Origin: Desulfonauticus sp.
GTDB taxonomy: Bacteria; Desulfobacterota; Desulfovibrionia; Desulfovibrionales; Desulfonatronovibrionaceae
Direction of reading: 5' to 3'
Length of the DNA: 55,201 bases
Assembly: GCA_030950395.1 (NCBI GenBank)
Contig: JAUZRP010000066.1
Location: 1-55,201 of the forward strand
The notes under the pieces are model-generated. The model was given only the letters and a program-made list of their open reading frames with translations, had not been told where the DNA came from and ran no database searches. Position numbers and translations under genes: made by a program. This document shows positions 1 through 55,201 of this stretch, piece by piece. Within the stretch, counting starts at the first letter, position 1, and every line of letters begins with the position of its first letter.

Positions 1-1
1 T

Positions 2-121
2 AAGCACAAGGAGATACCGTCGTGTAGGCGTTGTCATCCGAATAGTCATAAGCGAGGCAGGAAGGCAGACGTGTCCAAATGTTCATCCTGTCATGGCAAG
101 GCTCACAACGTGATCCCCTAG
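2..121 (+). CDS. C-terminal end of a multiheme c-type cytochrome (partial)
   Basis: Frame 2 is open from the window edge to a TAG at 119-121 and encodes the last 39 residues of a protein whose start is outside. It contains two heme-binding motifs, CRRCH and CSSCH, and ends in a short basic tail (GKAHNVIP). Each CxxCH motif covalently binds one heme c, so the full protein is an exported multiheme cytochrome. It sits just upstream of a large cytochrome cluster on the same strand and is probably part of it. The family cannot be named from this fragment. Confidence 0.8.
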   Translation, partial: KHKEIPSCRRCHPNSHKRGRKADVSKCSSCHGKAHNVIP

Positions 122-173
122 CCAAAAAACATAATAAAAAAATGGTTAGAAAAATAAAGTAGTATTAGAGGAT

Positions 174-295
174 GTAACTGAAAAGGTCTAAAAATTGTGT
201 TTTTGATTAAAGTATCAAGTTATAACGAGTTTAAATTGTGAAAAAATTTTTGTTGAACTTATATCTAACTGCTTAAAATAATTTTTGCAGTTGGA
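174..295 (+). repeat. MITE-like interspersed repeat, copy 1
   Basis: A 122-bp non-coding repeat. The left end reads GTAACTGAAAAGG and the right end TTTTTGCAGTTGGA; the reverse complement of the right end (AACTGCAAAAA) matches the left end, so these are short terminal inverted repeats. An internal block GTGTTTTTGATTAA with an inverted pair TTGAT/ATCAA follows the left end. GGAT flanks both sides, a possible target duplication. Related copies lie at about 9660, 47035 and 52386, and a half copy beside the IS at 33655. The right end matches the end of the IS at 33575-33588. Confidence 0.65.
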
Positions 296-355
296 TTTTA
301 GATGTAAGAAGAAAGGTAATGAGGGCCAAGGTATTTAAGGAGTAAAGGTGAACTA

Positions 356-1813
356 GTGGTGGCGGTAAAAGTGAGGAGAAATAAACGGTGGTTGAAGGTT
401 GCCAATTTGATGTTCGGGTTAATAGGGTTGTCCATTGTCTTGGGTGGGGAATTTGCTGTTGCGTCGAGGTTTGGTCTTATTTTAGCCAAAGTAAATGGTT
501 ATGTTATTGATGAACGTATTTTTGAAAATGAGTTGAAAAAGGAACATAAAGAATTATTATGGACATCATTGTCGCCTAACGTATTGCATAGAGTGAATTT
601 GTTAGATGTGCTCAATAAATTGATAGATAAACGTTTGATCATCGAAGAGGCTATTAACCTTGGATTGGATAAGGATCCTGTTTTTTTGCGCAATTTTAGA
701 CTGTTTGAGATCAATCAACTAATTCTTAGATTAAGAAAAGAAGTAGTTTTGGACAAAATTTCAGTTTCTGACGCAGAAATACGGGCTTATTTTAAGAAGT
801 TTTATTGTAAGGACGGTAAATTTGATGAAAAAAAATTTAAACACGTAAAGAGGTGGATAAAGAGAAAGTTAGAAAAATTAAAAGAAAAAGATCTGTCTGA
901 TAAATTTTTCGCTTTTTTAAGAAAAAGAGCACGTATTTGGATAGATAAGAAATTAGTGGATGAGTGCGGTGTAGAGAGTTCATTTAGTGTTTTAAAAGAC
1001 AAGATAATTGCTAGGGCTAATGGTAAGCCTATTTTGGCCCAAGATTTTATTGAGGACTTGAAAATAGTTTTAAATAATAGAAAGTTACAGAAAATAAAAG
1101 ACAAAGAAAAGAAACGAGAATACGTGAAAAAGATTAAAAAAATGGTTTTAACTCGCTTAATTACTCATGAATTAATTGTTCAAGAGGCTTTGAAAAGGAA
1201 GTCTCGCTACCTGGAGGATAGTAATTTGCTCGATATTCTTACGCAGCGTAAAGAACAGTTACTTATTAATTTGTTTAAAATAAGATATATTTATCCTTTG
1301 GCTAGACCTTCTAAAAAGGAGTTACGGGAGTATTATAGGACTCATAAAGATAAATTTAGAACTCCATCGAAAGTATGTTTTTCGGAAGTATACTTTGCCA
1401 AACGTAAGGAAGCAGAAAATTTTTTAAATAAGTTAAAACAAGGTGCTAGTTTTGAGTTTTTAGCTAAGCGGGTGGCTCAGGGATCAGCTGTGGAAAGGGA
1501 TTATATTTGGGTCTATACCAGTAAATTTTCTGAAAGGTTAAAAAAAGTTTTAGAGAGTTTAGCCGTTGGTAGCGTGAGCGGAGTTATAGCTGATGATGTT
1601 GGATATAAAGTTATCAAATTAAAAGCCAGAAAAAAAGGAAAAGTAGTAGAATTTTCAGAAGTGGAAAATATGTTAAAAAAGATAGTAGGTAAGCAAAAAT
1701 TTAAGAAAATATTGTCTGAATATATAAAGAGGTTGAGGAAACATGCTGATATTAAGATTTATAAAAAAAATTTAGAAAAATTAAAACAAAAATATTGGTC
1801 CAAAGCTGCGTAA
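356..1813 (+). CDS. SurA/PpiC-type periplasmic peptidyl-prolyl isomerase
   Basis: A 485-residue protein with an N-terminal hydrophobic segment (about residues 15-37) that acts as signal or anchor. A SurA N-like chaperone region (about 42-150, 'AKVNGYVIDERIFENEL') is followed by a second similar segment near 220-300 ('ARANGKPILAQDFIEDL'), and a parvulin-like region near 310-435. It is very rich in Lys. Such proteins help fold exported proteins. The start is GTG at 356, preceded by AAAGG; GTG at 359 is an alternative. It lies directly upstream of two giant cytochromes. Prolyl isomerases of this kind are often found in extracellular cytochrome loci, so a dedicated folding role for the Pro-rich HxP heme repeats is a reasonable inference. 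Substrate specificity is unknown. Confidence 0.75.
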   Translation: MVAVKVRRNKRWLKVANLMFGLIGLSIVLGGEFAVASRFGLILAKVNGYVIDERIFENELKKEHKELLWTSLSPNVLHRVNLLDVLNKLIDKRLIIEEAINLGLDKDPVFLRNFRLFEINQLILRLRKEVVLDKISVSDAEIRAYFKKFYCKDGKFDEKKFKHVKRWIKRKLEKLKEKDLSDKFFAFLRKRARIWIDKKLVDECGVESSFSVLKDKIIARANGKPILAQDFIEDLKIVLNNRKLQKIKDKEKKREYVKKIKKMVLTRLITHELIVQEALKRKSRYLEDSNLLDILTQRKEQLLINLFKIRYIYPLARPSKKELREYYRTHKDKFRTPSKVCFSEVYFAKRKEAENFLNKLKQGASFEFLAKRVAQGSAVERDYIWVYTSKFSERLKKVLESLAVGSVSGVIADDVGYKVIKLKARKKGKVVEFSEVENMLKKIVGKQKFKKILSEYIKRLRKHADIKIYKKNLEKLKQKYWSKAA

Positions 1814-1846
1814 TAGTTAAGATACAATCTATAAAAAGGTTTAATT

Positions 1847-3802
1847 GTGAACAGATTTAAATTTTCTTTAATATTTTTGCTAGTCATAATTTGTCTGGGC
1901 CTTGGTTTTGGGTGTAAGAGGAATATTTCTTCGCACAAGGCAAGGAAAAAATGTATTGATTGTCATCAAAAGGACTTTAGTAAATTTAAACAAGAACGAT
2001 TTGTCCATGCCCCTGTAGCTAAAGGGGAATGTAAAACCTGCCATCGTACTCATGGCGTATTGGGGGGGATCTATCTTAAGGCGGATAAAGATAAATTATG
2101 TCTTCGTTGTCATAAGGAGGCAAGAAATTTTCTTAAAAGTAAATATCCTCATCCTCCAGTAAAAAATGGAAAATGTACAAGTTGTCATGACCCTCATGCT
2201 TCTAACTATAAAAATTTATTAAAGAAAAACGGAAATAGCCTTTGTTTTTCTTGCCATTCGAAGACTCCCTATACAAAAAAATATGTTCATCCTCCTCTTA
2301 AGAGCAACAAAGGATGTTTAACTTGTCATAATGTACATGGGTCTAATTATAAAAAGCTTTTGCAGGCGTCTTTTGCGGATAGTTGTCAACGTTGTCATAA
2401 TATTAACGATGCAAAATTTATTAAGGTCCATTTTGGCTATAAACCTGGACCCAACTCTTGTTTAGATTGTCATACTCCTCATTCAGCGTCCAATAAAGAA
2501 TTGCTTCACGAATCTGTTCATCCACCTCTTGTCCGGGGAGAGTGTAAAAATTGTCATAATTCACCCGATAGTTCAAATCCTTTGGGAGTATCCCAGAAGG
2601 GGGCAGAATTGTGTTATCAATGTCATCAAAAAGATAAAAAAGCTTTTAGTAACAAGAGTTACGAACATGAGCCTATTAAAAGAGGGAATTGTCTTGCCTG
2701 TCATAGCCCGCATACTACTGATTATAAAGCTCAAACTATTTTGCCCAAAGGAAAGTTGTGTTATTCCTGTCATAAAGAAAAGCACGCTAGTTTTAATAAG
2801 AAATTTCAACATAAACCTATAAAAGAAGGGGATTGTACAAGTTGTCATGATCCGCATGCCTCCAATTATAAATTTGGCTTAAAGGCTGAAGGCGCATTGT
2901 TATGTTTTGATTGTCATAAAAAAGATAATTTTACAAAGAGGCTAGTGCATGTCCCAGTGAAACAAGGCAAATGCCTTACGTGTCATAATCCTCATGCTTC
3001 TAACCAGAAGTTTGAGTTAAAATCGAAAGAAACTCAGCTGTGTTATGGTTGCCATAAAAAGGAAAAAATTATGTTTGATAAGGTCAATGTCCATACTCCA
3101 ATTCGGCTTGGAAAGTGTGTAGTTTGTCATAACCCGCATTCAGCGAATAACAATGATTTGTTGGTGTTAAAAAAAGATAAACTCTGCTTTAAATGTCATC
3201 AAGCGATGTTAGATGAAGTTACTGGTGGTGTTGTACACGTTCCCTTTAGAGATGGTAGGTGTCTTGTTTGTCATGATGCTCATGCCAGTGATGAGGATTT
3301 TCATTTGTTAGAGAAAAGTCCTGATTTATGTTACTTTTGTCATAAAAACGTAGCCAAAGCAGCTATGGATCCTACGAAATATAAGCATAAGCCCCTAGAA
3401 AAGGGAGAGTGTACAAGTTGCCATAATCCTCACGGAAGTAAGGTTAAAGGGCTATTAAATTTACCTGTAAGAGATCTATGTTTATCATGTCACAAGAATT
3501 TGGCTGAGAATTTAATAAAAGAACCTTTTAAACATAAGCCAGCCCAACAAGGGGAATGTTTAAAGTGTCATGAGCCACATGATGCGAATAATCAAGATCT
3601 TCTGATTTTTTGTGGAGCAAATTTATGTGTTAGATGTCATGATATCAATAATGTAGCTTTGCGGAAAGCTCATCATAATATTGATATATCCCAGGCTAAT
3701 TGTGTGGCTTGTCATGAACCTCATAGTGCCAAAAATAAGGCATTGCTGCATGCTGTGATGCATGTTCCATTTAGAAATGGAAATTGCGGGGCCTGTCATT
3801 AA
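1847..3802 (+). CDS. 26-heme c-type cytochrome, doubled-CXXCH repeats, putative lipoprotein
   Basis: A 651-residue protein with 26 CxxCH motifs by direct count, one per 25 residues. Two alternating motif types, 'GxCxxCHxPHxS' and 'LCxxCH', form about 12 two-heme units, the pattern of the doubled-CXXCH (cytochrome c3-like) families. HxP residues ahead of the first motif of each unit are likely distal heme ligands. The N-terminus is a signal peptide ending LGFGC, a weak lipobox (Gly at -3), so it may be a lipid-anchored periplasmic or outer-membrane protein. The last codon before the stop is the His of the final motif (CGACH), so there is no C-terminal tail. It follows the prolyl isomerase by 33 bp. 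Inferred role: long-range electron wire between periplasm and outer membrane. Partner and direction of electron flow are not shown by sequence. Confidence 0.9.
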   Translation: MNRFKFSLIFLLVIICLGLGFGCKRNISSHKARKKCIDCHQKDFSKFKQERFVHAPVAKGECKTCHRTHGVLGGIYLKADKDKLCLRCHKEARNFLKSKYPHPPVKNGKCTSCHDPHASNYKNLLKKNGNSLCFSCHSKTPYTKKYVHPPLKSNKGCLTCHNVHGSNYKKLLQASFADSCQRCHNINDAKFIKVHFGYKPGPNSCLDCHTPHSASNKELLHESVHPPLVRGECKNCHNSPDSSNPLGVSQKGAELCYQCHQKDKKAFSNKSYEHEPIKRGNCLACHSPHTTDYKAQTILPKGKLCYSCHKEKHASFNKKFQHKPIKEGDCTSCHDPHASNYKFGLKAEGALLCFDCHKKDNFTKRLVHVPVKQGKCLTCHNPHASNQKFELKSKETQLCYGCHKKEKIMFDKVNVHTPIRLGKCVVCHNPHSANNNDLLVLKKDKLCFKCHQAMLDEVTGGVVHVPFRDGRCLVCHDAHASDEDFHLLEKSPDLCYFCHKNVAKAAMDPTKYKHKPLEKGECTSCHNPHGSKVKGLLNLPVRDLCLSCHKNLAENLIKEPFKHKPAQQGECLKCHEPHDANNQDLLIFCGANLCVRCHDINNVALRKAHHNIDISQANCVACHEPHSAKNKALLHAVMHVPFRNGNCGACH

Positions 3803-3955
3803 AAAGCATAGATATTGTTACAAGTTTATAGGGCATTTTAAGATCGGTTAAAGTAGTTTTAACAATGTAAAGTTAAGAGTTTTGTTTTTGGTGTGAGTTA
3901 GTGTTAAATTTAAAAAATGATTATTTGTCTTTAGGAGTGAAGTAAGGAAACGATA

Positions 3956-5209
3956 ATGAGGGTCCGAAGTTGTTTTAAGTTATTTTTAATTTTGGCCATG
4001 TTAATATGGATTAATGCGATGATGAGTGTTTGGGGCTGGGCTCAAAATTTTAACCCTGTGGGTAATGTGAAAAAATGTCTTACGTGTCATTCTGAGTTAA
4101 AAAAAGAATTTTCTAAAAAAATTATCCATAAACCGTTTAAAGATTTAAAATGTACTTACTGTCATAATCCTCATGCTGCAAAACATGGACATTTATTGAA
4201 GGAAGACGTTGGTATATTGTGTACACGTTGTCATAAAAATGAACGACAAACAATAAAAATGCGTGGTTATTTTCATCCGCCTTTTAAAGAAGGCCAATGT
4301 CTTAAGTGTCATAATCCTCATGCATCTTCATCATCTCATTTGTTAAAGGCTCAGGGAGAACGATTGTGTTTTGCGTGCCATGTTAAAAAGCAGTTTACTA
4401 AAAAATATCAACATATCCCTGTGAAAAATGGCCGTTGTTTAAGCTGTCATGATGTGCATAGGTCAGAGCATGAAAGCTTATTAAAAAGAGAACCTAAAAT
4501 TTTGTGTATGTCTTGTCATTCTTATAGCTATGCTAGATTGCAAAAAATCCATTTTGGATACCCTGTTCAAAATAAAGATTGTACGTCTTGTCATAATCCT
4601 CATAGTACAAAACGAAGGCACTTAATAAGGCCAATCTTACATAAACCTTTTGAAAAGAGACAGTGTACAACTTGTCATAAGAGACCTCAATTTAAGACCG
4701 TGGCTTTGAAGAAAAATAGTGCTTCTATTTGTTTCCAATGTCATCCGGATAAAAGAAAGGATTTTTACAAAATAAATAGTCATATAGGAAGTGGAGTATT
4801 TTGTTTAAATTGTCATGACCCCCATGCATCAAATGCAAAAAAACTGGAAAAACAAAATGAGGCAAAAAACTGTTTTCACTGTCATGAAGATAGTGAAAGG
4901 GATTTTTTTAATAAAACTAATAAATATAAACATCCTCTAGTAAAAGAAGGCAAGTGTAGTGTTTGTCACTCTCCTCATGGTTCAAACTATAGGTTGTTTT
5001 TTGAAGGAGGGGATATAAAGATGTGTACAAGATGTCACAAAAGACAGGCCAGATTTACTCACCCTATAGGAAAAGATGCTATTGATCCTCGATCTAAGAG
5101 GGCAATTAGTTGCATTACCTGTCATGAATTAATGGGAACGCCATATCAGTTTTCGTTAAGGTTTGATAGAAAAAAAGACCTTTGTATTCAATGTCATAAA
5201 GGCTATTAA
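3956..5209 (+). CDS. 16-heme c-type cytochrome, doubled-CXXCH repeats
   Basis: A 417-residue exported cytochrome with 16 CxxCH motifs by direct count. It has the same alternating units as the upstream 26-heme protein, so the two are probably paralogues. The N-terminal signal peptide (residues 1-29) ends near WAQN and has no lipobox, so this one is probably soluble in the periplasm or secreted. A SD-like AAGGA lies 10 bases before the ATG. It is 153 bp from the upstream gene and on the same strand; the gap has no clear terminator. Likely job: electron carrier working with the 26-heme protein. Confidence 0.9.
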   Translation: MRVRSCFKLFLILAMLIWINAMMSVWGWAQNFNPVGNVKKCLTCHSELKKEFSKKIIHKPFKDLKCTYCHNPHAAKHGHLLKEDVGILCTRCHKNERQTIKMRGYFHPPFKEGQCLKCHNPHASSSSHLLKAQGERLCFACHVKKQFTKKYQHIPVKNGRCLSCHDVHRSEHESLLKREPKILCMSCHSYSYARLQKIHFGYPVQNKDCTSCHNPHSTKRRHLIRPILHKPFEKRQCTTCHKRPQFKTVALKKNSASICFQCHPDKRKDFYKINSHIGSGVFCLNCHDPHASNAKKLEKQNEAKNCFHCHEDSERDFFNKTNKYKHPLVKEGKCSVCHSPHGSNYRLFFEGGDIKMCTRCHKRQARFTHPIGKDAIDPRSKRAISCITCHELMGTPYQFSLRFDRKKDLCIQCHKGY

Positions 5210-5308
5210 TAACGCAAGGCGTATCCACAAAAAGTTAATAATTTTTTAGTAAACTCTGTTTAGTAATGGATGTTAATTTTGGTAAGATTTAGCGATGGAT
5301 GGAGAGGC

Positions 5309-6235
5309 ATGGTGAAAAAACAAATGGTTAGAAAGCAAATTTATGTAGCGATGTTTGTCTTGATGGCTTTGTTGGTGCTACCTAAGTATAGTTTAGGTTG
5401 GCAAAAGAAAGAACGGATAAAATATGTTTTTTCTATCACAAGAGGGAAAGATTTTGGTTCATTTGGTTTGTTAGGCTCTGTTTTTTTTTCTGAACAAAAG
5501 CAGCGTTTATATGTGGCAGATGCGACCAATAATAGGATTCTTTCTTTTGGTGCCGATTTTAATTTTCTTGCTGAGTTTAATGCTGACGGAGCATTGTCTT
5601 ATCCTGTGAGTATTGTAAGAGATAAGAGGGGTAGATTATTTCTTTCAGAACCCTCTCGAGGACAAGTGCTTGTAGTTAGCTTGGTAAAACATGCCATTTC
5701 CCCTCTAGATTTTAGTGGAATTCCAAGCGAGAACAATATTTATCCTGGTAACTTGGCCATTGATGTTTCAGGAAAATTATACGTGGTGGATAAGGCAAAT
5801 CAAAGAATTTTGATTTTTGATGCAGATTTAAAGTTCAAAAAACAGATTTTGGTTAAATATGGACGTGGGTTAGAAGATGTTAAGGTCGACGATAACGGCT
5901 TTGTTTATACCTTAAGCACTGTGGATGGGAAAATTTGTATCTTTGATAAAGAAGGTAAGTTGGTTTTTAGTTTTGGTAAACGGGGGAATGGACATGGAGA
6001 ATTTCTTTTTCCTGTTAGTTTAGCTATAGGGCCAGATGGTTTAATTTATGTGCTTGATCGACATAAAAGTAAAGTGATGGTTTTTAATAAAAAAGGACAA
6101 TTTATGTTTGAATTTTCGGAATTTGGTTGGAGAGAGGGGCGTTTATATTTACCTTCCTACTTATATATTAATCGAGCGGGCCAAATTTTTATAGTTGATC
6201 AAGGTAATAATAGAATTAGTATTTTTCAGGAGTAA
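5309..6235 (+). CDS. NHL-repeat six-bladed beta-propeller, exported
   Basis: About 308 residues with six repeats of the NHL pattern, for example 'RLYVADATNNRILSF', 'GKLYVVDKANQRILIFD', 'GLIYVLDRHKSKVMVFN' and 'GQIFIVDQGNNRISIFQ'. Six blades close one propeller. An N-terminal hydrophobic segment (MFVLMALLVLPKYSLG) gives Sec export. The frame is open from ATG 5270, but ATG 5309 is preferred because GGAGAGG stands directly before it and the signal peptide then has normal length; ATG 5324 is also possible. NHL propellers bind other proteins and have no activity of their own. They are frequent neighbours of extracellular multiheme cytochromes, including the omcS region of Geobacter, which points to a scaffold or assembly role here. 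Confidence 0.85.
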   Translation: MVKKQMVRKQIYVAMFVLMALLVLPKYSLGWQKKERIKYVFSITRGKDFGSFGLLGSVFFSEQKQRLYVADATNNRILSFGADFNFLAEFNADGALSYPVSIVRDKRGRLFLSEPSRGQVLVVSLVKHAISPLDFSGIPSENNIYPGNLAIDVSGKLYVVDKANQRILIFDADLKFKKQILVKYGRGLEDVKVDDNGFVYTLSTVDGKICIFDKEGKLVFSFGKRGNGHGEFLFPVSLAIGPDGLIYVLDRHKSKVMVFNKKGQFMFEFSEFGWREGRLYLPSYLYINRAGQIFIVDQGNNRISIFQE

Positions 6236-6345
6236 GACAGAAAGATTGTCTTTAGTGATTTAAATATATTTGTTGAAGACATAAGGCAATTTATTGCATA
6301 GATCACTGTTTTAAGACCTTATTAGTAGGCCTTTTAAATTAAAAG

Positions 6346-7362
6346 GTGATGAGAGTGAGAAGATTAGTTTTTGGGAATATAGTGGTTGTATGTTTGTTGT
6401 GTGTTTGTATGCCCCTACACGCTGAAGTAACAGGTGAGTGTTCAAACTGTCATACTATGCATAATAGTCAGGGGGGGCAACCCATGGCTTATCATCTTGT
6501 TAATGGACAGCCTGTAGCGTCTAGTACCCCAAATCCTATGCTTTTAGTTTGTGATTGCATAGGTTGCCATACAAGTGATGGAACCAATACTATAGTTAAT
6601 GGAGTGCCTATTGTTTATAATATGGTGTCCCCCAATAAACCTTTGGCTGGGGGGAATTTTTATTATGTTATTAACAATGGAAATAATAGAGGCCATAATG
6701 TTTTTGGCATTAGTGGTCCTGATCCAAATTTGGGTAATACTCCTCCTGGCGGGACGTCTATGTCGTCACAACTACGATGTGCTGGGAAATATGGATGTCA
6801 TGGAGATAGAACTATTGTTAATCAATTTTTGGCTATGAAAGGGGCGCATCATACTCACGATGTTGTTCTTGATGGGAGCACAGTTGGGAAGAGTTATCGG
6901 TTTTTAAAGGGTGTGTTGGGCAAAGAAGAACCTCATTGGGAGCACGATGCAACAAGTTCGGTTCATAATGAATATCAAGGGGCTACAGATTTTTCTACAT
7001 CCACGAGCATTAGTTCTCTTTGTGCTCAATGTCATGGTAATTTTCACAGCTCCACAGGGGTAGGAGATAATTCTCCTTGGTTTAGACATCCTACTGATAT
7101 TATTCTACCTAATAAAGGGGAATATCAGCATTACAATGACGATACTTTGGACTATAGTTTAATTGCTCCTGTTGCCAGGCTTGATCCAAACAGTGTAGCA
7201 GATCCTAGTAAAGTAGTTCCGGGACAAGATGTAGTGATGTGTCTATCTTGTCACCGTGCTCATGGAAGTCCTTATTATAAAATGTTACGCTGGGATTACA
7301 CTAATTATGATTTGGATAAAGCTTTATCAGGATGTAGTGTATGTCATACCAATAAACAATAA
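6346..7362 (+). CDS. OmcS-like six-heme cytochrome (putative nanowire subunit)
   Basis: About 335 residues with a Sec signal peptide ending PLHA. Motifs in order: CSNCH, CIGCH, CAGKYGCH, CAQCH, CLSCH, CSVCH. From memory of G. sulfurreducens OmcS, the landmarks line up: 'ECxxCHTMHNS' at the start, 'GPMLL/NPMLL' before heme 2, 'GGxF', 'GHN', a 'PGG...QLxC' before heme 3, 'RHP' after heme 4, 'CLSCHRAH' at heme 5, and a CxxCH at the very end. OmcS forms stacked-heme extracellular filaments. The third motif here is CX5CH (Cys145, Cys151, His152) instead of CxxCH. The protein is shorter than OmcS (about 430 residues). Start: GTG 6346, ATG 6349 or GTG 6355 are all possible; AAAAGG at 6341-6346 best fits 6355. 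Filament formation is an inference. Confidence 0.75.
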   Translation: MMRVRRLVFGNIVVVCLLCVCMPLHAEVTGECSNCHTMHNSQGGQPMAYHLVNGQPVASSTPNPMLLVCDCIGCHTSDGTNTIVNGVPIVYNMVSPNKPLAGGNFYYVINNGNNRGHNVFGISGPDPNLGNTPPGGTSMSSQLRCAGKYGCHGDRTIVNQFLAMKGAHHTHDVVLDGSTVGKSYRFLKGVLGKEEPHWEHDATSSVHNEYQGATDFSTSTSISSLCAQCHGNFHSSTGVGDNSPWFRHPTDIILPNKGEYQHYNDDTLDYSLIAPVARLDPNSVADPSKVVPGQDVVMCLSCHRAHGSPYYKMLRWDYTNYDLDKALSGCSVCHTNKQ

Positions 7363-7375
7363 ATAATAGGTCACT

Positions 7376-8533
7376 ATGCATATTAGAGAGTTTTTTAAGT
7401 CTTATAGAGAAAGTGGGAAATTTATTTTTAAGATAATGTTATTAGTAAGTATTTTTGTTTGGGCAAGTGGTCCAATTTACGCGGGCAATTATTTGAATTC
7501 TGCTCATGGCAACTCTAATTATGGAGTAAAACGTACAGGTATCTCTCAATATCCTCGTGGTCATTGTGCCCATTGTCATGAACAACATGCAAGTATTAAT
7601 GGAGCAGAACCTGTCCCTATCAATGGAGCGGTTGGTTATTTGTTATTCTCTCCCAATTATACTAGTCAGACCGTTAATTTTTGTTTTGATTGTCATGTTC
7701 AAACAGGTGGCTATCAAGAGGGGGGCGGGATAATCAATAGAAGTTATAGTTATAATTTTGGGGGGAACACAGATAGTTATGATAATGATTTGAAACAGGC
7801 CTTTAGTCATACTGCTCCTGGTTCGTCACACAATTTAAATGACATTAAAAAAATTCTAGGAACTACTATGTACGATGCTAACGGTCACGAATGGTCTTTA
7901 CCCAAAACGCTAAATCCCTGTGATGCCTGTCATAATCCCCATATTGTCCAACGTAATTATCCTGTGAGCAATGCGGATGGGAAATTAAAAACAGCTGTGA
8001 CAAGACCCTCAAATCCTAATCAATTATGGGGTGATGATGAGGGTGAACGAATGAATAGGTATGGTGATTATCAAGCTCCTTATTGGTATGGCTCTGATAC
8101 AGATGATCCCAAATTTGAGCCAGCAGGTGATGAGGTACAAGATGGTTCAAATTTACCTGATTTTGTGAGGTTATGTACAGATTGCCATAATGGCTACAAT
8201 CAAATTTGGAGTTCTAGGTTAGGCAGATATCTTCTGCCAATAAAATGGTTTTCTAATAATGGAGATATTCATGGGGTAAAAAGAGGATTTATTAAACGCC
8301 CGCGACCGCCTTATAGCTACCAACAACACTATACCCTTAGTTGTACTGATTGTCATGAACCTCATGGTTCAAGTAATATTTTTTTGTTGCGAACATCTAT
8401 AAATGGCAAGAGTATATCTGTGTCAAACACCGATGATGAGTCTTGGCGGAATTTCTGTTATGGAGCGTGTCATAATTATAAACACAATAAACGTAATTGT
8501 TTTGAATGTCATCACCATAATAAAAAGTTTTAA
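7376..8533 (+). CDS. Seven-heme exported cytochrome with one CX3CH motif
   Basis: A 385-residue protein with a signal peptide cut near IYA/GN. Six normal motifs (CAHCH, CFDCH, CDACH, CTDCH, CTDCH, CFECH) and one CYGACH (Cys361-His366), a CX3CH spacing. It begins 'NYLNSAHG' and has 'HCAHCHEQHAS', typical of large low-heme-density extracellular cytochromes: one heme per 55 residues, against 25 in the 26-heme protein. It starts 13 bp after the OmcS-like gene, so the two are almost surely co-transcribed. It may be a filament cap, a partner, or a second extracellular cytochrome; sequence alone does not decide. Confidence 0.85.
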   Translation: MHIREFFKSYRESGKFIFKIMLLVSIFVWASGPIYAGNYLNSAHGNSNYGVKRTGISQYPRGHCAHCHEQHASINGAEPVPINGAVGYLLFSPNYTSQTVNFCFDCHVQTGGYQEGGGIINRSYSYNFGGNTDSYDNDLKQAFSHTAPGSSHNLNDIKKILGTTMYDANGHEWSLPKTLNPCDACHNPHIVQRNYPVSNADGKLKTAVTRPSNPNQLWGDDEGERMNRYGDYQAPYWYGSDTDDPKFEPAGDEVQDGSNLPDFVRLCTDCHNGYNQIWSSRLGRYLLPIKWFSNNGDIHGVKRGFIKRPRPPYSYQQHYTLSCTDCHEPHGSSNIFLLRTSINGKSISVSNTDDESWRNFCYGACHNYKHNKRNCFECHHHNKKF

Positions 8534-8638
8534 TTGATATATACGCGATATAGATTGCTGCTTTTTTAAAAGATAGCTGAAATTTAGGAAAGTGCTGCAA
8601 AAAAGTAAAAATTTGTATTTTGTACTAGGTTAATTTAA

Positions 8639-8682
8639 GTTTAGTAGGACTAAACGTTAGGCTTTTATCTCTTACCGTTTAG
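8639..8682 (+). promoter_or_regulatory. Leader with two mutually exclusive hairpins
   Basis: GTTTAGT (8639-8645) and ACTAAAC (8649-8655) make a perfect 7-bp hairpin with loop AGG. The same right arm, CTAAACG (8650-8656), can instead pair with CGTTTAG (8676-8682). Only one can form at a time, which is the layout of a switch or attenuator. It stands about 110 bp before the lipoprotein gene at 8795. No known riboswitch class is recognised and no U-run follows, so the function is open. Confidence 0.3.
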
Positions 8683-8794
8683 GTGAATTAAAATTATTAT
8701 AAAAAACAAACTAACTATAAAACATAATTCTTTATCTTTTGCAGGATAACGATTTAGTTAGATAGTTAGTTGTAAAAAAAATAAAGGGGGAGAA

Positions 8795-9631
8795 ATGAGA
8801 TTGGTGTCAAGATTTCAAGATGGGTTTGGACTTGGTTTAGTGGTGTTGTTACTAGTAAGTAGCAGTATATTGACGTTTGGATGTGATCGGAAAACAGATT
8901 CAAAACCAGACAAAATAGTATTATCAGAAAACAAGAGAGGGGCTTTTAAACAACAAGAGTGTCCGTGGATGCATGAGAAGGAGTTGGTAAAGGGCGAGGG
9001 CGTTGTTGTTGCTTATACAAACGCTGGACCTTATACTATAATGAAGATTAAATGTAACAATAGCACTGTTTGGTTAGCTACTTTGCAAGTAATTGTTAAA
9101 AAAGGTGATATTATTGCCTATCAAAATGGTCATATAATGTATGATTTTTATAGCAAATCTTTACACAAAACCTTTAAAAAAATTGTTTTGAGTAATTCTG
9201 TGACAATAAATGGTAAAAAGGTGTTGTCTTCCCACGATAATATGATGATGGGAATGAAAATGAAAAATCCTCATAGTGCTTCTTTATTAGGCAAAGAGTC
9301 CGTTTTAGTGAAACCTGGCATGATAAAAAAAGTAAAAGGAGGTTATACTATAGCCCAGATTTTTGACCAAAAAAAAGAATTGGCTAATAAAATTGTTAAA
9401 GTACGTGGAAAAGTGGTAAAGATTTTTTCTGGAATTATGGGGAAAAATTGGATTCATATTCAAGATGGTACAGGCTCTAAGAGCCAGAGAGAAATTATTG
9501 TTACTTCCTCAGATATGGTTCATGAGGGAGATATTATAGTTGCCCAGGGGAAATTGGTTTTAAATAAAAGTCTTGGTAAAAGCCATTTTTTCCCTTTACT
9601 TATAGAAAATGCAAAGATTGTGATAGAGTAG
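8795..9631 (+). CDS. OB-fold lipoprotein with Met/His-rich linker
   Basis: A 278-residue protein. The signal peptide ends LTFGC, a weak lipobox very like LGFGC of the 26-heme cytochrome. Residues 65-145 and 185-278 look like two beta-rich OB-fold-like halves; the second has the pattern 'KVRGKVVKIFSGIMGKNW...DGTG' seen in periplasmic OB-fold proteins. The linker near residue 150 is 'HDNMMMGMKMKNPH', a Met/His cluster suited to binding a soft metal. A GGGGGAG SD precedes the ATG. It is the last gene of the cytochrome block before the terminator at 9821. A role in metal or cytochrome handling is a guess from position. Confidence 0.6.
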   Translation: MRLVSRFQDGFGLGLVVLLLVSSSILTFGCDRKTDSKPDKIVLSENKRGAFKQQECPWMHEKELVKGEGVVVAYTNAGPYTIMKIKCNNSTVWLATLQVIVKKGDIIAYQNGHIMYDFYSKSLHKTFKKIVLSNSVTINGKKVLSSHDNMMMGMKMKNPHSASLLGKESVLVKPGMIKKVKGGYTIAQIFDQKKELANKIVKVRGKVVKIFSGIMGKNWIHIQDGTGSKSQREIIVTSSDMVHEGDIIVAQGKLVLNKSLGKSHFFPLLIENAKIVIE

Positions 9632-9657
9632 TAAATTGTAAAAATTGGTTTAAGGAT

Positions 9658-9783
9658 GCAATTGCCACAATTAAGAAAGGTTGGTTTTTTGATTAAATTA
9701 TCAAGTTGTAACTAGATAGAATTATTAAGAAAAAATTCTTATTAACGTAACTCTAGTTGTTCAAAAAGATTTTTTGCAGAAGA
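9658..9783 (+). repeat. MITE-like interspersed repeat, copy 2 (degenerate)
   Basis: It contains the block TTTTTTGATTAAATTATCAAG, the following TTGTAACTAG, an AAAAAATTCTTATTAA middle and the end TTTTTTGCAGAAGA, in the same order and spacing as copy 1. The left terminal repeat is worn away. It lies between the lipoprotein gene and the terminator, so it is not a promoter for either neighbour. Confidence 0.5.
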
Positions 9784-9820
9784 TTTTTAAAATGGAAATG
9801 TGGAAAAGAGGCAAGCAGTG

Positions 9821-9864
9821 TTAATCCCCCTTCAATCTTTTCGAAGGGGGATTAATTGTTTTTT
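9821..9864 (+). terminator. Rho-independent terminator closing the cytochrome block
   Basis: TTAATCCCCCTTC (9821-9833) pairs perfectly with GAAGGGGGATTAA (9843-9855), a 13-bp GC-rich stem with a 9-base loop, followed by TTGTTTTTT. The T-run is on the + strand side, so it stops transcription coming from the lipoprotein gene; it also separates it from the convergent ahcY. Confidence 0.85.
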
Positions 9865-11284
9865 AGTATCTATAATGATCTGGTTTGTAAGGCCCTTCTA
9901 TAGGCACACCTAGGTATTCGGCTTGTTTAGGAGTAAGTCTTTCCAGGCTTACGCCCAGTCTATCTAAGTGTAATCTGGCTACCTCTTCATCTAATTTTTT
10001 GGGGAGGACCATTACTTTGGGAGGGTAATTGTTTTTGGCCAGTTCCAATTGAGCCAGTACCTGATTGGTAAAGCTGGCACTCATTACGAAACTGGCATGT
10101 CCTGTAGCACAGCCAAGATTTACCAGCCTGCCTTCAGCCAGCACAATAATGGCCTTTCCAGATTCTAAGATCCACTTATCTACCTGAGGTTTAATGTTGA
10201 TTTTTTTACACTTTGGATTGTTTTCAAGATAACTCATTTCTATTTCTGCATCAAAGTGACCGATATTGCAGACAATAGCTTCATTTTTCATTCTTTCCAT
10301 GTGTTCGCCTCTAATCACATCACAACAACCAGTAGCAGTGACAAAAATATCTCCCATTTCTACTACCTCGTCTAGGGTTTTTACTTCATAACCTTCCATG
10401 GCTGCCTGAAGAGCACAGATAGGATCTATTTCTGTTACGATAACTCTTGCTCCCATGCCTCGAAAAGCCTGTGCACAACCTTTGCCTACGTCTCCATAAC
10501 CACAGACCACAGCTACTTTTCCGGCGATCATTACATCTGTCGCTCTTTTTATGCCGTCTATAAGGGATTCTCTACATCCATAGAGGTTGTCAAATTTAGA
10601 CTTAGTTACTGAGTCGTTGACATTGATAGCAGGAAAAAGCAGTTTGCCTTCTTGCTCCAGCTGGTATAAACGGTGCACACCTGTAGTGGTCTCTTCGGAT
10701 ACACCTCTGATGTTTTTGGCTAATTTACTCCAGTAGTTAGGATCTTTTTTTAACCCATGTTTGATTCTTTCTACCAGGACCTGCATTTCTTTATGCTCTT
10801 GCTTTTGCTCCAAGATGTTAGGATTGGTCTGTGCTTCCACTCCTAAGTGAATAAATAGAGTGGCATCTCCGCCGTCATCTACGATGAGATCAGGTCCAGA
10901 GCCGTCAGGCCAGGTTAAAGCCTGCTCCGTACACCACCAGTATTCCTCTATACTTTCACCTTTCCAGGCAAATACTTTGGCTAGGCCGAGCTTTACTACA
11001 GCAGCAGCAGCATGGTCTTGGGTGGAGAAGATATTGCAGGACGCCCAGCGAATGTCTGCTCCCAATTTGTGCAAGGTCTGGATTAACATGGCTGTTTGAA
11101 TGGTCATGTGCAAACTGCCAGTGATCTTTAAACCTTTGAGAGGTTTGGAGTCTCCGTATTTTTTTTGTAAGGCCATAAGACCTGGCATTTCATTTTCGGA
11201 GAGTTGCATTTCTTTTAAGCCAAGATCCGCTAGGTTTAGGTCTTTAATTTTGTACTCCAGCTCTGGTTGATACTCTAAAAACAT
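9863..11284 (-). CDS. ahcY: Adenosylhomocysteinase
   Basis: A 473-residue enzyme, full length for the bacterial long form. It splits S-adenosylhomocysteine to homocysteine and adenosine in the cytoplasm and so keeps methyltransferases active. Seen: the substrate region '[16 protein letters not shown]' near residue 56, '[13 protein letters not shown]', the NAD-binding glycine motif '[16 protein letters not shown]' near 262, and the C-terminal 'KPDHYRY' that closes the NAD site of the partner subunit. AGGAGG lies 6 bases before the ATG. It stands alone, convergent with the cytochrome block. Confidence 0.97.
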
Positions 11285-11394
11285 AGTTTTCCTCCTACGA
11301 ATTAAGTTTGTTATTTATATTTAAAAGGTGTTAATATACAGTTGTTTATAAATTGTGGACAGAGGACTACATATTTTCTAAGCCCAAGAGGTTC

Positions 11395-11411
11395 AACAGG
11401 AGTTTCCTGTT
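11395..11411 (-). promoter_or_regulatory. Perfect hairpin in the ahcY leader
   Basis: AACAGGA and TCCTGTT form a 7-bp stem with a GTT loop, 110 bp upstream of ahcY. Some bacteria control ahcY with a SAH riboswitch, so I looked for its conserved core and did not find it. The rest of the 359-bp gap 11285-11643 is AT-rich without a gene, apart from a weaker hairpin at 11524-11545. Confidence 0.3.
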
Positions 11412-11643
11412 TGCTCACCACTTTAAAAAAATTATCTTTTATTTCTATTTTAGGCAAGTTTAAAATTAGGAGTTAATTAATATTGATTTGATTGCAATTT
11501 TTGACATTTTTTTTTTTTAGTCCGTAAGTCAAAGACTTGATTTACAGCGGATAAGTAGTTAGAAAATAATGTAAAAGTTGGGTGTTTCCTTGTTTGCCTA
11601 ATCACAGCAAAGCTATTAAGTATTTAGGAAAAGGAGCATAAAA

Positions 11644-12180
11644 GTGAATGAAGAAAAAGAAAAAAAATTAAAAGAGCAGTTCCCAGCAGAAATCTTTGCT
11701 TTATTTGCTGGAATAGTGCCTAATACCAAATATTTTGATAGTAAATTTGATTATCTACAGGTGCAAATAGACGAGCTCAGAAGAAATCAGGAATTAATGA
11801 GAGAACAAATTCAGGATTTTAAAAGGGATGTGGACTATCGGTTCGAGCAGGTGGATAAGCGCTTTGAGCAAGTAAATAAGAGATTCGAGCAAGTAGATAA
11901 GCGTTTTGAGCAAGTAGATAAACGTTTCGAGCAAATAGATAAACGTTTTGAACAGGTGGATAAACGTTTTGAACAGATGGATAAGCGTATTGATAGTTTA
12001 AGAGAGGATATGAATTTCAGGTTTGGTCAGGTGATAGATTCAATTAATAGGTTATCGGATAGGCTTGATCGTAGGGATGCAGAGCACAGAAATTTTACCT
12101 TAAAAATGTTTTCTATTTCCATAATGGTTTCAATTTTGGGTGTATTGGGAGCGTTTTTTAAAATTATGGGTATATTTTAA
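11644..12180 (+). CDS. Coiled-coil protein with tandem heptads and a C-terminal membrane anchor
   Basis: A 178-residue protein. Residues 66-114 are seven exact-phase copies of the heptad RFEQVDK (with V/I/M and D/N variants), followed by more coiled coil, then a single C-terminal hydrophobic segment (about 156-177) that would anchor it in the membrane. The start is GTG with AAAGGAG upstream. Similar coiled-coil/anchor proteins are common and mostly of unknown function. The 21-bp DNA repeat (11839-11985) can change copy number by slippage, which would change rod length without breaking the frame. Confidence 0.7.
   Translation: MNEEKEKKLKEQFPAEIFALFAGIVPNTKYFDSKFDYLQVQIDELRRNQELMREQIQDFKRDVDYRFEQVDKRFEQVNKRFEQVDKRFEQVDKRFEQIDKRFEQVDKRFEQMDKRIDSLREDMNFRFGQVIDSINRLSDRLDRRDAEHRNFTLKMFSISIMVSILGVLGAFFKIMGIF
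11839..11985 (+). repeat. Seven tandem 21-bp units inside the coiled-coil gene
   Basis: Each unit encodes RFEQ(V/I/M)(D/N)K. Units differ at synonymous sites (CGG/CGC/AGA/CGT for Arg, GAG/GAA), so the array is not freshly expanded, but the period is perfect at 21 bp. Confidence 0.85.
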
Positions 12181-12305
12181 TACATTAATACCCAAATACA
12201 GTTTATCTTCGTGTTAGAAGTGAAGAGAAGAGTCGTTTGTCATTAAATTTTGGACGCTGGTTTAATCCTCAGTCAATTACATAAAAATGAGCAGGAGTTA
12301 CACTT

Positions 12306-13232
12306 ATGGAGATAATTTGTCCTAAATGTAAATTTAGTCGAGATGTTCCAGAAGAAAAAATACCTCCTAAAGCCAGACAGGCTACCTGTCCCAAGTGTGG
12401 GCATAAATTTATTTTTAGAGAACTACCAGAACAAAGGCAAGGATTTCCCCTTGAACAAGGCACAACAGAGAAGGATATGCCCCAAGCTCCTAAAGTAAAT
12501 GAAGAACAAAAAGATGCTGAAGATAATCTCTGTTCAAAAAATGAAGAGCAGGATAGTTTGGAAGCTGTATTTGAAGAAAATTACACGGATAGCAAGCAGA
12601 ATGTGTATCAGAAGCAAAAGCAAACCGCAATTCCCTGGGAGCGGCTTGAAGAATATGGTTTTTTTCCTGGTTTCTTTTTGACCTTAAAGGCCATACTGTT
12701 TTCTCCTTCTCGTTTTTTTGAACGCATGCCTTTTCAAGGCTATGTAAAACCTTTGGTCTTTTATTTGCTGATAGCGGAAATTCAGGCCGTAGGAGCTTTT
12801 TTGACGGACTTATTGGCTAAACTGGCTGGCCAGCAGGGTCTGGGAGAGCCCAGCTTGGCTATGTTTGGTTTGCATTCTGGTATTAGCTCTCTGGCTATAT
12901 TGATATTATATCCTATTTTGCTAACAGGATTGTTATTTGCTGGTGCTTTTGTAAATCATTTGTTTTTATTGGTGTGTGGAGCAGGAAAAAGAGGTTTTGA
13001 AGGTACTTTTAGAGCAGTGGCTTATGGCAGTGCTCCTATGATTATTAGTATTCTGCCCGTACTTGGTCAGATGATTGGTCTGATATGGGCTTTTATAGTA
13101 AGCTTTATTGCATATAAGTATATTCATAGAACCAGCTATTGGAGGGTGTTTTTGGCTCTTGGGGTCTTGCCGTTGCTTTTGTCTTTTGTGCTTGTAGGAT
13201 TTGGTTTGGGAAAGTTTGGAGTTGGTAATTAG
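12306..13232 (+). CDS. Zinc-ribbon / Yip1-family membrane protein
   Basis: A 308-residue protein. Residues 5-36 form an MJ0042-type zinc ribbon with two CPKC pairs ('CPKCKFSRDVPEEKIPP' and 'CPKCGHKF'). An acidic linker follows (to about 110), then a membrane domain with about five hydrophobic helices typical of bacterial Yip1-domain proteins. CAGGAG lies 8 bases before the ATG. Function in bacteria is unknown. The next gene follows after about 100 bp on the same strand. Confidence 0.75.
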   Translation: MEIICPKCKFSRDVPEEKIPPKARQATCPKCGHKFIFRELPEQRQGFPLEQGTTEKDMPQAPKVNEEQKDAEDNLCSKNEEQDSLEAVFEENYTDSKQNVYQKQKQTAIPWERLEEYGFFPGFFLTLKAILFSPSRFFERMPFQGYVKPLVFYLLIAEIQAVGAFLTDLLAKLAGQQGLGEPSLAMFGLHSGISSLAILILYPILLTGLLFAGAFVNHLFLLVCGAGKRGFEGTFRAVAYGSAPMIISILPVLGQMIGLIWAFIVSFIAYKYIHRTSYWRVFLALGVLPLLLSFVLVGFGLGKFGVGN

Positions 13233-13334
13233 TAACTTGGTTATTGGTTGTAAATTGGGCTAATTTTATATAAGATTTTTTTTGGTGGCCAAGAATTTGG
13301 ACTATTGGGGATTTTTTTAAAATTAGGGTGGCAG

Positions 13335-13685
13335 ATGATGTTTAAAAAATTGTTTCAACAGCTAAATTTTGGCTTAAAAAAAATAGGTTATTATTACAAA
13401 TTAAGAAAACAGTTACAGTCCAGTTATTTTTTCCAACTTACAGAGGAGATCTTATTTCTTGCGTCTTTGGCTGAAAGGGTTTTGCCTTTAGACGAAAAAT
13501 TAAAATTACGTCTAAATAAAATTAAGTCTGAAATGGCAAAATTGCAAGAGTTAACCAAAGATGGAGAGTTTGATAAAGTGCCTTTGCACACAAGGTTGGA
13601 TTTAAAGAACAATTTAGAAGTTTCTAAAAAACAATTAGAAGAGACCCTTGGGTTTGCCCAACCCCAGACAAAAATTATTCAATAA
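13335..13685 (+). CDS. Small helical protein of unknown function
   Basis: About 116 residues, basic at the N-terminus and helical throughout, with no transmembrane segment and no recognised motif. The frame is open from a TTG at 13305, but the double ATG at 13335 has AGGGTGG just upstream and is the better start. It ends 15 bp before ahbC, so it is probably in the same operon. It does not resemble AhbA or AhbB. Confidence 0.6.
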   Translation: MMFKKLFQQLNFGLKKIGYYYKLRKQLQSSYFFQLTEEILFLASLAERVLPLDEKLKLRLNKIKSEMAKLQELTKDGEFDKVPLHTRLDLKNNLEVSKKQLEETLGFAQPQTKIIQ

Positions 13686-13700
13686 CAAAGAGAGGTAAAA

Positions 13701-14885
13701 ATGATAGGGATTTCCAAATTGTATTGTGACAATGTAGAGCCTTCTGATGCTATACGTTATGGCAGATGTTCTGACAGATTGCCTTCTCATCTTTTGCAGT
13801 TTTCTAAGGACAAAAAGCCTGTAATTGTTTGGAACATGACCAGAAGGTGCAATTTAAAATGCGTTCATTGTTATGCACAGGCTGTAGATGAAGCAGGTAA
13901 AGATGAAATAAGCACTAAACAGGCCAAAGAAATGATAGATGATCTGGCCAATTATGGTTGTCCTGTTATGTTGTTCTCTGGTGGTGAGCCTTTAGTGCGT
14001 GAAGATTTAACAGAACTAGCTAGTTATGCTGTGCAAAAAGGTATGCGCGCTGTGATTTCAACTAATGGCACTTTAATTACCAGAGACAAGGCTAAAGAAT
14101 TAAAAGAAGTAGGCTTGTCTTATGTAGGTATATCTTTAGATGGGGGCGAAGAAATTCACGATAAATTTCGTGGTGTTCCTGGGGCCTTTAAAAAAGCTTT
14201 GCAAGGCATTGAAAATTGTCAGGCCGAAGGCCTAAAAGTTGGGGTCCGTTTTACTATTAACAAAAGGAATGCCCAGGAAGTGCCTAAAATTTTTCAGATC
14301 TTAAAGGACTTAGAAATTCCCAGAGTGTGTTTTTATCATTTAGTTTATTCAGGGCGTGGATCTGAATTGATTAAAGAAGATTTAAGTCATGCTGAAACTA
14401 GAGAAGTAGTAGATTTAATTATTGATTTGACTCGAGAATTGTTTGACAAGGGGTATAAAAAAGAAGTGCTTACTGTAGATAATCATGCCGATGGACCATA
14501 TCTTTACTTGAGGTTGTTGAAAGAAAATCCTAAAAGAGCAGAAGATGTTTGGCAATTGTTGCAGTTTAACGAAGGCAACAATTCTGGGCGAGGTATTGGT
14601 TGTATTTCCTGGGATGGCAAGGTGCATCCTGATCAATTTTGGCGCAATCACGTTTTTGGCAATGTATTAGAGCGCCCTTTTTCTCAAATCTGGGATGATC
14701 CAGAAATAGAATTACTAGCCAAATTAAAGGACAAAAAGAAATACGTTAAAGGTAGATGCGCAAAGTGCAAGTTTTTAAACGTGTGTGCAGGTAATTTTAG
14801 AGCCAGAGCCGAGGCTTACTATGGAGACATCTGGGCCCCTGATCCTGCTTGCTACTTAACAGACCAGGAGATTGGGATTAGTTAA
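13701..14885 (+). CDS. ahbC: 12,18-didecarboxysiroheme deacetylase (radical SAM)
   Basis: A 394-residue radical SAM enzyme of the siroheme-dependent heme route used by sulfate reducers and archaea; it removes the two acetate side chains from didecarboxysiroheme to give iron-coproporphyrin III. Seen: the [4Fe-4S]-AdoMet motif CNLKCVHC near residue 52, 'FSGGEPL' near 93, and a C-terminal SPASM-like cysteine set (CISW, CAKCKFLNVC, CYLTD). The N-terminal 'MIGISKLYCDNVEPSDA' and 'SHLLQFSKDKKPV' match Desulfovibrio AhbC, not AhbD. AGAGAGG precedes the ATG. The other ahb genes are not in this window. Its product feeds the large heme demand of the cytochrome locus. Confidence 0.88.
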   Translation: MIGISKLYCDNVEPSDAIRYGRCSDRLPSHLLQFSKDKKPVIVWNMTRRCNLKCVHCYAQAVDEAGKDEISTKQAKEMIDDLANYGCPVMLFSGGEPLVREDLTELASYAVQKGMRAVISTNGTLITRDKAKELKEVGLSYVGISLDGGEEIHDKFRGVPGAFKKALQGIENCQAEGLKVGVRFTINKRNAQEVPKIFQILKDLEIPRVCFYHLVYSGRGSELIKEDLSHAETREVVDLIIDLTRELFDKGYKKEVLTVDNHADGPYLYLRLLKENPKRAEDVWQLLQFNEGNNSGRGIGCISWDGKVHPDQFWRNHVFGNVLERPFSQIWDDPEIELLAKLKDKKKYVKGRCAKCKFLNVCAGNFRARAEAYYGDIWAPDPACYLTDQEIGIS

Positions 14886-14909
14886 GCTAACCGTACAAAT
14901 TATTAATAA

Positions 14910-14963
14910 GGCAACCTAAAAGAGCGTTTTACACTCCTGACGTAAAAGTTTTTTTAGGTTGCC
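14910..14963 (+). terminator. Long hairpin between convergent ahbC and HAD gene
   Basis: GGCAACCTAAAA (14910-14921) pairs perfectly with TTTTAGGTTGCC (14952-14963); an inner stem (GTTTTAC / GTAAAAG) extends it. It stands 25 bp after ahbC and 60 bp after the end of the opposite gene, so it probably ends both transcripts. No long T-run follows on either side. Confidence 0.6.
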
Positions 14964-15023
14964 CTTATGTGTCCTTACGTTTTCAACAGTTTCTGAGGTT
15001 AGTAGGCTGGTCTAAATAGAGGG

Positions 15024-15494
15024 TTACACTCTTAGGGTGGCTACAAGGCGTAGCGGATAACGGATAATATCCAGGGCCGATAGTATGTCTGGAGTGATAA
15101 TGTCAGCAGCTAAAAGCGTCTGACTAAAAGCCCCTTCTGCCTGTATTACTGCTAAGCCAAGAGCGGATTGTTTGAGCATTAGACAGTCATTACAGCCATT
15201 TCCAATGGCCAGGGTATGATCTGATCCCAAGGATTTTACGTAATTCATCTTTTCTTTGTCTTGATGCGTAGACGATAGCACGTAAACAGTACAGGGAATG
15301 TGGGCTAGTTCTTGTTTAACGTTTCCAAAGGTATCTGCTGTTATCACGTGGATTTTAAGTGTACGGGCAAGACTGATTAGTCGTTCCTTGACCCCTGAGA
15401 TGAGTTTTCCATCTATGGCCAGAGTGCCGTTGTAGTCTAAGACTAAATGCGAAAGATTAAGGTTTTTTTGGCCTGGAATCTGGAGTTTTAGCAT
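15024..15494 (-). CDS. Small HAD-superfamily hydrolase
   Basis: A 156-residue single-domain protein of the HAD fold without a large cap. Motif I is DYNGTLA (near residue 20) and motif IV is 'AIGNGCNDCLML' (near 97), where the acidic metal ligand normally lies; this 'GNGxND' form is like the P-domain of P-type ATPases and small Mg-dependent phosphatases. It is likely a cytoplasmic phosphatase with unknown substrate. No strong SD is seen. Confidence 0.75.
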   Translation of the reverse strand: MLKLQIPGQKNLNLSHLVLDYNGTLAIDGKLISGVKERLISLARTLKIHVITADTFGNVKQELAHIPCTVYVLSSTHQDKEKMNYVKSLGSDHTLAIGNGCNDCLMLKQSALGLAVIQAEGAFSQTLLAADIITPDILSALDIIRYPLRLVATLRV

Positions 15495-15771
15495 AGTGGT
15501 ATTCTCTTGGTTATAGGTTAAAATACATTCTATTTTTTAGGGCCAGAAAAGTAAACAAAATTTTTTAAGGCTATTGCCACAAAGTTGTTAATAACCTAAA
15601 TACCACAAGGGGCATTGAGAACGTTCAAAAAAGTTTTTTGGTTTCCATTTTTAGTTATACGGCTTTATCCTTTTTAGTGTCATTTTTTGGCCCCTTATGA
15701 TGACATTTTTATAATTCAATGGTCGTAAGTAGGCAAATGGGTGTGTTCGCTCCAAGAGAATTCTGTAGGTT

Positions 15772-16782
15772 ATGGATGCTTTTTTAGCTACTTCTCTAAA
15801 GTTAGGTTCCAAAGAGATAAAAAATAGGCTTATTTTAAGTCCCATGGCAGGACTAACACATGTTGTATTGCGGGAGGTGATTTTAAGTTTTGCTGCTCCA
15901 GGACTTTTATATACAGAGATGTGTCTTGGGACCATGGTCCCTGTAGAAAACAGAACCAAGTCATCAGTATTTCGATGGACAGATGAAGAGGCAGATATTT
16001 TGGTGTGTCAGCTCGTGGGAAATGAGGTGGAAACAATGTGTCGGGCGGCTAGGAGGGTGGAAAAAGAAGGTCTTTTTGGAGTGGACATAAACATGGGCTG
16101 CTCTATTTCTAGGATATACAATAAAGGATATGGCGCTGGTTTGTTAAAAACGCCAGATTTAGCGATAGATATAGTAAAAAAAGTAAAAAAAGTTGTAAAC
16201 ATACCTGTAATAGTAAAGTTTAGAACTGGTTTGGAGGATAATGTTCAGTTTGCTAAAGATTTTGCCCTGAGGCTAGAGGATGCAGGGGCAGATGCCTTGA
16301 TTTATCATCCAAGGGTTGTTTCTGATATACGCAGAAGAAGACCTCGTTGGGAATACATTGGGGAAGTAAAAAAACAGGTAACCATACCTGTTTTTGGTAA
16401 TGGGAATGTGTTTACAGGAGAGGATGTAAAAAAAATTTTGGATGTTAGTGGCTGTGATGGAATTGCTTTGGGGAGAATTGCAGCCGTTAGGCCATGGATA
16501 TTTGCAGAGCTGTTAAAAGGATTTAAGCCTGACGGAGATACCTTTTATTTTGTAGCTAAAAAGATGTTGGATGGATGTTTTAAAAATTTTGAACCTACCA
16601 GAGCTATTAAATTATATAAAAAATGGGCTGTTTATTTTTTTGCTAATTTTTTTTATGCCAATTCTCTTTTGAAAAAAGTCTTTAAAGCAACCAGTTATGC
16701 TGAGCTAAATGTCGTGTTAGAAGATATTTTAATTCCCTTACCTCAGGTCTTATCTGCTCCTAATCTTAATTTTTTGAGATAA
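15772..16782 (+). CDS. tRNA-dihydrouridine synthase family protein
   Basis: A 336-residue flavoenzyme of the Dus family, reducing uridines in tRNA loops with NADPH and FMN. Seen: 'LSPMAGLTHVVLR' at residues 23-35, the active-site Cys in 'INMGCS' near 105 (the family normally has GCP), 'VKFRTG' near 149, 'YHPR' near 180, 'GNGNVFTGED' and 'GIALGRIAAVRPWIF' for phosphate binding. The SD is weak. Which uridine it modifies cannot be told. Confidence 0.88.
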   Translation: MDAFLATSLKLGSKEIKNRLILSPMAGLTHVVLREVILSFAAPGLLYTEMCLGTMVPVENRTKSSVFRWTDEEADILVCQLVGNEVETMCRAARRVEKEGLFGVDINMGCSISRIYNKGYGAGLLKTPDLAIDIVKKVKKVVNIPVIVKFRTGLEDNVQFAKDFALRLEDAGADALIYHPRVVSDIRRRRPRWEYIGEVKKQVTIPVFGNGNVFTGEDVKKILDVSGCDGIALGRIAAVRPWIFAELLKGFKPDGDTFYFVAKKMLDGCFKNFEPTRAIKLYKKWAVYFFANFFYANSLLKKVFKATSYAELNVVLEDILIPLPQVLSAPNLNFLR

Positions 16783-16803
16783 AAAGAGTTTTTGAGTTAA
16801 ACT

Positions 16804-17670
16804 ATGCAGCAACAGGCCTTATTTTTTATTATTCTCTCTGCTCTATTTCATTTGGGCTGGAATTTTTGCGTTAAAAAGAGTCCTCAAAAACAACTATTTA
16901 TCTGGTCTATTTTTGGGGCTACTTTATTGTTATTTTTGCCCTTAGTTGTTTACCATTGGTCTTTATGGAAACATATGCCCTTTTCTGCAGTGATTTTTTG
17001 CCTTGTGGCCAGTTTTATGTATTCTTTTTATCAACTTTGTCTGGGCAAGGCTTATCAAAACGGAGAATTGTCTTTGGTTTATCCTCTAACTGGGCTGAGT
17101 CCTTTGTTCGTGCCTATTTGGGCTAACTGGTTTCTTGGAGAAACTTTAACTTTTTCTGGATTTGTGGGTGTTTTCCTTATCACTTTTGGGGCCACTTTAT
17201 TGCAATGGCAGCCTTCAAATTTGCCCTTTTCTAAAGAAAGGAGTCATAAAACTTCAGTTTTATGGGCCTTGGCTGCAAGTGTGTTTGCTTCTGTGGGTTC
17301 TGTGTTTGATAAGGCAGGAGTAGATCAGCTGTCAGGGACTTTTATTTATTTTTACATTACGTTGATGGTCTTTTTTATGTTTTGTTTTTTGACTGTTTTT
17401 TTTAGAAAGGAAATTAGCCTGGATGAAGTCTGGATGGAGGTAAAAGAATTTTATCTTTTGATTTTTTGGGGCGGTCTGTTTTTGGCCGGGTCAGTGCTGT
17501 TTTTTCGGTATGGAATGAAGTTTTGCTCTATTAGTTATGCAGTGGCTTTGCGTAAAGCCAGTATGGTTTTGGGAGTCTGGATAGGGGCAGTGCTGTATAA
17601 AGAAAGTTATGTGGTCCTGAGAACCCTGGCCTCCATAATTATCGTGCTTGGGATATTTTTGTTAAAATAG
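16804..17670 (+). CDS. EamA/DMT-family transporter
   Basis: A 288-residue inner-membrane protein with about ten hydrophobic helices and the two-fold EamA repeat ('LVYPLTGLSPLFVPIWANWFLGE' in half one, 'SYAVALRKASMVLGVWIGAVLYKES' in half two, shown in part). Exporters or permeases of small metabolites. Starts 21 bp after the Dus gene; probably one transcript. The substrate is unknown. Confidence 0.85.
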   Translation: MQQQALFFIILSALFHLGWNFCVKKSPQKQLFIWSIFGATLLLFLPLVVYHWSLWKHMPFSAVIFCLVASFMYSFYQLCLGKAYQNGELSLVYPLTGLSPLFVPIWANWFLGETLTFSGFVGVFLITFGATLLQWQPSNLPFSKERSHKTSVLWALAASVFASVGSVFDKAGVDQLSGTFIYFYITLMVFFMFCFLTVFFRKEISLDEVWMEVKEFYLLIFWGGLFLAGSVLFFRYGMKFCSISYAVALRKASMVLGVWIGAVLYKESYVVLRTLASIIIVLGIFLLK

Positions 17671-17706
17671 GTTATTTTTCTGTTATTCAGTTTTTCCGTA
17701 AAGTTT

Positions 17707-18711
17707 TTAGGAACAAAAATACCTCCTGGTTAAGGAGAGGATTTCTTTAGGTGTGATTTGGGTTAGGCATTGGTTGTTGTATTTGCAATTGTTTTGGCCG
17801 TGGAGGGAGCAAGGTCGGCAGGGCACAGGTTTTTGCACGATCTGAACGTTTTCTCCGTAGGGGAAAAAACCCCAGGCTCTATCACTGGGACCAAACAAGC
17901 CTAAAAGGGGTTTGTTTAAGCCCCAACCTAGATGCAAAGGCCCTGAATCTGTAGAAAGCACCAGATGGGACAAGGCCAGGATGGCCATAGTTTGTCTTAG
18001 ATCGGTCTTGTTGGTCAGATCTTGCGCACAGTGAGGCAAAAGAGGACTTTTAGATCTACCCAGGACAACGTAAGGTATATTATATTTTTCCAGCAAGTGA
18101 ATGTAAGTCCGCCACTGCTCTTTGGGCCAGGTTTTGTTAGTAAAAGAAGCATAAGGATGAATGGCTACAAATTTTTGTTTACCTAGACCTAAATCATTTA
18201 AATAAGTACTTCCCCAACTTATTTCCTCTTTAGATAGGAATAATTTTGGTCGCAACATTTCTTTAGGAGGCAATGTCTGTAAATTAAAATAACTCAAAGC
18301 ATATCTCTCAGGAACAGAGAGATGAAGTTTATTAGACTTTATCTTTCCTTGACTAAACAGATAAATTCTTCTTGACCAAGGTAATTTAATATAATTTTTT
18401 TTGGGATGATTTGGCAATAAAAATTTTAACAAACTAGAACGTAGATTACAATGTAAATCTAGTATAGGTATGTTTTTATACTCTTGAATTATTTTTTTTC
18501 GTATAGTTAGTAAATTGCGAAAAGTTCCATCATTTAAATTTATTATCTCTTGCACATAAGGATTATGATCAAATACAGCAGAGAATTTGTTTTTAGTAAT
18601 AACTATAACTTTTTTTTGGAGAGTTTTTCCTAGATAATAAATAAGTCCTGTAGTTAAAACAACGTCCCCTAAAGAACTGAAACGGATTAGAATATATTTG
18701 TCATCAGACAT
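17707..18711 (-). CDS. Glycosyltransferase family 9 (LPS heptosyltransferase-like)
   Basis: A 334-residue GT-B enzyme of the ADP-heptose family. Seen: 'IRFSSLGDVVLTTGLIYYL' at the N-terminus, 'AIHPYASFTNKTWPKEQW' near 184, and the donor-binding 'DSGPLHLGWGLNKPLLGLFG' near 256. It adds a heptose to LPS inner core on the cytoplasmic face. It is next to gmhB, which makes the heptose precursor, and both are on the - strand, 64 bp apart. Confidence 0.88.
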   Translation of the reverse strand: MSDDKYILIRFSSLGDVVLTTGLIYYLGKTLQKKVIVITKNKFSAVFDHNPYVQEIINLNDGTFRNLLTIRKKIIQEYKNIPILDLHCNLRSSLLKFLLPNHPKKNYIKLPWSRRIYLFSQGKIKSNKLHLSVPERYALSYFNLQTLPPKEMLRPKLFLSKEEISWGSTYLNDLGLGKQKFVAIHPYASFTNKTWPKEQWRTYIHLLEKYNIPYVVLGRSKSPLLPHCAQDLTNKTDLRQTMAILALSHLVLSTDSGPLHLGWGLNKPLLGLFGPSDRAWGFFPYGENVQIVQKPVPCRPCSLHGQNNCKYNNQCLTQITPKEILSLTRRYFCS

Positions 18712-18775
18712 CTACAATCCTATTTTTCAAACATTAATCCAAAATTGCAATCATCCACCAATTACAAATTACCAA

Positions 18776-19384
18776 TTACGAATAACCAAGTTTACATTTT
18801 TTTAAATATTGCCAGACAAAGTAAAGGTTTTTGGCCACAACGATTTTTTGTCCTTGCCAGGTGGCCAGAGTGTAAGAACTGGTAAAAGGAAGTTTGTGTT
18901 TTTGGGCCTCATTGGTCCCGTGGCCTGTTAAAACCAAAAAGTTAATAGCACATCTGGCATTTAGACCAAATTTTATATCAGAGAGCTTATCCCCTATCAT
19001 AACGCTTTGTTCTGGTAAGAGAGAAAATTTTTGACTCAGAGTGTCCCACAGACCGGTTTTGGGTTTTCGGCAGGAACATCTTTGTTCTGGCTTATGAGGA
19101 CAAAAGACTGTGGCCTCCACTTTTATGTTGTGTTTTTCTAAGGTGTTTTTTATCTTTTTTTCAACTTCATGGTAGTCATTTAGAGAAAAATATCCTCTAC
19201 CAAGACCACTTTGATTGGTGACAATAAATATCTTAACATTGTTGTCACGTAATTGTTTTAAAAAAGTCAGAGTTTGAGGGTAAAAAACAATATCTTCTGG
19301 TTTATGTAAGTAATGTTTTTCTTCGATAATAGTTCCGTCTCTATCCAGAAGAACATTTTTGATCCATGGAGTTGGTTTAAACAC
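18776..19384 (-). CDS. gmhB: D-glycero-beta-D-manno-heptose 1,7-bisphosphate 7-phosphatase
   Basis: A 202-residue HAD phosphatase on the ADP-heptose route to LPS core. Seen: 'LLDRDGTII' (nucleophile Asp in DRDGT, residues 14-18), 'FIVTNQSGLGRGYFS' near 54, the Zn-binding cysteines in 'CPHKPEQRCSCRKPKTG' near 95, and 'MIGDKLSDIKFG' near 130. Length is normal. The ATG has no clear SD; it lies upstream of the heptosyltransferase on the same strand. Confidence 0.92.
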   Translation of the reverse strand: MFKPTPWIKNVLLDRDGTIIEEKHYLHKPEDIVFYPQTLTFLKQLRDNNVKIFIVTNQSGLGRGYFSLNDYHEVEKKIKNTLEKHNIKVEATVFCPHKPEQRCSCRKPKTGLWDTLSQKFSLLPEQSVMIGDKLSDIKFGLNARCAINFLVLTGHGTNEAQKHKLPFTSSYTLATWQGQKIVVAKNLYFVWQYLKKCKLGYS

Positions 19385-19675
19385 AGTACTCCTTTTTAAT
19401 CAATCGTTTGGTTGAAAAAATACTTGCACCGCTTCAGAATAAAAAGGTTTATAGGGTTAAGTTTTTTTGTCAGTTATATCTGGACAGTTGGTGTTGAGAC
19501 ATCTATTATATTTGCTTAGATAAAGCAAGTGGAGTGAATTGGTAATTAGTGTAAGGCGTGGTTGTTGCGTTTTTAGTCTGCTGCATCCTTAAAGCCACGA
19601 TTAATCAAAGGATTTAGTTGCAATGGCTAAAAACTAAATGTAGTTTTTTGGGGTAGAGATGGAGGAGTAAAGCCA

Positions 19676-20332
19676 ATGATAGATTTGCATACGCATACAA
19701 TTTTTAGTGATGGAGAACTTATCCCAGCAGAGCTTATAAGGCGGGCTAAGTTTGCTGGTTACAAAGCCATCGGCATCAGTGATCATGTGGATGAAACCAA
19801 CCTGGAATTTGTGTTAAAAAGTATTTTGCCTATAAAGAAAAAGTATGCTTTACACATGGGTATTGAAGTTTTTATAGGAGTTGAACTAACCCACGTATCT
19901 CCTGACTTGATTCCAGAATGCACTGAATTGGCCAGAAAAAATGGTGCAGAATACGTGATCGTTCATGGAGAAACCATTGTGGAGCCTGTGGCTAGAGGCA
20001 CTAATTTGGCTGCTTTGCAAGCCCGCGTGGATATTTTAGCTCATCCAGGGTTGATCACTGTAGAAGAGGTAAAATTGGCTGCAGAACTTGGAGTATTTTT
20101 AGAAATTACTACAAGAAAAGGCCACTCTTATACCAATGGTCACGTGGCTCGTTTGGCTTTAGAACATGGAGCAAGGTTAATTATTAACAACGATGCCCAC
20201 GCACCAGGAGATTTGGTCTCTCAAGAGATGCGCAAAAAAATAGCCCTGGGAAGCGGGCTGGACCAAAGGCAATGGATAGAAGCAGAAAAAAATAGTGAAG
20301 CTTTGGTCCAAAAAATGTTAAACAACAGATAG
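19676..20332 (+). CDS. PHP-domain phosphoesterase, histidinol-phosphatase type
   Basis: A 218-residue protein with the four PHP motifs: 'DLHTHTIFSDG' at the N-terminus, 'GISDHVD', the Glu in 'IGVELTH', 'ILAHPGLI', and a final 'NNDAHAPGD'. These bind three metals for phosphate ester cleavage. The length fits stand-alone PHP phosphatases; the substrate may be histidinol phosphate or another ester. GGAGGAG lies shortly before the ATG. The 291-bp gap upstream (19385-19675) shows no gene. Confidence 0.85.
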   Translation: MIDLHTHTIFSDGELIPAELIRRAKFAGYKAIGISDHVDETNLEFVLKSILPIKKKYALHMGIEVFIGVELTHVSPDLIPECTELARKNGAEYVIVHGETIVEPVARGTNLAALQARVDILAHPGLITVEEVKLAAELGVFLEITTRKGHSYTNGHVARLALEHGARLIINNDAHAPGDLVSQEMRKKIALGSGLDQRQWIEAEKNSEALVQKMLNNR

Positions 20333-20443
20333 GTTATAGGTTTGTTGGTTTAGAGTGGATAAAAACTTTGCCTGTTTTTTTTGAAGAAGCGGGCAAATTG
20401 GGTCTTATGATTTTAGATGCGAGTATGGTTAGAGGGAGGTTAA

Positions 20444-21217
20444 ATGGCGTTAGATAATAAGTTAGAATTAGATTTGGAGTACCAGATAGATCTGGCTGCT
20501 AAGTGGTTGCAAGAGGCTAATTATACTGTGGCTTTGACCGGAGCAGGTATTTCTGTTCCTAGCGGCATTCCTGATTTTAGAAGTCCTGGAGGATTGTGGT
20601 CTCACTTTGACCCGTGGGAAGTTTGCTCTACGTGGGCATTGGAACATAATCCTCAAGGAGTTTGGGAATTTTTGTTAGAAGCCATAGACCTGTTTCAAAA
20701 AGCTGCTCCTAATCCTGCTCATAAGGCTTTAGCAGATCTGGAAAAACAAGGGATCTTAAAAGCCATTATTACTCAAAACATAGATGGTTTGCATCAAAGA
20801 GCTGGTTCAAAAAACGTGATAGAATTTCACGGGGGATGCACTCAATTTTATTGCCATAAGTGCCATAAATCTTATCCTTTTGAGCAGGTTTATACCTTGA
20901 ATAAAGATACTATCCCCTGGTTGTGTAGTGATTGTGGAGGCACCATAAGACCAGATGTTGTATTTTTTGGAGAACAAATTCCGTCTAAGGCCATGTTGCT
21001 GAGTCAAGCCTTCTGTAGTGAGGCAGATTTGGCCCTAGTTATAGGCACTTCTGGAGAAGTGGCGCCAGCCAATACTTTGCCTGCAATGGTGAAACAACGA
21101 GGGGGCAGGATAATAGAAATAAACTTAGGTAAAACAGCTTATGAAGGGGTATCAGATTTGAAAATAGAAAAAGGAGCTGAACAGGTTTTGCCTCTGATTT
21201 TGACTAAGCTCACTTAA
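20444..21217 (+). CDS. NAD-dependent protein deacylase, Sir2 family
   Basis: A 257-residue sirtuin. Seen: 'ALTGAGISVPSGIPDFRSP' at 30-48, 'ITQNIDGLHQRAGS' near 108 with the catalytic 'EFHGG' near 125, the Zn ribbon CHKCHK and CSDCGG, 'RPDVVFFGE', and 'VIGTSGEVAPAN'. It removes acyl groups from lysines using NAD. GAGGGAGG precedes the ATG. It lies about 110 bp after the PHP gene and 78 bp before tolQ. Confidence 0.92.
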   Translation: MALDNKLELDLEYQIDLAAKWLQEANYTVALTGAGISVPSGIPDFRSPGGLWSHFDPWEVCSTWALEHNPQGVWEFLLEAIDLFQKAAPNPAHKALADLEKQGILKAIITQNIDGLHQRAGSKNVIEFHGGCTQFYCHKCHKSYPFEQVYTLNKDTIPWLCSDCGGTIRPDVVFFGEQIPSKAMLLSQAFCSEADLALVIGTSGEVAPANTLPAMVKQRGGRIIEINLGKTAYEGVSDLKIEKGAEQVLPLILTKLT

Positions 21218-21295
21218 AGCCCTTCACTTGAAAAGCTCAAAAATTAAGTTTGTTTGGGTTAAAAACAAAATTTTAGTATAAAAAAGGAGATAAGA

Positions 21296-22015
21296 ATGGG
21301 TGGGGTATTTAATGTAACTCTTGATTCGAGTGCTGTTTTGAATTTATTAAGCAATGCTACTCTGGCTGTTAAAATTGTATTATTTATTTTGTTATGTATG
21401 TCTGTTTTTAGCTGGACTATTATTTTTTATAAATTATTTTTGTTTTCTTTTGTAAAAGGTGAAAATAGACGATTTTTTCAACTTTTTAATGATATTTATG
21501 ATTTTAAAAAATTAGAAAATTTCCTAGAAACAAATTCTAATAAAGTTAGTGCTAGATTTTTACTAGCAGGTCTTGATGAGTTTAAAAAAATAGGCAAGTC
21601 TTCTTTGCCTTTGAACGTAAAGATTAAGATTTTAGAAGATAACTTAAAAAGAGCGCTTTTAAATGGTAAAAATTTAGAACTACTTAATTTAAAAAGAGGC
21701 ATTCCATTTTTGGCTACTTGTTCCAATTCTGCTCCATTTATTGGTTTATTTGGTACTGTTTGGGGGATTATGCACTCTTTTCACTCCATAGGTTTACAAA
21801 AAACAGCTTCTCTGGCTACAGTGGCTCCAGGTATTTCAGAAGCCCTTATTGCTACAGCTTTTGGGCTTGTAGTGGCTATACCAGCTACTATGGCTTATAA
21901 CTATTTTTTAAGTAAATTACAGGATATAAATACTGATTTTGAATTGTTTGCAAATTTATTTTTAAATCACATCCAAAGAAATTTATTGGCTATAAAAGGT
22001 GAAGATGGAGAATAG
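21296..22015 (+). CDS. tolQ: TolQ, MotA/TolQ/ExbB proton channel protein
   Basis: A 239-residue inner-membrane protein with three helices (about 23-48, 140-170 and 185-208). The last two carry the conserved 'GLFGTVWGIMHSF' and 'EALIATAFGLVVAIPA'. With TolR it forms the proton-driven motor of the Tol-Pal system that pulls in the outer membrane at division. AAAGGAG precedes the ATG. First gene of a five-gene operon with touching or overlapping ends. Confidence 0.95.
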   Translation: MGGVFNVTLDSSAVLNLLSNATLAVKIVLFILLCMSVFSWTIIFYKLFLFSFVKGENRRFFQLFNDIYDFKKLENFLETNSNKVSARFLLAGLDEFKKIGKSSLPLNVKIKILEDNLKRALLNGKNLELLNLKRGIPFLATCSNSAPFIGLFGTVWGIMHSFHSIGLQKTASLATVAPGISEALIATAFGLVVAIPATMAYNYFLSKLQDINTDFELFANLFLNHIQRNLLAIKGEDGE

Positions 22016-22017
22016 CA

Positions 22018-22422
22018 ATGGATTTAGAAAAAAGTAATACATTTTTAGCAGAAATAAACGTTACGCCTTTTGTGGACGTTATGTTGGTATTGCTTATTAT
22101 TTTTATGGTTACAGCTCCAATGTTAACTCAAGGTATAGAGGTCAATATTCCCAAGGCCAAAACTGTTAGCACGCTTCCCCAGGATGCTGAAAATTTAGTG
22201 ATTAGTTTAAAAAAAGACGGTACCATATTTATTGATACTTATAAAGTCTCTTTAGCAGAACTTACTAATTTTTTAAAAAATAGAGTAAAAAATAAAAATA
22301 TGATCTTTTTAAAGGCAGATAAAGACGTAGCCTATGGATTGGTCATCAAGGTTATGAGTCAGATAAAGGCTGCAGGTCTGGATAAACTTGGAGTAATAGT
22401 AGAAAGAGAAGAGACTAAATGA
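22018..22422 (+). CDS. tolR: TolR, ExbD/TolR family
   Basis: A 134-residue protein with one N-terminal helix. The conserved proton-carrying Asp is in 'INVTPFVDVMLVLLIIFMV' (residues 13-31). A periplasmic domain follows. Starts 2 bases after tolQ and overlaps the next gene by ATGA. Confidence 0.95.
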   Translation: MDLEKSNTFLAEINVTPFVDVMLVLLIIFMVTAPMLTQGIEVNIPKAKTVSTLPQDAENLVISLKKDGTIFIDTYKVSLAELTNFLKNRVKNKNMIFLKADKDVAYGLVIKVMSQIKAAGLDKLGVIVEREETK

Positions 22423-23153
22423 AAATAATTTCTTTTTTGTTGTCCTGTATTTTAAACCTTATTTTTATAGGCAGTGTTTTTTTGAGCATAAGTTCTAATA
22501 ATTTACGTTTTCACAAGAGAATAATTTACAATGTGCAATTGGTGAATTTGCAGAAAGTAAAAAAAATAGTTAAATCGGAGCAGACGAAAAAAAAAATTGT
22601 GCAGAAAACTTACACAAAGATTCAAACTAGTCCTAAGTCCGTGTCCAAACCTGAAGCAATTGCTGTAACAAAAAAAATAAGCCCCAAAAAAACAAGTAAA
22701 AAGAAAAAAAAGATAGAAAACACAAAAAAGTTTACACAAAAAGATATACGCAAGTTATTGGCTCAGATAAAACAACAGACAGACTCTGTGGCGAAAGAAA
22801 ATGAGCTTAAAGAACAGGCTCTAAAAGAGATTAAGGCTGCAGTGCAAAGGGGAGCAGACAAAGGCAGTGCCTCTCTTGGAGAAGTTTATGCTCAAATTTG
22901 CAAGGCAAAGATTCAGAGTAACTGGAGATTTCCTGTTTTAAGGTTTGGAGAGCATTTAGTGGCTATAGTAAAAATAGAGTTTGATGCAGAGGGACATATA
23001 GTTCGGGCAGATATTGAAAAAACTTCAGGAAATAGTCTGTTTGACGCATCGTGTTTAAAAGCTATCCAAGCCACAAAACAATTACCGCCCCCTCCGAGTG
23101 CTTTGCAGGAAAGAATTATTTTTATCACGTTTGATTCAGAGGAGTTGCAATGA
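22419..23153 (+). CDS. tolA: TolA-like protein with TonB-type C-terminal domain
   Basis: A 244-residue protein: N-terminal membrane anchor (1-25), long Lys-rich helical spacer (about 40-130), and a TonB/TolA C-terminal domain (about 155-244) with 'KIQSNWRFP', 'VKIEFDAEGHIVRADIEKTSGNSL' (in part) and 'LPPPPS'. It reaches across the periplasm to TolB/Pal. Called TolA rather than TonB by its place between tolR and tolB, with ATGA overlaps at both ends. Confidence 0.85.
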   Translation: MKIISFLLSCILNLIFIGSVFLSISSNNLRFHKRIIYNVQLVNLQKVKKIVKSEQTKKKIVQKTYTKIQTSPKSVSKPEAIAVTKKISPKKTSKKKKKIENTKKFTQKDIRKLLAQIKQQTDSVAKENELKEQALKEIKAAVQRGADKGSASLGEVYAQICKAKIQSNWRFPVLRFGEHLVAIVKIEFDAEGHIVRADIEKTSGNSLFDASCLKAIQATKQLPPPPSALQERIIFITFDSEELQ

Positions 23154-24463
23154 AAAAATTTTTACTTTTTAGTTTAATTATAGGCTTGTTTGGGGTTGAT
23201 TTTGGTTGGGCCAAGCCCTTAAGAGTTACTATTTATGGACCAGCAGAAAGTAAGATATATGTTTTTGTTGCCGAGCCTATAAATTTAGATGGGAAGAAAA
23301 ATTCAATTATGGTCCAGGAGGTTGTCCAGTGTATTAAAGTGAAGTTAAAATTGTTTCCTTTTTTCAAGCAGTTGTCCCCAAAAGATATCTTAGAGCAAGG
23401 TAAAATTAACGATGTAGCTCGAATAGACTATAAAAAGTTTTTTCTTTCACGCGCAGATATTGTTATTACAATTGGCGAAAGGTATTTGCCTGATACAGGC
23501 AAGACTAGGATAGAGCTTCGAACTTTTGATGTGTTTAAACAAAAAATGATCTTGGGCAAGGCCTTTGATTTAACCAATCAACGACAAGTAGTACTCATGG
23601 TGAGGAAATATCTGGGAGATTTATTGCAATTGATTATGGGAAATAAGGCATTTTTTGTTAATCCTATTGTTTTTGTGCATAAAGGGATAAAAAAGAGCAG
23701 TATTTATCAGATTTTTGCCGATGGATTCGGGTTAAAGAAGTTGGCAGACATACAGGGTATTGTCTTAAGTCCTTCCTGGTCTTTTGATGGAGAAAAGATA
23801 GTTTTTTCTGTTATTCAGCACGAGCAACATAAACTTGGAATTTTGGATCTGAAAACAGGGAACATGCAATTTAAAAAGTTGCCCGGTAATAGCTGTATTT
23901 CTCCTGTATTTACTCCCTGGGGAGATATTGCAGTTAGTTTGGATTTTAGTGGTAGCCCTGATATTTATTTGTTAGATAAACAGTTAAAAATAGAAAAAGC
24001 TCTGGTCAAACATTGGGGTATTGATATTTCTCCTTGCTTTGATCAAAGTGGTTCAAAAATGGTTTTTACTTCTTCTAGATTGGGCAATCCTCATATTTTT
24101 TTGTTTAATCTACATAATAATCAAGTGGAACGTATTACTTATGAAGGCAATTATAATACAAGTGCTGTTATTAGCCCTGATGGCAGGCTAATAGTTTTTA
24201 GCAGGCTTACACCTGAGGGACATAGAATCTTTGTGCACGATTTAAAAACAGGGCAGGAAAAACAAATTACGTTTGGACCTGGTAATGACGAAGAACCGTT
24301 TGTATCCAGCGATGGTTATTTTGTAGTTTTCACATCTAATAGAAGTGGTAAGTATAAGTTGTATTATACTACTATAAATGGTGATGGTCCTTATTTAATT
24401 CCCACAAACAACATAAGCACATTTTCTCCATCCTGGAGTTGGGTGGAGGAAAAATATTTTTAA
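23150..24463 (+). CDS. tolB: TolB, periplasmic beta-propeller
   Basis: A 437-residue protein: signal peptide (1-21), an N-terminal alpha/beta domain (about 25-160), and a C-terminal propeller with TolB repeats such as 'LSPSWSFDGEKIVFS', 'CFDQSGSKMVFTSSRLGNP' and 'ISPDGRLIVFSR'. Binds Pal and TolA. Overlaps tolA by 4 bases. Confidence 0.95.
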   Translation: MKKFLLFSLIIGLFGVDFGWAKPLRVTIYGPAESKIYVFVAEPINLDGKKNSIMVQEVVQCIKVKLKLFPFFKQLSPKDILEQGKINDVARIDYKKFFLSRADIVITIGERYLPDTGKTRIELRTFDVFKQKMILGKAFDLTNQRQVVLMVRKYLGDLLQLIMGNKAFFVNPIVFVHKGIKKSSIYQIFADGFGLKKLADIQGIVLSPSWSFDGEKIVFSVIQHEQHKLGILDLKTGNMQFKKLPGNSCISPVFTPWGDIAVSLDFSGSPDIYLLDKQLKIEKALVKHWGIDISPCFDQSGSKMVFTSSRLGNPHIFLFNLHNNQVERITYEGNYNTSAVISPDGRLIVFSRLTPEGHRIFVHDLKTGQEKQITFGPGNDEEPFVSSDGYFVVFTSNRSGKYKLYYTTINGDGPYLIPTNNISTFSPSWSWVEEKYF

Positions 24464-24477
24464 AGGAGGCAAGTACT

Positions 24478-25077
24478 ATGAGGACGAGATGGATATTTGG
24501 GACAATTTTGATGTTAACTTTAGTAATGGGATGTGCCAAAAAAAAGATAGAGACATATCCTGCTGGTGTTTCTTCTAACCAACAAATTGGAGCTCAAACA
24601 AAACCCTACGTAACAAACCACCAAGAAGAACAAACTTTATCTTCAGTCCAAGAACAACAAGGACAAACTGTTGAAGAACAAAATTTACAGGAAGAAAAGT
24701 TAAAACAAGCGCAACAGGAAAAGGAAGATATTAGAAAAATTATTGCTAAAAGAATATTTTTTGATTTTGATTCTTATGAACTGAAACCAGAAGCTCGTAA
24801 AATTTTGCAACAAAAAGCTGAGATCTTAAAGAAGCATCCTGAAATAAAAATAGTTATTGAGGGCCATTGTGATGAAAGGGGCACAGAAGAATACAATTTG
24901 GCGCTTGGTGAAAAAAGGGCTAGAGCTGCTTATGAATTTTTGATTCTTTTAGGCGTAGATGCCAACAGGATGCAGATCGTAAGTTATGGGGAAGAAGATC
25001 CTCTTGATCCTCGTCACTGCGAGGCTGCTTGGGCCAAAAATAGAAGAGACGAATTTAAAATAATTTCTTCTAAATAA
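24478..25077 (+). CDS. pal: Pal, peptidoglycan-associated lipoprotein
   Basis: A 199-residue lipoprotein: signal peptide with lipobox LVMGC, a Gln/Glu-rich linker (about 25-85), and an OmpA-like domain with 'IFFDFDSYELKPEAR', 'EGHCDERGTEEYNLALGEKR' and 'VSYGEEDP' that binds peptidoglycan. ATG 24478 is chosen because AAAGGAGG lies just upstream and the lipobox then has normal distance; the frame is open from an ATG at 24439, inside tolB. Confidence 0.95.
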   Translation: MRTRWIFGTILMLTLVMGCAKKKIETYPAGVSSNQQIGAQTKPYVTNHQEEQTLSSVQEQQGQTVEEQNLQEEKLKQAQQEKEDIRKIIAKRIFFDFDSYELKPEARKILQQKAEILKKHPEIKIVIEGHCDERGTEEYNLALGEKRARAAYEFLILLGVDANRMQIVSYGEEDPLDPRHCEAAWAKNRRDEFKIISSK

Positions 25078-25083
25078 TTCTTT

Positions 25084-25128
25084 GGGACATGCTCAGATAT
25101 TGGCATGTCCCAGCTGTTTGTTTTTTAT
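25084..25128 (+). terminator. Terminator after the tol-pal operon
   Basis: GGGACATGC (25084-25092) pairs with GCATGTCCC (25103-25111), a perfect 9-bp stem with a 10-base loop, followed by a T-rich stretch TTTGTTTTTTATTT. It ends the tol-pal transcript, facing the convergent gene at 25129. Confidence 0.85.
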
Positions 25129-26169
25129 TTATTTTGGGATGGGCAAAAACATTCCCCGCGGTGGGGTATGTTTTTGTAATTCTTTTATCATCCAGGGTTT
25201 TATTAGGCCGTGTTGAACAAAGAGCCTGGCGTACATTTGGGGACTTATTTTAGAGTGCCAGACGTTATTTTCTATGGCTAGACCTATGATACCTACGTAT
25301 AAAATGATTAAAACTAAAGGATAAAGGATAGGTTTTATATTGTTTACAAAGGTTAAATGGATTTTTAAGCTGTGTTTGGGACATTTTTCAATGCATTTTA
25401 GACAGCTTACACAACGAGTATTGTTGAGCAAGTTGTCTGTGCACGGAGACAGACCAAGATAGCAGGCCTTTTTACATAATTCACAACTTATACATGTGTC
25501 TTCTTTTTTTAATCTTAACCAGGAAATCAGATTAAATAGACCGTAAAATGCTCCTAAGGGACACAAATATCTACACCAAAATCTTGGTATAATAAAAGAT
25601 AAAATCAGTATGGCAAAAATTATAATAAGAGTTAAATTGTGTTGTCCATTTAAAGCATCTATCCAGAATTTATATAGGCTTATGTCTTCTGGTAGGATGG
25701 CGTTTTGATACATCATAGGCATAATTTTGCCAGGTAAACTTACTATTAGATAAACTAAAGCCAAGGTAACTCCAAACTTAATTAAATTTAAAATACCTAT
25801 GCTCAACACTTTTAGGCTAGAAGGTAATTTGATTTTATCAGTATAATTGCCCACTGTTTTTTTGCCCAAGAAGCCCAAAAAATCTAAAGCACTGCCTACA
25901 GGACAGATCCATCCGCAAAAGCCTTTCATCCAGAAAATAGTGGTAATAAGGCCTGCTAAGATTAAAATCATACCTGCAGGATGAAGGTGATCTATAAAAC
26001 CAGTTTTTAGCCACATTACCAGATTGTAAAATCCACCAATGGGACAAAATATTTCTATTAGATCTGGCCTTCCCTGGCCTGTATTTACAAAATGAATGTA
26101 ATTTAGAACAGTAAGAGTGATAATAAATACAAAAATACTCTGAATAACAATTCTAATTTTTTTTAACAT
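25129..26169 (-). CDS. NapH/NosR-like membrane iron-sulfur protein
   Basis: A 346-residue inner-membrane protein with about five helices and four Cys groups: the two NapH-type 'CGWICPVG' and 'CRYLCPLG' motifs at membrane edges, then two [4Fe-4S] ferredoxin motifs 'CISCELCKKAC' and 'CVSCLKCIEKCP'. NapH-like proteins take electrons from quinol and pass them to periplasmic partners. There is no nap, nos or other partner gene next to it, so its partner is unknown. It lies downstream of tatA on the same strand. Confidence 0.82.
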   Translation of the reverse strand: MLKKIRIVIQSIFVFIITLTVLNYIHFVNTGQGRPDLIEIFCPIGGFYNLVMWLKTGFIDHLHPAGMILILAGLITTIFWMKGFCGWICPVGSALDFLGFLGKKTVGNYTDKIKLPSSLKVLSIGILNLIKFGVTLALVYLIVSLPGKIMPMMYQNAILPEDISLYKFWIDALNGQHNLTLIIIFAILILSFIIPRFWCRYLCPLGAFYGLFNLISWLRLKKEDTCISCELCKKACYLGLSPCTDNLLNNTRCVSCLKCIEKCPKHSLKIHLTFVNNIKPILYPLVLIILYVGIIGLAIENNVWHSKISPQMYARLFVQHGLIKPWMIKELQKHTPPRGMFLPIPK

Positions 26170-26292
26170 CTTTTACACACCACACCTATTAGCTTTAAGC
26201 GTTAAGTTCTAAGTGTCACAGAATAAGTGGTTGTATGCTACCCTTGTATTTGAAGATAGAAATATAAAATTTTGCTGTGATGTTTTTTTAGC

Positions 26293-26511
26293 TTATTTTG
26301 CTTGTTCTTTGTTGGTTTCTTTTTGAGTATCCTGGCTTATGGAGTCTTTTGTGGGAGATATTTCTATTTCATCTGGTTCTGAGGTAGCTTTTTTAAAGTT
26401 TTTAATAGCTTTTCCCATACCTGTTCCAATTTCTGGCAATTTATTAGCACCAAAAATTATTAACACTATAACTAAAATAATTATTAGTTCTGGAATACCA
26501 ATGCCAAACAT
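26293..26511 (-). CDS. tatA: TatA/E twin-arginine translocase subunit
   Basis: A 72-residue protein with one N-terminal helix (about 6-21), then the hinge '[20 protein letters not shown]', the amphipathic helix of TatA, and an acidic tail. It forms the Tat pore for folded proteins. AAGGAGG precedes the ATG. tatB and tatC are not present here. Confidence 0.93.
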
Positions 26512-26599
26512 AAGCTTTCCTCCTTAAATTTGATTTAGATTAAAAATTTATACTCCTGTTAAAAGTGATGGTCAAGAAAAGCTTGTTTACCCATGCGAA

Positions 26600-27805
26600 T
26601 TATAAATCCAGGGTAAATTGTCCATTTTTATAAATAACGATTTGTTTTTTATTTTTGAGTGTGGCTGTAACGATTTTATCTTCAGTGTTTACCAGATCCC
26701 AGTGGAGGGCAGAAGTATTAAAACCTAGTTTTTCTTTTAACTCCGGAGTTAGTTCTTTGGGATCGCCAGCATAAGTGTCTGCATAAGATGCTCCAAGGGC
26801 AACATGACAATTGCCATATTTACCTCCGTAATTTTCATCAAAGAGAGTGTTGGCCATAAATTTAGAAATATTAGAAAAGCGTTTATCTGTTAAAGAAAAT
26901 TCTCCCAGATAGCTAGCTCCTTTATCTAAGACCAGTTGTTTTTGAACAAAGTCTTCACCTTGAGAGGCTTTAACTTTTACGGCTTTGCCCTGTTCAAATT
27001 GGATCCAAACGTCTCTTACTAGATTGCCACTTCTGTAAGAGGGTTGATCTGCAAAATAAACTCCTGTGGTATAGCGGTAGTCTGGAGAAAGGAAAATTTC
27101 AAAACTTGGGATATTATGGCCTGAGATGCCTATCCACTTGCGTTTTTCTCCAGGGGTTATGTGTAAGTCTATGTTTTGGGATTTTATGTGTAGGCTCTGA
27201 ATGTCTAAACTGTTTAACCAATGTTTTATTTTTTGGCATTGTTGATAGATGTGTTCCCAGGTCTTGGTGGGATTTTTTTCGTTTAGAAATACGGCCTTAC
27301 TTACTTCATTTTTGTATTCTTCTAAGGAGAGTCCGGCTTTGCTGGCCAGCTCCTGGGTGGGGTAAATGCATAAGGTCCAACCAAATTGTTGTTCATTTTC
27401 TCTTTGCTCTAAAATGTCTCGCAAGTATTTTTTGCCTAGAGTGAAAGTGGCTATTTTTTCTGGTTCTATATCCTGGAGATGGGTCAAAGACGATGGGGCC
27501 AACAGAGAAATAAGGCCGTTTAATTTAGAATATAGTTCAGCCTCGCCTGGAATTTTGAACTCAAGCTGTTCTTTTTGGGCATAAGAAAAAAACGTTTTTT
27601 CTATTTCTGGAGGCCAATTTATTTTTAATACAGGCTGAAGATGCATTTTTAAGATTTCTTTTACAAGCACATTAGCTAAAGGCAAGGATTCTATCTCTGT
27701 TTTAATTAAAATGACATCGTTAGGTTTATAGGATACTCCTCTAGCTTTTTTCAGTCCCCAGATTAATATGTTAGCATATTTTTGAAGCTGTTCTTGACTA
27801 AACAA
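26600..27805 (-). CDS. Aminopeptidase, M29 family
   Basis: A 401-residue metallopeptidase of the thermophilic aminopeptidase family. Seen: 'IPSFEIFLSPD' (metal-ligand Glu region, near 230), 'NFGGKYGNCHVALGASYADT' in variant form near 330, and 'ALHWDLV' near 370, where the last metal ligands lie. The start is TTG, two bases after the stop region of the HdrA gene: AAAAAGGAGG sits inside the end of hdrA, so translation is coupled. A peptidase tied to an HdrA fusion is an unusual pair. Confidence 0.85.
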   Translation of the reverse strand: MFSQEQLQKYANILIWGLKKARGVSYKPNDVILIKTEIESLPLANVLVKEILKMHLQPVLKINWPPEIEKTFFSYAQKEQLEFKIPGEAELYSKLNGLISLLAPSSLTHLQDIEPEKIATFTLGKKYLRDILEQRENEQQFGWTLCIYPTQELASKAGLSLEEYKNEVSKAVFLNEKNPTKTWEHIYQQCQKIKHWLNSLDIQSLHIKSQNIDLHITPGEKRKWIGISGHNIPSFEIFLSPDYRYTTGVYFADQPSYRSGNLVRDVWIQFEQGKAVKVKASQGEDFVQKQLVLDKGASYLGEFSLTDKRFSNISKFMANTLFDENYGGKYGNCHVALGASYADTYAGDPKELTPELKEKLGFNTSALHWDLVNTEDKIVTATLKNKKQIVIYKNGQFTLDL

Positions 27806-30094
27806 TTAAACCTCCTTTTTTAGTTCTTTGTTCAGATGATTTAAGATTTTAGCCAGTTTGTCATAAGAAGTTACTCCTATGTATTCAAAACGCAGTCTAT
27901 CTGAGCTAAGACCAATGGCTTTTAGAGTGGTTTTGAGCATTTTTATCCGTCTTTTTTCTAAATAATTTCCCCATTGATGATGGCAATTTTTAGGTGGACA
28001 TCCTGCCACGACAATAGCATCTGCTTTGTTTTGTAAAAGTATTTCCAAAGCTAATTCTGGAGACAAAGAAGCAGAGCATCTTATGCGGATAGAGCGCACA
28101 TTTATGGGGATATTAAAGCCTTTGGGTCCTATTAGATCTGCTCCTCCATAGGCACACCAATAACACAAAAAGGTTACTATTCTGGGTTCGTCTGGTTTGG
28201 CATGTCTAAAAGCCTTGTCCACCATACTTAAAATTTGAGCATCTTCCAGGTTGCGCAGGGTAATGGCCTTTGATGCGCAGGCACTCACGCATAGACCGCA
28301 TCCTTTACAGAAATGTGAGGCAATACGAAAATACGGCGGATCGTCTGATCTAATGATTGCTCCGTGAGGACACATGGGCAAACACAGTCCGCAATGAGAG
28401 CATTTGTCTTGATCTATCCAGGATACATATTTTTGGCTTTTGCCTTTGAGGGCTGCTGCTGCATTTAATCCCGCTTTGGCCCCAGAATCTATGCTATCCT
28501 GAACGTCTTTTGGTCCTTTGGCTGAACCTGCCAGAAATACCCGTTCTACCATGCTAATGCCCGGTCTTACTACTCTGGGGTGAAATTCTACAGGATAGCC
28601 AAAATCATCTGTTTGCAGGCCAAGTTGGGCCGCGAGTTTTACTTCTTCTGGCAAAAGAGGCTCTGCCAGAACCACTAAATCAGCTTCAAAAGTGCCGTCT
28701 TTGGTTTCTACTTCCAGCCAGTCTTCTCCAGAAATCTTGCGTACCTCGGTTTGAATAAATTCTACCCCTCTTTCGCGAGCTTCTTTTAAATAATATTCTC
28801 CATTTCGGCCTGTGGGACGTAAATTTTTGTACAGAACCGTTACTTCAGTGCCGATAAAAAAGGAAGACAATCTAAATACGTGTTTTAAGGTAATGGTGCA
28901 ACATAGCTTTGAACAAAAGCCTACATCGTCTTTTTGACAAAGCACAAATACAATGCTGATAGGTGGTTTGCCAAAAAAACGATGGGCAACAAGACGTTCA
29001 AACTGGGTCAAAGTGATAACTCTAGGGTTTTCTGGAGATAACTGTTTGTATTTGTTTAATTTTTCAGGCTGGAAGCCAGTGGCTAGGACAATGCTACCTA
29101 CGGTTTTGTGTAGGAATTTAGGCTCAGCAGAGAGGTTTATGGCCTGGGTAGGGCAGACCTTTTCACATTGTCCACATGCGGTGCAAATATTTTTATCAAT
29201 AGTATAGGTATCAGGGAAGAGCAAAAAATGTCCTTTGCCTATGGCTTTTTTTTGGGTCAGGCCAAAATCAAAGGGATTAGGACCTTGTTCTGGACATTCT
29301 TCACTGCATTTGCCGCAAGAAATACAGAGCTGTGGGTTTACGTATTCTGGTTGTTTTAAAAGATCTACTTCAAAATTTTCCTCTTTTTTGTGCACGTTTA
29401 TAACTTCGGTTTCTGTTAAAAGGCTTACTTTATCTGAGAATAGAGCGTCTCTCGCTAGCACTGGCAAAACGCATTCAGAAGTGCAAAAACTCTGCGAGCC
29501 TTCACTTTGCCACAAAAAAGGTACCTGACCCGTTAGCCCGCCAAGATGAGCTTTTTTCTCCACAATGGTGTGTTTAATGTTCATTTGCGACAGAGTTAGG
29601 GAAGTGCTTAGCCCTGCCACTCCGCCACCTATGATCAACACTTCTTGTGCCAGATTTTTGGTTTGTAAGGCTTTGGTGTTGGTGATAAGTTTGGTATGGG
29701 CCATGTGAAGCAGGTCTATGGCTTTATTGGTGATGTCGTCTTTAGATGCCTGTTTGTGCACCCAGGCACATTGCTCTCTTAGGTTGATAGTTTCAAAATA
29801 TCCCTGATCTATTTGCAGGATTTTTAAAATCTGGCTAATTTTATCTTCGGAAAACGTGAGAGAAGAACGTTCAGAACAGCCTGCAAAGATAAATCTATTA
29901 AATTTACCTTTTAAGGCTTTCCAAAAACTATTGTTTTGTTTGCACAATAGATGGACCACGTCCACATACTGGACATGGTCTAGATTTTTAGCTTCTTGAG
30001 AAAGTTTTTGAAAATCTAGATATTTTTCCAAGCTATGACCACAGGTACAAAAAATAATACCTATTTTTTGGAGAGAATTGGTTTGATGTTTCAT
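27806..30094 (-). CDS. HdrA-like iron-sulfur flavoprotein fused to an MvhD domain
   Basis: A 762-residue cytoplasmic electron-transfer protein. Order: N-terminal domain (1-145), FAD site 'VLIIGGGVAGLSTSL' near 150, two [4Fe-4S] motifs 'CISCGKCSEECP' and 'CTACGQCEKVCP' (about 255-315), the HdrA-type 'FCSKLCC' near 395, two more motifs 'CSHCGLCLPMCP' and 'CKGCGLCVSACAS' (about 560-600), then an MvhD/FlpD domain (about 635-762) with 'FLCYWCAYGGADLIG', 'RCSASL' and 'GCPPKNCH'. QmoB and some HdrA proteins share this HdrA-MvhD layout; the four ferredoxin-type clusters fit HdrA better than QmoB. No hdrB, hdrC, qmoA or qmoC is next to it. A role in flavin-based electron transfer is likely; the partners are unknown. 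Confidence 0.85.
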   Translation of the reverse strand: MKHQTNSLQKIGIIFCTCGHSLEKYLDFQKLSQEAKNLDHVQYVDVVHLLCKQNNSFWKALKGKFNRFIFAGCSERSSLTFSEDKISQILKILQIDQGYFETINLREQCAWVHKQASKDDITNKAIDLLHMAHTKLITNTKALQTKNLAQEVLIIGGGVAGLSTSLTLSQMNIKHTIVEKKAHLGGLTGQVPFLWQSEGSQSFCTSECVLPVLARDALFSDKVSLLTETEVINVHKKEENFEVDLLKQPEYVNPQLCISCGKCSEECPEQGPNPFDFGLTQKKAIGKGHFLLFPDTYTIDKNICTACGQCEKVCPTQAINLSAEPKFLHKTVGSIVLATGFQPEKLNKYKQLSPENPRVITLTQFERLVAHRFFGKPPISIVFVLCQKDDVGFCSKLCCTITLKHVFRLSSFFIGTEVTVLYKNLRPTGRNGEYYLKEARERGVEFIQTEVRKISGEDWLEVETKDGTFEADLVVLAEPLLPEEVKLAAQLGLQTDDFGYPVEFHPRVVRPGISMVERVFLAGSAKGPKDVQDSIDSGAKAGLNAAAALKGKSQKYVSWIDQDKCSHCGLCLPMCPHGAIIRSDDPPYFRIASHFCKGCGLCVSACASKAITLRNLEDAQILSMVDKAFRHAKPDEPRIVTFLCYWCAYGGADLIGPKGFNIPINVRSIRIRCSASLSPELALEILLQNKADAIVVAGCPPKNCHHQWGNYLEKRRIKMLKTTLKAIGLSSDRLRFEYIGVTSYDKLAKILNHLNKELKKEV

Positions 30095-30290
30095 GATCTC
30101 ATCCCCTTTTTTTAGATGCGATTAATTAATATGTATGTTTTGTTATTTTAACTCTAAACTTTTATATTCTTTGCATTGGCTAATTACAAAAGTTATACCT
30201 AATAGTTGTTTTTGGCAAGGTTGTGTAAATTTTCTCAAAAACTGCAAGGATGAAAAAAGAAGTGGGGAAGGTAAATGAAAAGAGAGAAAC

Positions 30291-30326
30291 ATAAAGGGCA
30301 CAACAGGTATGCCCTTTATTTTTTAA
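30291..30326 (-). terminator. Terminator downstream of ald
   Basis: ATAAAGGGCA (30291-30300) pairs with TGCCCTTTAT (30310-30319), a perfect 10-bp stem. The + side is followed by TTTTTTAATTT; the - side by a weaker T-rich stretch. It lies right after the ald stop and may work in both directions. Confidence 0.65.
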
Positions 30327-31444
30327 TTTAAAATTTCTTCAGGATATTTACATTGATTTTCCAGTCCAAAGGCCTGGCTTACTGGGGGGCAGGTAAGAAT
30401 GCCTTTATACATGTTGAGTCCTTTTCTAAGATGGGGATCTTGTTTACATGCCTTTTCTACTCCCAGGTTGGCAATTTTTAGACCATATTTGATGGTTACG
30501 TTGTTTAAAGCAAAAGTAGAACTTCTGGCGTATGCTCCTGGCATGTTAGCAACGCAATAGTGGACGATATTTTCTTCTATAAAAATAGGATTATCGTGAG
30601 TTGTGGGACGGGATGTTTCTGCACATCCACCCTGATCTATGGCCACGTCCACAAAAACAGCACCGGGTTTCATTTTTTGTAAAATACTTCTGGTAATTAT
30701 TTTAGGGGCCTTGGCTCCTGGGATGAGCACAGCTCCTATTACTATGTCTGCTTCTATTAGACAGCGCTCTAAGGTTACCGGATCGCTAAAACAGGTAAAT
30801 ACGTTGGCTGGCATAATGTTTCCAAGATGTTCCAGGGTATTGGTGTTAATGTCTAAAATAATTACTTTGGCCCCCAGACCTGCTGCAATACGGGCTGCGT
30901 TGCTACCTACTGTTCCACCTCCGATAACCACTACGTTGGCAGGAAGTACTCCTGGTACGCCAGTGGGTAACACGCCTCTCCCATGTTGAGGTTTGGCTAG
31001 ATAAAAGGCAGCCATAAGAGCGCTCATTCTTCCTGCAACTTCACTCATGGGTTTTAAAAGGGGAAGATTTCCGTTGTCTTCCTGGACAGTTTCGTAAGCT
31101 ATGGCAATAATTTTTTTTTCTAAACAGGTTTTGGTAAGGACCGCGTCTGCAGCAAAGTGAAAATAGGTGTATATAATTTGTCCTTCCTTCATAAGATCGT
31201 ATTCTTGAGGCATAGGTTCTTTGACCTTAACGATCATTTCACTCTTATCCCAGACTTCTTCTGCTGTAGGCAAAATAGAGGCTCCTGCTGCTTTGAATTC
31301 TTCGTCACTGATGCCAGACCCCGTTCCTGCACCTTGCTGAATAAAAACTGTATGCCCCTGCTGGGTGTAAGCTTTAACAGCTGCTGGAGTGAGCCCTACA
31401 CGAAATTCATTGTTTTTTACTTCTTTTGGACAACCAATTAACAT
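30323..31444 (-). CDS. ald: Alanine dehydrogenase
   Basis: A 373-residue NAD enzyme interconverting L-alanine with pyruvate and ammonia. Seen: 'MLIGCPKEVKNNEFRVGLTP' at the start, 'KVKEPMPQEY' near 73, 'TYFHFAAD' near 93, the Rossmann 'VVVIGGGTVGSNAARIAAGLG' region near 170 and 'DVAIDQGGCAETSRPTTHD' near 268. Length is standard. AGGAGG lies 9 bases before the ATG; the 11-mer TTCGTAGGAGG in this leader is also found before ahcY. Single gene with its own terminator. Confidence 0.96.
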   Translation of the reverse strand: MLIGCPKEVKNNEFRVGLTPAAVKAYTQQGHTVFIQQGAGTGSGISDEEFKAAGASILPTAEEVWDKSEMIVKVKEPMPQEYDLMKEGQIIYTYFHFAADAVLTKTCLEKKIIAIAYETVQEDNGNLPLLKPMSEVAGRMSALMAAFYLAKPQHGRGVLPTGVPGVLPANVVVIGGGTVGSNAARIAAGLGAKVIILDINTNTLEHLGNIMPANVFTCFSDPVTLERCLIEADIVIGAVLIPGAKAPKIITRSILQKMKPGAVFVDVAIDQGGCAETSRPTTHDNPIFIEENIVHYCVANMPGAYARSSTFALNNVTIKYGLKIANLGVEKACKQDPHLRKGLNMYKGILTCPPVSQAFGLENQCKYPEEILN

Positions 31445-31727
31445 CTAAAAATACCTCCTACGAATATTTTAACATCACGGGCAAACACCTGCCCTATGGT
31501 ACGCATATTATTGTAAATAGGATGTTGGTCGAACGCTGTTCGCCCTCCAAACCCAATCACCAAGTATTAATTACTAATATTTTTTTAAGGCCCAACACGT
31601 AACGCTAATTTTTAGAGGCTATAATTGGAGAAAAAAGCAATGGCAAGAAAAAAAGACGGGATGGAAAAAGTTTTACTGCCTATTTGTCGTTTGGCACTAC
31701 TCGAGATATAAGACCCCGTTGCAAAAA

Positions 31728-33483
31728 TTAGCTATTTAAAGTCAAGCTAAATTTAGGTTTAGTTTTTTGTTTTTGATAAAAGCAACAAAGTTTTTGATAA
31801 AAACAACAAAACATAATACAAATATGTTGTAAAAGTGTTAAAAATACGCTTAAAGTACCCAATTCTGGGGTTATTTCCCTATTTTTAAAGCTGTTCTTTG
31901 AAAATTGACAGAATCCTCCATACCTTAAGAGCCATTTGTAGGCACGATGAATATTGAGACCGATAACTGACAAGATTATCTGAAAGGTATTTTGGAGATA
32001 ACCTCGGCGGGATGTTTTGGCTAGGCCAAATTTATTTTTTAAATGGCTAAAGGTTGATTCTATTCCTGAACGCTGTTTGTATAAAGAAATTGTTTCTTGA
32101 TCTTCGCTAAACATCCTTCTGCGGGTTTCTAGGTTGGGTTGATGCCATTGCCAGGAAATAACTGCTCTACGTTTGCTTAGCTTGACTGGACAACCTTCTA
32201 GGTGGTTACATTGCTCACACGTTTGTTTATCAAAATAAGATTTAGTCTTGCTTTCGGATGGTTTAATTTTGTTTTTTAGACATTTGTTACCCAGGGGACA
32301 TTCTAACAATTCTTTGCCATCTTGAGAAACTTTAAAGTCCATTAACCCAAAACCTTCTGGAGCTTCTCCTGCTGGTGGACTTACTAGTTTAATGCCCTGT
32401 TGCTCTAACTTTTGCCTATTGGCTTCACTATCATAACCATTATCAGCTAAGGTTATTTCTGGTTGAATTTGCTTATTGGCCAATTTTTCAATACTTGTAT
32501 GTAAAAGTTTCTGGTCAAGCACATCGGCTTTGGCCACTTCTACTTGGGTGATTAGCTTAGGATTGGGAATATCTTTGGACATTGAACACGTCTCCATTAT
32601 GTTTAGTTTGTAGCCTGTTTGTTGATAATAACCATTATACTGAGCATCAGGATCGTGAGGATTTACCAGAGCTTCTCCTTTCTTTTCCAGAGTTACGCCT
32701 ATTTTGACATCCTCACCATCTACTGTTATTTGTTCTTTAGCCAATCTGTGTAATAAATGAAAGGATTCTAGCTGATTAACCTTTTTGTGCTCTTTGAACA
32801 TTTCAATTAAGTTTAAAATATCTTTGGCCATTTGGATAAGTTTATTTCCATATTCTGTAGGCTTACAGGAGGCAAACCAGTGATTATTTTCATCTTCAGG
32901 TAAATATCTGTTGCGAAGCTCTGTATCTATGCGGCTATAAATTCTTTTATGAGTTTTTTGTAACTCTGTTAAAAATTTTTGGATAGTGGTTTTAAATAAT
33001 TCCAGTTTGGACATATTTTTAAGAGCAGTTTTCACTAAGGTGGAGTCAGTGCGCTGAATAGATAGGTCAATATTGAGTTTCTCTATGATGTTATTTAAGA
33101 TAGAATCAAAGATTTCATAAGCCTGCCCCATTAACTTGGAGCGATAGTAATAATAAGTTCTTTCACACATATAGGCATTTTTAGGCAGGTCAAAAGCGAA
33201 TCTGACCGCATCATTAAAGCAATAAGCTTCAATAGCTTCTGAGTCAGATAAATTTAGAATTTCCTGGATGCAAAACAAACCGATAACAGATTGAACGTCT
33301 TTAGTATTTCGTCCTGTAAAGGTAGAGAAAAATTTTTCCAGATGCTTAACAGGGATATAAGGCAGAATATTAAATCTAAAGTAATAGTAAATAGTTTTTT
33401 TTAAGGTATTTTAGATGTCTATCAGTAAGCCCAGGATAGAAATCAAATAAAGGTTTTTGGTTTCTGTTCTTATAGTATAACAT
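31728..33483 (-). pseudogene. IS1182-like transposase, frameshifted
   Basis: The main frame gives 516 residues from 33278, but homologous-looking coding continues upstream: ATG at 33483 with GGAGG before it starts 'MLYYKNRNQKPLFDFYPG', and after a run of eight A (33395-33402) the other frame reads 'YYYFRFNILPYIPVKHLEKF' and joins the main frame. Removing one A restores one frame of about 585 residues. Seen further on: Zn-like 'CEQCNHLEGCP' and the late DDE region 'RSGIESTFSHLKNKFG'. It may be a dead gene, a sequencing error in the homopolymer, or slippage-controlled expression, which is known in other IS families. Confidence 0.75.
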
Positions 33484-33519
33484 TTCATCCTCCTTTTATA
33501 TTAAAGGAGTTACTAACAA

Positions 33520-33570
33520 AAAATCTATCTCAATGTAACATATTTATTATATTATATCGAGATAGATTTT
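33520..33570 (-). promoter_or_regulatory. 12-bp inverted repeat in the transposase leader
   Basis: AAAATCTATCTC (33520-33531) and GAGATAGATTTT (33559-33570) are perfect inverted copies around a 27-base AT-rich loop, just upstream of the transposase ATG and inside the IS. Such leader hairpins in other IS block read-through transcription or hide the start site. The region 33490-33860 holds no other gene. Confidence 0.5.
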
Positions 33571-33654
33571 GAAGTTTTTGCAGTTGGATCATTAAAGAAG
33601 AAAAGAAGTTCTGTTTATGAAAAGTTAAATAAATTCAGATTGATAAAAAAAATC

Positions 33655-33726
33655 AATACTTAAAACTGGTTACAATTTGATAATTTAATCAAAAACACAA
33701 ATTTTTTTTGAGCCTTTACAGTTACG
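33655..33726 (-). repeat. Half copy of the MITE-like repeat beside the IS
   Basis: On the - strand it begins GTAACTGTAAAGGCTC and continues TTTGTGTTTTTGATTAAATT, then ATCAAATTGTAACCAG, the same left half as the other copies. The right half and its TTTTTGCAGTTGGA end are missing in this orientation. Either a MITE cut by the IS, or the true 5' end of a longer IS. Confidence 0.55.
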
Positions 33727-33825
33727 TTTTTTTATTAGTTGATAACTGTGTGTTATTTGAATTTGTCACAGAATTGTAATAGACAATCTTTGAATTTAGC
33801 TTTACTTTTGACCTATTTCTTGTTA

Positions 33826-33850
33826 GACAAATTGTCCTATAATTTATAGG
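33826..33850 (+). promoter_or_regulatory. Paired palindromes over the putative dksA promoter
   Basis: GACAAATTGTC (33826-33836) and CCTATAATTTATAGG (33836-33850) are adjacent perfect palindromes. The second contains TATAAT (33838-33843), a consensus -10 box, though no good -35 is seen at the right distance. The SD AGGGAGG and the ATG at 33861 follow at once. The layout fits a promoter with an overlapping operator. Confidence 0.4.
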
Positions 33851-33860
33851 GAGGACTTGT

Positions 33861-34220
33861 ATGGAGCCGAAGGATTATGAATTTTTTCGCAATTTGCTTT
33901 TAAATATGAAAAAAGAAATTCTTTCTAAAGGTGAGAGTACCTTGGAAGATATGAGTGAAGAAGTTGAAATATATGCAGATCCTGCAGATAGAGCTACTGC
34001 AGAAAGTGATAGGGCTTTTACTTTGCGGCTTAGAGATAGGGACCTAAAACTGGTCAAGAAAATTGACGAAGCCCTGTCCAGAATTGAAGATGGTACCTTT
34101 GGTATTTGTGAAGAATGTGGTGAAGAAATTGGTCTGGCTAGATTAAAGGCTCGTCCTGTTACTACTTTATGTATTCAATGTAAGAGCAAGCAAGAAGAAG
34201 AGGAAGCTCTTTTAAAATAG
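33861..34220 (+). CDS. dksA: DksA/TraR-family RNA polymerase-binding regulator
   Basis: A 119-residue protein: N-terminal coiled coil with the tip motif DPADRA (near residue 40; the two Asp and Ala of DxxDxA needed for polymerase action are present), and a C4 zinc finger 'CEECGEEI...CIQC' near 84-110. With ppGpp, DksA acts through the secondary channel of RNA polymerase to control stable RNA and stress genes. AGGGAGG precedes the ATG. Confidence 0.92.
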   Translation: MEPKDYEFFRNLLLNMKKEILSKGESTLEDMSEEVEIYADPADRATAESDRAFTLRLRDRDLKLVKKIDEALSRIEDGTFGICEECGEEIGLARLKARPVTTLCIQCKSKQEEEEALLK

Positions 34221-34279
34221 ATCGTTAAGGATTGTTTTTAACCCTTTATGAGGGCTGTGTAGTGTTTCATTTTTAAGCT

Positions 34280-35719
34280 ATGGAAGCTAATTTTTGTAGA
34301 TATGTTTTGTCTCATCTAAAATCAAAATTAATCTGCTCCAGATTAGAAAAGATTTACAATCCCTATCCAGAGTTGTGGACGTTTAGATTTTCCTCCAAGA
34401 CTTTTCTCTATTTTTATGCCTCTCGCAAGAGAGGTTTTTTTGTTTCTGGTTCAATTAAATTGGACAATCCAGCTACTCCTTCTGCCTGGGTTATGCGTCT
34501 TAGAAAATTGTTTTTGAATCGGTTTGTAAAGGACGTAAAATATTTTTGGCCCAGGAGAGTTATATGCTTAGATTTTGGAGAGCATTTTTTAAAATTAGAA
34601 ATAGGGTTGCAGCCAGAGGTAGTCCAAGAAATTCAATTTGACCAGGTTATTTGGCCAGAGCTTTTAGAAATAGATAAAAAACAAGATGTTTATAGAGATT
34701 ACCCTCAGATAACTCCTCCTTTGCGTGCCTATTTAAAGAAATTGTCTTTAGCTGAGCAAAAGGATTTTTATCAAAGGCTACAACAGGGTAAAATTGATAA
34801 GTTTTATGTTTATGAGGACAAAATTTTGTTGTGGCCAGATCAAGGCAAGTTGTTGTTTGTGACTCAGGATCTGGAACAGGCCCTAAATGTGTGGGGGGAG
34901 CTTCAGTTAAGAACTCTGGTAGCCCATTTTGAATATTCGGAAAAACAGGGGCAGGCCAGAGTAAAAAGATTAAAAAAGACTTTAAAAAAATTAGAGCAGG
35001 ATTTAGCCTTACAAGAAAAACGAATTCAACAGGAAAAATGGGGACGCTTATTACAGGAGAATTTATATCAACTGGATAAAAAGGGAAAGTTATCAGAAGT
35101 ATGTCTGGTTGATGAAAATGGGAACAAGGTTTGTATTCCTCTGGATAAAGAATTAACTGTGTTAGAAAATATGGAAAAGTTTTTTGCTCTGGCTAGAAAA
35201 GGAAAAAGAGGTTTAAAGGCCATTGAAAAGAGAAAGAAGGAAATAGAGCAGGCTATTTTAGAGGCCAATGAGCAAAAACAGCAGCTATCTCAGATAAAAG
35301 AAAAAAAAATTTATTTGCCCAAAAAATATCAAGGACTCCAAGTTAGTGTTTTCGTGTCTTCTGATGGTTTTTTGATCTTAAGAGGCAAAAATAGTCAGGC
35401 CAACCATAAACTCTTAACTATGGCCAGTGATTTTGACTTTTGGTTTCACGTAAAAAATGGGCAGGGGGCTCACGTTATTTTGCGCAGAGACAATAAAGAT
35501 CAGTTTGTGCCTGAAAAAAGTTTAAAAGAGGCAGCCTGTTTGGCAGCCTTGGCCAGTTTTCAGAAACATTCTGATCGGGCCGAGGTCATGTGTACAGAAG
35601 TCAAATACGTGCGAAAAGCAAAAGGCCTTGCGCCTGGGCAGGTACTGGTAGATAAAGTTTTACATTCTTTTAGAATTGAGATAGACCAAAATTTGGAACA
35701 ACGTCTAAAATGGAAATAA
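34280..35719 (+). CDS. NFACT-family protein (RqcH-like)
   Basis: A 479-residue protein with an NFACT-N domain (about 1-190), a long helical coiled-coil middle (about 210-345), and an NFACT-R domain (about 355-460) with 'SSDGFLILRGKNSQANHKLL', 'FDFWFHVKNGQGAHVIL' and 'AKGLAPGQVLVDK'. RqcH binds stalled large ribosomal subunits and adds alanine tails to mark failed products. The gene starts 59 bp after dksA. Confidence 0.85.
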   Translation: MEANFCRYVLSHLKSKLICSRLEKIYNPYPELWTFRFSSKTFLYFYASRKRGFFVSGSIKLDNPATPSAWVMRLRKLFLNRFVKDVKYFWPRRVICLDFGEHFLKLEIGLQPEVVQEIQFDQVIWPELLEIDKKQDVYRDYPQITPPLRAYLKKLSLAEQKDFYQRLQQGKIDKFYVYEDKILLWPDQGKLLFVTQDLEQALNVWGELQLRTLVAHFEYSEKQGQARVKRLKKTLKKLEQDLALQEKRIQQEKWGRLLQENLYQLDKKGKLSEVCLVDENGNKVCIPLDKELTVLENMEKFFALARKGKRGLKAIEKRKKEIEQAILEANEQKQQLSQIKEKKIYLPKKYQGLQVSVFVSSDGFLILRGKNSQANHKLLTMASDFDFWFHVKNGQGAHVILRRDNKDQFVPEKSLKEAACLAALASFQKHSDRAEVMCTEVKYVRKAKGLAPGQVLVDKVLHSFRIEIDQNLEQRLKWK

Positions 35720-35729
35720 AGGATTAAGT

Positions 35730-36137
35730 ATGAGGGACTTAGAAAATTTTTGTAATAATTTGCAAAATAAAATTTACCAACAAACCGCCCAAGAATTTGG
35801 TCAGGAATTCGTAAAAAGATGGATAAATCCTCAATTTGTGGGTAAACTTGAAAGTTATACCCACAGGGCCAAAGTAAAACCCAGTTGTGGAAGTGTGTTA
35901 GAATTTTATCTGCACGTAGAGCAATCCAAAATAACAGATATTTCTTTTTATACGGATGGTTGTGGGTCCGATTTTGTCTGCGCAGAGGTTGCCTGTGAAT
36001 TGGTAAAAAACAAAGACATAGACTGGGCTCTTAATTTAACCCCTCAAGATATTTTAGCAGTTATTCCCAAATTGCCGTTAGAAAAACACGGAGCTCTATA
36101 TCCTCCAGTAAAAGCCATAAAACAGGCTTTAACCTAA
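35730..36137 (+). CDS. IscU/NifU-like iron-sulfur scaffold protein
   Basis: A 135-residue protein resembling the IscU/NifU N-terminal fold: 'PSCGSVLEFYLHVEQSKITD' with the first Cys near 51, 'YTDGCGSDFVCAEVACELV' with the second near 75, and 'LPLEKHGALYPPVKAIKQAL' at the end. The usual order of three cluster-binding Cys is kept only in part, so it may be a divergent scaffold. Starts 10 bp after the NFACT gene. Confidence 0.7.
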   Translation: MRDLENFCNNLQNKIYQQTAQEFGQEFVKRWINPQFVGKLESYTHRAKVKPSCGSVLEFYLHVEQSKITDISFYTDGCGSDFVCAEVACELVKNKDIDWALNLTPQDILAVIPKLPLEKHGALYPPVKAIKQALT

Positions 36138-36337
36138 TTTTGGGGATAATTAAGACAGAAAGGGTTGTCTGACCTATCAGGCTAACCGTCAATTGTGACT
36201 ATAGACTTTTTAACCCGCAAAAAGTTCTAGCTTTTTGTTTTTAGCCAACCACAGCCTGGAATTGTTTCTAATTAGAACGCATTTAGCCACGAACTAATTT
36301 TTGAGGCAATCTCTTTGCTCGAGAGGGGAAGTTAAGA

Positions 36338-36841
36338 TTAAGTGGATTTTTTCTGCTTTTGAATGGCGTTTTCCACATCTTGAACAACTTCTTGATAGTC
36401 GAGAGGTTCTCCTGCTTTGTAAAGTCCCACTATAGCATTGATTTCTCTTTGAATAAAAGGTTTTTCTAGGTTGAAGTACGACTCCCAGCATTTGATAGCT
36501 TGTTCTAAATCCCCCTCATAGGCAAAACCAAGTCCTTTGTAGAGCAGACAAAAAGGTTCCCTTGGTTTTACTTCTAAAACTTTATCAAAGTATTCTCTAG
36601 AGTTGTCAAATTCGTGTAATCTAAAATAGGCATAAGCACACTTTTTTAGTATTTCTAGGTCAAGATTTTTTTCCTGCTTTAAGGCTGTTTTGTACAGTTT
36701 TATAGCTTCCCTATAACTGCCTTTGGACAAAGCTTTATCTGCTTTTATCAATACTGGACTTAGGCCTGTAAAGGCATTGTCTTTTTTTCTTATTTTTTTA
36801 AACAGACCTGTTAAAAAATCCCTTCTGGAGACCTTTGCCAT
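36338..36841 (-). CDS. TPR-repeat protein with twin-arginine-like N-terminus
   Basis: A 167-residue protein with about three TPR helices pairs (roughly 35-140). It begins 'MAKVSRRDFLTGLF', a good SRRxFL twin-arginine motif, but the following residues are basic (KKIRKKD) and no hydrophobic core comes after, so a working Tat signal is doubtful. Last gene of the lysS-to-lpxI run, 5 bp after lpxI. Confidence 0.7.
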   Translation of the reverse strand: MAKVSRRDFLTGLFKKIRKKDNAFTGLSPVLIKADKALSKGSYREAIKLYKTALKQEKNLDLEILKKCAYAYFRLHEFDNSREYFDKVLEVKPREPFCLLYKGLGFAYEGDLEQAIKCWESYFNLEKPFIQREINAIVGLYKAGEPLDYQEVVQDVENAIQKQKKST

Positions 36842-36846
36842 GTCAA

Positions 36847-37647
36847 TTACTCCACCCCTACAATGGCGATATTGTGTTCATTTGCTTTTTGCAAGCTTTG
36901 ATCTAAATCAAAAAACAAACAATTTTTAGCCTCAAAAAATAGGGCAGAGGCTTTGATTTTTATCATCGTATGGATAGTTTCCAGCCCCAGGGCTGGCATG
37001 TCTATCCTCCTATCCTGACCTGGTTTAAAAGCTTTTAAGACAATACAACCAGGGCCTGCCAGATCGCCTGCTCTTTGTATGGTGGCATTGGTGCCTTCTA
37101 TGGCTTCTACAGCTATAACTATTTTCTCCTTTACTACCAGACATTGACCAATGTCTAATTTTCCAATTTTTTTTAAGATAGGCCAACCAAATTCAAAGGA
37201 GGCCAGCTCGTTTGCTGTGGGCTTTCTAAAAGAAAGTACTCCTTTGGGCGCTATTAAGTGGGGAACAAATTTTTCTATGCCGATAACGTTTAGATTTTCG
37301 CTTTCAAATTCTGAAATAAGGGCTTTAAACAGGGCAGCATCATTGAGGCTTTTTAGTTTAAATAATAACTTAGCAGCCCTAAAGTCTGGCCTTAGACTGA
37401 GGGCTTTTGGTTTGTTTATAGGACCAGCAAAAATTACTTCTTTTACCTGATGTTTTTTGAAAAAGTTTATAACCTTTCCCAGTTGACCCAATTTGACCCA
37501 TAGAAATTTATCTACACAAGAGGACAATTCAGGTTCTGTATGTCCTTTAAAGCCTACGCAAATTACCTGATAATTTTGTTTTTGCGCGTTAGTGGCAATT
37601 AAAAAAGGGAATTGGCCACCTCCTGCAATAAGTCCTAACCTACGCAT
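36847..37647 (-). CDS. lpxI: UDP-2,3-diacylglucosamine pyrophosphatase LpxI
   Basis: A 266-residue enzyme making lipid X in lipid A synthesis, the LpxI type used in place of LpxH. Seen: 'GLIAGGGQFPFLIATNAQ' at the start, 'GPINKP' near 97, 'VEAIEGTNATIQRAGDLAGP' near 180 and 'FKPGQDRRIDMPALGLETI' near 209. It overlaps the end of lpxA by 13 bases. Confidence 0.93.
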   Translation of the reverse strand: MRRLGLIAGGGQFPFLIATNAQKQNYQVICVGFKGHTEPELSSCVDKFLWVKLGQLGKVINFFKKHQVKEVIFAGPINKPKALSLRPDFRAAKLLFKLKSLNDAALFKALISEFESENLNVIGIEKFVPHLIAPKGVLSFRKPTANELASFEFGWPILKKIGKLDIGQCLVVKEKIVIAVEAIEGTNATIQRAGDLAGPGCIVLKAFKPGQDRRIDMPALGLETIHTMIKIKASALFFEAKNCLFFDLDQSLQKANEHNIAIVGVE

Positions 37648-38438
37648 TTGTCTTTGGAAAAGGAAATAATACCGCGTTTACTGTTTTGGACAAAATTAAC
37701 CAGTTTTACAATGCTTTGGTACTGACCAAAATTATTTAAAATTTGTTGTAAGGCCTCTTTTTGGCTAAGGTTAGCCTGCCAGAGCAGGTGAGAGGCCTTT
37801 TTTAGGGCTTGAATTTCTTCTTTGGAGAAACCCTTTCTCTTCAAGCCAATGATATTGGGACCAAACGCTTTGGCCCTTTCTCCTGCTACTAACATATAAG
37901 GCGGCACGTCTTGAGCAACACCAGTTTTACCGCCGATGAACACGTGCTCACCAATGTGCACAAATTGATGTACTGCAGACAAGCCACCGATAACTGCATA
38001 ATTGTCTACTTGCACATGGCCTCCTAAGGTAGCACAATTGGCCATAATAACGTTGTCCCCTATCAGACAGTCGTGGGCCACATGCGTATAAGCCATAAAA
38101 AGACAGTTGGAGCCTACTTGAGTCTTTCCGCCTCCTTCTGCAGTGCCTCGGTGCAGTGTGGTGTATTCTCTAATTTTGTTATTATCACCAACAATCAACC
38201 AGGTTTCTTCGCCAGCAAATTTTAAATCCTGCGGTATTTCCCCTACAAAAGCGTAAGAAAATACGTGATTGTTTTGACCTAATTGGGTAAAAGATTTGAT
38301 CTGAGCAAAAGCATCTATTGTGCAATTATCACCTATGATAGCCTTTTCTTCTATGATTACATAAGGACCTATTTTAATGTTTGTACCAAGCTCAGCTTTT
38401 GGATGGACAATTGCAGTTGGATGTATAGTAACAGACAC
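37635..38438 (-). CDS. lpxA: Acyl-ACP--UDP-N-acetylglucosamine O-acyltransferase
   Basis: A 267-residue left-handed beta-helix enzyme, first step of lipid A synthesis. Hexapeptide repeats run to about 190; the catalytic His is in 'THVAHDCLIGDN' near 122. The start is GTG overlapping the fabZ stop (TAGTG), with GGGAGG before it. Confidence 0.95.
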   Translation of the reverse strand: MSVTIHPTAIVHPKAELGTNIKIGPYVIIEEKAIIGDNCTIDAFAQIKSFTQLGQNNHVFSYAFVGEIPQDLKFAGEETWLIVGDNNKIREYTTLHRGTAEGGGKTQVGSNCLFMAYTHVAHDCLIGDNVIMANCATLGGHVQVDNYAVIGGLSAVHQFVHIGEHVFIGGKTGVAQDVPPYMLVAGERAKAFGPNIIGLKRKGFSKEEIQALKKASHLLWQANLSQKEALQQILNNFGQYQSIVKLVNFVQNSKRGIISFSKDKCVG

Positions 38439-38902
38439 TATTTATCCTCCCTAGGAACAATTGCAGCTGATAATATTCCTTGAGCCGCTATTTCTCCATT
38501 AACTATGGCTTTACCACTCATTTTCCAGAGGTTTAGTTTGTGTTTTTCGTAATAAACTTTTAATATTAAGGTGTCTCCTGGAAATACAGATTTTCGAAAA
38601 CGCACCTTTTCCATCCCTGTGAATAAAAATATTTTGTTATCTACAGCTTCTGGAATACTTTTCATTACCAGAATACCGCCTGCTTGCGCCAAGGATTCTA
38701 AAATCATCACCCCAGGCATTACAGGGTAAGAAGGAAAATGTCCTTGAAAGAAAGGTTCGTTAATGCTTACACACTTTAGGGCTTTAATGTAATTAAAAGC
38801 TTGGTATTCTAAAACCCTATCCACCAGCAAAAAAGGATAACGATGGGGAAGTAAGTCTAAGATGTCTTTACTTACGATCTCTCCTTGCACTTGATCTAAC
38901 AT
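38438..38902 (-). CDS. fabZ: 3-hydroxyacyl-ACP dehydratase
   Basis: A 154-residue hot-dog enzyme of fatty acid synthesis. Seen: 'LLPHRYPFLLVDRV' and the active-site stretch 'FQGHFPSYPVMPGVMILES' with His and Glu. Three bases after lpxD and touching lpxA. Confidence 0.95.
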   Translation of the reverse strand: MLDQVQGEIVSKDILDLLPHRYPFLLVDRVLEYQAFNYIKALKCVSINEPFFQGHFPSYPVMPGVMILESLAQAGGILVMKSIPEAVDNKIFLFTGMEKVRFRKSVFPGDTLILKVYYEKHKLNLWKMSGKAIVNGEIAAQGILSAAIVPREDK

Positions 38903-38905
38903 ACA

Positions 38906-39928
38906 TTACTCCTGAACTTTTGTTTCCAGTTCTTTTACCTTTTCTTCTAATTTTTTGATTTTTTTATACAATTCTGGCAGTTTAGGCAAAATAAGAGAAC
39001 TTCTTAAAAAGGTTTTATGAGGCATAGAAGGCGTGCCTCCTACATCTGTTTGGGGTGGTATGTCTTTACCTACCCCAGATTGAGCAGCTACCCTGCACCC
39101 ATCTCCTAGGTGCAAATGTCCGGCAATCCCCACTTGTCCTCCCAGAATAACTTGTTTGCCCAAAACAGTACTACCGGATATACCCACCTGGGCAACTATT
39201 ATAGAATTTTCACCTACTTGAACATTGTGAGCGATTTGCACGAGATTATCTATCTTTGTTCCAGCTCCAATTTTAGTTTCTCCAATGGCAGCCCTGTCAA
39301 TAGTGGTGTTGGCACCTATCTCCACGTTGTCTTCTACCACTACCTTGCCAATTTGAGGAAATTTTTCCAACCCGCTTTGTCCCTGGGCAAATCCAAAGCC
39401 GTCACTACCCAAAACCGTGCCTGCATGAATGATGACATTATTACCTATTTTGGTGTCACAAAGTAGAGAGACGTTAGGATAAATAGTGCATTGTTCTCCA
39501 ATTTCAACTCTTTCTCCAATGTAAGATCCAGAAAAGATGACTGTATTGGCTCCTATTTTTACACCTTCTCCTATGTAAACAAAAGGATAAACGGTCACAG
39601 TGGGATCTATTTGGGCGGTGGAATGGATAAAAGCTAGTTCACTGATCCCTCTGAAGGTCCCTTGGGGCCTAGCAAACAATTGCACAACTCTAGCAAAATC
39701 AAAGTAAGGATTGGAGCTTATGAGGGCAGAAGAAACTTGGGATGCAAATTCTGAAGAGACTACAACTGCCCCTGCTTTAGTAGTTTTTAAGTGGGGTACA
39801 TATTTGGGATTAGCTAAAAAGCTTAACTCATCCTTTTTAGCTGCTTCCAGAGTATTTACCCCTCGAATTTCTTTATCTTCTCCTTTAAGCTCTAAATTAA
39901 GATATTTTGCTATTTCTGATAAAAGCAT
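38906..39928 (-). CDS. lpxD: UDP-3-O-acylglucosamine N-acyltransferase
   Basis: A 340-residue enzyme: N-terminal uridine-binding domain (1-95), a beta-helix of hexapeptide repeats (about 100-300) with the catalytic His in 'LVQIAHNVQVGEN' near 233, and a C-terminal helix 'KIKKLEEKVKELE'. Its ATG overlaps the stop of the Skp gene (TAATG). Confidence 0.96.
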   Translation of the reverse strand: MLLSEIAKYLNLELKGEDKEIRGVNTLEAAKKDELSFLANPKYVPHLKTTKAGAVVVSSEFASQVSSALISSNPYFDFARVVQLFARPQGTFRGISELAFIHSTAQIDPTVTVYPFVYIGEGVKIGANTVIFSGSYIGERVEIGEQCTIYPNVSLLCDTKIGNNVIIHAGTVLGSDGFGFAQGQSGLEKFPQIGKVVVEDNVEIGANTTIDRAAIGETKIGAGTKIDNLVQIAHNVQVGENSIIVAQVGISGSTVLGKQVILGGQVGIAGHLHLGDGCRVAAQSGVGKDIPPQTDVGGTPSMPHKTFLRSSLILPKLPELYKKIKKLEEKVKELETKVQE

Positions 39929-40476
39929 TATTTTTTACCTGTTTTCTTTTTGTGTTTATTTCTCCAGGCTCGATTTAATTCTGCCATGATCTGATTGGTT
40001 ATGTTGATCGCATCTGTAGTGTATAAAAGGCCACTGGCCCTCATGTCCCAGATGGCAGTATAATGATTTTTTTCTGCATATTGTTTTATTACATCTGCTA
40101 GCATTTGAATGATGGGGCGACTTAACTTTTGTTCTTCTATTTTTATTTTTCTTTGATAAGCCTGCCATAGATCCTGAAAATCTCTAAGCTTTTTTCGAAA
40201 TTCTAACTCTTTGTCCTGTTTTGCTTCCTGGCTTAACACCAGGGCTTGTTTTTGCAATTCTTCTCTTAGAGACTGGAGTTCTTTTTTTTGTTTATCCAGT
40301 TCTTTTTTCATTTTTGCGGTTTTTTTCTTAAGGGTTTCAAAGGCCTCTTTACCGGGATCAGATTGAGAAATTACTTTTTGCATGTCTATGACCCCTATTT
40401 TGGTCTGAGCCAGGGCAAGACCTGTCCAAAACAAAAACAAACTTGCCAAAACTACTCCACTAATACATCTTTTCAT
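39928..40476 (-). CDS. skp: OmpH/Skp-family periplasmic chaperone
   Basis: A 182-residue protein with a signal peptide (1-23, cut near ALA/Q), the usual 'KIGVIDMQKVISQSDPGKEA' start, a long coiled-coil pair (about 50-125) and the C-terminal core. Escorts outer-membrane proteins to BamA, whose gene lies 128 bp upstream on the same strand. Confidence 0.92.
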   Translation of the reverse strand: MKRCISGVVLASLFLFWTGLALAQTKIGVIDMQKVISQSDPGKEAFETLKKKTAKMKKELDKQKKELQSLREELQKQALVLSQEAKQDKELEFRKKLRDFQDLWQAYQRKIKIEEQKLSRPIIQMLADVIKQYAEKNHYTAIWDMRASGLLYTTDAINITNQIMAELNRAWRNKHKKKTGKK

Positions 40477-40604
40477 AGTTAACTCCTTTTAGCTAATGTT
40501 TTTTTACCAAACGGCCACAAGGACCATCGTATTGCTTTACCCCTCATTTAGTGCCTTAGTCCCAAACTGACCTCTCAAAGGTTGTTTTTGAAAGTTAGGG
40601 GTTT

Positions 40605-43277
40605 TTAATAAAATTGTCCAATACTGAATTCTAATTTTTTCGGTCTTTCTCCGTCAAGTTTGTCCAAAGCATAACCAAATTCTAAACGCAATGGTCCAAG
40701 AGGAGAATACCAGCGAATACCAGTACCCACACTTCTATACAGCTTAAAATCCACATCGTGATCTTCATCCCATGTATTTCCAGCATCAAAAAAGAACAAG
40801 CCCAAAATTTGCAACTCTTTGTTGATGGGAAAGAGAAGCTCGTAGTTAGTAAAAAATTCTTTATTTCCTCCTTTATAATCTCCATTATCATACTTGGGAG
40901 CGATTTCTCGCCCGGGGTAGCCACGAATAGAATTTATCCCCCCAAGGTAAAAACGCTCAAAAGAGGGCAATGGTTCATCCCCGTTTTTAGTAAGATATCC
41001 CAGTCTATAATGCCAGTGAAAGGTTAAATTTTTAAAAACAGGTTTGTACCAACTAAAATCATAAATCGTTTTTATAAAGTTGTCATTTCCACCGAGTAAA
41101 CCACCTGCGTATTCTAAGGTAAGAGTATTTTTAGTCCCTTTAGAAGGATTTAACAACCTATCTGTAGTATCTCTGGTAGCCCCAATGGTAAAGACACTGG
41201 CCCAATTGTTGCCTTCCATGTCTTTAATAGTTTGATCTGCATCCGTATCCACATCAGTTATGGTATATTGCTCAATTTTATAACTCCAATATAAATTGGT
41301 GTATTCTCCTAACGGATAGGCAAAGTTGAATTTACTACCTATGGTTTTCTTTTTGTAGTTAAAAAAATCATCTTTTTGTCTATAAACAGATAGCCCTACT
41401 CCCAGTTTACTGTCCTGATAATGAGGATTCCAGAAAGAGGCTACATAACTGGTGCTTTTGCCGCTAAAACTTCCAGAAAGAGAAATGCTGTAACCTTTGC
41501 CAAATAAATTTCGTTCCTGTACAGATGCTGTAAAAAATAGCTTTTCATAAGATGAGTAGCCTGCTCCAGCAGTGAGCATGCCCGTGGGTTTTTCTTTTAC
41601 TTTTACTATAAGATCCATTTGGGCAGGATTGTTGGTAGGCACGGTTTGAATGTCAACAGTGTCAAAATAATCCAGTTTATTTAACCTAACGTTAGATCTT
41701 TTTAATTTTTTTCCACTAAATAAATCACCATCTGCAAGCCTCATCTCTCTTCTGATAACATTGTCCCTGGTGTATTCATTCCCTTCTATAAGAACTCGTC
41801 TTATATAGACTTTTTGTCCTTTACTAGGTATGTAGGTAATAAAGACTAATTGTTTTTTAGGATCTGTTTTAATCTGGACATCGCAATCTGCAAAAGCATA
41901 GCCATAATTGGTATAATAATCAGCAATAGCCTGTAAGTCTTTTCTAAGCACAGACCGGTCAAAATATTTATGCTCTTTTGCATATTCATCCATTTGAATA
42001 ATGTTCAAGAGATCTTTTTCTGGAAAAATAATATCACCTGCAAACTTTACTCCACCTACTCTATATCTGTTTCCTTCTACTACGTTAAAGGTGATGTATA
42101 TACCGTCATTTTTAAATTTTACTTCTGGTTTACCCACCCGTGCGTTGATAAACCCTCTGTTAGCGTAATAAGCCTCTAGGGCAGCAGCATCTCTATCCAA
42201 AAGCTCTTCTTTTAAGATGCCAGAACCTGTTATCCAGGAGAAAAATCCTCTTTCTCCTAGAGCCAATTGATCTTTAAGTTCATCCGGATCGATTTGTTTA
42301 GCTCCTTTTATAGTGATTTTTTTGATGTATAGCTTTGGTCCTTCTTTAATTTTAAAAATTAAACGAGCCTGTTTATTATCTACGGTTTCTATTTTATAAG
42401 AGACCTGCACTTTATAATACCCCTTTTTCTTATACAAGGCTCTTATCTTTTCCAGGTCTTCAGCCAGAATGGAAGGATTTAGCACAGTTCCAGTTTTAGT
42501 AGAAATAGTAGATAAGATATCATCTTCACTAATAGCTTTAGCTCCTTCTACAGAAATTGCTTTTATAAGAGGTTTTTCTTTAACCTTGATGATAATTTTT
42601 TTGCCTTCAGGTGTATCCTGGACCAAAAAACGAATGTCATCAAAATAGCCTAATTTGTAAAGAGATTTTAGATCCTGATTTAATTTTTTAGCATCAAAGA
42701 TATCGCCTTTTTGGGTATGTAAGTGGAGTAAAATTACTTCTTTATCAAGGATTTTATTGCCTTCCACCTCGATACTAACTATTTTTTCTTTTTTCAAAAG
42801 CTCTAATTTTATATTTTTTGTCAGTTCATCCACTGCAGGTAGTAAATTAATAAGTCCTTTTTTTACCACGAAAAAAGCTTTAGGAGATTGAGTACCATAG
42901 GCATCTACTAGCCGAGTATCAATGCTTATGGTCTGTCCTACTTTGTTAAAACTACCATAAAGACCATAAGATGCATTTAGCAAAAGGGATAAATCTTTTA
43001 CCGTGTCTATATCCAAATAATTTATATTTTCTTTTTCCAGAAGATTGTCCACTGTTTTTAAGTCTATTACTTTAAAACCTTTTTTCTCTAATCTGCTTTT
43101 TATAAGAGCTGGTAAATCTTTTTTTAGATAAGATAAATTTTGATCCGCATTTATTTCAAAGGGAAAGACAGCTATGGTTATTTTTTTGGCCAGACATAAC
43201 TGAGGTAAAACTAAAAAAGATAAAATAAAACCAGAAATCAAAGTTAAAAATTTGAGTTGAATACATTTAATTTTCAT
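40605..43277 (-). CDS. bamA: Outer-membrane assembly factor BamA with extra N-terminal domain
   Basis: An 890-residue protein. After the signal peptide (1-30) comes an extra domain (about 31-165, 'KITIAVFPFEINADQNLSYL') resembling the TolB-N/CsgG-like fold, then five POTRA domains (about 170-545) and a 16-strand barrel region ending in an aromatic residue ('EFSIGQFY'). BamA inserts beta-barrels in the outer membrane. E. coli BamA has no such extra domain. It overlaps lolD by 11 bases. Confidence 0.94.
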   Translation of the reverse strand: MKIKCIQLKFLTLISGFILSFLVLPQLCLAKKITIAVFPFEINADQNLSYLKKDLPALIKSRLEKKGFKVIDLKTVDNLLEKENINYLDIDTVKDLSLLLNASYGLYGSFNKVGQTISIDTRLVDAYGTQSPKAFFVVKKGLINLLPAVDELTKNIKLELLKKEKIVSIEVEGNKILDKEVILLHLHTQKGDIFDAKKLNQDLKSLYKLGYFDDIRFLVQDTPEGKKIIIKVKEKPLIKAISVEGAKAISEDDILSTISTKTGTVLNPSILAEDLEKIRALYKKKGYYKVQVSYKIETVDNKQARLIFKIKEGPKLYIKKITIKGAKQIDPDELKDQLALGERGFFSWITGSGILKEELLDRDAAALEAYYANRGFINARVGKPEVKFKNDGIYITFNVVEGNRYRVGGVKFAGDIIFPEKDLLNIIQMDEYAKEHKYFDRSVLRKDLQAIADYYTNYGYAFADCDVQIKTDPKKQLVFITYIPSKGQKVYIRRVLIEGNEYTRDNVIRREMRLADGDLFSGKKLKRSNVRLNKLDYFDTVDIQTVPTNNPAQMDLIVKVKEKPTGMLTAGAGYSSYEKLFFTASVQERNLFGKGYSISLSGSFSGKSTSYVASFWNPHYQDSKLGVGLSVYRQKDDFFNYKKKTIGSKFNFAYPLGEYTNLYWSYKIEQYTITDVDTDADQTIKDMEGNNWASVFTIGATRDTTDRLLNPSKGTKNTLTLEYAGGLLGGNDNFIKTIYDFSWYKPVFKNLTFHWHYRLGYLTKNGDEPLPSFERFYLGGINSIRGYPGREIAPKYDNGDYKGGNKEFFTNYELLFPINKELQILGLFFFDAGNTWDEDHDVDFKLYRSVGTGIRWYSPLGPLRLEFGYALDKLDGERPKKLEFSIGQFY

Positions 43278-43995
43278 ACAAATGTCCTGTCCTTAAAAAA
43301 TATTTTTTTTGCATCAGGTTAGCTAAGGCCAGATTATGGGTTACTATAATTAAAGTAGTACCTATTTCCTGATTTAAAGTGCAAAGAAGTTTTCCTATTT
43401 TTTCTCCATTTTCTTCGTCTAGATTGCCCGTTGGTTCGTCTCCTAAAATAACTTCTGGTCTCAATAGAATAGCTCTGGCAATGGCAACGCGTTGTTTTTC
43501 CCCGCCGGAAAGCACAGGTATAGAAGCATTTAGTTTGTGCTCCATACCTACCAGAGTCAATGCTTCTTGAGCCAGAGAAAATACGTGTTTACGCTTCATA
43601 CCCTGGATAATGCCCGGTAAAGCAACGTTTTCCAGGACGTTTAATTCTGGTAATAAATGATGAAATTGAAACACAAAACCAAGTTTTTGATTTCTAAACA
43701 CGGCTTTGTCTTTTTCAGATAAAGTATGTAAGTTTTTATTGGTAAAAAACACCTTTCCTCTGGTGGGAGTATCTAAGGTGCCCATTAGGTGCAGTAAAGT
43801 GGATTTACCACACCCAGAGCTGCCTAGTATTGCTATTCTCTCTCCTTTGTGAATAGTTAAGTTAATGTCTTTTAGCACAGTTATTTGCTCTGTGCCAGAA
43901 ACAAAAGTTTTTTGCACGTGTTCCAATTTATATAAAATCTCAATAGTTTTATTTTTAGGATTATCTGGTTGTAAGTTTTGGCAATTATCTATCAT
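43267..43995 (-). CDS. lolD: Lipoprotein-releasing ABC transporter ATPase LolD
   Basis: A 242-residue ATPase: Walker A 'GSSGCGKST' near 58, Q-loop region '[14 protein letters not shown]', signature '[14 protein letters not shown]' near 163, Walker B '[12 protein letters not shown]'. It powers extraction of lipoproteins from the inner membrane. Located 38 bp after the permease and overlapping bamA. Confidence 0.93.
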
Positions 43996-44033
43996 TTATT
44001 TTTTTAAACCTTAAGATATTTTATATTTTAATT

Positions 44034-45257
44034 TTATTCATAACGTAGAGCAATCGCTGGTTCTAATTTGGCAGCTTGTTTTGCTGGATATAGTGTGGCC
44101 AAAAAGCAAAGAAAAATTGCTGTACAACCAATGATAATTAAATCAGAATATTTTAATAAAATAGGTAAATGATCGATATAATATACGCCTTTTGGTAATT
44201 TTATAAATTGATATTTTTTTAACAAAAAGCAAATACTAAGTCCTACTATATAACCTAAAAATGTTCCAATTATTCCAATAACTATTCCTTGGAACATAAA
44301 TATTTTCTTGATGCGTTTGGGAGTTGCTCCCATAGATATCATTACGGCAATATCTTTTGTTTTTTCTGTGACGAGCATAATTAAAGCAGTTACAATACTA
44401 AAAGTGCCAACTAGGATAATCATGGACAAAATAATGCCCATAGCTGTTTTTTCTAGTTTTAGAGCAGAAAATAGATTTTTGTTCATTTCTATCCAGTTGC
44501 GGGTATAATAAGGATAACCAAGCTGTTCAAGGATTTTTTTAGCCAGTAAAGGGGCCTTATAAATATCAAACACTCTTACTTCCAGAGCTGTAATGCTATT
44601 TTTCTTTAGCCCTAGCATTTTTTGGGCCTGTCTTAAGGAAATATAGCCAAGGGAAGAATCGTATTCGTACATACCAGTGTTAAATATGCCAATTAGTTCA
44701 AAGGTAACAATTTTGGGTGTAAAACCTATACTGGTTTTTTTGCTGCTAGGAGCTAGGATGTTGACTTTGCTGCCCAGAGTTAGGCCTAATTGAGACACGA
44801 GTTCTTTTCCCAGAATAATGCCAGGGAAAGGAGAGCTTTGATCTAATCTTGCAATGTTGCCTGCTACTAAGGTTTTGGATAGTTCAAATACTTTTGCGTC
44901 TTGGGGTCTGATGCCTCGTAAAATAAGTCCTTTTACTCCACCTGGGCCACTGGCCATAACTTCACTGTATAAAAAAGGAGCAACGCTTTTTATTCCTTGA
45001 ATTTTTTTGGTTAGTTGAATTATCCGACTATAGTTTTGAATAGGTCCAGTGTAACTGCCTATTATAATGTGGGCATTTACTCCCAAAATTTTGTTTTCTA
45101 AATTTTGGCTAAAACCATTCATTACTCCAAGCACAATAATGAGGGCTGCTACTCCCAGGGCCACTCCTAAAATAGAGATAATCGTAATAATGGAGATAAA
45201 ACTTTGTTTTTGTCTGGTTAACAGGTATTTTTTGGCAATAAAAAGTTCAAAATTCAT
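44034..45257 (-). CDS. lolC: Lipoprotein-releasing permease LolC/LolE
   Basis: A 407-residue membrane protein of the MacB/FtsX fold: one N-terminal helix (about 20-45), a large periplasmic domain (about 50-260), and three C-terminal helices. 'FIAKKYLLTRQKQSFISIIT' at the start is typical. Only one permease gene is present, so it likely forms a homodimer (the LolF situation) with LolD. Starts 6 bp after lysS. Confidence 0.9.
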   Translation of the reverse strand: MNFELFIAKKYLLTRQKQSFISIITIISILGVALGVAALIIVLGVMNGFSQNLENKILGVNAHIIIGSYTGPIQNYSRIIQLTKKIQGIKSVAPFLYSEVMASGPGGVKGLILRGIRPQDAKVFELSKTLVAGNIARLDQSSPFPGIILGKELVSQLGLTLGSKVNILAPSSKKTSIGFTPKIVTFELIGIFNTGMYEYDSSLGYISLRQAQKMLGLKKNSITALEVRVFDIYKAPLLAKKILEQLGYPYYTRNWIEMNKNLFSALKLEKTAMGIILSMIILVGTFSIVTALIMLVTEKTKDIAVMISMGATPKRIKKIFMFQGIVIGIIGTFLGYIVGLSICFLLKKYQFIKLPKGVYYIDHLPILLKYSDLIIIGCTAIFLCFLATLYPAKQAAKLEPAIALRYE

Positions 45258-45263
45258 TAGGCC

Positions 45264-46766
45264 TTAACCTGTAGGTCTTAACAAGGGGAATAAGATGACT
45301 TCCCTGATGGACGGCGAATTGGTCAATAACATTACCAGACGGTCAATACCTATTCCTTCGCCACCAGCAGGGGGCATACCGTATTCTAGGGCACGGATAT
45401 AATCTTCGTCCATAAAATGGGCTTCTTCATCTCCTGCTTCTTTTTCTTTGACTTGCTCCAAAAATCTTTGACGTTGATCAAAGGGATCGTTTAGTTCTGA
45501 AAAGGCATTTGCCATTTCCCTGCCACTAATAAAGAGCTCAAAACGGTCGGTAATGTCAGGATTTTCTTCATTTCTTCTAGAGAGGGGGGATATTTCTGTG
45601 GGGTAATGGTAGATAAAATGAGGCTGAATTAGTTTGGGCTCTACTAATAAGTCAAACAACTTGGCTTGAATTTTGCCTAATTTTTCTCCTTCTACAACTT
45701 TTTCACCTAGTTTTTTAACTAAGGCTTTGGCCTTTTCATAATCTTGATATTCAGCAGGGGAGAGATTGCCTATTTTTTCTAGGGATTCGTAAAAAGATAA
45801 CTTTTCCCAGGGCGGGGTTAAGTCTATCTCGTGTTCACCATAAGGTATTTTCATGGAGCCGCAAATTGCTTTGGCCAGAGAAGAAAATAGCTCTTCGGTT
45901 AATTCCATTAAAATTGTAAAATCAGCATAGGCCATGTAAAATTCTAACATGGTAAATTCAGGATTATGCTGGGTAGATATGCCTTCATTTCTAAAATTTC
46001 TGTTTATTTCATAGACTCGTTCAAAGCCACCCACTAGAAGTCTTTTTAAATACAGCTCTGGAGCAATGCGTAAGTAAAGCTGCATGTCCAGGGCATTGTG
46101 GTGAGTAATGAAAGGTCTGGCCGTAGCCCCACCCGGAATAGGCTGCATCATAGGGGTTTCTACTTCTAAAAAACCTCTCTCGTCCAAAAACGATCTTATA
46201 AAACGCACTATTTTGGAACGTTTGATAAAAATTTCTTTTACCTTGGGATTGACGATAAGATCTACATAACGTTGCCTATAACGCAACTCCACATCTTTTA
46301 GACCGTGATATTTTTCTGGTAAAGGACGTAAGGACTTGGTAACTAGTTCTATGTCTTCTGCTTTTATGGTTAATTCGCCAGTTTTGGTTTTAAATAATGG
46401 TCCTTTAACGCCAACAATATCCCCTACGTCAAATTTTTTAAAGATATTGTATTTTTCAGTCCCTAAAATATTTTTTTGCGCAAAGACTTGAATTTTACCA
46501 GAGTGGTCCTGAATGTGAAAAAAAGTAATTTTACCAAAAGAGCGCAGAGCCATTATCCTGCCGGCTACAATAAAAACTCTATCCAATTCTTCCAGTTCTT
46601 CGTGAGATAAAGTTTGGTATTGTTCTAAAATAGGTTTGATGTCGTGTTTTTTTCTAAATTTGTTGGGATAAATGGGTATCCCCTGCTTAAGAAATTGCTG
46701 GGCCTTTTCTTTTCTAGCCTGGATTAACTTGTTTTCATCTTGATGAGATTTTTGTTGCGTGCTCAA
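45264..46766 (-). CDS. lysS: Lysyl-tRNA synthetase, class II
   Basis: A 500-residue enzyme: N-terminal OB-fold anticodon-binding domain (about 60-165, '[19 protein letters not shown]'), class II motifs 'FLEVETPMM', '[19 protein letters not shown]' and '[11 protein letters not shown]'. The start is TTG with GAGAGGAG before it. A perfect hairpin lies 20 bases upstream. Confidence 0.96.
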
Positions 46767-46785
46767 TTTTTCTCCTCTCAGACAT

Positions 46786-46808
46786 CTTGCAAAGTTAGAC
46801 TTTGCAAG
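46786..46808 (-). promoter_or_regulatory. Perfect 9-bp hairpin in the lysS leader
   Basis: CTTGCAAAG (46786-46794) and CTTTGCAAG (46800-46808) with a 5-base loop, ending 20 bases before the lysS start. Upstream on the - strand is a TATAAT, so the hairpin would be near the 5' end of the mRNA and may protect it or control lysS. The rest of the 411-bp gap to 47177 holds only a MITE-like repeat. Confidence 0.5.
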
Positions 46809-47034
46809 GAATTTTACGGTATTATAATATTATGGTATGAGAACAAATTAGCTTAAAAGCTCAATCTTTGCTTGGCTGAAGTTTAAAAAAATGAAAATTT
46901 GATAGTTATTTGAATTTTGTATAGCAGTCAAGCATGGATTATTGGGTTTCCAGTGCCAAGGGAGCCAATCAATGATAGTAATTAGTGGATAATTTTTTGG
47001 ATTGGAGCTGAGAACATAAGTCTTTTTACTGTTA

Positions 47035-47154
47035 TAACTGCAAAAGCTAGAGATTTGTATTTTTGATTAAATTGTTAAATTGCAACCAGCTTAACTTATT
47101 GAAAAAATTTTATTAAACTCGGACTAAGTACTTAAAACAATTTTTGCAGCTGGA
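47035..47154 (+). repeat. MITE-like interspersed repeat, copy 3
   Basis: A 120-bp copy with both ends intact: TAACTGCAAAAG at the left and TTTTTGCAGCTGGA at the right, inverted to each other over AACTGCAAAA / TTTTTGCAG. The internal TTTTTGATTAAATT block and 'GAAAAAATTTTATTAAAC' middle match copy 1 in order and spacing. It lies downstream of DUF554 and upstream of lysS. Confidence 0.7.
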
Positions 47155-47177
47155 GCGTTTAAGAGATGAGAAGTTTG

Positions 47178-47876
47178 CTAAAGAAAGGGTTTGAGGATGA
47201 AAACAAAGATAAGGCTTGGAAGCAAGTTAGTTACTTTAATTTCTTTTAGCTGCAATAGATTTATTCCAAGACCAATAATTAGTACTCCCCCTACAGCAGT
47301 AAGTTGGTTAATGAGGGCAGGGGTAAAAAATGGTTGGAGCATTGCTGCTAGTAAAGTTAAAGTCGTTTGGTAAATAAATAAAGGAATGACAGAAAACAAT
47401 ACCCCCACGCCATAGGATGCACTAAGAGCTATAGCTGTAAATCCATCTAATGTGGCTTTGGTATAAAGAAGAGCGTGGTTGTTGTTTATTCCTTCTTCTA
47501 AAGCACCTAAAATAGTTAGGGAGCCTATACAAAAGATAAGAAAAGCAGTTAATAAGCCCTGGGTAAAATTAGGTGCGGATGTTTTACACTTTTGTTTTAT
47601 CTTCTCACTTACAGAGATAAATTTATCTTCTAGCTGTAATAGTTCTCCTAGTATGGCCCCGCCTAATAAAGAGAAGATTAAAAAGATTAGATTAACGAAT
47701 TTTAAGGCCATTTGCGTCCCTATAAGCAGGGTACATAGGCCAATGGCTTGCATTACTGTAGTATGAATACGGGAAGGTATGCATTTGTGGAAAAATATCC
47801 CAATTAAACTGCCACAAACAACAGTTAAAACGTTTACTAAAGTGCCTAGAGGTAAAAAGAAATGTGTCACTTGCAA
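47178..47876 (-). CDS. DUF554-family membrane protein
   Basis: A 232-residue protein with about seven hydrophobic helices. The start 'LPLGTLVNVLTVVCGSLIG' and 'GALEEGINNNHALLYTKATL' followed by 'DGFTAIALSASYGVGVLFS' are typical of DUF554. Function unknown. It lies 25 bp after the chemoreceptor gene on the same strand. Confidence 0.85.
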   Translation of the reverse strand: MQVTHFFLPLGTLVNVLTVVCGSLIGIFFHKCIPSRIHTTVMQAIGLCTLLIGTQMALKFVNLIFLIFSLLGGAILGELLQLEDKFISVSEKIKQKCKTSAPNFTQGLLTAFLIFCIGSLTILGALEEGINNNHALLYTKATLDGFTAIALSASYGVGVLFSVIPLFIYQTTLTLLAAMLQPFFTPALINQLTAVGGVLIIGLGINLLQLKEIKVTNLLPSLIFVFILKPFL

Positions 47877-47901
47877 AGTATCTATACGGTAATTAGAGGT
47901 A

Positions 47902-49740
47902 TTATTTTAGCCCTTTTTCTTTTAAAAAGGGTGCATATCTTCTATCTGTTACACAAATATGATTAGCTAACCAAGTTTTTAGAAAGCTAGCTAGGTTGTA
48001 ATAAACATTTTTTTCTCCTTTTTCGATGCGCTCCTTAAACTCTAGCACCTGAGCAACCAGTTTTTCGTGGATTTTTTTGTGGATTTCTATTTCAGGATAA
48101 CCATATTTTGCAAAAAATTGTTCTTCTGTTTTGAAATGGGTGGCAGTGTATTCTATTAATTTTCCAATGAGTTCGTTTAGGTCTTGAGGAGAGACTCCTT
48201 GAAGCAGTTTTTTGTGAAATTGATTTACCATTTCTACTAGTTTTTTGTGCTGTTGATCAATTGCTTTTATGCCTAATTCAAAAGCTGGCCCCCAAGAGAT
48301 GATGTTTTCATCTTTTGAAGTTGCACCAACTTTTGATCCTTTTAAAGCCAACCATTTAAAAAATAAATCTATAATTTGACTTAAGTAGGGTTCTATGTTG
48401 GCATTGTAATAATCAAAGATCTCTTTGTGGGTTTTGTTTTCTAAAAACAAATTATCTAACTCTTTGGCACTGGTGTGGAGTTTGTGGTGGATAGGTTTTA
48501 ATTCTTGGAGCAGTTTTTCTTCTTCTGTTGTATCTGGTTGATAGTTGTTTAAAAATTTACCTAGTTCACATTTACTGGGATCTTTTTCTATTTCTGGAGG
48601 GATATTAGTAAGCACGCTGCTTAAAAAAATATTCCCTCTCCAACGCAAGTGGGAGAATAATATAAGTTTTATTTTGGTAGTGATAGGCAGCAAGTCTGAT
48701 ATGACTCGGTTGTCAATGTTGGGATCTACTTGTACTAAAGAAAGCAGAATATCTTCTTCTTGAACAATATTGGCAATACAGTTGTTGGTGAGCTCTAGAT
48801 CGTCTCGTATAGCTGCAAATTCGTTGGAATGATTGAGCAAGTTTTCAGCGTGTTCGCTTACTTCCTGCACCACGCTGACCGTATTTTGAATGTTATTCCC
48901 AAGATCAGCTATGGTCACGGATTGCTCCTCACTGGCACTGGCTATTGTGTTGGCATAATCATTTAGCTCTTCCACTATGTTTGAAATATTGCCCATTTCT
49001 TTTACTGCCTTTTCTACATCAGCCTGGATGTGATGAATTATTTGAGAAATTTTTTCTGTAGCCTCTGCTGTTTGTCTAGAAAGTTCTTTAATTTCATTGG
49101 CTACAACGGCAAATCCTTTGCCAGCTTCACCAGCTCTAGCTGCTTCTATGGTGGCATTTAGAGCCAAAAGGTTTGTTTGCTCTGCAATTTCATTAATCAA
49201 GTTAGTTACTTCACTGATTTGTTTAGAGCTTGCGGCCAACTTGTTCATAGTTTCTCTGGCAAAATTAATATTTTGTGTGGTCTCTGAAGCCTTTTCTGCT
49301 GTTTTTTGAATGTTTTGGGCAATTTCTTGAGCTGCTGTGTTGAGATCCCGCATGGCATTAGAAATAAGTTCTATGTTTTGAGAGGCTATTTCAGAGGATT
49401 CTTTCAAATCTTGAGCCATTCGCTCTGTTTCTTCACTGTGGAGTAAGATATTCTTTTCACATTGAGTGATTTTGCCCGAGGCTGTAGAAAGTACGCTGTT
49501 TTCTATGTTGAGGGTATGAAATTGGCCAGAGATATAAGCTGCTACGGCATTGGCAGCTTTCACTGTTTCTTGCAGGGGACTTTTTCCTTGAACAGAAAGG
49601 TATCTTTTAAAGTGTCCTTCTTGAATTTCCTCTAAAAAATGAGTTAATTCTTGGATCTGAGAGTGTTCAGAAACAAGGGAATTGGGTTGCTCAAAAGTAT
49701 CTTTATTTGAGGAAAATAGTTTTTTTAAAAACGAACTCAT
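47902..49740 (-). CDS. Soluble chemoreceptor with CZB and hemerythrin domains
   Basis: A 612-residue protein with no transmembrane segment. The MCP signalling domain (about 90-330) has the hairpin tip '[20 protein letters not shown]'. A CZB-like zinc-binding domain follows (about 345-465): 'SHLRWRG', 'CELGKFL', 'HHKLH'. A bacteriohemerythrin domain is last (about 480-610) with 'QQHKKL', 'HFKTEEQFF', 'HKKIHEKL' and '[11 protein letters not shown]', supplying the di-iron ligands. The layout suggests a cytoplasmic sensor of O2 or redox state (hemerythrin) and zinc or oxidant (CZB) feeding CheA. GGAGG lies before the ATG. Confidence 0.88.
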
Positions 49741-50014
49741 GTTGCCTCCATTTGTTTTATGTCTGTGCCATGGAAAAGTGTTTACTTCTAAAATAATGAG
49801 ATATTTTTTTTAAGTAAAATAATTATCAATTATAAAGAGATAAACTTAAAAGTCAATGTTTTCTATTACTTCTGTCTGGACTAACGCAGAAAAAATTTTT
49901 AAAAAAATTTAAACGTAGTTAGTAACCAAAAGTTTTTTGACCGCAAATTGTGGTTAATTTGGGGGGTAGCGTTAATCGTTAAAAGTATAGTTAAAAACAG
50001 ATATTTTTGAGGCA

Positions 50015-51157
50015 ATGTCTGGCAAAAAGGAAAAATTTGATGTTATTGTGGTGGGACTTGGACCTGGGGGAAGTGTGATTGGTTATTTACTGGCTTTGCA
50101 GGGATTTAAAGTTTTGGGCATTGATTATAAACAGTTTCCCAGGTTTAAATTGTGTGGGGGATTAATTACTTTAAAGACTCAAAAGATTATTAATCAAATT
50201 AAGCCTGGAGCTTTAGAAGAATTAGAGAGCAAAAAAATTATATTTTTTTCCAGTCCCAGATATGGGATAGGATTTCCTGATGGTGTTATTTATAGAAATA
50301 ACTTACAAGCCTGTTTTAAAATAGTAGATAGAACTTCTTTTGATTTTTATTGGTACTCGTGCTGTAAGCAGAGTGGGGCAGAGGTTGTGGTGGATAAGGT
50401 TGTAAATGTTGATGTTGAGAATAACGCAGTGAGGTTGGCCTCTGGTCGAAAATTTTTTGCCTCCTGTATAATTGGGGCTGATGGGGTTTTTAGTGTTGTG
50501 CGTAAAACACTTGCGAGACAACAATTTTTAAAGAACTATAGCGAGCCTGGCCTAGCAATTGCCCTAGAAACTTTTGTCTCTAGGCTAGATTTCCCTTACT
50601 TTCCACATATTTTTTTCGCTAATATTCCAGAAGGATATTTTTGGATTTTCCCTCATAAACAAGGTTATTGTGTTGGAGTCTTAAGTGCTAAATTAACTGG
50701 TCAGGAATTGAAAAAATATTTTTTTGACTTTTGTCGAAAAAAACTCAATATAAGCCCTACTCGTTTGTTTGGTGCCTATCTTCCTTATGGCAATTTTACT
50801 CTCAATTCTGGGTACAAACAGTGCTTTTTAATAGGAGATGCAGCAGGATTGGCAGATCCGCTTCTTGGGGAAGGAATATTCTATGCTTTTAAAAGTGCTT
50901 TTATTTTAGCCAAAAGTTTTAGTTGTTTTCCAGATTTTGAACAAATAAGAAAGAGATTTTACATAGAAATAAGTCAAGAGGTAAGAGAATTTAAGGCTGC
51001 TTTTTGGTGGAGAAAAATTTTTTTTACTCTTTCAAAGCTAGATAATTTTAAATTGTTTCAATGGATGTTTGAAAAAAAATCTTATTTTTTTGAACAAATC
51101 ATACAAGGGGAGCGTTCTTTTATCTGGGGAAAAATAAAAACAAGGAAGAGTAAATGA
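50015..51157 (+). CDS. FAD-dependent oxidoreductase, geranylgeranyl reductase family
   Basis: A 380-residue flavoprotein: FAD motif '[18 protein letters not shown]' at 11-28, the family 'FKLCGGLIT' near 46, and '[20 protein letters not shown]' near 270. GGR enzymes reduce prenyl double bonds, for example in menaquinone or lipids; the exact substrate is open. It overlaps pcm by ATGA. The 274-bp divergent gap upstream (49741-50014) shows no gene. Confidence 0.85.
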
Positions 51158-51804
51158 TAAAAAGAAGAGATTTAAAGAAACTTAGAGAAAAGATGGTCAA
51201 AGAACAAATAGAAGCCAGAGGTATTAAGGATAAACTCGTACTTCAGGCTATGAGAAAAGTGCCTAGACATTTTTTTGTGGATGAAGCTTTAGAAACTCAG
51301 GCATATGCTGACCATCCTCTGCCTATAGGTTATGGGCAAACCATTTCTCAGCCTTATATTGTAGGGTTAATGTCTCAGTTGCTTCAGGCCAAACCTGGGA
51401 TGAAAGTCCTGGAAATAGGTACGGGATCAGGCTATCAGGCCGCAATTTTGGCTGAAATGGGATTAGAAGTTTATACAGTGGAAAGGATAGAAAACCTTTA
51501 TTCTAGAGCTAAAAATTTATTTCAAGAGTTGGGTTACAAAACAATAAAAACAAAACTGGATGATGGCACTTTAGGTTGGCCAGAGTATGCTCCTTTTGAT
51601 AGGATTATTGTTACTGCTGGGGCACCTGATGTTCCAGAACCTTTGGTGGATCAACTGGCAGATCCAGGGATTATGGTTATCCCTGTAGGATATCTTAGAA
51701 AAAGTCAGAATTTATGGAAAATTACTAAGCACAAGGCAGAGGTGAGCAAAGAAGAACTGGGAGGAGTGATGTTTGTAGATCTTGTAGGAAGATATGGATG
51801 GTAA
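51154..51804 (+). CDS. pcm: Protein-L-isoaspartate O-methyltransferase
   Basis: A 216-residue SAM enzyme that starts repair of damaged Asp/Asn. Seen: '[20 protein letters not shown]', '[17 protein letters not shown]', the SAM site '[19 protein letters not shown]' near 81 and '[18 protein letters not shown]' near 149. Overlaps the GGR gene (4 bases) and the DedA gene (7 bases). Confidence 0.95.
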
Positions 51805-52379
51805 AACAGACTTTTTTAGAAAAATTTTGGAATGTGGCCAGGAGTAAAGGAGCGCTTAAAACCCTGGTGGTAGTTTCGTTTACAGAGGCTATTTTTTTTC
51901 CCATTCCTCCAGATGCTTTGCTTATTCCTATGGGGCTGGCTAAAAAAGATAAAGCCTTTTTTTATGCTACTATCTGTCTTTTGGCCTCTATTATAGGTGG
52001 GATAGCTGGTTATTTTTTAGGTTATTTTTTTATGGATTCCATTGGAATGGGACTAGTTAAATTTTATGGTTTGCAGGATAAGTATGTTTATCTTCAAAAT
52101 TTATATCGGCAATATAAAGTTTTGGCCGTAGGTATGGCCGGACTTACGCCCATCCCTTATAAACTATGTACCTTAACTGCTGGAGCTTTTAAGATTTCTA
52201 TTTTATCCTTTACACTTGTATCCTTCTTAAGTAGAGGCATACGATTTTATGCCATTGCAGCTCTTATTTATTGGCAGGGTGATAGAGCAAGAGAATTTTT
52301 GGAGAAACGTTTTAATTACGTTGTAACCCTGTTCGTTGTTCTATTAATTCTTGGATTTGTTTTGTTAAAATATTTATAA
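51798..52379 (+). CDS. DedA/YqaA-family membrane protein
   Basis: A 193-residue inner-membrane protein of the DedA/SNARE-associated family. Seen: '[19 protein letters not shown]' near 30, '[12 protein letters not shown]' near 68 and '[17 protein letters not shown]' near 113. DedA proteins act in lipid flipping and membrane homeostasis. Starts inside the end of pcm. Confidence 0.85.
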
Positions 52380-52385
52380 GATCGC

Positions 52386-52552
52386 TAATTACAAAATAAA
52401 AAGAACAAAATTTGTGTTTTCGGGTAAATTGTTAAGATGTAACTAATTAAAACTATTGTAAGATGTAACTAATTAAAACTATTGAAAGCAAAATTTTTTG
52501 TTAAATTTGTCTCTAACTGTTTTTAAATTAAAGGTAATTTTTTGCAGTTGGA
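52386..52552 (+). repeat. MITE-like interspersed repeat, copy 4, with internal 26-bp duplication
   Basis: Ends TTTTTGCAGTTGGA (52539-52552), identical to copy 1; the left end (AATTACAAAAT) is worn. The middle carries an exact tandem 26-bp duplication (52433-52458 and 52459-52484), which explains its extra length. It lies about 100 bp before mrp, so it may carry or affect its promoter. Confidence 0.65.
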
Positions 52553-52650
52553 ACTTTTTAAAGATATCTAGAAGCAAGTAGGCTAAGAGTGAATTTTTGC
52601 TGGGAAGATAAGAGTCTTGGAGAATTTAGTTTGTAAAAGGGGGAAAGGTC

Positions 52651-53517
52651 ATGTCAGAATGTAGTGTTGATAAAAAATCCGATCCAATTAAGTCTATTCA
52701 AGACGAGATTATTTCTTCAACTCTGTCCAAAATAAAGTATAAGATTTTTGTTATGAGCGGCAAAGGAGGAGTAGGCAAAAGTTCTGTGGCCACTAATTTG
52801 GCTGTTGCTTTGGCCGAAATGGGCTGCAAAGTTGGCTTATTGGACGTAGATATTCACGGGCCAAGCGTGCCTCATTTGTTGGGGTTAAAGGGATTATTAG
52901 AAGTAGATGAGCACAAATTTATAAAACCCAAACAATTTAATGCCAACTTAAAAGTAGTTTCTATGGAATGTTTGCTAGAAGATCCTGATCAGGCTATTTT
53001 GTGGCGGGGACCTATGAAAACATCGGCTATCAGGCAGTTTGTGTCAGAGGTGGATTGGGGAGAGTTAGACTTTTTAGTGATTGATTCTCCTCCTGGCACT
53101 GGAGACGAACCTATGACAGTATTAAAAACTATTCCTGAGGCTCTGTGTGTAGTGGTAACTACTCCTCAAGAAGTGTCTTTAGCAGACGTGAGGAAAGCTA
53201 TTAATTTTTTGCAATACGCGAAAGCTAATATTTTAGGGATCGTAGAAAACATGAGCGGTTTGATCTGTCCTCATTGTCACAGGGAAATTTCTTTGTTTAA
53301 AAAAGGTGGAGGAGCTGACCTGGCCCAAAAATTGAACCTTGATTTTCTTGGAGAAATACCTCTTGATCCAGCAACTGTTGTTGCAGGAGATTTGGGTAAA
53401 CCTGTGGTCCTACTGCCTGAGGACTCTTTTGCCAAAAAAGCTTTTTTAGATTTGGCTAGACGAGTAAAAGAAAAGGCAGAAAATAGCTTAGAAGCTATTG
53501 CTAGTGTGCATAAATAA
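52651..53517 (+). CDS. mrp: Mrp/ApbC-family iron-sulfur carrier ATPase
   Basis: A 288-residue P-loop protein: deviant Walker A 'MSGKGGVGKSSVATNLA' near 36, 'LLDVDIHGPSVPHLLG' near 65, 'VIDSPPGTGDEP' near 140, and the CxxC pair 'MSGLICPHC' near 206 that holds a bridging [4Fe-4S] cluster. It carries clusters to apo-proteins. GGGGGAAAGG precedes the ATG. Confidence 0.94.
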   Translation: MSECSVDKKSDPIKSIQDEIISSTLSKIKYKIFVMSGKGGVGKSSVATNLAVALAEMGCKVGLLDVDIHGPSVPHLLGLKGLLEVDEHKFIKPKQFNANLKVVSMECLLEDPDQAILWRGPMKTSAIRQFVSEVDWGELDFLVIDSPPGTGDEPMTVLKTIPEALCVVVTTPQEVSLADVRKAINFLQYAKANILGIVENMSGLICPHCHREISLFKKGGGADLAQKLNLDFLGEIPLDPATVVAGDLGKPVVLLPEDSFAKKAFLDLARRVKEKAENSLEAIASVHK

Positions 53518-53555
53518 AAAAATAAGAAAAAATAAAAAAAAACGAGAAAAAAGAC

Positions 53556-53584
53556 TTGCTTTTTTTGTTGGAAAAGGATAGTAA
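53556..53584 (+). promoter_or_regulatory. Putative promoter of the tRNA-tuf operon
   Basis: TTGCTT (53556-53561), a 17-base spacer, then TAGTAA (53579-53584), ending 15 bases before the first tRNA. An A-rich tract lies just upstream (53518-53552), like an UP element of stable RNA promoters. Confidence 0.6.
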
Positions 53585-53599
53585 CGATTTTTCCATCGA

Positions 53600-53672
53600 G
53601 CTGGCGTAGCTCAATTGGTAGAGCAGCTGACTTGTAATCAGCAGGTTGCGGGTTCGAGTCCCATCACCAGCT
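53600..53672 (+). tRNA. tRNA-Thr (anticodon TGT)
   Basis: Clover-leaf with GTAGCTCAATTGGTAGAGC in the D arm, anticodon loop CTTGTAA giving TGT, and GGTTCGAGTCC in the T arm. The acceptor stem has one C-A mismatch (53605 with 53666). CCA is not encoded. Confidence 0.93.
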
Positions 53673-53732
53673 CACAGAATTTTAATATAGTGATTTGCTT
53701 TATTGGTTATGCTCGTACCGCAGAAACATTTA

Positions 53733-53806
53733 GCGGGAGTAACTCAGTTGGCTAGAGTCACAGCCTTCCAAGCTGTTGGTCGCCGGTTCGAGTCCGGTCT
53801 CCCGCT
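53733..53806 (+). tRNA. tRNA-Gly (anticodon TCC)
   Basis: Acceptor GCGGGAG pairs with CTCCCGC. The anticodon loop CTTCCAA gives TCC, and the T arm has GGTTCGAGTCC. CCA is not encoded. Confidence 0.94.
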
Positions 53807-53873
53807 CTGCGTAACCCCATAATTGATTAATCAAAATAATTAAAACGTTGTAAGTTGTTTCTAAGGGTGTATT

Positions 53874-53946
53874 GCCCACGTAGCTCAGTCGGTAGAGCAC
53901 ATCCTTGGTAAGGATGAGGTCACCAGTTCAATCCTGGTCGTGGGCT
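53874..53946 (+). tRNA. tRNA-Thr (anticodon GGT)
   Basis: Acceptor GCCCACG pairs with CGTGGGC. The anticodon loop TTGGTAA gives GGT, and the T arm has AGTTCAATCC. It is followed by tuf after 62 bp, the well-known thr-gly-thr-tuf order. Confidence 0.94.
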
Positions 53947-54008
53947 CAGAGATTGTTTCGTTTCGGGATAAAAGATTTAGGAATTAATATTTTTGAAGGA
54001 GTTTTAAA

Positions 54009-55196
54009 ATGGCTAAAGAAAAATTTGATCGAAGTAAGCCACACGTAAATATCGGTACCATTGGCCACGTTGATCATGGCAAGACAACATTGACAGCGGC
54101 AATTACCCTTGTACTGGCTAAAAAAGGATTGTCAGAAGAGCGTAGTTTTGACAGTATTGACAATGCGCCCGAAGAGCGTGAGCGCGGCATTACAATTGCC
54201 ACCGCCCATGTAGAGTATACAACAGAGAAAAGACATTATGCCCATGTTGATTGCCCGGGCCACGCGGATTATGTAAAAAACATGATCACAGGCGCCGCGC
54301 AAATGGATGGCGCCATCCTGGTTGTTAGCGCTGCCGATGGTCCCATGCCGCAGACACGTGAACATGTGTTGTTGGCGCGCCAGGTAAACGTACCTTATAT
54401 CGTCGTGTTTATGAACAAAGTCGATCAGGTTGATGATCCGGAATTATTGGAATTGGTTGAGCTAGAATTGCGCGAACTTCTTTCTTCTTATGAATTCCCC
54501 GGTGACGACCTTCCGATTGTAATGGGCAGCGCGCTTGAAGCCTTAAACGATCCCGATGGTCCCGCGGCCGATAAGATCATTGAATTGATGAACGCGGTCG
54601 ATGAATATATCCCAACACCGGATCGTGATATTGATAAGCCTTTTATCATGCCTGTTGAAGATGTGTTTTCAATTACAGGGCGTGGCACAGTTGGTACAGG
54701 CCGTATCGAGCGTGGTGTGGTCAATGTGGGTGAAGAAGTTGAAATGATCGGTCTTGGTGTGAACCGTAAAGTAGTTGTTACGGGTGTTGAAATGTTCCGT
54801 AAGTTACTTGATCGTGGTGAAGCCGGTGATAACGTAGGGTTGTTGTTGCGCGGTGTTGATAAAGAAGAGATAGAGCGCGGCATGGTTTTAGCGAAGATCG
54901 GTTCCATTACCCCGCACACCAAATTTAAAGGTGAGATGTACGTGTTGAAAAAAGAAGAAGGTGGTCGTCATACACCGTTTTTTGATGGTTATCGTCCGCA
55001 GTTTTACTTCCGTACTACCGATGTTACCGGTTCGATTAAGTTGCCCGATGGCGTAGAGATGGTAATGCCCGGAGATAATATCAGTGTAGAAATTACACTT
55101 GGAAAAGAAATAGCAATGGAAAAAGAATTGCGTTTTGCGATTCGTGAAGGCGGCCGTACAGTAGGCGCCGGCGTTGTATCTGAAATAATTGAGTAA
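54009..55196 (+). CDS. tuf: Elongation factor Tu
   Basis: A 395-residue GTPase, full length, bringing aminoacyl-tRNA to the ribosome. Seen: '[15 protein letters not shown]' P-loop near 18, '[12 protein letters not shown]' near 58, '[20 protein letters not shown]' near 79, 'FMNKVD' near 132, and domains 2 and 3 to '[15 protein letters not shown]'. AAGGAG precedes the ATG. Oddities: GC in lines I counted by hand is about 47-57%, against about 42-45% in the neighbouring mrp and lower elsewhere. Nearly all Arg codons are CGT/CGC, while neighbours favour AGA/AGG. '[19 protein letters not shown]' and '[16 protein letters not shown]' read more like Bacteroidota-type EF-Tu than Desulfovibrio-type, from memory. 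Confidence 0.97.
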
Positions 55197-55201
55197 AAAG
55201 G

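Follow-up and report, generated by a model that had tools for sequence, protein, structure and literature searches.

An OmcS-like hexaheme cytochrome of the OmcS sister clade, encoded in an EET cassette of Desulfonauticus sp.

Proposed OmcS-like wires and the cassette of Desulfonauticus sp.

OmcS-like, OmcX and Apc2a wires have been proposed for ANME-partner sulfate reducers, in which OmcS-like genes are highly expressed (Murali et al., PMC10553843). A four-gene core with surrounding small cytochromes has been described in SEEP-SRB1 and D. alkaliphilus (Skennerton et al., PMC5539420). The OmcS-like proteins of Desulfurivibrio, in which CX2-5CH motifs are counted as heme sites, form a sister clade of OmcS; when sulfide oxidation is coupled to Fe(III) oxide respiration, DA_402 is induced >100-fold, and AF2 models an OmcS-like protein of this organism as a filamentous oligomer (Nature 2025, PMC12545173). 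Within OmcS itself, 11 of the 12 axial histidines come from the subunit's own chain and one, on heme 505, comes from the neighbouring subunit (Filman et al., PMC6584659). What OmcS filaments do physiologically is itself under dispute (PMC11077965).

Here, a stretch of 55,201 nucleotides from Desulfonauticus sp. (the window) was analyzed, in which an OmcS-like gene lies within a cassette of multiheme cytochromes (Table 1). A sequence-only reading had noted that such a protein would stand outside its best-studied host; for sulfate reducers, earlier papers have reported this (PMC10553843, PMC5539420, PMC12545173). Proposed OmcS-like wires and the cassette core are known from sulfate reducers and Desulfurivibrio, and the present gene adds a member; what is new is the CX5CH site of the clade, a subunit ancestry unlike that of the cassette, and an intact member on a tailed-phage contig. 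The host is likely a sulfate reducer, as that reading had supposed, because dsrA is detected in its genome above the curated cut-off. Compared by description, the locus resembles the ANME-partner cytochromes in combining a sulfate reducer, an OmcS homolog in an EET cassette and a proposed wire (PMC10553843).

The cassette genes follow one another as isomerase, 26-heme cytochrome, 16-heme cytochrome, NHL propeller, OmcS-like cytochrome and small cytochrome, with gaps of 33, 153, 60, 110 and 13 bp. The adjacent isomerase, 26-heme, 16-heme and six-bladed propeller genes agree with the definition of a SEEP-SRB-type EET operon (PMC5539420). Smaller cytochromes accompany this core in SEEP-SRB1 as well; no difference in the core was found, and the flanking small cytochromes vary. 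The full six-gene order recurs in L078, L082, L085 and L089. It is also kept in L006, L079, L086 and L088, but there a contig or stretch end truncates it or one part is missing, and in the Nitrospirota loci L001, L004, L005 and L012, as well as in L007 (Bacterium BMS3Abin06, which groups with Nitrospirota loci), it occurs without a propeller in between. Taken singly, the isomerase keeps the same cassette order in L078, L079, L082, L085 and L089, the propeller is found at the same place in L078, L079, L082, L085 and L086, and relatives of the 26-heme cytochrome with 26 motifs are present at 10 or more loci. GC3 of the cassette (0.27 vs 0.32, sd 0.05 per gene) gives no clear sign of foreign origin.

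In most cassettes, the OmcS-like gene is followed by a relative (37–55% identical) of the small cytochrome that begins 13 bp 3' of it in the window; this cytochrome is about as conserved in cassettes as the OmcS-like gene. It matches no solved structure (the best hit, a non-filament protein, has E 0.01) and is possibly a cap, an adaptor or a second wire. In Geobacter, the omcS-companion (osc) cluster places a prolyl-isomerase chaperone, channel-like proteins and a beta-propeller beside omcS. The prolyl isomerase and beta-propeller of the present cassette resemble parts of this cluster, a likeness that serves as a lead.

Variants of the OmcS-like gene were seen at other loci. In G343, an OmcS-like cytochrome is fused to a PD40 WD40-like propeller (L077:10235-13499, at least 1088 aa), placing two cassette functions in one chain. 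In the Nitrospirae MAG JACQZG010000009.1 (L002), a TAA at ~10700 lies inside the heme 4 motif of the OmcS-like gene (CA*CH), and the reading frame is open before and after it; this is a sequencing error or a pseudogene.

Table 1 Features of the cassette and of the OmcS-like gene, in window coordinates
Feature	Position	Strand	Basis or remark
SurA/PpiC-type peptidyl-prolyl isomerase, cassette core	356..1813	+	Pfam Rotamase_2 E 1e-17, SurA_N_3 E 1e-14
26-heme paired-CXXCH cytochrome, lipobox-like N-terminus, cassette core	1847..3802	+	Paired_CXXCH_1 E 8e-144
16-heme paired-CXXCH cytochrome, cassette core	3956..5209	+	Paired_CXXCH_1 E 1e-76
NHL six-bladed beta-propeller protein, cassette core	5270..6235	+	NHL E 7e-20
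OmcS-like hexaheme c-type cytochrome CDS, 338 aa	6346..7362	+	ORF, profile match to OmcS E 1.5e-22, tree
Putative signal peptide MMRVRRLVFGNIVVVCLLCVCMPLHA	6346..6423	+	by eye from sequence; mature from E27
Heme 1 motif CSNCH (C32-H36)	6439..6453	+	invariant across family alignments
His39, aligned with OmcS His16	6460..6462	+	expected ligand to heme 5 of next subunit
Heme 2 motif CIGCH (C71-H75)	6556..6570	+	family alignments
Heme 3 motif CAGKYGCH (C145-H152), CX5CH vs OmcS CXXCH	6778..6801	+	clade motif count
Heme 4 motif CAQCH (C226-H230)	7021..7035	+	family alignments
Heme 5 motif CLSCH (C299-H303), then RAH	7240..7254	+	family alignments
Heme 6 motif CSVCH (C330-H334)	7333..7347	+	family alignments
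Second small multiheme cytochrome, 385 aa, cassette partner	7376..8533	+	Paired_CXXCH_1 E 1.5e-6

Homology to OmcS and placement in the sister clade

When the single protein sequence was searched against all PDB chains, OmcS was the sole match (E 7e-7). A 14-sequence profile matched OmcS (PDB 6ef8) at E 1.5e-22, whereas the next multiheme filament cytochrome, OmcE, followed at E 0.69 and OmcZ and MtrC-type proteins were not matched. Because OmcS alone is matched and these other cytochromes are not, the match is not a product of composition (many CXXCH motifs) alone. Homology to OmcE or OmcZ was considered and rejected on the same search. The only OmcS-family structures returned by the PDB search were those of G. 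sulfurreducens OmcS.

The family alignment gives ~30% identity to OmcS across 271 aligned residues. The proximal histidines of hemes 1, 2, 4 and 5 align with H13, H51, H243 and H332 of OmcS; the OmcS sequence in this alignment ends ahead of its sixth heme motif, which both proteins possess and which, for OmcS, is visible in the PDB profile match. Distal-type histidines are also held in common (H39=H16, H117=H110, H234=H247, H248=H257 and H306=H335), and the proximal histidines of the six hemes align in order in 62/62 members of the sister clade. The OmcS-like assignment, with hemes 1–6 in order, therefore held on alignment with G. sulfurreducens OmcS. All of the landmarks that had been named in its favor are found in the ORF (ECSNCHTMHNS, PMLL, GGNF, GHN, PGG...QLRC, RHP, CLSCHRAH and a terminal CSVCH), and the CHTMHNS start, GHN, RHP and CLSCHRAH are shared with OmcS (PDB 6ef8, 6nef). 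The six heme motifs stand in the OmcS order as described, but they are not six CXXCH motifs: five are, and the third is C145-AGKYG-C151-H152 (CX5CH). Further differences from OmcS are an extra conserved HH and HNEY.

In a quick maximum-likelihood tree built from 85 sequences, the protein falls within a 62-member clade (SH-aLRT 95) of Desulfobacterota and Nitrospirota sequences; G. sulfurreducens OmcS is placed with L083 and L084 (support 100). OmcS homology, heme order, a CX5CH heme 3 and a short heme 5–6 spacer are all present in the protein, in agreement with membership of this sister clade. To the same clade belong most of the sampled OmcS-family genes from bacteria not of Geobacter type. 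Across the phylum, the profile finds matches (E<=0.001) in 74 of 395 sampled genomes, and many of these carry several copies. Matches are found in 11 of the 247 sampled genomes of the order and in none of 17 genomes of the same genus or family, and full-length sister-clade genes in the order (247 sampled) are limited to the host genome, G483 and G451. Genome G230, which on its gene positions is presumably D. alkaliphilus AHT2, carries loci of the same clade (quick tree) with the same cassette. DA_402, DA_756 and DA_765 of D. alkaliphilus share the sister-clade position and CX2-5CH motifs (PMC12545173); the differences are that this organism is a sulfide oxidizer, that DA_402 has seven motifs and that the cassette members are 41–42% identical to the protein described here.

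The same-order genome G614 (L084) carries a true OmcS relative, which shares 56% identity with the G. sulfurreducens protein and is adjoined by a partial second copy. Tetraheme Desulfovibrionales proteins with a weak N-terminal match (L058-L063) were considered as OmcE-like and set aside; L059, the one tested, has no significant PDB match.

The mature protein has ~312 residues vs 407 in OmcS, in line with the shortfall of about 100 residues read from the sequence. Successive proximal histidines are 39, 77, 78, 73 and 31 residues apart, vs 38, 93, 99, 89 and 72 in OmcS, and the largest single share of the difference (~40 residues) lies in the heme 5–6 spacer (31 vs 72). This spacing is 28–37 in 62/62 clade members and 69–73 in OmcS and two close OmcS relatives. 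Shortness is thus a trait of a large clade, and the term "compact" does not single out this gene; its heme 1-to-6 span of 298 is near the low end of the clade range (283–390). The start codon may be GTG 6355, since AAAAGG is present at ~6341-6346, 8 nt ahead of it.

Proposed filament role and the heme 3 site

The neighbor-donated axial ligand of OmcS is reportedly His16 (6ef8 structure). In the family alignment, the corresponding column (His39) contains histidine in 62/62 sister-clade rows and in every other row, so the histidine that bridges to the neighboring subunit in OmcS is conserved. The heme 5 region is invariant through the whole clade. His39 by itself does not prove bridging, because CxxCHxxH is common among multiheme cytochromes. 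With 12 relatives included, AlphaFold2 gave a monomer model of the mature chain (pLDDT 44, pTM 0.33) that was too poor for use.

A filament is nevertheless favored by the profile homology to OmcS only, the proximal and distal-type histidines aligned with those of OmcS, the sister-clade placement, the cassette, the published relatives and dsrA. The protein is probably a secreted hexaheme c-type cytochrome of the OmcS sister clade with a filament-subunit role, and it likely serves as the repeating subunit of an extracellular filament that would polymerize and conduct electrons. Judging from the signal peptide, recognized by eye, and from the heme motifs, the protein would be exported by Sec, loaded with heme and located at the surface. 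Conserved synteny and published operons suggest that the cassette prolyl isomerase would fold the subunit, which would pass to the surface with the 26-heme, 16-heme and beta-propeller proteins. Homology and the absolute conservation of His39 are consistent with end-to-end stacking in which this residue would ligate heme 5 of the next subunit as in OmcS, and the chain of six hemes might then carry electrons, by hopping, from or to the cell, with minerals, electrodes or partner cells at the other end.

Alternatively, the protein could be a monomeric or short-oligomer outer-surface cytochrome with the OmcS fold that acts as a terminal reductase or redox capacitor and forms no filament. The remodeled heme 3 region and heme 5–6 loop could alter the interface, a second small cytochrome is encoded directly 3' of the gene, and for most of the OmcS family filaments have never been observed. 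However, we consider this alternative unlikely, given the clade-wide invariance of His39 and of the heme 5 region and the filamentous AF2 oligomer published for a probable clade member (PMC12545173).

In the alignment register, OmcS C140-SS-C143-H144-DP-H147 corresponds to C145-AGKYG-C151-H152, with the proximal H152 in the OmcS H147 column and no histidine in the sister clade at the H144 column. In this register OmcS His147 is left without a separate counterpart. The clade has invariant H168 and H169 and, in 97%, H207, at columns where OmcS lacks histidine, and its conserved histidines exceed the need of six hemes by two, a surplus that counts against the filament reading. The role of the lost ligand would most likely be taken by His168, His169 or His207, and heme 3 would be held by the CX5CH motif. 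Three heme-3 designs occur in the clade: CX5CH alone, CX5CH with an extra CXXCH, and CX2-3CH with CXGCH. The consensus C-[AS]-[GT]-x-x-G-C-H-G is kept in 45/62 members, which argues that CX5CH is a working heme site. A protein with five hemes, in which CX5CH is a decayed heme 3, would accord with the non-canonical motif and with the absence of the OmcS CXXCH Cys-His pair from its own columns. Such a protein is quite improbable: both cysteines, the histidine and the flanking glycines are invariant in 45 diverged members, which decay would not produce, and CX2-5CH motifs are counted as heme sites in the OmcS-like protein of PMC12545173. That the gene is an ordinary strict OmcS ortholog from Geobacter-type bacteria is scarcely credible, for although the heme order is the same and one same-order genome has a true OmcS (56% identical), the protein lies in the sister clade, outside the OmcS clade, in the quick tree, has CX5CH and not CXXCH at heme 3, and has a 31-residue heme 5–6 spacer (OmcS type 69–73).

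We found no experimental study of the rebuilt heme 3 site of this branch in the literature. For a filament, the CX5CH site and the shorter loop should measurably alter the heme spacing or the helical rise, and one cryo-EM structure from the clade could show whether the wire chemistry of sulfate reducers and ANME partners equals that of Geobacter.

Ancestry of subunit and machinery, and further OmcS-like loci

The 26-heme, 16-heme and 8-heme proteins of the window are closest to the own-order cassettes L006, L078 and L079 (40–55% identity). The OmcS-like subunit is closest to the Nitrospirota MAG locus L001 (56–58%, vs 45–46% to its own order), a pairing with a support of only 0.79. Constraining the machinery to group with Nitrospirota-type loci was rejected (AU p 0.003), as was constraining the subunit to group with L006/L078/L079 (AU p 0.012). 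Both an exchange of the subunit and an old duplication with different copies kept fit this discord; the duplication is quite possible, because tandem copies of both types are present in several loci (e.g. L033, L043, L045). As a tentative possibility, the clade may represent a second, separately remodeled line of OmcS-fold nanowires (CX5CH heme 3, different distal ligation, short heme 5–6 loop), whose subunit could be exchanged between cassettes, and even be acquired by phages, independently of the assembly machinery.

A second EET locus was observed in the same genome on contig C86 (L068), where behind an OmcS-like paralog (301-1278, 325 aa, 39–41% identical) come genes for an NHL protein, a propeller of YVTN type, a barrel-like protein of 721 aa (F5/8C as sole domain match, no Pfam porin match), small lipoproteins (GNA1162/LpoB-like) and a five-CXXCH cytochrome. 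With regard to a porin-cytochrome conduit (OetABI), which pairs an outer-membrane barrel with cytochromes at one locus, this barrel-like protein near the paralog is what was observed. In L078 and L079, a block like this one stands ahead of the cassette. The first ~140 bp are identical in the window (1-140) and C86 (1-140) and correspond to the 3' end of a 12-heme-type cytochrome gene; a search of the genome for a 12-heme conduit pair found only these two identical partial ends. Both contigs begin with the same sequence, so a repeat probably interrupted the assembly here; the C86 block and the window cassette may be neighbors.

An intact OmcS-like gene was also observed on a tailed-phage contig (IMGVR_UViG_3300005099_000065, 79,661 bp), at 70105-71199 (L094:3004-4101). 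It had no match in 50,697 phage records, a search of plasmid records likewise gave none, and no precedent for a phage-borne OmcS-like cytochrome was found in the literature searched. The gene lies between those for an endolysin and a RuvC-like resolvase, and portal, major head protein, DNA polymerase and clamp loader genes are present on the contig. The encoded cytochrome (365 aa, with a signal peptide and six motifs) belongs to the CX5CH clade (profile E 2.9e-101) and is 59% identical to that of L033; if real, this single contig carries a phage-borne nanowire-type cytochrome.
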